A stretch of 37,040 nucleotides of DNA from Natronomonas salinimetallica (GTDB lineage Archaea; Halobacteriota; Halobacteria; Halobacteriales; Haloarculaceae). This document shows, piece after piece, positions 1 to 37,040 of the stretch (the first letter of the stretch is position 1; each line of letters begins with the position of its first letter). The stretch lies in assembly GCF_013839515.1 (NCBI RefSeq), contig NZ_JACDNQ010000017.1, positions 7,382 to 44,421 on the forward strand, given 5' to 3'. Both the position numbers and the translations under genes were made by a program. The notes under the pieces were generated by a model. It saw nothing but the letters and a program-made list of their open reading frames with translations, was not told where the DNA came from and ran no database searches.

Positions 1-582
1 GTCTTCATCACCGGCGCGGCCATCGAATGGCTCGACAGCGTCGGCCTCGTGGGCGATCCGACCGAGACGGCGTCGCTGGCCCGATCGGTTGATTCGACGG
101 ACGGGGTGTACATGGTGCCGGCGTTCACGGGGCTCGGAGCCCCCCACTGGGACGGCCGCGCCCGCGGGACGATCGTGGGAATGACCCGCGGGACACGAAA
201 AGAGCACATCGTGCGGGCGACGCTGGAGTCGATCGCCTACCAGACGCGGGACATCGCCGAGGCGATGGAGGCCGACTCGGGCGTCGAAACCACGACGCTG
301 CGGGTCGACGGCGGGGCCGTCAAAAACAACTTCCTGTGTCAACTGCAGGCCGACATCATCCAGACGGAGATCGCCCGCCCCGTGGTCGACGAGACCACCG
401 CCCTCGGATCGGCCTACGCCGCCGGCCTGGCCGTCGGCTACTGGGATGACCTCGACGAACTCCGCTCGAACTGGCAGGTCGACCGCGAGTTCGATGCCGA
501 GATGGCGTCCGAGCAAGCCGACGAAATGTACGGTCGATGGGACGACGCCGTCGAGCGGTCCCTCGATTGGGACCGGACGTAG
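1..582 (+). CDS. glpK: Glycerol kinase, C-terminal part (5' end outside window)
   Basis: The frame is open from the first base to TAG at 580-582 and gives 193 residues of the C-terminal ATPase lobe of an FGGY-family kinase. The segments FITGAAIEWL, PAFTGLGAPHWD and RVDGGAVKNNFLCQLQADI are typical of glycerol kinase, which phosphorylates glycerol to sn-glycerol-3-phosphate in the cytoplasm. The PHWD segment separates it from xylulokinase and gluconokinase relatives. The start and N-terminal lobe lie before base 1. It converges on kdgK with a 48-bp gap. Glycerol is a major haloarchaeal carbon source and enters metabolism as triose phosphate, the level at which the neighbouring gapN and mgsA act. 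The family call is firm; nothing can be said about its promoter. Confidence 0.95.
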   Translation, partial: VFITGAAIEWLDSVGLVGDPTETASLARSVDSTDGVYMVPAFTGLGAPHWDGRARGTIVGMTRGTRKEHIVRATLESIAYQTRDIAEAMEADSGVETTTLRVDGGAVKNNFLCQLQADIIQTEIARPVVDETTALGSAYAAGLAVGYWDDLDELRSNWQVDREFDAEMASEQADEMYGRWDDAVERSLDWDRT

Positions 583-630
583 GCCGTCGGGATGGTCCGT
601 CCCGGTCGGGAACGACGGCGCTACTGCAGT

Positions 631-1587
631 TCATCGGTCGATTCCGCCGCCGTCCTCGCCCGAGACGAGCGATCGGACCTCCGCCGCCGAGACGGTCGCC
701 ATGTCGCCCGAGGTGGTCCGTTTCAACGCGGCCGTCGCGGCCCCCCATCGCAGCGCCTCGGGGACGTCCGCCCCGGCCAGATAGCGCGTGAGGTACCCAC
801 CGACGAAGGCGTCCCCGGAGCCGACGGGATCGATCGTGTCGGCGTCGAAGGCGGACACCCGGTGCGTCTCGCCGTCTGCGACGGCGAGCGCGCCCGCATC
901 GCCGCGGGTGAGGACGACCTGTTCGAAGCCGTATTCCCTCGCGAAGTGACGCGCGATGGCTTCGGCATCACCCTCGATCTCGAACACCGTTCGGCCGTCC
1001 CGTTCGGCGACGAACAGTACGTCGACGTTCCCGAAGAGGTCGGCCAGCGTCCCCTCGGCCTCGCCCGGCGACCAGAGTTTCGACCGGTAGTTGACGTCGA
1101 AAGCCGTGGTCGTGCCGGCCTCGGCGGCCGCCGCGAGCAGCGCCTCGGTCGTGGCCGCCGCCCGATCCGACAGCGCCGGGGTGATACCGGACGTGGCGAA
1201 CACGTCCGCCCCCCGTACGGGCGCTTGCGGGGCGTCGTCCGGGGTGAGCCGCCGGATCGGCGTCCGCTCCCGGTCGTAGACCACCGTCTGACCGCGCGGG
1301 GGGCCGCCGCGTTCGAGATAGTACGTACCCACGCGGCCCTCGTCGGTCCGGACGACCCGCGGGTCGACACCCTCACCGCGCAGGGCGTGTTCGATCCGCT
1401 CGCCGAGGGGCGACCGAGGTAGCGCCGAAACCCACGTCGCGTCCACCCCGAGCGCCGCCGCCGCGGCCGCGACGTTGCTCTCGGCTCCCCCGACTGCGAC
1501 GTCGAAACGGTCCGCCCGCGAGAGCCGGCGACCGCGGGGCGGGGAGAGCCGAACCATCGCCTCACCGAAGGTGGTGAGAGCGGTCAT
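631..1587 (-). CDS. kdgK: 2-keto-3-deoxygluconate kinase (PfkB family)
   Basis: A 318-residue ribokinase/PfkB sugar kinase. The N-terminal substrate-binding signature GGAESNVA is at residues 33-40, a FDVNYRSKLW segment at 163-172, and the C-terminal signature DPVGSGDAF at 253-261, where D259 is the expected catalytic base. The length fits KDG kinases. The protein should phosphorylate 2-keto-3-deoxygluconate to KDPG in the semi-phosphorylative ED pathway. Its ATG overlaps the TGA of the gluconate dehydratase gene by four bases (ATGA), so the two are probably translationally coupled as the last genes of the HAD-kdgA-gnaD-kdgK operon. Other PfkB sugar kinases are possible on sequence alone; the operon makes KDG the likely substrate. 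Confidence 0.92.
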   Translation of the reverse strand: MTALTTFGEAMVRLSPPRGRRLSRADRFDVAVGGAESNVAAAAAALGVDATWVSALPRSPLGERIEHALRGEGVDPRVVRTDEGRVGTYYLERGGPPRGQTVVYDRERTPIRRLTPDDAPQAPVRGADVFATSGITPALSDRAAATTEALLAAAAEAGTTTAFDVNYRSKLWSPGEAEGTLADLFGNVDVLFVAERDGRTVFEIEGDAEAIARHFAREYGFEQVVLTRGDAGALAVADGETHRVSAFDADTIDPVGSGDAFVGGYLTRYLAGADVPEALRWGAATAALKRTTSGDMATVSAAEVRSLVSGEDGGGIDR

Positions 1588-2819
1588 GGCCCGTCGAAGA
1601 GCGTCTCCCCGTCGACGAGGTGCTCACCGACGGCGTCCATATCGAGCGTCACCCCGAGTCCCGGACGCTCCGGGACCTCGATCCGACCGTCCTCGATGAC
1701 GTCCTCCTCGACCAACTCCGCCCACCACCCGAGTTCGTAGGAGTGGTACTCCACCGCGAGCGCGTTCGGGATGGCCGCCCCGACGTGTGCACTCGCCATC
1801 GTCGCGATCGGCGAGGCGACGTTGTGCATGGCGACGGGAACGTAGTACTGATTGGCGACGTCGGCGATCTTGCGGGTCTCGCGCATCCCGCCGACCTTCG
1901 GGAGGTCCGGCGCGACGATGTCGACGCCCCCGTCCTCGAGGAGCCGGCGGTGTTCGGTCACGCGGTATCGGTTCTCGCCGGCTGCGATCGGCGTGACCGT
2001 CGACTGGGTCACCCGCGTCTGGACGTCGAGGTTCTCCGGCGGGACGGGGTCTTCGAGCCACCAGACGTCGTGCTCCTCGATGGCCGCAGCGAGCCGGTTC
2101 GCGGACCCGCCGGAGAACGTCCAGTGACAGTCGAAGGCCACGTCGGCGCGGTCCCGAACCCGCTCTGTGACCCGCTCAACGATCTCGGCTTTGTGTCGGA
2201 TCTCACCGGGCCGGAGGTGTCGGTTCGCCCGATCCTTCTCGTGGCCCGAGGGCACATCGAGGTCGAACTTCAACGCGTCGTAGCCCAGCTCCTCGACGAC
2301 CCGTTCGGCCTCGTCGGCGCACGCCTCCGGGTCGGCCTCCGCCTCGGTGTGACAGTCACAGTAGACGCGGACCTCGTCGCGGTATTTCCCGCCCAACAGC
2401 TGGTAGGCCGGCACGCCGAGTATCTTCCCGGCGAGGTCGTGTAGCGCCACCTCGATCCCCGAGATCGCGGTGACCGTGACGCCCTCGACCGAGCCCTCCC
2501 CGGACATCTTCTGGACGAGGTGCTCGTAGAGGCGGTCGATGTCGAGGGGGTTCTCGCCGAGGAGAAACGGCCGCATCCGCTCTATCAGTTCGGGGACGCC
2601 GGCCCCCCAGTAGGCTTCGCCGGTCCCCGTCACGCCCGCGTCGGTGTAGACCCGGACCAGCGTCCACGGGAAGTTCCCCTCGACCATCGTCGTCTGGACG
2701 TCCGTGATCTCGACGTCGCGTGCCCCCCGCGAACCCGTGAGCCCCATCGTTTCCGAGGAGAGGTTCCGCATCGTGTACGCCGCGTTCGGATCGTGTAGGG
2801 AGCCGTACTCGGGACTCAT
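1584..2819 (-). CDS. gnaD: Gluconate (sugar-acid) dehydratase, enolase superfamily
   Basis: A 411-residue mandelate racemase/enolase-superfamily dehydratase. Expected metal ligands are D230 (AFDCHW), E256 (WWLEDP) and E282 (AAGENRY). Probable catalytic residues are K184 (ALKFDLD) and H332 (VAMHNV). It closely resembles haloarchaeal dehydratases acting on gluconate or on xylonate/arabinonate (XacD type). Position between KDG aldolase and KDG kinase favours gluconate to 2-keto-3-deoxygluconate. The start at 2819 keeps the N-terminal SLHD...YTMRNLSSETMGLTG segment typical of the haloarchaeal subgroup. A 135-bp gap separates it from kdgA upstream, and I see no clear TATA box in it, so read-through from the HAD promoter is likely. 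Substrate preference (C6 versus C5 acids) cannot be settled from sequence. Confidence 0.9.
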   Translation of the reverse strand: MSPEYGSLHDPNAAYTMRNLSSETMGLTGSRGARDVEITDVQTTMVEGNFPWTLVRVYTDAGVTGTGEAYWGAGVPELIERMRPFLLGENPLDIDRLYEHLVQKMSGEGSVEGVTVTAISGIEVALHDLAGKILGVPAYQLLGGKYRDEVRVYCDCHTEAEADPEACADEAERVVEELGYDALKFDLDVPSGHEKDRANRHLRPGEIRHKAEIVERVTERVRDRADVAFDCHWTFSGGSANRLAAAIEEHDVWWLEDPVPPENLDVQTRVTQSTVTPIAAGENRYRVTEHRRLLEDGGVDIVAPDLPKVGGMRETRKIADVANQYYVPVAMHNVASPIATMASAHVGAAIPNALAVEYHSYELGWWAELVEEDVIEDGRIEVPERPGLGVTLDMDAVGEHLVDGETLFDGP

Positions 2820-2954
2820 CGGCCCGCTCCCCCGTTTCCGACCGGATCCGTACGCGTGTGCGTCCGTCCCGTGTTCGTCGTCTCGATTCCGCCCGTCTCG
2901 TCCGTGTTTGGCGTGTCGTACATCGGTTTGTCCCTCGCCCGTCCGTGGGCGGCT

Positions 2955-3890
2955 TCAGATCGGTCGTCCGCGCGTTCCACCGGGGTCCAGTAGCCCGAGC
3001 CCCTCTAAGTCCTCCCGGAGCCGGCGGCGGTCGTCGTCGTCCATCGTCCGGAGGGGCGACCGAAGGCCGCCGACGTCGAACCCCGGCTCCCGCAACGAGA
3101 GCGCCGTCTTGACGCCGGCCATGTACGGCCCGCGTTTGAGCGCCGTCCGGACGTCGAAGACGGTCGATTGGAGCCGCCGCGCCTCGGCCTCGTCCCCGTC
3201 GACGTAGGCCGCGTACAACTCGGCGACGAGCTCCGGAAAGACGTTGGCGACGGCGCTGACGAGCCCGCGACACCCCATTTGGAGCCCGGAGAGAAGAAGC
3301 GAGTCCGAGCCGATCAAAAACTGTAGTTCCGGATTGGCATCGACCGCCTGTGCCAGCCACGGGACGTCCTTCGAGGAGTCTTTCAGGCCGGCGACGCCGT
3401 CGATCTCGGCGATCCGCGAGAGCGTCGCAAGCGACAGTTCGTTGCCGGTCTTGCTTGGGATGTGATAGACGTAGACGGGCACGTCGGCGGCGGCCGCGAC
3501 CGCCCGGTAGTGGGCGACCGCGCCGTCCCCGTCGAGGGGGTAATAATACGGCGTGACGACGACGACGCCGTCGACGCCGGCCGAAACGGCGTGTTCCGCG
3601 TGTTCGACCGTCTCGCGGGTGCTCGGAGCGCCCACGCCCGCGATGACCGGCGCGTCGACGCCTCCGGCGACGGCCTCGACGACCCGGCGGCGCTCAGCCG
3701 GCTTCAACAGCGCGAACTCGCCGTTCGTCCCCAGCGGGAACACGGCGTCCGCGCCGCCGTCGACGACGAACTGTGCGTGGGCCGCGGTCGCGTCGGTGTC
3801 GAGGGTCCCCTCCCCGTCGAAGGCGGTCACGGTCGGTGGGACGACCCCCGAGAGGTCGGGGGCGTCAGTCGGCGTGGTGTGCTCTGACAT
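2955..3890 (-). CDS. kdgA: 2-keto-3-deoxy-(6-phospho)gluconate aldolase (DHDPS/NAL family)
   Basis: A 311-residue class I aldolase of the dihydrodipicolinate synthase/N-acetylneuraminate lyase fold. The Schiff-base lysine is K170 in AGLKDSS, the proton-relay tyrosine is Y142 in VYVYHIPS, and the carboxylate-binding loop is PLGTNGEF (52-59). It should cleave KDPG, or unphosphorylated KDG, to pyruvate plus glyceraldehyde-3-phosphate or glyceraldehyde. The start codon is only 6 bp after the stop of the HAD gene, so both are one transcript. Genuine dihydrodipicolinate synthase is possible by fold, but the neighbours kdgK, gnaD and gdh make an ED role much more likely. Confidence 0.9.
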   Translation of the reverse strand: MSEHTTPTDAPDLSGVVPPTVTAFDGEGTLDTDATAAHAQFVVDGGADAVFPLGTNGEFALLKPAERRRVVEAVAGGVDAPVIAGVGAPSTRETVEHAEHAVSAGVDGVVVVTPYYYPLDGDGAVAHYRAVAAAADVPVYVYHIPSKTGNELSLATLSRIAEIDGVAGLKDSSKDVPWLAQAVDANPELQFLIGSDSLLLSGLQMGCRGLVSAVANVFPELVAELYAAYVDGDEAEARRLQSTVFDVRTALKRGPYMAGVKTALSLREPGFDVGGLRSPLRTMDDDDRRRLREDLEGLGLLDPGGTRGRPI

Positions 3891-3896
3891 ATGGTG

Positions 3897-5252
3897 TCAC
3901 TCGTCGAGGGCGGCCAGTTGGTTGAGCGCGTAGACGGTCCTGAGCACCTCGGGGGCGTCGCCGCGGGCGAACCGGAGGTCGTCGGTCCCGGCGACGTGTT
4001 TGAGAACGTCCGGCGAGGAGTGTTCGGGAGCGGCGGCGATCCCGGCGTCGTTCGATTCGACCCACTCCATCACGCGGAGGTCGCTCTTCGAGTCGCCCAT
4101 GACCAGCGCGAAGGGGTCATCGAGCCCGAGCACGTCGAACGCGGACTCCACGCCGACGGCCTTGTTGAGTTCGAGCGAGCCGATCTCGGCCGCGTCGGCC
4201 TCGTAGTAGGCGACGTCGATCCGGTCGAAGGCCGCCTCGAACGCCTCGGGAACGTCCGCGGGCGTCGGTTCCGGCCGTCCGTCGGTCGCGGCCAGAACGG
4301 CCTCGATCTCGGGATCGTTCGCCGCGTAGTAGGCCCGCGCGAACCCGGCCCGCTCCGTCTCTCCCTCCGTCTCTCCCTCCGTCTCCGTCCCTCCCTCCGT
4401 CTCCGTCCCTCCCTCCGTCTCCGTCCCTCCCTCCGTCTCCGTCCCTCCCTCCGTCTCCGTCCCCGCATCGGCGTCGACGACGTCGGCGACGCTGTCCTCT
4501 AAGAGATCGAGGAGGTAGACGAGCGCCTGCTCGATGACGCGACCCGCGTCCTCGCTCGCGGTCTCGAAGTTGGGCTTGAGCGTGACGTTGAACTCGTTGC
4601 CCTGGAGGTGACACCCCCGGCGCAGGTCCGGCGGGGCCTCCGAGAGCACGCGCGTGCGAACGTTGCTGAAGATCCGCTGTACGTCCTCTTCGAGCGTCTC
4701 ATAGAGGAGCTGTTTGGTGTCGGGGCCGTGTCCGGGCGTGAATACCCCCGTGCCGGCCTCGTAGACGATGCTCACGTTTCCGGAGTGGACCATCTTGCTG
4801 CCCAGTCCCTGGATGAGAAAGCCCTTGACGTTCTCGAGGGTCTGGCCGGTACAGATGACAATCGGGACCCCATCCCGGTGGAACCGGGTCAACAGGTGCA
4901 GCGTCTCGCGGGGGATCTCGTTGTCGGTGTTGCCGGCCGACCGGAGCGTCTCGTCGACGTCGAGGACCAAGACGTTGACGCCCCGGTCGTACTTGCTGTA
5001 GAGGTCCAAAGCCCCGAAGGCCTGCTCTCGCGTCGCCGACGCGGCCAGTTCCGCGTAGGTGTCGCCGACGAGGGGGAAACTGTCCTCGATTTCGTCTTTC
5101 CTGTCGTCGAGTTCCGCGTTGATCTCCTGCCATTGGTTCAGCGTCACGCGGGAGTCGACGGGCGGAAACAGGTCGACGAACTCCTGGTAGGCCCGCAGCG
5201 TCTCGGTGTCGAACTCGTCGTAGAGTCGGTACAGCAGGTCGTATCGTTCCAT
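3897..5252 (-). CDS. HAD-superfamily hydrolase of unknown substrate, first gene of the ED operon
   Basis: A 451-residue protein with the haloacid dehalogenase phosphatase motifs: DVDET at 98-102 (nucleophile and acid/base aspartates), TGQT at 135-138, K364 (LNKAVG) and GDSKSD at 386-391. The long segment between motifs II and III suggests a C2 cap, as in sugar-phosphate phosphatases of the Cof/SPP type. About 95 residues precede the HAD core. Residues 264-300 are an acidic low-complexity stretch made by an 18-bp tandem repeat, probably a disordered insertion in the cap. The ATG at 5252 is chosen because the open frame further upstream runs through gdh on the other strand. It shares a 105-bp intergenic region with gdh and is 6 bp from kdgA. 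A sugar or sugar-acid phosphate phosphatase is an inference; the substrate is unknown. Confidence 0.85.
   Translation of the reverse strand: MERYDLLYRLYDEFDTETLRAYQEFVDLFPPVDSRVTLNQWQEINAELDDRKDEIEDSFPLVGDTYAELAASATREQAFGALDLYSKYDRGVNVLVLDVDETLRSAGNTDNEIPRETLHLLTRFHRDGVPIVICTGQTLENVKGFLIQGLGSKMVHSGNVSIVYEAGTGVFTPGHGPDTKQLLYETLEEDVQRIFSNVRTRVLSEAPPDLRRGCHLQGNEFNVTLKPNFETASEDAGRVIEQALVYLLDLLEDSVADVVDADAGTETEGGTETEGGTETEGGTETEGGTETEGETEGETERAGFARAYYAANDPEIEAVLAATDGRPEPTPADVPEAFEAAFDRIDVAYYEADAAEIGSLELNKAVGVESAFDVLGLDDPFALVMGDSKSDLRVMEWVESNDAGIAAAPEHSSPDVLKHVAGTDDLRFARGDAPEVLRTVYALNQLAALDE
4356..4462 (-). repeat. 18-bp in-frame tandem repeat inside the HAD gene
   Basis: About five copies of ctccgtccctccctccgt (plus strand) sit next to two shorter related units. 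On the coding strand they specify repeated GTETEG, then ETEGETE. The repeat is a multiple of three, so copy-number change would lengthen or shorten the acidic linker without breaking the frame. Boundaries are approximate. Confidence 0.9.
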
Positions 5253-5307
5253 GTGTGTGTGTCCGTGGGTATCCGTACAAAGCGTCCGGTCGCGTTCGGA
5301 TACACGG

Positions 5308-5327
5308 TTTACTCGGATACCGATAAA
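5308..5327. promoter_or_regulatory. Palindromic operator candidate (TrmB-like) between HAD operon and gdh
   Basis: The 20-bp imperfect palindrome reads TTTACTCGGATACCGATAAA. Read on the minus strand it contains TTTAT at the left and GAGTAAA at the right, matching the site before gapN in both arms and in total length. It resembles the Halobacterium TrmB consensus recalled from the literature (TACT, 7-8 nt, GAGTA). It lies 30 bp before the gdh ATG and 55 bp before the HAD ATG and overlaps TATA-like sequences for both directions, so one site could control both divergent units. Binding is inferred. Confidence 0.55.
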
Positions 5328-5357
5328 CATTTTCCCTCTACGGGAGGAGGGGAGCGT

Positions 5358-6419
5358 ATGAAAGCCATCGGAGTCGAGCCGGGGGCGGGCCGGCCACGGC
5401 TGCTGGACGTCCCGCGGCCGGAACCGGATGAGGGGGAGGTTCTGGTGCGGACCCTTCGGGTCGGCGTCGACGGGACGGACCACGAGGTCATCGCCGGCAA
5501 CCACGGCAGCCCCCCCGCGGGCGAGGACCGCCTCGTACTGGGCCACGAAGCGGTCGGCGTCGTCGAGGACCCGAACGGGACCGGGTTCGCACGGGGGGAC
5601 GTCGTCGTACCCACCGTCCGTCGGCCGCCGCCGTCCGGCCCGAACGACTACTTCGAGCGCGGGGCGGCCGACATGGCACCCCCCGAGGCGACTGTCGAAC
5701 GGGGCATCGACGGGGCCCACGGCTTCATGAGCGAATACTTTAGCAGCCCCGCCGAGTACCTCCTTTCGCTCCCGTCCGACCTCGCCGAGTGGGGCTTTCT
5801 CGTCGAGCCGATCAGCATCTCCGAGAAGGCCCTCGAGCTGGCGGCCGCCTCGCGCTCGTCGTTCGAGTGGGATCCGGAGACCGCGCTCGTACTCGGGAAC
5901 GGCTCGCTCGGGCTGGTCACGGTCGCGATGCTCGTCGACGACTTCGAGGTATACTGTCTCGGCCGCCGCGACCGCTCGGACCCGACGGTGGGAATCCTCG
6001 AACGGCTGGGGGCGACGTACGTCGACTCCCGGGAGACGCCGGTCTCCGACGTCCCCGAGGCCCACGAACCGGCCGACCTCGTCTACGAGGCGACCGGATA
6101 CGCGAAACACGCCTTCGAGAGCGTCGACGCGCTCGCCCCAGCCGGCGTCGTGGCGCTGCTCGGCGTCCCCGAACCGTGGACGTTCGAGATCGACGGCGGC
6201 CGACTCCACAAGGACCTCGTCATGGGGAACAAAGCGATCGTCGGCAGCGTCAACTCCGGCCCGACGCACTTTCGAGCGGCGATCGAGCGCCTCGACGGGT
6301 TCCCGTCGTGGTTTCTCGACGCGTTCGTCACCACGGTCGCACCCCTCGAATCGTTCGAGTCGGCCTTCGAGCGCACTGACGGGACGATCAAGACCGCCGT
6401 CGCGTTCGACTCGCTCTGA
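5358..6419 (+). CDS. gdh: Glucose 1-dehydrogenase, NAD(P)-dependent, zinc MDR family
   Basis: A 353-residue medium-chain dehydrogenase very similar to characterised haloarchaeal glucose dehydrogenase. Zinc ligands D38 (VGVDGTDHE), H63 (LGHEAVG) and E150 (LVEPIS) occupy the positions used in the Haloferax enzyme. The nucleotide-binding turn is GNGSLG at 180-185, and basic residues after the second strand (LGRRDRSDP, 201-209) fit NADP. It oxidises glucose to gluconolactone, the first ED step. No lactonase is visible nearby. The ATG at 5358 follows a GGAGG at 5345-5349. It is divergent from the HAD-kdgA-gnaD-kdgK operon. Its last codons are copied in the 25-bp tandem repeat that follows. Confidence 0.96.
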   Translation: MKAIGVEPGAGRPRLLDVPRPEPDEGEVLVRTLRVGVDGTDHEVIAGNHGSPPAGEDRLVLGHEAVGVVEDPNGTGFARGDVVVPTVRRPPPSGPNDYFERGAADMAPPEATVERGIDGAHGFMSEYFSSPAEYLLSLPSDLAEWGFLVEPISISEKALELAAASRSSFEWDPETALVLGNGSLGLVTVAMLVDDFEVYCLGRRDRSDPTVGILERLGATYVDSRETPVSDVPEAHEPADLVYEATGYAKHAFESVDALAPAGVVALLGVPEPWTFEIDGGRLHKDLVMGNKAIVGSVNSGPTHFRAAIERLDGFPSWFLDAFVTTVAPLESFESAFERTDGTIKTAVAFDSL

Positions 6420-6520
6420 GGCCGTCGCGGTCGACTCGTTTCGAGGCTGTCGCGGTCGACTCGTTTCGAGGCTGTCGCGGTCGACTCGCTCCGAGGCCGT
6501 CGCGGTCGACTCGCTCCGAG
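6396..6520 (+). repeat. 25-bp tandem repeat, five copies, seeded by the gdh stop region
   Basis: Copies begin at 6396, 6421, 6446, 6471 and 6496; the unit is close to gccgtcgcggtcgactcg followed by ctccgag or tttcgag. The first copy is the coding end of gdh (AVAFDSL plus stop). The other four are non-coding and differ at only a few positions. The layout implies tandem amplification of the gene terminus. The 25-bp period is not a multiple of three, and all extra copies lie after the stop. Confidence 0.95.
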
Positions 6521-6566
6521 GCCGGCCTCGGCGTCATTTCGATCCGGTCGGCCGCTCACGACAACC

Positions 6567-6573
6567 CATATTA
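6567..6573 (+). promoter_or_regulatory. TATA-like box for trmB
   Basis: CATATTA is centred 26 bp before the ATG at 6596, the spacing expected for a leaderless haloarchaeal transcript. It supports the chosen start. Confidence 0.5.
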
Positions 6574-6595
6574 GTGCCCGGTTCGAGCGTCCCGT

Positions 6596-7654
6596 ATGGC
6601 CGACGAGGAGCTCTCCGGGGATCTCGAACGTCTGGGCGAACGCTTCGACTTCGGGGAGTACGAGACCGACGCGTATCTCGCCGTTCTCGAACACGGGACG
6701 CTCACCGCCTCGGAGATCGCCGATCTGACGGACATCCCCCAGCCCCGCGTGTACGACACCGTCCGGAGCCTCGCCGACAGCGGCTTCGTCGAACTCCGCG
6801 ATTCGCGCCCGCTCGAAGTGCTGGCGATCGATCCCACGGAGGCGTTCGGGAACGTACGCACGACGCTCGACGACCTGATCGAGGGGCTCGAATACCGGTA
6901 TACGGCCCCCTCCCGGGACGCCGAGGCCGTCTCGCTCGTTACCTCGCGACGGACCATCCTCCGGTACGTCGAGGACGTCATCGCGAGCGCGGAGTACGAA
7001 CTCGTCCTCTCGTTGACGCCCGACCTCCTGGGTCGCTTCGAGTCGGAGCTGGCGGCCAAACAGGACGAGGGCGTCACGACCGAACTGCTCCTCTCGCCGA
7101 GCACCGACGTCCCCGACCCGGACCGATTCGAGTACACGCGCGTCGCGACGGTCACGCGGGCGCGCCGCGGCGTGACGACGCCGCTGGTCGCCGTCGCTGA
7201 CGGGACGTACTCGGTGTATACCACGCGCGCGGCGCTTCGCAGCCGTGGCGACGACTACGGCGTCATCTTCAACAGATCGGAGCTCGGCTTTCTCGTATTG
7301 GGGCTGTTGAACACGGTCGTGTGGCCCTCGGCGACGACGCTGGCCGAGAGCCGCCGCGAACGCCCATTCCCGCGGCGCTACGCTACGATCCGCCGCTGTG
7401 TGCGGGATATCGAGAGCGGCGATGGCAGATTTTACGCCTCGGTGCGGGGCCGCGACGTCGAAACCGGGACGTCCCGAACCGTCGAAGGGGCCGTCGTCGA
7501 CATCAGTGCGACCGTCGACCGCGGGACCGCCGCCATTACGCTCGATACCGGCGACGGGACGCTCGACATCGGGGGACAGGCCGCCGCGCTCGAGGACATC
7601 GAGGCCTACGAACTGGTCATCGGCCGTGACGGCCCGCCGTCGCTCGACCGCTGA
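6596..7654 (+). CDS. trmB: TrmB-family sugar-responsive transcriptional regulator
   Basis: A 352-residue protein with an N-terminal winged helix (about 22-70; YLAVLEHGTLTASEIADLTDIPQ then RVYDTVRSL) and a C-terminal TrmB effector-binding region containing the phospholipase-D-like segment from about residue 100 onward. Length and layout match haloarchaeal TrmB, which in Halobacterium coordinates glycolysis and gluconeogenesis genes according to sugar level. Here it sits between gdh and gapN, both preceded by TrmB-like palindromes, so regulation of the surrounding ED genes is a reasonable inference. The ATG follows a TATA-like box with leaderless spacing. No palindrome was found before trmB itself, so autoregulation is not indicated. 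Confidence 0.92.
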   Translation: MADEELSGDLERLGERFDFGEYETDAYLAVLEHGTLTASEIADLTDIPQPRVYDTVRSLADSGFVELRDSRPLEVLAIDPTEAFGNVRTTLDDLIEGLEYRYTAPSRDAEAVSLVTSRRTILRYVEDVIASAEYELVLSLTPDLLGRFESELAAKQDEGVTTELLLSPSTDVPDPDRFEYTRVATVTRARRGVTTPLVAVADGTYSVYTTRAALRSRGDDYGVIFNRSELGFLVLGLLNTVVWPSATTLAESRRERPFPRRYATIRRCVRDIESGDGRFYASVRGRDVETGTSRTVEGAVVDISATVDRGTAAITLDTGDGTLDIGGQAAALEDIEAYELVIGRDGPPSLDR

Positions 7655-7785
7655 CGCCGGGTTCGCCTGTTGTCACCGCCCGCCCGTCCGTTCGTCACCT
7701 CCTGTCCGACCCCGTCCGTCCGCCCGTTACCGTCCCCAGCAGTCCGCTCGCCGCCCGCTTCCGTCCGTTCTGTCGGCCGTGGCAT

Positions 7786-7796
7786 TCGTTTTTCAC
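7786..7796 (+). terminator. T-rich stretch, possible trmB terminator
   Basis: TTCGTTTTTCA lies about 135 bp after the trmB stop in the 262-bp trmB-gapN gap. Archaeal termination often uses a run of T on the coding strand. No hairpin is evident and the assignment is weak. Confidence 0.25.
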
Positions 7797-7866
7797 TCGT
7801 TCTGTGCGTCGAGGGGTTCGCCAGCCCGTGATCCCCACCGATGGGGCCACATACGGCTGCGTATTC

Positions 7867-7886
7867 TTTATTCTATCTTGAGTAAA
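7867..7886. promoter_or_regulatory. Palindromic operator candidate (TrmB-like) and TATA region of gapN
   Basis: TTTATTCtatcttGAGTAAA is a near-perfect 7-6-7 inverted repeat with one mismatch between arms. It fits the TrmB consensus (TACT, 7-8 nt, GAGTA) with one change, TATT for TACT. Its right arm merges into TAAATTTTTT (7883-7892), the probable TATA region about 29 bp before the gapN ATG. A bound regulator would therefore compete or interact directly with the basal machinery. Confidence 0.6.
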
Positions 7887-7916
7887 TTTTTTGTACCAGC
7901 ACGACGACTAGCCAGT

Positions 7917-9353
7917 ATGGCCACCGATTCCACCCTCAACCACGACGAACTCTATATCAAGGGTCGATGGACGCCGACGACCGACCGGATCGACGTAACT
8001 GACCTCACGAACGACACCACGTTCGCGAGCATCTCGGCCGCGACGCCGGCCGACGCGGAGGACGCCCTCGAAGCCGCGCAGGCCGCCCAGGCGGACATGC
8101 GCGAAACGACCATCGTCCAGCGCGCCGAGTGGGTCACCGCCATCGCGGACGGGATCGAGGCGCGAAAGCCCGAACTCGCGGACGTGATCGTCCGCGAGGC
8201 GGGCAAGCCGATCAGCAGCGCGCGGGGGGAGGTCGACGCCGCCGCCGAGCGGTTCCGGCGCGCCGCGGAGGAAGCCCGGTCCCTCGAGGGAAAGTATGTC
8301 GAGGGGACGACCGAGGGCCACGAGGGCTGGCGTGCGATCGTCCGCAACGAACCCGTCGGAACCGCCCTCTGTATCACCCCGTACAACTACCCCCTCTCGA
8401 CGACGGCGCTGCAGGTCGCCCCGGCGCTCGCGGCGGGGAACTCGGTCATCCTCAAACCGGCGACGAAGACCCCCATCAGCGGGGCGATCCTCGCCGAAAT
8501 CATCGTCGAGGCGGCCCCGGACCTCCCCGAAGGCGCGTTCGGGTTCGTTCCCGGGCGGGCGAGCGAAATCGGTGACGTCCTCGCGGGCGACGACCGGATC
8601 GACGCCATCGCGATGACCGGCTCCTCGGGCGCGGGCAAACACGTCGCGGGGGTCAGCGGGATGGTCGAACTCCACATGGAACTCGGCGGCAACGCCCCCG
8701 AGATCGTGTTCCCCGACGCCGACCTCGATTCGGCCTCCTCCGCGGCGACCGCCGGATCGCTGAAGTACGCCGGACAGCGGTGTTCGGCCGTCTCCCGCGT
8801 CCTCGCCCACGAGGACGTTCACGACGACCTGGTCGACCGCATCGACGCCGAGATGGACGGGTGGGAAGCCGGCGACCTCTTCGAGGAGGAGACGTCGCTC
8901 GGCCCGCTCATCTCACACGAGCAAGCCGACTGGGTCGTCGAACTCATCGAGGACGCCCTCGATCGGGGTGCGACGCTGGTCCGCGGCGGCGAGCGCGACG
9001 GCCGCTTCGTCGAGCCGACGCTCCTGGCAGACGTCCCACAGGACGCCCGCATCGTCCACGAAGAGCAGTTCGGCCCGGTCGTTGCCGTGACGACCTTTGC
9101 CGACGAGGGGGACGCGTTGGGGGTCGCCAACGGCGGCGACCTCGGCCTCGACGCAGCGGTTTTCACCGCCGACTACGACCGCGCGATGCGCATGGCCGAC
9201 CGGCTCGAAGTCGGCGGCGTTCGTATCAACGGCGCGCCGAGCCACGGTCTCGGCGACATCCCCTTCGGCGGGAAGAAGGACTCCGGGATCGGCCGTGAGG
9301 GAATCGGCTACACGATCGAGGCCTTCGTCGAGCGCAAGAGCATCATCCTGTGA
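7917..9353 (+). CDS. gapN: Non-phosphorylating glyceraldehyde-3-phosphate dehydrogenase (ALDH superfamily)
   Basis: A 478-residue aldehyde dehydrogenase with catalytic C289 in GQRCSAVSR, general base E255 in MELGGN, oxyanion N157 in TPYNYP and K180 in LKPA. The GQRC-(S/T)-AV context is typical of GAPN rather than general ALDHs. It should oxidise glyceraldehyde-3-phosphate directly to 3-phosphoglycerate without making 1,3-bisphosphoglycerate, the lower branch of the haloarchaeal ED route. The open frame extends upstream into trmB, but the ATG at 7917 is preferred because it gives the family N-terminus and follows a palindrome/TATA region with short-leader spacing. Its TGA overlaps the ATG of pyruvate kinase (TGATG), so the two are coupled. 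Another aldehyde substrate cannot be excluded by sequence alone. Confidence 0.9.
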   Translation: MATDSTLNHDELYIKGRWTPTTDRIDVTDLTNDTTFASISAATPADAEDALEAAQAAQADMRETTIVQRAEWVTAIADGIEARKPELADVIVREAGKPISSARGEVDAAAERFRRAAEEARSLEGKYVEGTTEGHEGWRAIVRNEPVGTALCITPYNYPLSTTALQVAPALAAGNSVILKPATKTPISGAILAEIIVEAAPDLPEGAFGFVPGRASEIGDVLAGDDRIDAIAMTGSSGAGKHVAGVSGMVELHMELGGNAPEIVFPDADLDSASSAATAGSLKYAGQRCSAVSRVLAHEDVHDDLVDRIDAEMDGWEAGDLFEEETSLGPLISHEQADWVVELIEDALDRGATLVRGGERDGRFVEPTLLADVPQDARIVHEEQFGPVVAVTTFADEGDALGVANGGDLGLDAAVFTADYDRAMRMADRLEVGGVRINGAPSHGLGDIPFGGKKDSGIGREGIGYTIEAFVERKSIIL

Positions 9354-11089
9354 TGCGACGAGCCAAGATCGTCTGTACGCTGGGGCCCGCCTCCGACGAC
9401 CGAGAGACGATCGCGGGCCTCGCCGACGCCGGGATGTCGGTCGCCCGACTGAACGCCAGCCACGGTACGACGGAGCACCGCGAGACGGTCATCGAGCGTG
9501 TCCGTGAGGTAAGCGAGCGCAACGGCGTTCCCGTCGCGACGATGCTCGACGTACCGGGTCCGGAGATCCGGACCGCGCCCCTCCCCGAACCGATCGAAAT
9601 CCCCACCGGCACGGAGCGTCGCCTCGTCGAGGGGGGGACGGTCGACGACGACGTAATCGGCCTCTCGACGTCGATCGCCAACGTCGAACCCGGCGACCGC
9701 GTCCTGTTGGACGACGGACGGATCGAGACGACGGTCCGGCGCGTCGAGGGCGATGCGGCCGTCGTCCACGTCGACTCCGGGGGCCCGCTGGGCGGCCGAA
9801 AGGGGGTCAACGTCCCCGGCGTCGACCTCGGCCTGGAGTTCGTCAACGAGGGCGACCGCGAGGAGCTCCGGCTGGCGGCCGAGGCCGACGTCGACTACGT
9901 CGCCGCGAGCTTCGTCGGCTCCGCGGACGACGTCTACGCCGTGAACGCCGTCTTGGAGTCCTTCGACGCCGACGTCCCCGTCGTCGCGAAGATCGAGCGC
10001 GTCGAAGCCGTCGAACACCTCTCGGAGATCCTCTCGGCCGCGGACGGCGTCATGGTCGCCCGTGGGGACCTCGGCGTCGAGTGCCCACTGGAGAAGGTTC
10101 CCCTGATTCAAAAACGCGCCATCCGCGAGGCCCAACGCGCCGGCATTCCGGTCATCACCGCGACCGAGATGCTCGATTCGATGGTCGAGGCGCGCCGACC
10201 GACGCGCGCCGAGGCCTCCGACGTCGCCAACGCCGTCCTCGACGGCACGGACGCGGTCATGCTCTCCGGGGAGACCGCGATCGGCGACCACCCGGTCCGG
10301 GTCGTCGAGACGATGGCCCGCATCGTCCGGGACGTCGAGGAAAGCGACGAGTACGCCGAATCCAGAGAGCAACGCGTCCCGCCGGCGGCCGAGCCCCGGA
10401 CTGACGCGATCGCCCGCTCGGCGCGCTATCTCGCACGCGACGTCGACGCCGAGGCCATCATCACGGTCACGGAGTCCGGCTACACGGCCAACAAGGTCGC
10501 GAAGTACCGTCCCGCGGTTCCGATCGTGGCGGTGACACCCGACGAGCGGGTTCGACGCCGCCTCGCGTTGCTCTGGGGGGTCATGCCGCGGTATCAGCTC
10601 TCGCCGGAGGGCGGAGCCACGGAACTCATAGAACGGTCCGCCACCGAGGCCATCGACGCCGGCGTCATCCAAAGCGGGGACACGGTCGTCGTCCTCGCCG
10701 GGATGATGACCGAACTCGAGGGGGCGAACACGACGAACACGATGAAGGTCCACCTCGCCGCGGAGGTCCTCGCCAGTGGCCGCGGCGTCTGTGCCGGCCG
10801 CGCTGTCGGCCCGGCGTTCGTCTCCGAGGACGGCGATCTCACCGACTGCCCGGAGGGTGCCGTCGTCGTCATTCCGTCGTCCTTCGAGGGGGAGTTCACC
10901 GGCGATCTCTCCGCTATCGGGGCGATCGTCACCTCCCAGTCGGGCATGACCAACTACCCCGCGATGGTCGCCCGCGAGTTGGGGGTCCCGATGGTCGGCG
11001 ACGCGACGCTCGCCCTCTCGGACGGGACGGTCGTCACGGTCGACGGCGACCGCGGTGTCGTCTATGAGGCCGCGGTTGCGGAGCGCTGA
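9353..11089 (+). CDS. pyk: Pyruvate kinase with C-terminal PEP-utiliser-like domain
   Basis: A 578-residue pyruvate kinase converting PEP and ADP to pyruvate and ATP. It starts MRRAKIVCTLGPAS and contains ATEMLDSM and MLSGETAIG in the barrel. The regulatory C domain spans about 355-470. After it comes an extra domain of about 100 residues (475-578) resembling the mobile phosphohistidine domain of PEP synthase/PPDK and the C-terminal extension of Bacillus-type pyruvate kinases. In this extension the usual T-S-H-A site reads T-N-Y-P (Y535 in place of histidine), so it cannot be phosphorylated in the usual way. The ATG at 9353 overlaps the gapN stop; a GTG three bases earlier is an alternative. 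It is convergent with mgsA, 21 bp apart. Confidence 0.96.
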   Translation: MRRAKIVCTLGPASDDRETIAGLADAGMSVARLNASHGTTEHRETVIERVREVSERNGVPVATMLDVPGPEIRTAPLPEPIEIPTGTERRLVEGGTVDDDVIGLSTSIANVEPGDRVLLDDGRIETTVRRVEGDAAVVHVDSGGPLGGRKGVNVPGVDLGLEFVNEGDREELRLAAEADVDYVAASFVGSADDVYAVNAVLESFDADVPVVAKIERVEAVEHLSEILSAADGVMVARGDLGVECPLEKVPLIQKRAIREAQRAGIPVITATEMLDSMVEARRPTRAEASDVANAVLDGTDAVMLSGETAIGDHPVRVVETMARIVRDVEESDEYAESREQRVPPAAEPRTDAIARSARYLARDVDAEAIITVTESGYTANKVAKYRPAVPIVAVTPDERVRRRLALLWGVMPRYQLSPEGGATELIERSATEAIDAGVIQSGDTVVVLAGMMTELEGANTTNTMKVHLAAEVLASGRGVCAGRAVGPAFVSEDGDLTDCPEGAVVVIPSSFEGEFTGDLSAIGAIVTSQSGMTNYPAMVARELGVPMVGDATLALSDGTVVTVDGDRGVVYEAAVAER

Positions 11090-11110
11090 TCCCGTCGGAT
11101 ACCTTCGGGT

Positions 11111-11494
11111 TTACTCCTCTGCGGTCCCCGAATCGACGAGTCCGGTGAGCAGCGCCGTCGCGCTCGCGCGGTTCGTCGCCAGCGGGATCCCGTGTACGTC
11201 ACAGATGCGAAGCAGCGCGGAGATGTCCGGCTCGTGGGGCTGGGCCGTCATCGGGTCCCGAAAGAAGACTACCGCGTCGCAGTCGCCGGTAACGATCGCC
11301 GAGCCGATCATCAAGTCCCCGCCCAGCGGTCCCGATGCCATCCGTGTGACGGAGAGCCCCGTCTCGTCGGTGAGGCGTCCGCCGGTCGTCCCCGTCCCGA
11401 TGAGGTCGTTCGCCGCGAGGATCGCCTCGTGTTCTTTGGCCCACGCTATCATCTCGGGTTTCTCGTCGTCGTGTGCAATGAGCGCAATGCGCAT
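11111..11494 (-). CDS. mgsA: Methylglyoxal synthase
   Basis: A 127-residue protein with the methylglyoxal synthase fold signatures: ALIAHDDEKP at the N-terminus (H8), GTGTTG at 34-39, catalytic D60 in SGPLGGDLMIG, and FFRDPMTAQPHEPD with H87 and D90. These correspond to residues conserved in the bacterial enzyme. It converts dihydroxyacetone phosphate to methylglyoxal and phosphate, a bypass of lower glycolysis that releases phosphate. A longer frame starting at 11515 adds MSVCVLF, but the ATG at 11494 matches the family start. It sits tail to tail with pyruvate kinase, which fits a triose-phosphate overflow role; that role is inferred. Confidence 0.93.
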   Translation of the reverse strand: MRIALIAHDDEKPEMIAWAKEHEAILAANDLIGTGTTGGRLTDETGLSVTRMASGPLGGDLMIGSAIVTGDCDAVVFFRDPMTAQPHEPDISALLRICDVHGIPLATNRASATALLTGLVDSGTAEE

Positions 11495-11598
11495 GAAGAG
11501 AACACAGACGGACACGTCTTGAAGCCGTCGCCGGTGAGGCGTCTTGGGACCGTCGCCGGCGGGAACTGATCGAGGTCGCGAACGGCCCGTCGTCTACG

Positions 11599-11730
11599 TC
11601 ATTCGAAGTCGGTTTGATCCGCAGTCTCTGTACACACTGGACAGCCGCTCGAGAGGATCGCCTCCCGCATCGAGCCGTTGACCTCGATTTCTTGCTTGCA
11701 TTCCGGACAGATGAACATATACGTACTCAT
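11599..11730 (-). CDS. Small zinc-ribbon protein (43 aa)
   Basis: A 43-residue protein with two metal-binding knuckles, C8-P-E-C11 and C30-P-V-C33, separated by an acidic helix-prone segment. This is the layout of the many tiny CPxC zinc-finger proteins of haloarchaea, most without known function. The open frame runs upstream to 11919, but that part is arginine- and aspartate-rich and lacks family character, so the ATG at 11730 (MSTYMFICPEC) is preferred. It lies downstream of, and on the same strand as, the winged-helix regulator ending at 11847, and could share its transcript. Role unknown. Confidence 0.7.
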   Translation of the reverse strand: MSTYMFICPECKQEIEVNGSMREAILSSGCPVCTETADQTDFE

Positions 11731-11846
11731 GATCGGATCGTGATCGTCACCGGACGCCCGCTCGTCCCTCGGTGTGACCCCCACAGAGTCCCCCGGATCC
11801 GCATCCCGCCGGCGTTCGTCAGTGACCTCTTTCGTATCGGGCACTG

Positions 11847-12272
11847 TTAATCGGCCGCTTCCGGCGTCTCCGCGGTGGCTGCACTCGAGAGTCCGACCGT
11901 CATGCCGTCCGACTCGCACAGCGAGATAGTGACGTCGTCGAACGTCCGTCGATACTCGCTCGCGTGCTTGCCATCGGGGCTGAGCCGGATACGTTCCTCG
12001 AGCAACCCGGCCTCGGTCAGCCGTTCGAGCTTCCGGTACGTCGTCGATCGCGGGACGTCACACCGCTCGATGAGCTCGCCCGCCGTCAACGCCTCCTCCG
12101 CTGTCGCCTCGAGTAACGCACGGCAATCCGGATCCTCCAACGCTGTCAACACCGTCTCGCAGTCGGTGCGGCGGGAGCTCTCCTCGCCCGATGCCTGCAA
12201 GCCGTCTTTCGGTCGGAGTTTCGAGGACATCTTCGTATCTGATGGGAGAATCTCTACGTTGTCGTAATCCAT
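11847..12272 (-). CDS. Winged-helix (ArsR-like) transcriptional regulator
   Basis: A 141-residue protein with a winged helix at about 40-105. The helix-turn-helix region contains LTAGELIERCDVPRSTTYRK, followed by LERLTEAGLLEERIRL. This resembles the haloarchaeal ArsR-like regulators that carry a short C-terminal effector or dimer region. The N-terminal 30 residues are polar; an internal start at MSSKL is possible. The ATG at 12272 is supported by a TATA-like GTATATAAAAC on the minus strand about 22-25 bp upstream. It is divergent from the HTH-10 gene, and a direct repeat lies in the shared promoter, so autoregulation is plausible. Target and ligand are unknown. Confidence 0.8.
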   Translation of the reverse strand: MDYDNVEILPSDTKMSSKLRPKDGLQASGEESSRRTDCETVLTALEDPDCRALLEATAEEALTAGELIERCDVPRSTTYRKLERLTEAGLLEERIRLSPDGKHASEYRRTFDDVTISLCESDGMTVGLSSAATAETPEAAD

Positions 12273-12279
12273 CCCTCAG

Positions 12280-12305
12280 TATACAGGGTGTTTTATATAC
12301 AGGGG
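12280..12305. promoter_or_regulatory. Direct-repeat operator candidate with TATA box
   Basis: TATACAGGG occurs twice, at 12280-12288 and 12297-12305, 17 bp apart, flanking and overlapping the minus-strand TATA box (12289-12299) of the winged-helix gene. The copies sit where a repressor would block transcription. The plus-strand HTH-10 gene has its own weak TATA-like AGTATTAGG near 12365-12373. Confidence 0.45.
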
Positions 12306-12397
12306 GCCTCCGATATGTTCGTATCCCCGGTCGGTGGGGGACACGCCGCATACCGGTAGCCGGCAGTATTAGGTACGAACGGACACAACACATCGCG

Positions 12398-13042
12398 ATG
12401 CCCGGTATCCGTGCCGAGATACGCGTCGATGCCGACGGGACCTGCCCCGTCGTCGAGGCCGCCTCGGATCGTGGATCCCCGTCGTATACGATCGCGCGGA
12501 GTGTCATAGCCAACGCCCCCGAACGCGTGAGCGAGGAGTTCATGCTCGAACGCGGCGAGACGCCGGCGACGAGCGTCGAGTTGACCGAGACCTTCGATTA
12601 CGGCTCGAAGACGATGTACCGATTCATCCGGGATCGGGGATGGGGATGTCCCTGTGAGACCGTCGAACAGTTCGACTGTCCGATCGTCGACCTCCACGCC
12701 CGCGAGGGAACTCTGTATCTCGTCTTCCACGCCGTCGATATGGATGCCCTCCAAAAGACGATCCTGACGCTGCAGGATCGGTACCCGTCGGTCGACGTCC
12801 GCCGCCTGCTCCGCAGCGAACACGACCCCCCCGAGGACAACCTCGTCTTCGTCGACCGGGGGCGGCTCACCGAACGACAGCGGGAGGTGCTCGAAACGGC
12901 ACACACGATGGGATACTTCGAGCACCCGAAGAACGCCAACGCCGGCGAGGTCGCGGACGAACTCGGTATCACGACGTCGACGTTTTCCGAACACCTCTCG
13001 GCCGCCCAATCGAAGCTCATGGACGCGATACTCGATATCTGA
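12398..13042 (+). CDS. HTH-10 (bacterio-opsin activator-like) transcriptional regulator
   Basis: A 214-residue protein. The C-terminal HTH-10 domain (about 158-214) contains LTERQREVLETAHTMGYFEHP followed by EVADELGITTSTFSEHL, the diagnostic pattern of the haloarchaeal Bat/HTH-10 family. The N-terminal 150 residues form a sensor-like region with a cysteine pair in WGCPCETVEQFDCP, which might bind metal or respond to redox. The ATG at 12398 is about 29 bp after a weak TATA-like sequence. It is divergent from the ArsR-like regulator. The regulated genes cannot be deduced. Confidence 0.88.
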   Translation: MPGIRAEIRVDADGTCPVVEAASDRGSPSYTIARSVIANAPERVSEEFMLERGETPATSVELTETFDYGSKTMYRFIRDRGWGCPCETVEQFDCPIVDLHAREGTLYLVFHAVDMDALQKTILTLQDRYPSVDVRRLLRSEHDPPEDNLVFVDRGRLTERQREVLETAHTMGYFEHPKNANAGEVADELGITTSTFSEHLSAAQSKLMDAILDI

Positions 13043-13178
13043 GCCCCTCGTCCCGGTTCGGGTCTCGGGGGAGCCTCGGCCCGGCTTCGATGCGCAGGTG
13101 CCCACGTCCACATCCACGGACGGCCCCGCGGACGGCCCCGACCCGGTCGCTTAAGCACCTTCTCGCGCATCACCACGT

Positions 13179-13538
13179 ATGGACGGCGAGATCACCGCCG
13201 ATGAACTCAAAGAGCTGCTCGACTCCGGAACGCCCCCCCGCATCGTCGACATCCGATCGCCGGGACAGTTCCGACGGGAACACATCCCCGGCAGCGAGAA
13301 CATCCCCTTTGCGGAGCTGACCGCCCGGATCGAGGAGCTGTCCGACGCTGATCGCGTCGTGACGGTCTGTCCACACGGAAAATCGAGCGTACAGGCGGCG
13401 CGGCTCATCGCGTCCTTCGAGGGCTTCGAAGGACGCGTCGAATCGCTCGATCCCGGACTCCGGGGATGGCCCTACGAGGTCGAGACCGGGGAGCCGTCAA
13501 CGGCCACGCCGGGCGAGACGCCGGATACGCCTTTTTGA
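13179..13538 (+). CDS. Rhodanese-like sulfurtransferase domain protein
   Basis: A 119-residue single rhodanese domain with VDIRSPGQFRREHIPGSENIP near the N-terminus and the active-site loop VCPHGKSS, whose cysteine would carry the persulfide. It probably transfers sulfane sulfur in the cytoplasm or acts as a sulfur-carrier partner; the substrate is unknown. A TATA-like GCTTAAGC is centred about 26 bp before the ATG, indicating a leaderless transcript. It converges on the eIF1 gene across a 293-bp gap holding a tandem repeat. Confidence 0.9.
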   Translation: MDGEITADELKELLDSGTPPRIVDIRSPGQFRREHIPGSENIPFAELTARIEELSDADRVVTVCPHGKSSVQAARLIASFEGFEGRVESLDPGLRGWPYEVETGEPSTATPGETPDTPF

Positions 13539-13668
13539 CTCACTCGGTCGGAGGTAGATACCGAACGGATACGTCGGTCCGTCGGCCTCGGCCGTCGGTC
13601 CCCAGCATCGATTGTCGTCCTCGGCATCGGCCGATACCGTCGGACAGAACGCTGTTCCCACCGGTAGA

Positions 13669-13770
13669 GAGCCGTTTCGGGCGACAAAGAGCCGTTTCGG
13701 GCGACAAAGAGCCGTTTCGAGGCGACAAAGAGCCGTTTCGAGGCGACAAAGAGCCGTTTCGACCGACAGC
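13669..13770. repeat. 20/21-bp tandem repeat, five copies, between convergent genes
   Basis: Two copies of gagccgtttcgggcgacaaa (13669, 13689), two 21-bp copies carrying an extra a (13709, 13730) and a degenerate fifth (13751-13770). They lie in the 293-bp region between the 3' ends of the rhodanese and eIF1 genes. The mixed 20/21-bp period means no continuous reading frame. No other gene is evident in 13539-13831. Confidence 0.95.
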
Positions 13771-13831
13771 ATCGACGCCTCTGTCCAACGGTAGAACAAA
13801 AGCGGCGCACCCGACGTGTGGCTAGAGAACG

Positions 13832-14137
<306 letters not shown>

Positions 14138-14150
14138 TTACACGACGGCT

Positions 14151-14160
14151 CTATTAAACA
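14151..14160 (-). promoter_or_regulatory. TATA box of sui1
   Basis: The minus strand reads TGTTTAATAG, immediately after the stop of the upstream transglutaminase gene and about 30 bp before the sui1 start. It separates sui1 transcriptionally from the operon upstream. Confidence 0.5.
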
Positions 14161-16374
14161 CTATCGGGACCCCCTGTCGGGCTTTTCGGCCCGCCACGGC
14201 AGCAACGAACGCTCCGCAAGCAGGCCGGCGAGGTCGCTCCGGGCGCGCTCCGCCGTCGCCGCGTCGACGCCGTCACCGTATCGCGCCCGTTCATATCGCT
14301 CGCGGATCCGTTCGAAGCGTTCGTCGCTCCCGGCGAAGAACTGTCGGGGCGTCTCGTCGGCGGCTTTCGTCCGACCGCGCCGCTCCTCGAGGTAGACGGC
14401 GCGACGGTAGACACCGGCGACGACGGCCTCGGGGTCGCCGCCCGGCGGACGTCGGAGCCAAAGCTCCCGGTATAGCCGCCGCCCCACGCCGCGACGGCGG
14501 GCGACGACGGCGGCAGCCAAGAGGGCGACACCGCCGGCTAGTTGCACCGGAGCCGGCACCGACGGAACCCCCGAAGCCCCATCGTCGGCGCGCTGGTCGG
14601 CGGCGGCGACCGGATCGATCCCGACGTCCTCGGCACCGGCTCCGGCAGCGGGTGTCTCCGTCGTCCCCGCCGACGGTTCCGAGGTGTCCGGTCCGGGCGT
14701 ATCGGCCCCTCCGGCTCCGTCCTCGGAGGTGTCGTCGGTCTCGATACTGTCGTCGAGGGTCGCCCGCTCGGCCGCCTCGCGCGGCTCCGCGGGCGTCGGA
14801 TCGAACTTGATCCAGCCGTGTTCCGGGAGGTACACCTCGACCCACGCGTGGGAGTTGTATCCGCGAACGGTCCACTCCCGGTCGTCGACCTGTTCGCCGG
14901 GGGTGTAGCCGACGGCGAAGCGGGCCGGGATCCCCTGGGTTCTGAGCATCGCCACCATCGTCGTCGCGAAGTACGTACAGTAGCCGGCCTCCATCTCGAA
15001 GAGGAACGCATCGGCGACGTTTCCGCGGGGGCGATCGACGTCGAGGCTGTACTCGTACTCCGTCCGGAGCCAGTGTTCGAGCGTCCGGGCGGTGTCGTAG
15101 GGGTTTTCGGCGTTGGCGGTGAGTCGGTCGGTCCGTTCTGCGACGCGGTCGGGCGTGTCCGTCGGCAGTTGGGTGTAGCGGTCCTCGATTCCCGCGGGAT
15201 AGGACGTGCCCGCGCGCCGGAGTCGGTCGGGACTTGCCGTGGGAACCTCGCTTTCGACGCGGTATGATTCGCCCGCCTGAAGCGGGCTAGCGGGTTCGAA
15301 GCTGCCGCCCCCGGTAACCCGGACCGGAACCGGAACGCCGTCGATGCGCGTCGGCTTCCTGGCGGCCGGGAGGGTCGCGATCGTCGACTCGGCCGTATAG
15401 GTCTGTCGCAGCGTCCGGCTTTCGCCCGGGGGACCCGGGAGGGATCCGTCGTACTCGCGGGTCGACCCGCTTCGGACCCAGCCGTCGCCGGTAAACCGGT
15501 CGTAGGTTCCGACCCGCCAGTAGGCTCTCTCGTCGGCCTCGACGGTATATCGGCGCTCCGGGGAGAGGTCGATGGAGCCGGTGACGGCGATGCTATCGCC
15601 GGCGTGAACCAGACTCGACTCCACCGTCGATCCGGCGTCGCCGACCCCCTCGGGGGAGAGGAGCGTTCCGACCGCGCCCGGAGCAGCGCCGACGACGAGC
15701 GTCGAGACGAGCATCGCCGCGACCACGAGGACGGCACCGTCGGCGTTCCGAAGCCGCTCCTGCCGGCGGTCGCAGTCACCGAAGGCGACGGCGACCGTCA
15801 CACCCACGACACCCGCAAGCGTCTCGCCGACCGTCGCGTCGCCGGTCAGGACCACGAACCCCAGTGCGCCCCCGGCCACCGCGCTCGCGGCGACGTACCG
15901 CCGCCGAAGGGCGAGATACCACGCGAAAAAGACGGGGACCGGGGCGGCCGAGAGCACCCAGAGGTCGGCGTTGACGATCCGCAGAATGGAGAGTCCGGAG
16001 AGCAACACTGAGGCGTCGTCGAGCATGGGGGCCAAAAGAGTCAGGAACTCGACGCCGCCGGGAAGCGATAGGACGTAGAGATACCCTCCACAGGCGACGC
16101 CCCCGACCGAGAGGAACGCCGCGGTTCGGGGACGCACCAACCGTGCCGCGATCGTCCCCGTGACGAGCGCACCGGCGACGATCGGTGACAGCGTCGTCGG
16201 ATCGCCCGTGACGACGAGGGCCGTGTACAACACCGACAGGAAGGCACCGAGAACCCCGCACACGCCGGCGAGTGCGACCGCTCGGGCCGGCCGGCGGCCG
16301 AGGAGACGTGAGGTTCGATCGACGACGGCGGACGCCGGCACGGGGACGGCCCGCCACCCTCCACCGGCGCTCAT
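14161..16374 (-). CDS. Transglutaminase-like membrane protein (TgpA/DUF4129 type)
   Basis: A 737-residue protein. About 220 hydrophobic N-terminal residues form several membrane helices. An extracytoplasmic region then leads to a transglutaminase-like core with a complete triad: C466 (EAGYCTYF), H509 (GYNSHAW) and D524 (KFDPTP). A Thr/Glu/Pro/Gly-rich linker follows, then one more helix (VQLAGGVALLAAAVVA) and a C-terminal DUF4129-like region. It is the last gene of the MoxR-DUF58-transglutaminase operon, a conserved trio proposed to act in envelope protein processing or assembly. Its substrate is unknown. The ATG at 16374 is the third start in a 23-bp repeat ladder; the upstream ATGs lie in other frames and stop after eight residues. 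Confidence 0.9.
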   Translation of the reverse strand: MSAGGGWRAVPVPASAVVDRTSRLLGRRPARAVALAGVCGVLGAFLSVLYTALVVTGDPTTLSPIVAGALVTGTIAARLVRPRTAAFLSVGGVACGGYLYVLSLPGGVEFLTLLAPMLDDASVLLSGLSILRIVNADLWVLSAAPVPVFFAWYLALRRRYVAASAVAGGALGFVVLTGDATVGETLAGVVGVTVAVAFGDCDRRQERLRNADGAVLVVAAMLVSTLVVGAAPGAVGTLLSPEGVGDAGSTVESSLVHAGDSIAVTGSIDLSPERRYTVEADERAYWRVGTYDRFTGDGWVRSGSTREYDGSLPGPPGESRTLRQTYTAESTIATLPAARKPTRIDGVPVPVRVTGGGSFEPASPLQAGESYRVESEVPTASPDRLRRAGTSYPAGIEDRYTQLPTDTPDRVAERTDRLTANAENPYDTARTLEHWLRTEYEYSLDVDRPRGNVADAFLFEMEAGYCTYFATTMVAMLRTQGIPARFAVGYTPGEQVDDREWTVRGYNSHAWVEVYLPEHGWIKFDPTPAEPREAAERATLDDSIETDDTSEDGAGGADTPGPDTSEPSAGTTETPAAGAGAEDVGIDPVAAADQRADDGASGVPSVPAPVQLAGGVALLAAAVVARRRGVGRRLYRELWLRRPPGGDPEAVVAGVYRRAVYLEERRGRTKAADETPRQFFAGSDERFERIRERYERARYGDGVDAATAERARSDLAGLLAERSLLPWRAEKPDRGSR

Positions 16375-16433
16375 CGGACCGCCCCCTCGGCGCTCATCGG
16401 ACCGCCCCCTCGGCGCTCATCGGACCGCCCTCC
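16365..16433 (-). repeat. 23-bp tandem repeat (three copies) carrying two 8-codon mini-ORFs
   Basis: Three copies of cggcgctcatcggaccgccc plus three bases (the last copy diverging at its end) begin at 16365, 16388 and 16411. On the coding strand each brings ATGAGCGCC with a G-rich stretch before it. The DUF58 TGA overlaps the ATG at 16420; that frame reads MSAEGAVR and stops at a TGA overlapping the ATG at 16397; it reads MSAEGAVR again and stops at a TGA overlapping the true transglutaminase ATG at 16374. The chain is three consecutive ATGA overlaps. Confidence 0.95.
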
Positions 16434-17457
16434 CGGCTCGCCTCTCCGGCGGATCGACGAGGGTGTCGAATCCGAACGTGCGGTCGGCCACGGTGAGCGT
16501 CGCGGTAGCGGCTTTCGGCTGCCGCCGTCCCGCCCCGCCGTGGACTCGGACGTCCGCTCGGGCCCGTTCGGCATCGAGACACGTCCCGCCGTCGGTCCGC
16601 GCCAGAAGCCGGAGCGCGGCGTCCACACCGCCCGGCGGGACGAGACACTCCCCATCGGGCACGACGACCGCCGTCGTGATCCCCGACGCCGAAAAGTACG
16701 CCGCGAGACTCGCGACCGCCGACGCCATCGCGTCGGCCCCGTCGGGGGTCGATTCGCCGACGACCGTGACGCGATCGGTCGCGGACGGGCCGCCGTATTC
16801 CGCGACGACGAACTCGCCGTCGGGACGTTTCGCGCTCGCACGCCAGTGGATGTTTCGGATGGCGTCTTCGGGGGTGTACGCCCGGAGCCGATCGAACGCC
16901 GATCGATCGTTTCCGTCCCGTCCCCCGCGGAGTCTCGGGGTCGCCTCGGGATCGATCCCGTATACCTCGGGGTGGACGAGGACCGTCGTCGGCTCCCCGG
17001 CGTCGGCGTCGACAGCCGCACGAAACAGCCCGAGCGAATCAGCGAGCAGACACGTCGCCGGGCCGAGTCGGTGCTCCCCCCGGTATTCGAGTTCCACGAC
17101 GTACTCGAAGCTCCCGCCGTGACCGACGCCCGCCGTCACCACCTCCGCCGACGGATCCCGGAGGGAAACGCCCCTGCCGACCGATTCGACCACGGTACAG
17201 GGCGTTTCGGCGTCGACGGTCACCGCCACCGTCCGCCGTTCTCCGGGGCTCCCCGGATCGGGGGCCTCACGCGTCACCGTCGGGGGATCCGCGAGCGCCA
17301 CCTGGACCCCGCCGGCGAGGAGGGCGACCGCGCCCGGGACGGCGACCGCGGGGAGCGACCGCGGCCCGGCGACACCGGCGAGCGCGAGCGCGGACGCGAC
17401 GACGACAGCGGTCCCGATCGCCCGTTTGGTCGGCCGTATCCGCCGAATTCCAACCAT
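16417..17457 (-). CDS. DUF58 domain membrane protein
   Basis: A 346-residue protein with two N-terminal hydrophobic segments (about 13-30 and 36-56), a beta-rich region and the DUF58 signature RLRAYTPEDAIRNIHWRASA (190-209). DUF58 proteins nearly always lie next to MoxR ATPases and are thought to be adaptors, some with a vWA-like fold, that recruit the ATPase to membrane targets. It starts 3 bp after the moxR stop. Its own stop overlaps the first ATG of a three-copy repeat leading to the transglutaminase gene. The family call is firm; the biochemical role is unknown. Confidence 0.93.
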   Translation of the reverse strand: MVGIRRIRPTKRAIGTAVVVASALALAGVAGPRSLPAVAVPGAVALLAGGVQVALADPPTVTREAPDPGSPGERRTVAVTVDAETPCTVVESVGRGVSLRDPSAEVVTAGVGHGGSFEYVVELEYRGEHRLGPATCLLADSLGLFRAAVDADAGEPTTVLVHPEVYGIDPEATPRLRGGRDGNDRSAFDRLRAYTPEDAIRNIHWRASAKRPDGEFVVAEYGGPSATDRVTVVGESTPDGADAMASAVASLAAYFSASGITTAVVVPDGECLVPPGGVDAALRLLARTDGGTCLDAERARADVRVHGGAGRRQPKAATATLTVADRTFGFDTLVDPPERRAGRAVR

Positions 17458-17460
17458 CGG

Positions 17461-18438
17461 CTACGGCTCCGGCTCGACGGGGACCGATTCGAGGGCCGCC
17501 GAGACGAGCCGCTCGGCGTCGGTGTCGCCGGGGTCCGTCCGGATCCGGTGGGGCAGTACATCCGGGGCCGCGGCCTGGACGTCGTCGGGGACGACGTACG
17601 GGCGGGCGTCGAGGATCGCCCGTCCCTGTGCGGCGCGAACCAGCGCGATCGATCCGCGTGGGCTCACGCCCAGTTCGGCGCGCTCTCGGGTGTATCGGGC
17701 GATCCGGGTGACGTACGCCCGGATCGGCTCACGCACCTCCACGTCGTCGGTGGCCGTCCGGGCGGCCCGGAGGTCCGCGACCGACGCGACGGGCGTGACG
17801 GTTTCGATGGCGTGGTCGCCGATGGCCCGCTCTATGACCGTCGACTCCTCGTCGGCGTCGGGATAGCCCAACTGTAGTTTCACCATGAACCGATCGAGTT
17901 CCGCGGCGGGGAGCTCGTAGGTTCGTTCGCGTTCGATCGAGTTCTGTGTCGCGATGACGACGAAGGGATCCGGCATCGAGTGTGTCCGACCGTCGACGCT
18001 CACCTGCGATTCCGCCATCGCCTCGAGCATCGCCGCCTGCGTCTTCGGCGGCGCACGGTTGATCTCGTCGCCCAATACGACGTTGGCGAAGATCGGTCCG
18101 CGACGGAACTCGAACGCCTCGGCGGTCCGGTCGTAGACGCTCGACCCGGTGACGTCGGCGGGGAGCAGATCCGGAGTGAACTGGATCCGTTTGAACGAAC
18201 AGTCGAACGACGCGGCGAGCGCGCGTGCGAGCATCGTCTTTCCGACCCCGGGGACGTCCTCCAGGAGGACGTGACCACCGCCGAGGAGCCCGGTGACGAG
18301 ACCCTCGATCGGCTCGCGGTTGCCGACGATGACGGCTTGGACGTTCTCTACGACCGCGTGTGCGATCTCGGCGGCGCGCTCGGTGCCGACCGTCGGGGTC
18401 GGAGACTCGCCCGTCGGTCGCTCGGTCGCGTCCGTCAT
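17461..18438 (-). CDS. moxR: MoxR-family AAA+ ATPase
   Basis: A 325-residue AAA+ protein with Walker A EDVPGVGKT (60-68), Walker B VLGDEIN (121-127), the MoxR segment IFANVVLGDEINRAPPKTQAAMLEAM, an ATQNSIE sensor-1 region and a C-terminal lid. MoxR ATPases act as chaperones for maturation of membrane or secreted complexes, usually with vWA or DUF58 partners. It heads the operon and is followed after 3 bp by DUF58. A TATA-like AATATATT at 18543-18550 would leave a leader of roughly 80 nt. The start at 18438 gives a polar N-terminus typical of haloarchaeal homologs. Confidence 0.95.
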   Translation of the reverse strand: MTDATERPTGESPTPTVGTERAAEIAHAVVENVQAVIVGNREPIEGLVTGLLGGGHVLLEDVPGVGKTMLARALAASFDCSFKRIQFTPDLLPADVTGSSVYDRTAEAFEFRRGPIFANVVLGDEINRAPPKTQAAMLEAMAESQVSVDGRTHSMPDPFVVIATQNSIERERTYELPAAELDRFMVKLQLGYPDADEESTVIERAIGDHAIETVTPVASVADLRAARTATDDVEVREPIRAYVTRIARYTRERAELGVSPRGSIALVRAAQGRAILDARPYVVPDDVQAAAPDVLPHRIRTDPGDTDAERLVSAALESVPVEPEP

Positions 18439-18542
18439 GGGGCGCTCAGCCGCAGTTCCCCCCGGATTTGCGGTCGTCTACCGCTACGTCGGTATGTCCC
18501 ATTATCGTCCGAACGGACCGCAGCGACGTAAGCACTACGGGG

Positions 18543-18550
18543 AATATATT
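18543..18550 (-). promoter_or_regulatory. TATA-like box upstream of moxR operon
   Basis: AATATATT is the only AT-rich block in the 215-bp gap before moxR. It is self-complementary, so direction is not fixed by sequence, but no plus-strand gene follows it. Confidence 0.35.
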
Positions 18551-18653
18551 GGGCGGGGCGCTCACTACAAGAACCCAGCCTCGGAGCGGGCACGCCCCGT
18601 CGCGAAAGGGGATCGTCCGCTCGGTTCGGTGAACCCGGTCCGCTCGGTTCGGC

Positions 18654-18944
18654 TCACCGGACGGTAAACGCCGGCTCCGAGACGGCCTCGGCTTTGCACT
18701 CGGGGCATCTCGACGGCCGATTGACGAGATCGTCGAACCCGCTGAATCCACACTCCCGACACTCCGGCGGCGCGGCGAGCAGTTCCTCGCCGGTCCCGTC
18801 GAGCGATTTCGAGATGTGCTCGACGTGTGAGAGTGCCGCGGCCGCCGTGATTCCGAACTCGGTAGCGATCCGGCCGGCCTCCGCGGGTTCCTCCCGGAGG
18901 AACGCGGCGATCCGCTGTCGGGTCGTTTGCTCCGTTCCCTCCAT
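18654..18944 (-). CDS. HTH/Zn-ribbon predicted transcriptional regulator (COG3357 type)
   Basis: A 96-residue protein with an N-terminal winged-helix segment (RQRIAAFLREEPAEAGRIA to about residue 45) and a C-terminal zinc ribbon with C62, C65, C80 and C83 (ECRECGF and CPEC). This is the layout of the archaeal HTH-plus-Zn-ribbon regulators grouped in COG3357; function unknown. A longer frame exists, but the ATG at 18944 gives the family N-terminus, and a minus-strand TTTTTTA stretch near 18966-18972 sits about 26 bp upstream. The 114-bp palindromic element begins 42 bp upstream of the start and could affect expression. Confidence 0.85.
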   Translation of the reverse strand: MEGTEQTTRQRIAAFLREEPAEAGRIATEFGITAAAALSHVEHISKSLDGTGEELLAAPPECRECGFSGFDDLVNRPSRCPECKAEAVSEPAFTVR

Positions 18945-18986
18945 ACGACCCCTTCGGCGGCGGCGTAAAAAACGATACCGGCGGTC

Positions 18987-19100
18987 TGATACTGACGGAC
19001 AAAAGAATGTACACACGACGCACGAGGATCACGCCGTTCGACGGAGCGAACGGCGGATCACTCGTGAGTCGGTTTCATTTGATTTCGTCCACCAGTATGA
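18987..19100. repeat. 114-bp symmetric palindromic element, complete copy (MITE-like)
   Basis: The outer 14-nt arms, tgatactgacggac (18987-19000) and gtccaccagtatga (19087-19100), are inverted repeats matching at 11 of 14 positions. Two 16-nt spacers flank a 54-nt central palindrome (19017-19070). Its inner stem, cgccgttcg/cgaacggcg around a 6-nt loop, extends through GATC/GATC and CACGAG/CTCGTG pairings with small bulges. Arms, spacers and core are equal in length on both sides of the centre at 19043/19044. A GTC triplet flanks both ends, but three bases are weak evidence for a target duplication. It encodes nothing evident. At least 96 bp of it recur exactly at 36945-37040. Confidence 0.88.
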
Positions 19101-19161
19101 GTCCACCGCCCGCGGTTCGTCGGCCGTCACCACCGACGACCGTCCTACAGCCGCCGTATCG

Positions 19162-20130
19162 TTACCTGTTACCGTTCGTCAGCTGGGTGTGTGCGCCGAT
19201 CAGCGCACCGGCGAGATCGACGTCTTCGATCCTGGTCTCCCGATCGATGATCGTATCGTGGATCTCACAGCCCTCGATGGTCGCCCCCTCGAAGACGAGC
19301 GAGCCGTCGAGGGTCGAATCGACGATCTCCGCGTCGGCCATCACGTGGACGTTCTCGCCGATCGTCGACCGCTCGACGGTCGCCGATTCGGCGATGACGC
19401 TGTCGCCATCAAGTTCCCAGGCGATCGCGTCGAGATACGACTCCGGCGTCCCGATATCGAACCACGGCTCCTCGAAGACGAACGCCCGGACCGGTTCGTG
19501 GGTCTGGAGCCACTGTATGAACCACCCCGGCTCGTCGGGGTTGTTTCCGTCGGCGAGATACTCCCCGAACCGGAGTGATTCCCGGGGAAACGCATAGCAG
19601 GCGATCGAGACGAGCGTACTGTTGGGCTCGTCGGGCTTCTCCTGGAAGTCGATCACGCGGTCACCGTCCAGTTCGACGAGCCCGTACGATTTAGCCTTCT
19701 CCCGATCGTCGACGTCGTAGGCAGCGAGCGTGGCGGTATCGCCGGATTCGAAGAAATCGATGAACTCCGAGAGGTCGAACCCGATGAGGTTGTCCCCCGC
19801 GACGACAAGCAGGTCGTCGTCGATCCCCTCGCGGTCGACGAGCTGTCGGAGCGCGCCGACAACGCCGAATTTCTCGTCTTCGCTCGCCGTCTCCTCGACG
19901 GACAGTGTCGGCTTCTCGAAGCCGCTTTCCGCTATATGCGTCTCGAACTCCGGGGCGAAGCGCTCGTTCGTCGAGACGTACACGTCCTCGATCCGGTCGT
20001 CCGCCTCGAGTGCGTCGAAGATCCGATCGATGACTGTCGTCTCGCCGATCGGAAGCAGCATCTTCGGGCGGTGCTTCGTGACGGGCCACAGACGCGTCGC
20101 ATACCCCCCAGCAAGGACGACTGCCTTCAT
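19162..20130 (-). CDS. Sugar nucleotidyltransferase (glucose-1-phosphate thymidylyl/uridylyltransferase-like)
   Basis: A 322-residue NDP-sugar pyrophosphorylase. The nucleotide-binding signature GGYATRLWPVT is at 8-18, PKMLLPIG with K23 at 22-29, and VVAGDNL with the metal-binding aspartate near 107. From about residue 240 the C-terminus is a left-handed beta-helix with hexapeptide periodicity. It joins a sugar-1-phosphate to a nucleoside triphosphate for glycan or S-layer/lipid glycosylation precursors; sugar and base are uncertain. The ATG at 20130 gives the canonical MKAVVLAGG start, and the longer open frame is rejected. A minus-strand TATATAAAC near 20184-20192 could be its promoter, with a leader of about 33 nt. 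No glycosyltransferase gene adjoins it. Confidence 0.9.
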   Translation of the reverse strand: MKAVVLAGGYATRLWPVTKHRPKMLLPIGETTVIDRIFDALEADDRIEDVYVSTNERFAPEFETHIAESGFEKPTLSVEETASEDEKFGVVGALRQLVDREGIDDDLLVVAGDNLIGFDLSEFIDFFESGDTATLAAYDVDDREKAKSYGLVELDGDRVIDFQEKPDEPNSTLVSIACYAFPRESLRFGEYLADGNNPDEPGWFIQWLQTHEPVRAFVFEEPWFDIGTPESYLDAIAWELDGDSVIAESATVERSTIGENVHVMADAEIVDSTLDGSLVFEGATIEGCEIHDTIIDRETRIEDVDLAGALIGAHTQLTNGNR

Positions 20131-20496
20131 GGCATAAATCGACAAACCCCGCGGGTAAGTGCTTTTTCGTCCGTTTCGCGAGAGTTTATATACCGAGACG
20201 GGACCACCGACGGTATGACCCGATACGGGCTGTTGTGACACGCTACCGGCGACGACAGTCCACACGACAACGGTGACGACCCGCCGAAGCGGTTGCGGGG
20301 GCGTGGGCTGCCCCCGATGCAACCGGGGATCTCCCCGCGAGCGCGGCACACGGGTCGTCGGTGCGTCCGTGCCGCCTGTTCGCCCGTCTGCCCGACACCC
20401 GCCCGTCCCTTCGGTCGCATCCCGAGCGTCGGTACGTTCCCGGTAGCTCCCCTCCGGGACCCGGTATCGGCCCAGGAGCCGGCTTCACTCCGGCGG
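20131..20496. other. 366-bp gene-free region with strong TATA box and stable hairpin
   Basis: This is the longest gene-free stretch. It holds TTTATATA at 20185-20192 and a 36-nt hairpin at 20290-20325: cggttgc/gcaaccg outer stem, gggggc/gccccc inner stem, and a 3-nt bulge. On the plus strand the TATA box is 26 bp before ATG 20215, which opens only a 7-residue frame (MTRYGLL, stop at 20238). On the minus strand the same box can serve the nucleotidyltransferase gene. I could not match the region to RNase P RNA, SRP RNA or a tRNA. Confidence 0.45.
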
Positions 20497-21228
20497 TCAT
20501 ACGGACGACGAGGGTCCGAGCCACGCGTCGGTAACCCGAACCGTTCCGCGTACCCCGTCGAACTCGGTGTCGTATTCGAGTTCGATGGGCCGATCCATGT
20601 GTGGACCGTCGGTGACGAGCGTCTCGAACTCGCCCCCTTCCCCCAGGATATGGACGCCGTACTCGTCGTTGAGCGCCTCTAGCTCGGCGAGCGCGTCGGC
20701 GTCGAGACGGCGGCCGATCCACGACTCGTCGAGCCCCGCCGCCGCAACTCGGACGATCGTGATCTCGAAGCCGGCCCCGAGCATTGCCTCGGCCAGCTCT
20801 CGCGGGTCTTCCTGCCAAAGCGGCGCGAACAGCTCCGCGTCGAATCGGTCACACATCCCCCGGATGCGATCCGTCTGGTAGCTGCTCTCGACCGCCCCGG
20901 CCGTGACACCGCCGATCCCGCCTAGCTCGTCCGACAACGCATCGAGGGCCGCCTCGAGCGGTTCGAGCTCGCGGTCGCCCCGTTCTCCGGATCCCTCGTC
21001 GGCGTCGGCGCTCGCGTCGAAGTCGTCCGGTCGGACGTCGACCAAGGGGATCCCGATGCTCTCGGCCGCGAGCTCGGCCAGCTCGGTCGCCGGAACGTGA
21101 TACATGAACGATTCGCCCGCCGGATGGACGGTGATCAGTCGCTCGACGGGCTCGTCGCGTTCCAGCGCCCGATACAGCGCCCACGCGGAGTCCTTCCCGC
21201 CGGAGAACAGGCTCACCCACGGATGCAT
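20497..21228 (-). CDS. dph6: Diphthine-ammonia ligase (Dph6 family, PP-loop ATPase)
   Basis: A 243-residue protein starting MHPWVSLFSGGKDSAWALY. The PP-loop SGGKDS at 9-14 activates substrates by adenylation. The family motif GEGGEFETLV lies near residue 200, and the AGLDESWIGR segment is also typical. It should carry out the last step of diphthamide synthesis on elongation factor 2 (aEF-2). Residues about 85-102 form an acidic insert typical of halophile adaptation. The ATG at 21228 is chosen over an upstream in-frame start because it places the PP-loop as in homologs. It belongs with the translation-related neighbours prf1 and sui1, though not in an operon with them. Confidence 0.92.
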   Translation of the reverse strand: MHPWVSLFSGGKDSAWALYRALERDEPVERLITVHPAGESFMYHVPATELAELAAESIGIPLVDVRPDDFDASADADEGSGERGDRELEPLEAALDALSDELGGIGGVTAGAVESSYQTDRIRGMCDRFDAELFAPLWQEDPRELAEAMLGAGFEITIVRVAAAGLDESWIGRRLDADALAELEALNDEYGVHILGEGGEFETLVTDGPHMDRPIELEYDTEFDGVRGTVRVTDAWLGPSSSV

Positions 21229-21294
21229 ACGGGCCGTACCCGAGCGACGGCTAAACCGTCGTCGGTTGACCACCGGCCCGACGCGTTGGGCGGC

Positions 21295-22416
21295 TCATTT
21301 CGGCAGCTCCTCGGGGGATCGATCGTTCGTCATCCGCGAGGTGACGGCGACACCGACGAGGCTGATCAGGATCCCTCCCGCGACGTAGAACGCCAGGCGT
21401 CCCCATATCGAGACGACGAATCCGTCGACGGAGACGGCACCGGCTTCCAGCGCCGGCACGACGACCGGCTCGAGTACACCGGCGCGCTCTAAGAAGTAGC
21501 CGGTGAACCCGCGCACGACGAGACCGACGGCGACGACGCCGAACGGCAGGTTCATGAGCGCGCTCGAAACTCCGTTGTCGCCGAGCAGCCCATCGACGAG
21601 TCGCCCCGTCGCCGCCGCCATCGCGGCCGCAGCAAACCACGGAACGCTGTCGAACAGAAAACGCAACACGAGAAGCAGATTTCCGCGTCCGCTCAGTCCT
21701 GCCGCACTGATCCCGCCGGCGAAGACTCCGATGAGTGCGAGGCCCGCTCCGACGACGTAGGTCACGAGCGATACCTGCCCGGAGTAGAGCCCCTCCCGTA
21801 TCCGAAGCGGCAGCCGCGAGACGAACGCGTCGATCCCGAGGCCCTTGTACAACAGAAACAGGCCGATGACGCCGGCGATGGCGGACGTCGCGATCGCGAT
21901 ATCGGCGAGCAACAACAGCATCGGGAACGCCAACAGCGCGGCCCCGATCGGAACGAGAACCGTGCCGCGCAACTCCTCGTCGCCGAGGAACTGCTTCAAC
22001 AGGTAGTACGTCGACTCGATATCGTGCGACTGGCGGACGACGACCCGGTCGACGGCGTCGACGCGGATACGACTCTCGATGACGGGGACGAGCCGTTCGT
22101 CGCCCGCGGAGTCGGTGACGACGATGGCGGCGTCGAGGTCGTGCTTCGCGAGGAGGTCGTCCACGCCGCGGGCGACGGCGCGGTCGCTTTTGACCCCGTC
22201 TCCGCCGCCGGGGACGACCGCGACGACCGCCTCCTCGCCCCCGTCACGCAGGTCGCGGGCGACGTGGAGGGTCTCCAACAGACAGTTGACTCGGCTGTCC
22301 TCGGGGTCTTCGAGGCCGACGTCAGTCACGAGGGCCTGGACGGCCTCCCACCCGACGACCGGGCCGCCGTGGCCGACATCCCCGCTGCGATCGACGTACA
22401 CGACTAGCGTGCTCAC
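21295..22416 (-). CDS. DUF373 family membrane protein
   Basis: A 373-residue protein. The first 150 residues look like a soluble alpha/beta domain starting STLVVYVDRSGDVGH, with DAAIVVTDSAGDERLVPVIESRI further on. The remainder carries about six hydrophobic segments. This matches the archaeal DUF373 family (COG2237), conserved but uncharacterised. It is transcribed toward dph6 with a 66-bp gap and lies 117 bp from prf1 upstream on the same strand. A T-rich minus-strand AATCTTTTTC near 22440-22449 could serve as a promoter. No function is proposed. Confidence 0.9.
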   Translation of the reverse strand: MSTLVVYVDRSGDVGHGGPVVGWEAVQALVTDVGLEDPEDSRVNCLLETLHVARDLRDGGEEAVVAVVPGGGDGVKSDRAVARGVDDLLAKHDLDAAIVVTDSAGDERLVPVIESRIRVDAVDRVVVRQSHDIESTYYLLKQFLGDEELRGTVLVPIGAALLAFPMLLLLADIAIATSAIAGVIGLFLLYKGLGIDAFVSRLPLRIREGLYSGQVSLVTYVVGAGLALIGVFAGGISAAGLSGRGNLLLVLRFLFDSVPWFAAAAMAAATGRLVDGLLGDNGVSSALMNLPFGVVAVGLVVRGFTGYFLERAGVLEPVVVPALEAGAVSVDGFVVSIWGRLAFYVAGGILISLVGVAVTSRMTNDRSPEELPK

Positions 22417-22533
22417 GCGGGGTCCTTTCGCGGCAGTGATGAAAAAGATTCACACGGGCCGCTGCCGTCGTGCCCCGACGAGCGCCGAACTCGGTCGGGG
22501 ACGCCCGTCGGCAGTCCGGCGTCGCGACCCGTC

Positions 22534-23772
22534 TCACACACCCGTCGAGTACCGGAGGATCCCGGCGACGCCGCCGAACGCCGTCAACAACTGCTCGCCT
22601 TTCTCGAAATCCGTCGAAATGAACTTCACTTCGGAGCCCCGCTGTTCGGCCAGCTCCATCAGGTGGTCGATGGCGTCCTCGCGTTCGAGTACCTCGCCCT
22701 CGCTCCCGTCCTCGCAGGTGTGGGTGGGCGTCTCCGCGCGGCGGTCGATGAGTTCGAACTCCTCGCGGCCGCCGCAGTCGTACGCGACGACGTCCTTTCT
22801 GAGGTCCTCGCTTATCAACAGCCGGTCGACCGAGCCCATGACGAGGTTCTGTCGGGTCGCATCGAAGCCGTACGTCGCCTTTCCGCCGTCGTGTAGTTGC
22901 TCGAAGAACTCCTCCATCTCGGATTTGTCCTTCATCACCTCCGTCTCGGCGAGGACGTCCTCGGCGGCGTCGACGAGATCGTAGAGCCCCGATTCGTCGG
23001 TGTAGGAGACGTCGAACTTTCCGAGTACGATGTCCCCGAGTTCGTGGTGGAGGTAGTCGCCGTCGAGGAACTCGTCTTTGGTCGGGGACGGACCGCCGAC
23101 CAATATGCCGTCCATCTCGTGGCGCTTCGGGACGAAGAGGTCGTTGGCCATACCCGCGACCTCCTGATAGAAATTGTCGATCGCCTCGAGCCGGAGCCGA
23201 GCGAACCGCTGGGCGGACTGACCGCCCTTACGCTGTTTGCCGGGGACGAGCGAGGAGGCGGATTTGACCGGCTCGACGCGTTTGCCCTTTAGCCAGCCGA
23301 CGTTCGCCTCCCGCCGGTCGAGGACGATGAGCCCGTAGAGACCCTTGTCGCCGAGCATCTCCTGGAGCGGTTCGGTCAGGAAGTGTGAGTCACAGTGATA
23401 CCGGAACGACTCGATCGGATCCGGCGGGGACTCGAGTACCTCCGTCACCATCTCCGTCCGTCCGCCGCCCGAATCGACCGCCCCCGAAAAGACGACCATC
23501 CCGTTTTCCGGCGGGTGGACGTCGTAGTATTTCAGCCGATCCTTGATGCTCTTGAGCGCGTCTTGGACCGCCGTCCGGGTCTGTTTGGACTTGATGTTCG
23601 ACGCTTCGCTGTGTTCTTGGGTGACGTGGGCGACGACGTCGCTTATCAGTCTGTCCTCCGGGATATAGATCGAGACGAGTTGGGTGCCCGACCCCGAGTA
23701 GTCGTCGAGCTCCTCGATCACCTTCTGGAACTCGTATTTTTGTTTCTCGGACTGCTCGCCGTCTTCGCTCAT
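22534..23772 (-). CDS. prf1: Peptide chain release factor aRF1
   Basis: A 412-residue class I release factor of the archaeal/eukaryotic type. The stop-codon recognition motif NIKS is at 59-62, YHCDSHF (YxCxxxF) at 125-131, and the peptidyl-hydrolysis motif GGQ at 183-185 within KGGQSAQRF. It recognises all three stop codons in the ribosomal A site. A minus-strand GTTTTACC near 23795-23802 is centred about 27 bp before the ATG. The length and all motifs are intact. Confidence 0.98.
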   Translation of the reverse strand: MSEDGEQSEKQKYEFQKVIEELDDYSGSGTQLVSIYIPEDRLISDVVAHVTQEHSEASNIKSKQTRTAVQDALKSIKDRLKYYDVHPPENGMVVFSGAVDSGGGRTEMVTEVLESPPDPIESFRYHCDSHFLTEPLQEMLGDKGLYGLIVLDRREANVGWLKGKRVEPVKSASSLVPGKQRKGGQSAQRFARLRLEAIDNFYQEVAGMANDLFVPKRHEMDGILVGGPSPTKDEFLDGDYLHHELGDIVLGKFDVSYTDESGLYDLVDAAEDVLAETEVMKDKSEMEEFFEQLHDGGKATYGFDATRQNLVMGSVDRLLISEDLRKDVVAYDCGGREEFELIDRRAETPTHTCEDGSEGEVLEREDAIDHLMELAEQRGSEVKFISTDFEKGEQLLTAFGGVAGILRYSTGV

Positions 23773-23838
23773 TGGACGTTCTTGACGCTGGGGCGGTAAA
23801 ACTCCGTCCTTTGTGTCCGGACGCCGTGAGCGGAGGTC

Positions 23839-25419
23839 TCAGCCGTTGAGGCTGATGTATTTCGTCTCGGTGATCCGCTCGTCGGATTCGAGTTCCTCGC
23901 GGGCTGCCTCGGGGACCTCCTGATCGACGTTGTACACCGTCAACGCCTCGCCGCCGTGGGCCTCGCGGGCGTTGAACATCCCCGCGATGTTGACGTCGTA
24001 TTTCCCCATCACGGTCCCGATGTGGCCGATGACGCCGGGTTCGTCGGTGTTTCGCGCGACCATCATCTGCCCGCCCGGGATAGCGTCGACGCGGTAGCCG
24101 TCGACCCGGACGATTCGGGCGTCGTCGTCGGCGAAAAGCGTCCCGCAGACGCCGATCTCGCGGTCGCCGTTGCCGACGGTGACGGTGACGAGCGACTGGA
24201 AGTCCTCGGCCTGGCGGCGCTTGGTCTCGGAGACTTCGATCCCGCGCTCCTCGGCGATTCGGGGGGCGTTGACGGCGTTGACCTGCCACTCGAGCGGCTG
24301 GAAGACGCCCTTGAGCGCGGAGGCGGTGACGATTTCGACGTCCTCGTCGGCGATCTCGCCCTCGTAGCTGATCTCGACGGTCTCGACGCGGTTGTCGAAA
24401 AGCTGGACCGCGATCTTGCCGGCCGTCTCCGCGAGTTCGATGTAGGGCTCGACACGCGGGAACGCCGACTCGTCCATCGAGGGCGCGTTCAACGCGTTCA
24501 TCACGGGTTCGCCCTCGAAGGCGGCGAGCACCTGCTCGGCCGTCGAGACGGCGACGTTCTCCTGGGCGGCCTCCGTCGACGCGCCGAGATGCGGCGTCAC
24601 GATGACGTCCTCGACGTCGAGAAGCGGGCTGTCCGTCGGAAGCGGCTCCTCGGCGAAGACGTCCAGGGCGGCCCCGGCGAGGATCCCGTCGTCAACCGCC
24701 TCGGCGAGGGCCGCCTCGTCGACGATACCCCCGCGGGCGCAGTTGACGACGTAGCCGCCCTCTAGCTCCGCCAGTTCGTCCTCGGCGATCATCTCCGCCG
24801 TCTCCGGCGTCAGGGGCGTGTGGATCGTCAGGACGTCGGCGCGCTCCAGCGTCGTGTCCAGGTCGGCGAGTTCGGCCCCGAGTTGCTCGGCGCGTTCCTC
24901 GGAGATGTACGGGTCGAACGCGACCAGGTCCATGCCGACCGAGTCGAGTTTCTTTGCGACCTCCTGGCCGACCCGACCCAGGCCGACGACCCCGAGCGTC
25001 TTACCGTTGAGTTCGGTCCCGAGAAACTCCCCTTTCGCCCACTCGCCGCCCTTGAGTCGGGCGTGGGCCTGCGGTACCGAACGCGCGGTGGCGAACGCCA
25101 TCGCGACGGTGTGTTCGGCGGCGGCCCGGACGTTGCCCTCGGGGGCGTTCGCGACGATGACGCCCTGATCGGTCGCCGCGTCGATGTCGATGTTGTCCAC
25201 GCCGATGCCCGCACGGCCGACGATCACGAGCTCCGTTGCTGCCTCGAGGACCTCACGCGTCACCTCCGTCCCGGATCGGACGATGAGGGCGTTCGCGTCG
25301 GCGACCGCGTCGAGCAGCTGTTCACCCTCGGCGTCGTAGGCCGTGACGACCTCGTGGTCGGTGTCCCGAAGGACGTCGAGTCCGGCATCCGCGATAGGGT
25401 CCGTGACCAGTACCTTCAT
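23839..25419 (-). CDS. serA: D-3-phosphoglycerate dehydrogenase, long form
   Basis: A 526-residue enzyme. The 2-hydroxyacid dehydrogenase domain has NAD turn GLGRVG (146-151), a catalytic arginine in NCARGG and histidine in TPHLGAS. An intervening domain (about 315-450) and a C-terminal ACT domain (about 455-526) follow, the long-form layout. It oxidises 3-phosphoglycerate to 3-phosphohydroxypyruvate, the first step of serine synthesis, and the ACT domain suggests serine feedback. An upstream in-frame start at 25488 is rejected because MKVLVTDPIA is the family start. It is divergent from serB. Confidence 0.97.
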   Translation of the reverse strand: MKVLVTDPIADAGLDVLRDTDHEVVTAYDAEGEQLLDAVADANALIVRSGTEVTREVLEAATELVIVGRAGIGVDNIDIDAATDQGVIVANAPEGNVRAAAEHTVAMAFATARSVPQAHARLKGGEWAKGEFLGTELNGKTLGVVGLGRVGQEVAKKLDSVGMDLVAFDPYISEERAEQLGAELADLDTTLERADVLTIHTPLTPETAEMIAEDELAELEGGYVVNCARGGIVDEAALAEAVDDGILAGAALDVFAEEPLPTDSPLLDVEDVIVTPHLGASTEAAQENVAVSTAEQVLAAFEGEPVMNALNAPSMDESAFPRVEPYIELAETAGKIAVQLFDNRVETVEISYEGEIADEDVEIVTASALKGVFQPLEWQVNAVNAPRIAEERGIEVSETKRRQAEDFQSLVTVTVGNGDREIGVCGTLFADDDARIVRVDGYRVDAIPGGQMMVARNTDEPGVIGHIGTVMGKYDVNIAGMFNAREAHGGEALTVYNVDQEVPEAAREELESDERITETKYISLNG

Positions 25420-25524
25420 GCGCGTATCCTTCCGTCCGGAAGGGATAACGCTTTCCTCATCGATCCGTGTGCCGGTCGCGAGCGCCAAATTCTATACACG
25501 ATCTCGGGTATCCGACGGAGATGC

Positions 25525-25540
25525 TACTGTTATATACCCA
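25525..25540. promoter_or_regulatory. AT-rich TATA region in the serA-serB divergent promoter
   Basis: TACTGTTATATACCCA contains a TATATA box usable in either direction, 88-100 bp from serA and about 150 bp from serB. A closer weak box for serA, GCGTTATCCC on the minus strand at 25442-25451, has leaderless spacing. Which is used cannot be decided here. Confidence 0.3.
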
Positions 25541-25687
25541 GTTCTATGGTGTTTTCAATATCCGACAGCATCCCGTCCGTGCGGCGTGTTCGGATCGGCC
25601 GTGTCGGGCGTCGGTCCGGAGCGAACGCTTCGGGGAGCCGAGCGGCCGAACCGGACGATTTGTGATCCCCCGCCCCGCAGAGAGCGT

Positions 25688-26320
25688 ATGCTCATCGCGT
25701 TCGACTTCGACGGGACGCTCTCGGATTCGGAGATGACGGTCCTGCTCGGCGAGGAGGCTGGGGTCGCCGACGAGATCGACGAGATCACCCAACGGGCCAT
25801 GAACGACGAACTCTCCTACGCCGAGAGCCTCTACGCCCGCGCGGAACTGCTCGACGGCCTCGCCGAATCCCACGTCGAGTCGGCGTTCGACCGGGTCGAG
25901 TTGCGCCCCGGTAGCGGCGACGTCATCGACGCCCTGTCGGCGGCGGGCCACCACGTCGCCATCCTGACCGGCGGCTTCGAATCCGGCGTCGAAACGGCCC
26001 TCGAGTCCACGCGAACGACCGTCGATACGATCGTCGCCAACCGACTCCCGATCCGGAACGGCAAACTGACCGGTGCCGCCGAAGGCCCGCTCATCGAGGG
26101 GACGAAAGACGACGCCCTCGCGGCCCTCGCCGCCGACGTCGAAGTCGACATGGCCGATACCGTCGCGATCGGTGACGGCGCGAACGACCTCCCCATGCTC
26201 GAGGTCGCGGGACTCGCGGTCGGGTACGACCCGAAGCCGGCCGTCGAACCCCACTGCGACGTGGTCGTCTCCTCGATGGTCGAGCTACACGAACTGCTCG
26301 ACGAGGAGGGCGTCCTGTGA
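25688..26320 (+). CDS. serB: Phosphoserine phosphatase (HAD family)
   Basis: A 210-residue HAD phosphatase with DFDGT (D6 nucleophile, D8 acid/base), the TGGF motif-II region, a lysine in LIEGTKDDAL and GDGANDLPM as motif IV. These are typical of SerB, which releases serine from phosphoserine. Its divergent pairing with serA supports the assignment. The start MLIAFDFDGTLSD is the natural family start. Only the transaminase step of the pathway is missing from the window. Confidence 0.93.
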   Translation: MLIAFDFDGTLSDSEMTVLLGEEAGVADEIDEITQRAMNDELSYAESLYARAELLDGLAESHVESAFDRVELRPGSGDVIDALSAAGHHVAILTGGFESGVETALESTRTTVDTIVANRLPIRNGKLTGAAEGPLIEGTKDDALAALAADVEVDMADTVAIGDGANDLPMLEVAGLAVGYDPKPAVEPHCDVVVSSMVELHELLDEEGVL

Positions 26321-26477
26321 ACTCCAGCCGGCTCACCCGTTGCGGTCGCTCCCTGGAGCCGGGGCTTTACCCCGAAACTGCTGACACGGACCGCTGGACC
26401 GATGTACCGGTCACCGCCGGTACGGCGCCGACGGCGGCCGCTCCCGGACGACGACGGTCCGTATGACGCCGCGGGGT

Positions 26478-26485
26478 ACTTATAC
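26478..26485 (+). promoter_or_regulatory. TATA box of universal stress gene
   Basis: ACTTATAC is centred 27 bp before the ATG at 26509, consistent with a leaderless transcript. Confidence 0.5.
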
Positions 26486-26508
26486 GTCCACTCGGCCAAG
26501 CGTCCCGT

Positions 26509-26964
26509 ATGGAGCCCGTACACGTCCTCGTCCCGCTGGACGGATCGCCGCTCTCCGAGGACGCGCTCACGTACGCCCTGTCGGTATTCGAGTGCCAAAT
26601 AACCGTATTGAACGTCGTCACGCCCCTGGATGCCGGCATGAGCGAGGGGGGCGTCTTGGATCCGGGCGACGAACGGGGGGCGTCCGCGCGGCAACACGCC
26701 GATCGACTGATCGAGCGGGCGGCGAACCGGGCGGCGGCGGAGGGACGCCCCGTCGAGACCGCCGTCGAGTCGGGTGACCCCGCGGAGGCGATCCTCTCGT
26801 ACGCCGACCAACACGGCGTCGACCACATCGTGATCGGGGGCCACGGCGGCGACCCGAACGGCCTCGCTCGGCGGCTACTGGGGACGGTCGCGACGACCGT
26901 CGTCGCCGAGGCCCCGATCACCGTCACCGTCGTCCGGGAGCACGCAGACGGCGGGGACCACTGA
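26509..26964 (+). CDS. Universal stress protein (UspA family)
   Basis: A 151-residue single Usp domain starting VHVLVPLDGS. The ATP-binding type motif GGHGGDPNGLARRLLGTVA near 110-128 fits G-2x-G-9x-G(S/T) reasonably well. It probably binds nucleotide and acts under stress; the partner is unknown. Many haloarchaeal Usp genes adjoin transporters, and here it is convergent with a PiT phosphate transporter, 83 bp apart. It has its own leaderless-type promoter. Confidence 0.92.
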   Translation: MEPVHVLVPLDGSPLSEDALTYALSVFECQITVLNVVTPLDAGMSEGGVLDPGDERGASARQHADRLIERAANRAAAEGRPVETAVESGDPAEAILSYADQHGVDHIVIGGHGGDPNGLARRLLGTVATTVVAEAPITVTVVREHADGGDH

Positions 26965-27047
26965 TACTGCCGGCAGTCCCGGTGGTACGCGATTCGCGCG
27001 CCGGTGTCGCGATCGCGTCACGAACGTCTCGCCGGTAGTATGAGCGG

Positions 27048-28250
27048 CTATGAAACCCCGAGTACCGTCGAGAACAGCCGATAGAGCCCGAACCCGATCC
27101 CGATCGACGTGCCGAGCGTGATGATCCAGAACGCGATCGTCACGCCGATCTTCCGCCGGGAGACGCCTGCCGACCCGGCGGCCAGCCCACCCCCGATCAC
27201 GCCGGAGATGACGATGTTGTTGAAAGAGATCGGGATCCCGAGGGCGATCGCGAGTTGGGCGATGATGAACCCCGGAACGAGCGCGGCGATGGACCGACGG
27301 GGGCCGAGTTGGGCGTACTCGCGGGAGGTCGCCTGCAGCAGCCGGGGGGCACCCATCCACGCCCCCGCGAGGATGCCGCTCGCGCCAAGGGCCAACAACA
27401 CGATTCCGGGGAGCCCGAGTTCGACCCCATAGAGGTTCTCTAACGGCCCGGTCGCGAGGCCGACCTGGCTGCCGCCACTGGAGAACGCGACGACGCCGCC
27501 GAGCACGAGCAGGAACGTCCGGATGCCGTCCTCGGCCGACGCCTCGGTCCGGCGGCGGATGCCCTGGAACCCGGCGAGCGCGAAAAGCAGGGTGACGACG
27601 ATCCCGAGGACGTCGATCCCGAGGACGGTCGGCCCTCCGAGCGCGAACGCGATCGCCTCCGCGACGGTCCCCTCGGTGCGGGTGGGATGTGGGATCACGC
27701 CGAGTCGGACGTGGGCGAGAATGGCCCCGACCGCCGCCGCGAGCAGCGGGATCCCGACCGTGTCGGGCACGTCGTCGCGGCGCAGTATCGTCGCGGTCAC
27801 GAACGCCAGTCCGCCGGAGGTCGGCGGCACGAGAAGCCAGAACGTCCCGATCCGGCGATACGTCCCGAAGGCTGGATCGCCGCCGAGCGAGAGGCCGACG
27901 CCGACCATCGCGCCGGTCGTCGCGAACGCCGCGGGAACGGGGTAGCCGCTGTAGACGCCGAACATCATGAAGCCGGCCGCCACCAGCAGGCCCGTACTCG
28001 CCGCCAGCGGCGTGATCGTGACGCCGTCGATCAGCCCCGCCCCGACCGTCTCCGAAATCGCGCCGCCTTGGGCTAGTGCCCCCGCGGCCGCGAGCACGCC
28101 GACGAGGAACGCCGCCCGCATCGTCGAGACGGCGTTGGCACCGATCGCGGGCGCGAACGGCGGGGAGTTGCTGTTCGCGCCGAGCGCCCACGCCATGAAC
28201 AGACAGCTCGCGGTCGCAAACGCGGCCAGGATCCAGAAAAACACGGCCAT
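27048..28250 (-). CDS. Inorganic phosphate transporter, PiT family
   Basis: A 400-residue, very hydrophobic membrane protein with about ten helices and the two inverted PiT signatures: GANSNSPPFAPAIGANAVST near 24-43 and PISFNNIVISGVIGGGLAAG in the C-terminal half. PiT proteins move phosphate, usually metal-phosphate or sodium/proton-coupled. The common GAND...G motif is altered to GANSNSP, as in several archaeal homologs. No phoU-like (DUF47) regulator gene is adjacent. The transcript is probably leaderless, with a TTTATAAA box 26 bp before the start. Confidence 0.93.
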   Translation of the reverse strand: MAVFFWILAAFATASCLFMAWALGANSNSPPFAPAIGANAVSTMRAAFLVGVLAAAGALAQGGAISETVGAGLIDGVTITPLAASTGLLVAAGFMMFGVYSGYPVPAAFATTGAMVGVGLSLGGDPAFGTYRRIGTFWLLVPPTSGGLAFVTATILRRDDVPDTVGIPLLAAAVGAILAHVRLGVIPHPTRTEGTVAEAIAFALGGPTVLGIDVLGIVVTLLFALAGFQGIRRRTEASAEDGIRTFLLVLGGVVAFSSGGSQVGLATGPLENLYGVELGLPGIVLLALGASGILAGAWMGAPRLLQATSREYAQLGPRRSIAALVPGFIIAQLAIALGIPISFNNIVISGVIGGGLAAGSAGVSRRKIGVTIAFWIITLGTSIGIGFGLYRLFSTVLGVS

Positions 28251-28272
28251 TGGGGACCTTTCAACGCAGCTG

Positions 28273-28280
28273 TTTATAAA
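28273..28280 (-). promoter_or_regulatory. TATA box of the PiT transporter gene
   Basis: TTTATAAA is centred 26 bp before the ATG at 28250 on the minus strand. It is one of the clearest TATA boxes in the window. Confidence 0.6.
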
Positions 28281-28388
28281 CCTGGGGCGGGCCCTTCGGC
28301 CCCCGACGTCGGGGTCTCGGGTGTGATACGGACCGTTATCGTCCGGGAGCGGTCACCGCTTGCACCGTGCCGACGGTGACCGGCACAT

Positions 28389-28458
28389 CGGAACACCGAT
28401 CCACGCGAGCCGTCCCGGGGAGCCGGAACACCGATCCACACGAGCCGTCCCGGGTAGC
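28389..28458. repeat. 35-bp tandem duplication upstream of a small membrane protein
   Basis: Two adjacent 35-bp copies (28389-28423 and 28424-28458), starting cggaacaccgatccac, differ at two positions. The second copy ends exactly where the TATA-like GCTTTATTTT of the next gene begins, so any upstream control element would have been doubled. Confidence 0.92.
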
Positions 28459-28489
28459 TTTATTTTCACCGGGACGTAGCAAGGGGAAT

Positions 28490-28765
28490 ATGGGACTCCG
28501 TCGGATCGCGGTCTCGCCGCTGTATCGCCTCGTGGATTGGCTCGACGACAACCCGGTGAGCGCGACTGGCGCGGTGATCGCCCTCGGCGGGATCGGAGCG
28601 CTCGCCGTCTCGGTCACGCTCGACACTGGAGGCAGAGTCGACGCGGGCGGATCCACGCTCGGTGCGGGGGCGGCAGGTCTCCTCGCCGAGGCCGCCCTCA
28701 CACGTCCGGCCTACACTGCGGCCGTCCTCCTCGGGGCGGCTGTCGTCCTCGGTTATGACGGATGA
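28490..28765 (+). CDS. Small two-helix membrane protein, unknown function (91 aa)
   Basis: A 91-residue protein with a basic N-terminus (MGLRRIAVSPLYRLVDWL) and two hydrophobic segments (about 25-43 and 74-88) joined by a glycine-rich loop. I do not recognise a family. Support comes from a TATA-like GCTTTATTTT at 28458-28467, centred 27 bp before the ATG, and from a coherent two-helix plan. It is followed 128 bp later by the PAS/LOV kinase gene. It could be cotranscribed with that gene, but an AT-rich promoter region intervenes. Confidence 0.6.
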   Translation: MGLRRIAVSPLYRLVDWLDDNPVSATGAVIALGGIGALAVSVTLDTGGRVDAGGSTLGAGAAGLLAEAALTRPAYTAAVLLGAAVVLGYDG

Positions 28766-28775
28766 TCCACCACCA

Positions 28776-28824
28776 TGCGAATATTTATACTTATACATAC
28801 ATATAGTGGCTATCATATATATCG
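28776..28824 (+). promoter_or_regulatory. AT-rich promoter block before the LOV histidine kinase
   Basis: ATATTTATAC (28781-28790), CATATA (28799-28804) and CATATATATC (28814-28823) form the most AT-rich stretch in the window. Several overlapping TATA boxes are possible. The last one would leave a leader of roughly 45-50 nt before the ATG at 28894. Confidence 0.5.
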
Positions 28825-28893
28825 CCGGTCGACCGCCGTCGTACCGGGCGTCCTGCGGCGGCGTCCTACGGCCCTCGCCTCCCGACCCAACGA

Positions 28894-31449
28894 ATGACTG
28901 ACCTATCCGATCAAGCGCGTCCCATCGCAGTGCTCTTGGTCACCTCGAACGACGGATTCGCGGCCGCGTTCGAGCGTCGTCTCTCCCCGACGCCCGCCGC
29001 CGACGTCTCCGTCGCGTCGACCCTGGAGGGGGCGATAGAACGGCTCGCGGCCGGCCCGCGGATCGACTGTATCGTGTACGACGCATCGGACGCCGACGAA
29101 AACACTCCCTTGCGATCGGACGCCGACGAAAACACCTCCCTGTTGACGATTCGCGCGCAGGCACCGACGAAGCCGCTCGTTCTCGTCACCACCGAGGCCA
29201 ACGAGCCGATCGCCACCGGCACTCTCCCGGCGGGTGTCACGGAGATGCTCCGTCGGGACCGACACGAGGACTTCTGGGAGCGACTCGCGGTGCTCGTTCG
29301 GGACGTCGTCCCCTCCGACAGGATCCGAACCGGGAGCGCCGACGCGACGGCACGGAGAAAGCGGTTCCTACGCGCCGCGAGCGATCCGATCGTCGTCGTT
29401 CGGGACGGCGTTCTCGAATTCGTCAACGACCCCGGTCTCTCCCTACTGGGAGTCGAACGACGCGACCGGGTGGTTGGGACCCCCGTAGAAGCCTTCTTCC
29501 GATCGAGGACCGAGCGCACGATCACGGACTACTTCGGGACGATCCAGCGGGGCGAGACGGCCTTCGATCGACCCGAGCTCCGCTGTCTGTGTGTCGACGG
29601 GACGACGAGACCGGTCGAGGGGACGGCTACGCGGATCGAGTGGGCTGGCGCGCCGGCCGTCGCGTTCGTCGTCCGTGACATCGGCGAGACGGGAGGGCGG
29701 ACGCACGAACTGGTGTTTCACGACCGCCTGATCGACGAGGCACCGATCGGGGTCACGATCGCGGACCTGGAACGGCCCGACAACCCGCTCATCTACGTCA
29801 ACGAGGCGTTCCAACGGCTGACCGGATACACGGCCGAGGAGGTCATCGGTCGCAACTGTCGGTTCCTCCAGGGTGAAGAGACCGATAGCGAAGCGGTCGC
29901 TGCGATGCGGAACGCGATCGACGCGGGGGAGTCCACCACCGTCGAGCTTCGAAACTACCGCAAGGACGGAACGCCGTTTTGGAACCGCGTAACGATCTCG
30001 CCGATCACGACCAGCGGCGGGGACGTCACGCGCTATGTCGGGTTCCAAGAGGACGTCACCGACCGGAAGGAGTCCGAGCGGAGACTTCACCGATTCAAGC
30101 GGGCGGTCGAGGCCGCCGGATACGTGATCTTCATGACCGACCCCGACGGGACGATTACCTACGTCAATCCCGCGTTCGAACGGGTCACCGGCTACACCAG
30201 CGAGGAGGCCATCGGAAACACCCCCCGGATTCTCAAGTCGGGAGAGATGTCGGCGGTGTATTACGAGACGCTCTGGGAGACCATCTCCGGGGGCAACGTC
30301 TGGAACGAGGAGATCCGAAACCGGCGAAAGTCCGGCGAGATATACTACGCCGACCAGACGATCGCGCCGTTGATTCAGGACGGCGAAATCGAAGCCTACG
30401 TCGCCATCCAGACGGACGTAACCGAGCGAAAAGAGCGCGAATCGCAGCTCTATCAGTACAAACGCGCCGTCGAAGGCATGGAGGAACCGATCGCGGCCGT
30501 CGACGGGGAGTACAACTATCTGTTCGCCAACCGGGCGTATCGGGAGTTTCACGGGCTCGACGCGGACGCGATCGAGGAGACGACCTTGCTCGAGGGGATC
30601 GGACACGAGACGTTCGAGACCGTCAAACCCTACGTCGAGCGGGCGTTCGACGGGGAGACCGTCCAGTACCAGATGACCCGAACGCGGTCCCAACGGCCCG
30701 ACCGGACCTTCGACATCCGGTATTATCCGCTGACCGACGCGGACGGGGTCTGGGGCGTCGTCGCGACGTTGCGGGACTTCACACACCGGCTCGAACGCGA
30801 GGAACAACTCGAGTCGATGCATCGGCTCTTGCGTCACAACGTGCGCAACGAACTGAACGTCATTCAGGGAAACACGGAACTCATCGCCGAGCGCGCCTCG
30901 CCCGAAGTTACCGAGCTAACGACGGCGATCGAAGCGGCGGCACAGCGGTTAGTCGATCAAGCCGACAAGATGCGCGAGATCGTCGACGTCCTCTCGAAAC
31001 CGACGACGCAGGTGGTTTTGTGGCTCGACGAAACGATCGAGCGGGTCGTCCGGGAAGCCGAGTCCGAGTATCCGGGCGTCGATTTCGTGACGGACCTGCC
31101 GTCGGGCGTTCGCATCACGACGATTCCGCACGTCGAACGGGCCGTCTCCGAAGTGATAGACAACGCGGCCAAACACACTGACAGCGGACGTCCCGAGGTC
31201 ACGGTCACCCTCGAGGAGGACAGGGAATCGGTCGTCATCCGCGTATCGGACACCGGCCCCGGGGTCCCGAAACGAGAACGGGACGTCATCAGCGGGGCCG
31301 CGGAGATCAAGCCGCTGTCCCACAGCCGTGGGATGGGGCTGTGGCTCGTCAAACGGATACTCACCCGGGCCGGCGGGACACTCAGGTTCGACGACGCCGA
31401 CCCGCAGGGAAGCATCGTCTCGCTCATCCTCCCACGGCACGGGGAGTGA
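28894..31449 (+). CDS. PAS/LOV sensor histidine kinase
   Basis: An 851-residue soluble hybrid sensor. Order: a degenerate receiver-like domain (about 8-135), PAS 1 (about 150-265), a LOV domain (about 280-390), two more PAS domains (about 395-515 and 520-635), a HisKA helix pair with phospho-acceptor H648 in LLRHNVRNEL, and a HATPase with VIDNAAKHT, DTGPGVP and SRGMGLWLV. The LOV domain has the flavin-adduct cysteine C322 in GRNCRFLQG, NYRKDG and FWN asparagines, and the glutamine of GFQED, so FMN binding and blue-light sensing are expected. No membrane helix is seen and no response regulator is adjacent. Residues 64-83 contain a 10-residue tandem duplication. Confidence 0.93.
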   Translation: MTDLSDQARPIAVLLVTSNDGFAAAFERRLSPTPAADVSVASTLEGAIERLAAGPRIDCIVYDASDADENTPLRSDADENTSLLTIRAQAPTKPLVLVTTEANEPIATGTLPAGVTEMLRRDRHEDFWERLAVLVRDVVPSDRIRTGSADATARRKRFLRAASDPIVVVRDGVLEFVNDPGLSLLGVERRDRVVGTPVEAFFRSRTERTITDYFGTIQRGETAFDRPELRCLCVDGTTRPVEGTATRIEWAGAPAVAFVVRDIGETGGRTHELVFHDRLIDEAPIGVTIADLERPDNPLIYVNEAFQRLTGYTAEEVIGRNCRFLQGEETDSEAVAAMRNAIDAGESTTVELRNYRKDGTPFWNRVTISPITTSGGDVTRYVGFQEDVTDRKESERRLHRFKRAVEAAGYVIFMTDPDGTITYVNPAFERVTGYTSEEAIGNTPRILKSGEMSAVYYETLWETISGGNVWNEEIRNRRKSGEIYYADQTIAPLIQDGEIEAYVAIQTDVTERKERESQLYQYKRAVEGMEEPIAAVDGEYNYLFANRAYREFHGLDADAIEETTLLEGIGHETFETVKPYVERAFDGETVQYQMTRTRSQRPDRTFDIRYYPLTDADGVWGVVATLRDFTHRLEREEQLESMHRLLRHNVRNELNVIQGNTELIAERASPEVTELTTAIEAAAQRLVDQADKMREIVDVLSKPTTQVVLWLDETIERVVREAESEYPGVDFVTDLPSGVRITTIPHVERAVSEVIDNAAKHTDSGRPEVTVTLEEDRESVVIRVSDTGPGVPKRERDVISGAAEIKPLSHSRGMGLWLVKRILTRAGGTLRFDDADPQGSIVSLILPRHGE
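29085..29144 (+). repeat. 30-bp in-frame tandem duplication in the kinase gene
   Basis: Two 30-bp copies starting atcggacgccgacgaaaaca encode SDADENTPLR then SDADENTSLL. The duplication lies in the loop just after the position of the phospho-acceptor aspartate in the receiver-like domain. Confidence 0.9.
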
Positions 31450-31558
31450 TGCGGCTGTGGTCGTCCGTCCCGCGGGACGGTCCACGCACGGCTTCCGTCG
31501 GCTTCGAGGGCGTTTCGGGCGTCTTTCGGCGCGCTCGGCGGCACGTCCCCGGTCTCCG

Positions 31559-32800
31559 CTAGTCCGAAAACAGGCTGGTGTGTACCGGGGCGAACTCGTC
31601 GCCGTCGTCGGCCTCGACGGTGTCGGAGACGGCTTTTCCGGCGACGCCCTGAGCGAGGAAATCCGCGACCGGCGGCCCGACGCGGTCCGGTTCGACGAGG
31701 AAGGCGTCGTGGCCGTGATCGGAGTCGATGACGTGGTGGGCGGTGTCGGCCTCGGTCGCCCGGAACGCCTCCGCCAGCGCCTCCGATTGCTCGACGGTGA
31801 AGTGCCAATCGCCGGTAAAGGAGACGAGGAGCGCCTCGCCGTCGAAGGCCGCGAGCGCGTCGGCGTCGTCGTCGTAGCCCGAGGCGAGGTCGTAGTTGTC
31901 CATCGCCCGCGTCAAATAGAGGTAGGCGTTGGCGTCGAAGCGCTCCGCGAACGTCTCGCCTTGGTAATCGAGGTAGGACTCGACCTCCCGGTAGGGGAAG
32001 AAGCCGGCGGCGGGATCCATCTCGAAGGTATCGCGTCCGGCGTCCATCCCCGCCGACCGCCGGCCGAACTTGTCGGCCATCGACGACTTCGAGAGGTACA
32101 TGACGTGGCCGATCTGGCGGGCGAGCGCCAGCCCCCGCGTCGGCGTGTCGCCGTCGGACCCGTCCCCGTTCGCGTCGCCCTCCGTGCCCCCGTAGTAGTC
32201 GCCGCCCGCCCAGTTCGGATCGGTGGTGATCGCCCGCTGGGCGATCGCATCGAGGGCGAGACACTGGGGATCGAGCCGCGCCGCCGCGGCGACGACGATC
32301 GCCCGATCGAGGTGGTCGGGGTGGCGTTTAGCCCACTCCAAGACGTTCATCCCGCCGACCGAGCCGCCGATGACGGCGTGGAGGTTCGGGATCCCGAGGT
32401 GGTCCAGGAGGCGGCGCTGCGCGCGCGTCCAGTCGGCGACGGTCACCGCCGGGAACGCAGTCCCCCACGGCTCGCCCGTCTCGGGATCGATCGAGGGCGG
32501 CCCAGAGGAGCCATAACACGACCCCGGGACGTTCGCACAGACGACGTAGTACTCGGTGGTATCGACGGCTTTGCCGGGGCCGACGATGTCGTCCCACCAG
32601 GCGTGGGCCTGCCCCGCCGTATCGGTCCGTCTGCGCCCGCCCGCGACGTGGGCACTCCCCGTGAGCGCGTGACAGACCAACACGGCGTTGTCGCCGTCGA
32701 ACTCGCCGTAGGTCTCGTAGGCGATCTCCAACTCGGGGATCGACTCGCCACACTCGAAGGTGAACTCGCCCAGCGAGACCGTCTCGGGTCCGTTGCTCAT
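31559..32800 (-). CDS. metX: Homoserine O-acetyltransferase
   Basis: A 413-residue alpha/beta-hydrolase acyltransferase. The nucleophile is S147 in [13 protein letters not shown], and the C-terminal histidine region is [12 protein letters not shown]. The N-terminal [10 protein letters not shown] and [16 protein letters not shown] segments are typical of MetX. It acetylates homoserine with acetyl-CoA; succinyl specificity is less likely. An acidic glycine-rich insert (about residues 202-222) looks like a surface loop. The ATG at 32800 is preferred to one at 32899, which would overlap the upstream gene. It follows the O-acetylhomoserine sulfhydrylase-type gene by 58 bp on the same strand, so the two make consecutive steps of methionine synthesis. 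Confidence 0.95.
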
Positions 32801-32854
32801 AGCTGTCCCCCTGTCGTCCGTATCATCGCTCGTTCCCTCCGGTTCGCGTCGGGC

Positions 32855-32864
32855 ATATTTATAA
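32855..32864 (-). promoter_or_regulatory. Possible internal TATA box before metX
   Basis: The minus strand reads TTATAAATAT, overlapping the TAA stop of the upstream gene. It would give a leader of about 30 nt containing AGGGGG near the metX start. It may allow metX expression independent of the first gene. Confidence 0.4.
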
Positions 32865-34139
32865 GGCCCTGTCGAGGTCCGCGAGGACGTCATCGACATC
32901 CTCGATTCCGACAGAGAGCCGGACCATCTCGGGGGCGACCCCGCCCGCGCGCTGTTCGGCCTCGCTCAGTTGGGCGTGCGTCGTCGAGGCGGGGTGGACG
33001 ACGAGCGTCCGCGCGTCCCCGACGTTGGCGAGGAACGTCGCGAGTTCGGTCCCCTCACAGAGATCCTTGGCGGCGTCGTAGCCGTCGGCGAGGCCGACGG
33101 CGACCATCCCGCCGTAGCCGCCCTCCAGATACGCCGTGGCGAGGTCGTGGGTCTCGTGGTCCGGAAGGCCGGGGTAGGACACCCACGAGACCGCGGGATG
33201 GCTGTCGAGGAACTCCGCGACGGCCATGGCGTTCTCGCAGTGTCGTTCCATGCGCAGCGGAAGCGTCTCGATGCCCTGCATCGTCACCCACGCGTCGAAG
33301 GGCGATTGCTGGTCGCCGAGGCTTCTGGCCCCGCGTTGGCGGGCCGCCATCGTCACCGCTCGGTCGCCGAAGCGCTCGGCGAAGTTCACGCCGTCGAAGG
33401 CGGGATTGGGCGCGGCGATCTCGGGATACTTCTCGGGGAAGGACCCGAACGGAAAGGAGCCGTCGGTCACGAGGATCCCGCCGAGCGTCGTCCCCGACCC
33501 GTGGATCCACTTGGTCGTCGAGTCCCAGACCAGATCCGCGCCGTGTTCCAGCGGCCGACACAGTGCCGGGGTGCCGAAGGTGTTGTCGACGAACAGCGGG
33601 GTGTTCGCTTCGTGTGCCACGGCCGCGATCTCCTCGAACGGCGGCGTCACGAGCGCGGGATTGGCGATCGTCTCACAGTGGACGTAGGCGGTGTCCTCGT
33701 CGATCGCCTCGGCGTACGCCTCGGGATCGAGCGTGTCGACGAAGCGGACATCGATCCCCCGGCGGGCGGCGGTATACGAGAGGTAGGCGTGGGTCCCGCC
33801 GTAGACCGACGACGCACAGACGACGTTGTCGCCCGCCTCCGCCAACACGAGCGTCGCCGCGTCGAGCGCACCCATCCCGGAGGCGGTCGCCAGGGCGTCG
33901 ACGCCGCCCTCCAGGGAGGCGAGGCGCTCCTCGAGCGCCCGGACCGTGGGGTTCGCGATGCGCGAGTAGACGTTGCCCTCCTCCTCGAGGGCGTACCGCG
34001 CGGCCGCGGTATCGGCGTCCGGAAACTCGTACGAACTCGTCTGATAGATCGGCGGTGCGGCGGCCTCGGTCGCGGGATCCGGCCCCTGACCGACGTGGAG
34101 ACACCGCGTCCCGAAGCCCAACTGCCCCTCGTCGTTCAT
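32859..34139 (-). CDS. metY: O-acetylhomoserine aminocarboxypropyltransferase / Cys-Met PLP enzyme
   Basis: A 426-residue PLP enzyme of the Cys/Met metabolism family. The PLP lysine is K210 in [11 protein letters not shown], the phosphate-binding region is ASGMGAL, and the YSRIANPTV segment is typical. The length (about 430) and its pairing with metX favour O-acetylhomoserine sulfhydrylase, making homocysteine from O-acetylhomoserine and sulfide. Cystathionine gamma-synthase is the main alternative. Two in-frame ATGs occur, at 34148 and 34139. The later one is chosen because the minus-strand TATA-like TTATAGATA (34164-34172) predicts a transcript start near 34143, between them. Confidence 0.93.
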
Positions 34140-34163
34140 GTACCTCATGCATATATCCCAACG

Positions 34164-34172
34164 TATCTATAA
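34164..34172 (-). promoter_or_regulatory. TATA box of the metY-metX unit
   Basis: The minus strand reads TTATAGATA, centred 29 bp before ATG 34139. A second AT-rich block (ATATAT, 34150-34155) lies too close to the start to be the main box. Confidence 0.45.
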
Positions 34173-34234
34173 CCAAGAGTTACGGCAAGAATTGCCCGGC
34201 CGACGACGCCGGCTCGCGGGGACGGGCCGCCGGT

Positions 34235-35068
34235 TCAACCCCCTCGAATCCCCAGGAGACACAGAAGCGTCCCGAGGCCGCCGACGACGGCGGCGACGTA
34301 GAGCCCCACGGCCGGCTCGTCGACCGCCACGGACGCGAACGCCCCGAACGCCACAAACAGCGCGCCCGTCCCGATCGCGACCGCCTGCACCGCCCGATCC
34401 GGCGGCTCGACGTCGGGGTCCGCTCCGATTCCGGTTTCGAGCGCCGCGCGGACCGCCTCGACGTCGGCGTCCGCGGGGATCACGGCCAGCCGCGGCACGA
34501 AGAGCCCGCTCCGGCGGGCGTAGGAGATCCAAAGCACGGAGAGGCCCCGAACCCGGACCGACCGCACGCCCGTGACGCGCTCCAGGGGGACTGTCCGCCG
34601 GTTGATACTGAGCTCCCCGCCGTCCAGTGTCCCCTCGGTCGTCACCGCCGCGACGAGGACCGGCGAGAACACGCAGCCGACGACGAGCCGGTAGACGGTT
34701 CCGAAGGGGGCGTCGACGGCGACGAGCGCCAGTATCGCGAGCGATCCCGAGACCGCGGCGACGCCGACGCTCCGGACCGTAAACGGGACCCCCTCGCCGC
34801 CCGCGACCCCCGAGGCGCTCGGCCGCTGGTCGGGATCCGAGAGCATCGGCCACAGGTATAGAAGCGACATCGGCCCGCCGACGAGGGCGAGGAGGACGAA
34901 AAGCAACACGAACGGCGAGCGGAGGACGCCGGGGCTCGCGGCTACCCCGACCAGCCCCACGCCGACGGCGAGCAAGAACGCGCCGCCGAGGCCCGCGACC
35001 GGGAAATGCGAGACGAACCGGAGGCCGCCGGAGGTGGAGGCGTCGTAGCGCCACTCGGTCGCGGGCAT
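34235..35068 (-). CDS. Conserved membrane protein, unknown function
   Basis: A 277-residue protein with two pairs of N-terminal hydrophobic segments (about 24-42, 48-70, 100-117, 123-140). A soluble central part (about 145-225) contains GELSINRRTVPLERVTGVRSVRV, which is reminiscent of bacterial PH-like membrane-associated domains. Two C-terminal helices follow (about 229-247 and 253-272). The PH-like reading is only an impression from the R-x-x-P-L-E-R-V pattern. It stands alone between metY and gnd. The start at 35068 (MPATEWRYDAST) gives a soluble N-terminus. No function is proposed. Confidence 0.75.
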   Translation of the reverse strand: MPATEWRYDASTSGGLRFVSHFPVAGLGGAFLLAVGVGLVGVAASPGVLRSPFVLLFVLLALVGGPMSLLYLWPMLSDPDQRPSASGVAGGEGVPFTVRSVGVAAVSGSLAILALVAVDAPFGTVYRLVVGCVFSPVLVAAVTTEGTLDGGELSINRRTVPLERVTGVRSVRVRGLSVLWISYARRSGLFVPRLAVIPADADVEAVRAALETGIGADPDVEPPDRAVQAVAIGTGALFVAFGAFASVAVDEPAVGLYVAAVVGGLGTLLCLLGIRGG

Positions 35069-35347
35069 ACCGGGACTAGCACCGACCGAAACTTCGCTCT
35101 TGGGTCGCGGCCGCTAGCCGTACTACGAGGCCATCGATTCCCCGCGACGATCCGTCCCGGACGTCGTTTCGGCGGATCGGCCCCTCGGCGACCCCGAGGC
35201 GGTCGGTTCCCGGTATCGGGTCCCCCCCCCCCTCGATCGCGTGGGATCGGCGGTCCCGCCGATCGTCCGGGCGGGCCGACGGCCCGTACGGAGAGCACGC
35301 CGGGCTTTCGGCCCCGGCGAACGCACGAGCGAGTCGGGCGAGGGAGG

Positions 35348-36247
35348 TCACTCCCGCCGCTTGATCTCGTGGCGGCCGAACCCGTACCGGAGCCGGTTTG
35401 CGAGCCGCCGGGAGAACTTGCCGTCCTCGACGCGGGAGTCGAAACGCTCGCCCAACGCCTCGTAGATCAGGGGGATCGAGACCTCCTGTTCGAGGGCCTC
35501 CCGGACGGTCCAGGTGCCCGTCGATCCGCCGGCGACGTGGTCGTCGACGTCGCCGAGGTCGGATCCCTCCTCGCGGAACGCCTCCTCGCAGAGTTCGAGC
35601 AGCCACGAGCGGATCACCGCGCCGTTGTTCCAGGTGCGGGCGATCGACTCCATATCGAGGTCATAGCGCCCCGCCGAGAGCAGCTCGAACCCCTCCCCGT
35701 AGGCCTGCATCAGCGCGTACTCGACGCCGTTGTGGACCATCTTGACGTAATGGCCCGAACCCTGAGGACCCATGCGGTCGTGGCCCGAAGCCCCGGTCGC
35801 GACGGCGTCGAAGACGGGCGCGAGATCCTCGTATGCCTCCCGGGGGCCGCCGACCATGAGCGAGAAGCCGAGCTCCGCGCCCGCGGGGCCGCCGGAGGTC
35901 CCGCAGTCGAGGTAGTTCGCCGACAGCGTCTCGCCGCGGTCGATCGAGCGCTCGAAGTGGGAGTTGCCGCCGTCGACGACGACGTCCTCGGCGTCGAGCA
36001 GCGGATCGAGCTCCTCGAGCGTCGCGTCGACGGCGTCGCCCGCGGGGACCATGAGCCAGATCCGCTTTCGCTCGGGAAGTGCCGAGACGAGGTCCTCGAT
36101 CGAGTCCGCCGGCGTGGCACCGGCCGCCGCGGCCGCCTCGACGGCGTCGGCATCGAGGTCGAACGCGACCACGCTATGCCCGTCGGCGAGCACGCGGTCG
36201 ACCACGATCCGTCCCATCCGCCCCAAACCGATGACTCCGAGTTGCAT
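35348..36247 (-). CDS. gnd: 6-phosphogluconate dehydrogenase, decarboxylating, short form
   Basis: A 299-residue short-form enzyme: Rossmann turn GLGRMG at 7-12, VDGGNSHF near 91-98, TSGGPAGAELG substrate loop near 117-127, and catalytic K169 and N173 in HYVKMVHNGVEY. It converts 6-phosphogluconate to ribulose-5-phosphate with CO2 release and NAD(P)H. Haloferax uses such an enzyme in its oxidative pentose-phosphate pathway. It lies 51 bp downstream of the thpR-like gene on the same strand. A minus-strand GAATATAACG around 36298-36307, overlapping the thpR stop, may be its TATA box. No glucose-6-phosphate dehydrogenase gene is in the window. Confidence 0.94.
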   Translation of the reverse strand: MQLGVIGLGRMGRIVVDRVLADGHSVVAFDLDADAVEAAAAAGATPADSIEDLVSALPERKRIWLMVPAGDAVDATLEELDPLLDAEDVVVDGGNSHFERSIDRGETLSANYLDCGTSGGPAGAELGFSLMVGGPREAYEDLAPVFDAVATGASGHDRMGPQGSGHYVKMVHNGVEYALMQAYGEGFELLSAGRYDLDMESIARTWNNGAVIRSWLLELCEEAFREEGSDLGDVDDHVAGGSTGTWTVREALEQEVSIPLIYEALGERFDSRVEDGKFSRRLANRLRYGFGRHEIKRRE

Positions 36248-36298
36248 ACCGGCGAGTCGGTGTCCCGGTAGGAGAGGGTTGTGATTCGGCAGCCGCCG

Positions 36299-36892
36299 TT
36301 ATATTCCGACCCGTGCGACCGTCCGGTACTTCGGCCCATCCGGGGTCAGCGTGCTCTCTTTGAGCCGGAGCTCCTCGACGCGAAGCGGGCCGATATCGGG
36401 ATTCGCCTCCCGCAGAAAACGCTGTACGTCCCCCTTCGCGGCCGCGTTGTCCATCCGGGCGATCGTGACGTGGGGGGTGAACTCGTGGCGCTCCGCGTCG
36501 TAGCCGATGGCGGTCATCGCCGCCTCGATCCGGCGGTGGAGTTCGCTCATCGCCTCCGCCCCCCGACCGACGCCGAGCCAGACGACGCGTATGTACTCCG
36601 GGGAGGGGAACGCGCCGACGCGCTCGAAGGTGGCGTCGAACCCCCGGTCGCTGTCGGTTTCGGTCGGCCCGACGTCGGATTCGGTCGGCCCGACGTCGGC
36701 GCGCCCGACGGCGGCTTCGAGGCGCTCGACGAGCACGTCGACGTCGTGGTCACCCTCGCCGAGGAACTTCACCGTGACGTGGGCCTGCGCCGGGTCGGTG
36801 AGCCGCAGTCCCGGCAGCCCCGAGAGCGGCTTCTGGACGCCGGCGACGGCGTCGGCGAGCCCGTCGAGATCGACGCTGACGAACAGTCGCAT
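36299..36892 (-). CDS. thpR: RNA 2',3'-cyclic phosphodiesterase (2H family)
   Basis: A 197-residue 2H phosphoesterase with both HxTx motifs: HVTVKFL (H38, T40) and HVTIARM (H141, T143). The start MRLFVSVDLD is typical. Members were first named 2'-5' RNA ligase; the main activity is hydrolysis of 2',3'-cyclic phosphate on RNA. Residues 66-79 are two copies of DVGPTE(S/T) made by a 21-bp tandem repeat, in the loop between the two lobes. A longer frame runs into the palindromic element upstream, but the ATG at 36892 gives the family start. The element lies 53 bp upstream. Confidence 0.93.
   Translation of the reverse strand: MRLFVSVDLDGLADAVAGVQKPLSGLPGLRLTDPAQAHVTVKFLGEGDHDVDVLVERLEAAVGRADVGPTESDVGPTETDSDRGFDATFERVGAFPSPEYIRVVWLGVGRGAEAMSELHRRIEAAMTAIGYDAERHEFTPHVTIARMDNAAAKGDVQRFLREANPDIGPLRVEELRLKESTLTPDGPKYRTVARVGI
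36653..36709 (-). repeat. 21-bp in-frame tandem repeat in thpR
   Basis: Two 21-bp copies starting gtcggtttcggtcggcccga and gtcggattcggtcggcccga (36653-36673, 36674-36694), then a shortened third (36695-36709). Each encodes seven residues, DVGPTE(S/T), of a surface loop. Confidence 0.9.
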
Positions 36893-36945
36893 ACGCGGAC
36901 GTTCGTTCCCACCGGAAATGAAACCCGCCGCCGATGCGTAGCCAC

Positions 36946-37040
36946 TGATACTGACGGACAAAAGAATGTACACACGACGCACGAGGATCACGCCGTTCGA
37001 CGGAGCGAACGGCGGATCACTCGTGAGTCGGTTTCATTTG
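36946..37040. repeat. Palindromic element, second copy, cut by the window end
   Basis: Bases 36945-37040 are identical to 18986-19081 over 96 positions. The left outer arm and the whole 54-nt central palindrome (36976-37029) are present. The right spacer is partly present and the right outer arm would fall beyond base 37040; by symmetry the element should end near 37059. As with the first copy, it lies about 50 bp upstream of a minus-strand gene. Confidence 0.9.

Follow-up and report, generated by a model that had tools for sequence, protein, structure and literature searches.

In Haloquadratum walsbyi, the SMR-A repeats (HqIRS42/43/55) are non-coding elements of about 110 bp with prominent inverted ends, present in up to 54 copies (PMC3119063). 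They were reported to lack a target duplication and to insert into PATEs/IS605 palindromes, the PATEs themselves having neither terminal inverted repeats nor target duplications (PMC3119063). The mobilisation of the Haloquadratum 'small mobile repeats' has been called enigmatic, the source of their mobility being unknown (PMC3119063).

Here, a 37,040-bp stretch of the Natronomonas salinimetallica genome (the window) was analysed, in which a preliminary description had placed a symmetric sequence of 114 bp at 18987-19100. The sequence was confirmed at this position, but the size was not, because the outermost TGA...TGA is a target-site duplication and the element itself is 108 bp long. The alignment of the copies shows a common unit of 110 bp bordered on each side by a variable base, the left base being the same as the right and lying almost always inside T-N-A; a 108-bp element TACTG...CAGTA within a duplicated TNA is the parsimonious reading of this alignment. 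The features of the window are as follows.

18987..18989, no strand: left copy of the target-site duplication, TGA, 3 bp, a TNA being duplicated at 56/61 copies in the host genome
18990..19097, plus strand: non-autonomous MITE of 108 bp, a near full-length palindrome, based on copy number, identity and DNA fold z
18990..19003, plus strand: left terminal inverted repeat TACTGACGGACAAA, based on end matches versus the reversed-pattern control
19041..19046, no strand: apex loop of the predicted hairpin, the surrounding palindrome being inverted in five distinct copies, based on the fold and copy comparison
19084..19097, minus strand: right terminal inverted repeat, reading TACTGGTGGACGAA on the minus strand, based on end matches and the copy alignment
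19098..19100, no strand: right copy of the target-site duplication, TGA, based on the duplication counts and the gapless empty sites of nested copies
36946..37040, plus strand: second copy, comprising the left target-site duplication and 92 bp of the element and ending at the window end and N gap, with 95/95 bases identical

The symmetry around 19043/19044 is real, although it is imperfect, with 42 pairs and bulges in place of the clean arms and spacers originally described. As a single strand, the element folds into a near full-length hairpin (z = -7.1 for DNA and -8.0 for RNA), and 0/200 shuffles folded as well. The terminal pattern gave 115 + 112 end matches, compared to 11 + 3 in the reversed-pattern control. 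In five distinct copies, two in the host genome (own9 and own12) and three in the congener G003, the centre of the palindrome lies in the opposite orientation to the arms around it, as might result from cruciform or strand-switch events in palindromes of this type.

The second copy in the window, at 36946, is identical to the first over all of the available bases, as had been noted, and is truncated because the contig (locus L079) has a run of N directly after the window end. This N gap would be expected if the pair were a segmental duplication or an assembly artefact confined to two copies. However, a search of the host genome, as the preliminary description had proposed, yielded dozens of copies, at least 61 of them full-length, with unrelated flanks and clean 3-bp duplications, and the closed 2.91-Mb genome of G003 holds older copies, 88-95% identical to the query. 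An origin of this kind, which the earlier account had kept in view, can hence be given practically no probability. Thirteen copies are identical to the query, 26 differ from it by one base, and 50 of the 61 full copies are at least 98% identical, indicating that the burst in the host genome was recent. A perfect TNA duplication flanks 56 of these copies (26 TCA, 15 TGA, 10 TAA, and 5 TTA). At G000:C3:70-190 (L051-L055), upstream of a thermosome-like subunit gene, a tandem array contains five units of the MITE's right-hand 23 bp (TCATTTGATTTCGTCCACCAGTA).

A second MITE family was observed in the same genome (L222, L236, L241, L249, and others), with a length of 107 bp, the ends TACTGCCGGACGT, and an unrelated interior. 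This family has the same TNA duplication as the query family, and its element at L003 hosts a nested copy of the query MITE. When the insert and one TGA were removed, the L003 host aligned without gaps to L241 over 113 columns, 92 of them identical. Likewise, the L217 host, after removal of the insert and one TNA, aligned without gaps to L216 over 113 columns (102 identical). These gapless alignments of empty sites to intact relatives fix the duplication length at 3 bp. The query and sister families together gave 195 insertion sites: 158 with a 3-bp duplication, in every case TNA, 10 with TA (3 of the 10 in the host genome), and 27 with neither. The element is thus short (108 bp), non-coding and multi-copy (61 full copies), with terminal inverted repeats and a target duplication for which empty sites exist, as expected of a MITE.

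The end motif TNATACTGNYGGACNNA was found in 101 of 392 Halobacteriales genomes, with up to 158 matches in a single genome and control counts near zero. Such elements occur in Natribaculum, Natrinema, Natrialba, Haloarcula, Halobellus, and Natronorubrum, among others, and over all families their lengths cluster at 74-79, 95-99, and 107-108 bp (about 78, 98, and 108). The comparison of the L209 host with the element in L205 allows the 78-bp class to be read as 108-bp elements lacking a 30-bp hairpin tip. At 2974-3043 of L114 (G160:C44), the unit TACTGACGGACGAACCTCACGCATC is repeated in tandem, forming another array of MITE ends. No convincing close similarity to the query element was found in phage and plasmid records. 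The IMG/VR matches from three pattern scans fell mostly on low-GC contigs without convincing pairs and were taken as chance, and a literature search with the literal end sequences matched no haloarchaeal paper.

The copy at 18990-19097 lies 42 bp upstream of a minus-strand gene for a PF0610-like HTH/zinc-ribbon protein (start 18944), and the second copy lies 53 bp upstream of a minus-strand LigT/2'-5' RNA ligase-like gene (start 36892). The reported position upstream of minus-strand genes in the same orientation therefore applies to both window copies, but it is not a general pattern, since other copies lie downstream of genes or on stop codons, in either orientation. Within 1.5 kb of the copies, the recurrent neighbours were common genes only, with no recurring transposase. 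The insertions prefer the target Y-TRA-G. In a tally of 183 insertion sites from the host and other genomes, 55 of the 155 sites outside genes fell exactly on a stop codon, compared to about 42 expected. Strong targeting of stop codons was rejected, as the enrichment is modest and becomes smaller once the local base preference is modelled. Read on one strand or the other, every TNA gives a stop codon, and where an insertion falls exactly on a neighbouring gene's stop codon (about a third of those outside genes), the duplicated TNA restores the stop.

These positions on stop codons, together with the strong fold, could be taken to favour a conserved module, either regulatory or an RNA hairpin, with a selected function at each gene, as the preliminary description had offered. 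In the same direction, the older congener copies keep 88% of the pairs, with 13 compensatory cells compared to 7.8 in shuffles. However, the compensatory cells come from few positions in related copies, the pair types do not exceed those in shuffles, and the copies stand beside unrelated genes, in both orientations and with exact target duplications. The element had no Rfam match at the gathering threshold. With this weak base-pair covariation in the older copies, a hairpin-RNA role for the element is unsupported, and a selected module is a quite improbable explanation.

At about 4415-4925 of L386, a stand-alone IS630-like helix-turn-helix protein of about 170 aa, without a DDE domain, ends ~10 bp before a MITE. 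The candidate partner was traced from this solo DNA-binding ORF to haloarchaeal IS630 proteins and from these to their homologues. The IS630 element of Halovenus salina is bordered on each side by TGA and reads TACTGAGGGCT...TTGAGTA in between, and its homologues, 1069-1072 bp in length, come from Halorubrum, Natribaculum, Haloarcula, and others. The ends of this clade are like TACTGTCGGCT and TACTCACGGAC, with TACTG(T)CGGC on the left. Seven copies have TACT ends and the same TNA to the left and to the right (TCA in four, TGA in two, and TTA in one), and the copies in L402 and L305 have mismatched duplications. The transposase comprises HTH_33 and DDE_3 (DDE_3 E = 2e-31; NCBIfam IS630 255 bits, cut-off 100) and is of the DD34E type, with 34 residues from the second D to the E. 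Its gene is laid out in two overlapping frames with a conserved A7G slip site, and this conserved layout suggests that the frames are joined by -1 slippage at A7G.

A matrix built from the MITE ends placed 14/14 IS630 ends within the top 0.08% of the background. At positions 15-34, past the terminal repeat, 57 distinct MITE ends matched the IS630 right-end profile at 7.31/20, compared to 5.06 +/- 0.18 for shuffles, so that the MITE end resembles the IS630 right end over about 30 bp. Thus, a full-length transposon with arms like those of the MITE, for which the preliminary description had proposed to look, is found in other haloarchaea as IS630 elements with related ends and TNA duplications; the ends are not identical, however, being GGCT on the left and TACTC on the right. 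In Natribaculum breve, MITEs and IS630 elements of the partner clade are both present. The earlier suggestion of a recently mobile, MITE-like element therefore holds, given the copy number, the near identity, the TNA duplications, the nested empty sites, and an autonomous transposon family whose ends and duplications match.

A search of about 0.8 Mb of the 2.78-Mb host genome, in partly overlapping stretches, gave no transposase of the partner type. When TACTG...GGAC ends were paired over long distances in nine genomes and the genome_contigs loci (several hundred TACTG ends), only neighbouring or nested MITEs were obtained, and no single element larger than about 205 bp bore the pattern at both ends. 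Other candidates were also rejected: the Pfam family DDE_Tnp_4 had zero matches in the host genome, none of the four DDE_Tnp_1 matches there had TACTG ends, and ordinary haloarchaeal IS630 elements (L392-L398) have different ends. The named haloarchaeal IS630 elements inspected (ISHti6, ISNpe13, ISNamo16, and ISNpe3) likewise lack TACTG ends.

The failed pairing, and the lack of a transposase recurring beside the MITE copies, would be consistent with mobilisation by a different transposase, unlinked or domesticated, much as REP sequences are moved by RAYT proteins, the likeness to IS630 being convergent. However, the pairing could not have yielded the IS630 elements because their ends (GGCT and TACTC) do not fit the TACTG...GGAC pattern, and these elements share with the MITEs both the duplication of TNA and about 30 bp at their ends. 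Moreover, REP/RAYT and IS200/605 elements are not known to make a target duplication, unlike the MITE. We consider a different mobiliser unlikely.

These results suggest that the feature very probably belongs to a high-copy MITE family mobilised in trans by an IS630-type transposase of the ~1070-bp-element class. An IS630-class transposase would then move the MITE, and a matching transposase is presumed to be, or recently to have been, in the host genome. In the proposed mechanism, the DDE transposase supplied in trans would bind the TACTG...GGAC ends and the AAGT-CGTAAAGA-like subterminal stretch, excise the 108-bp palindrome (inverted ends TACTG-N-Y-GGAC), and join it to a T(N)A target with a stagger that is usually 3 bp (TNA) but at times 2 bp (TA). 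Its autonomous relatives would be the ~1070-bp haloarchaeal IS630 elements with the putative -1 frameshift at A7G, DD34E, and TNA duplications. Since both MITE ends resemble the IS630 right end, the palindrome may have originated by fold-back of that one transposon end.

More tentatively, with the balance tipping slightly against it, a haloarchaeal branch of IS630/Tc1-mariner may have exchanged the 2-bp TA cut for a flexible one at T(N)A (3 bp usual, 2 bp occasional) and spread fold-back hairpin MITEs of preferred lengths (about 78, 98, and 108 bp) through the order, MITEs that would account for the hitherto unexplained 'small mobile repeats' of Haloquadratum. If an IS630 branch in nature duplicates TNA and, in a minority of events within one MITE family, TA, the control of strand-cut spacing becomes open to direct testing. 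The analysis also names a likely mobiliser for abundant, previously orphan haloarchaeal hairpin repeats, with an end motif present in about one in four of the Halobacteriales genomes sampled.

Textbooks treat the TA duplication as a constant of IS630/Tc1-mariner transposition, and 3 bp is atypical. The present system resembles the haloarchaeal branch of IS630 in the HTH_33, DDE_3, and DD34E of the partner, in the inverted ends, and in the TA at 10/195 MITE sites, but departs from the family's 2-bp TA in the seven clean partner copies with 3-bp TNA and in the MITEs, which mostly have TNA. PIF/Harbinger and IS1031-type IS5 elements make 3-bp TNA/TWA duplications and are alike in this respect, whereas their transposase is another one, DDE_Tnp_4 being absent from the host genome and the DDE_Tnp_1 loci lacking TACTG ends. 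PATEs and other IS200-IS605 derivatives are also palindromic and of high copy number in haloarchaea; in contrast to them, the query MITE has terminal inverted repeats and a target duplication. With MITEs in general (e.g., Haloquadratum MITEs, PMC3119063), the element shares a short, non-coding sequence whose inverted ends and duplications match a larger transposon, and it differs in being palindromic over nearly its whole length; about 0.8 Mb of host sequence yielded no partner. Compared by published description, SMR-A differs from the MITE in having been reported without the target duplication (TNA at 158/195 sites), while both are about 110 bp long, with inverted ends and a high copy number.
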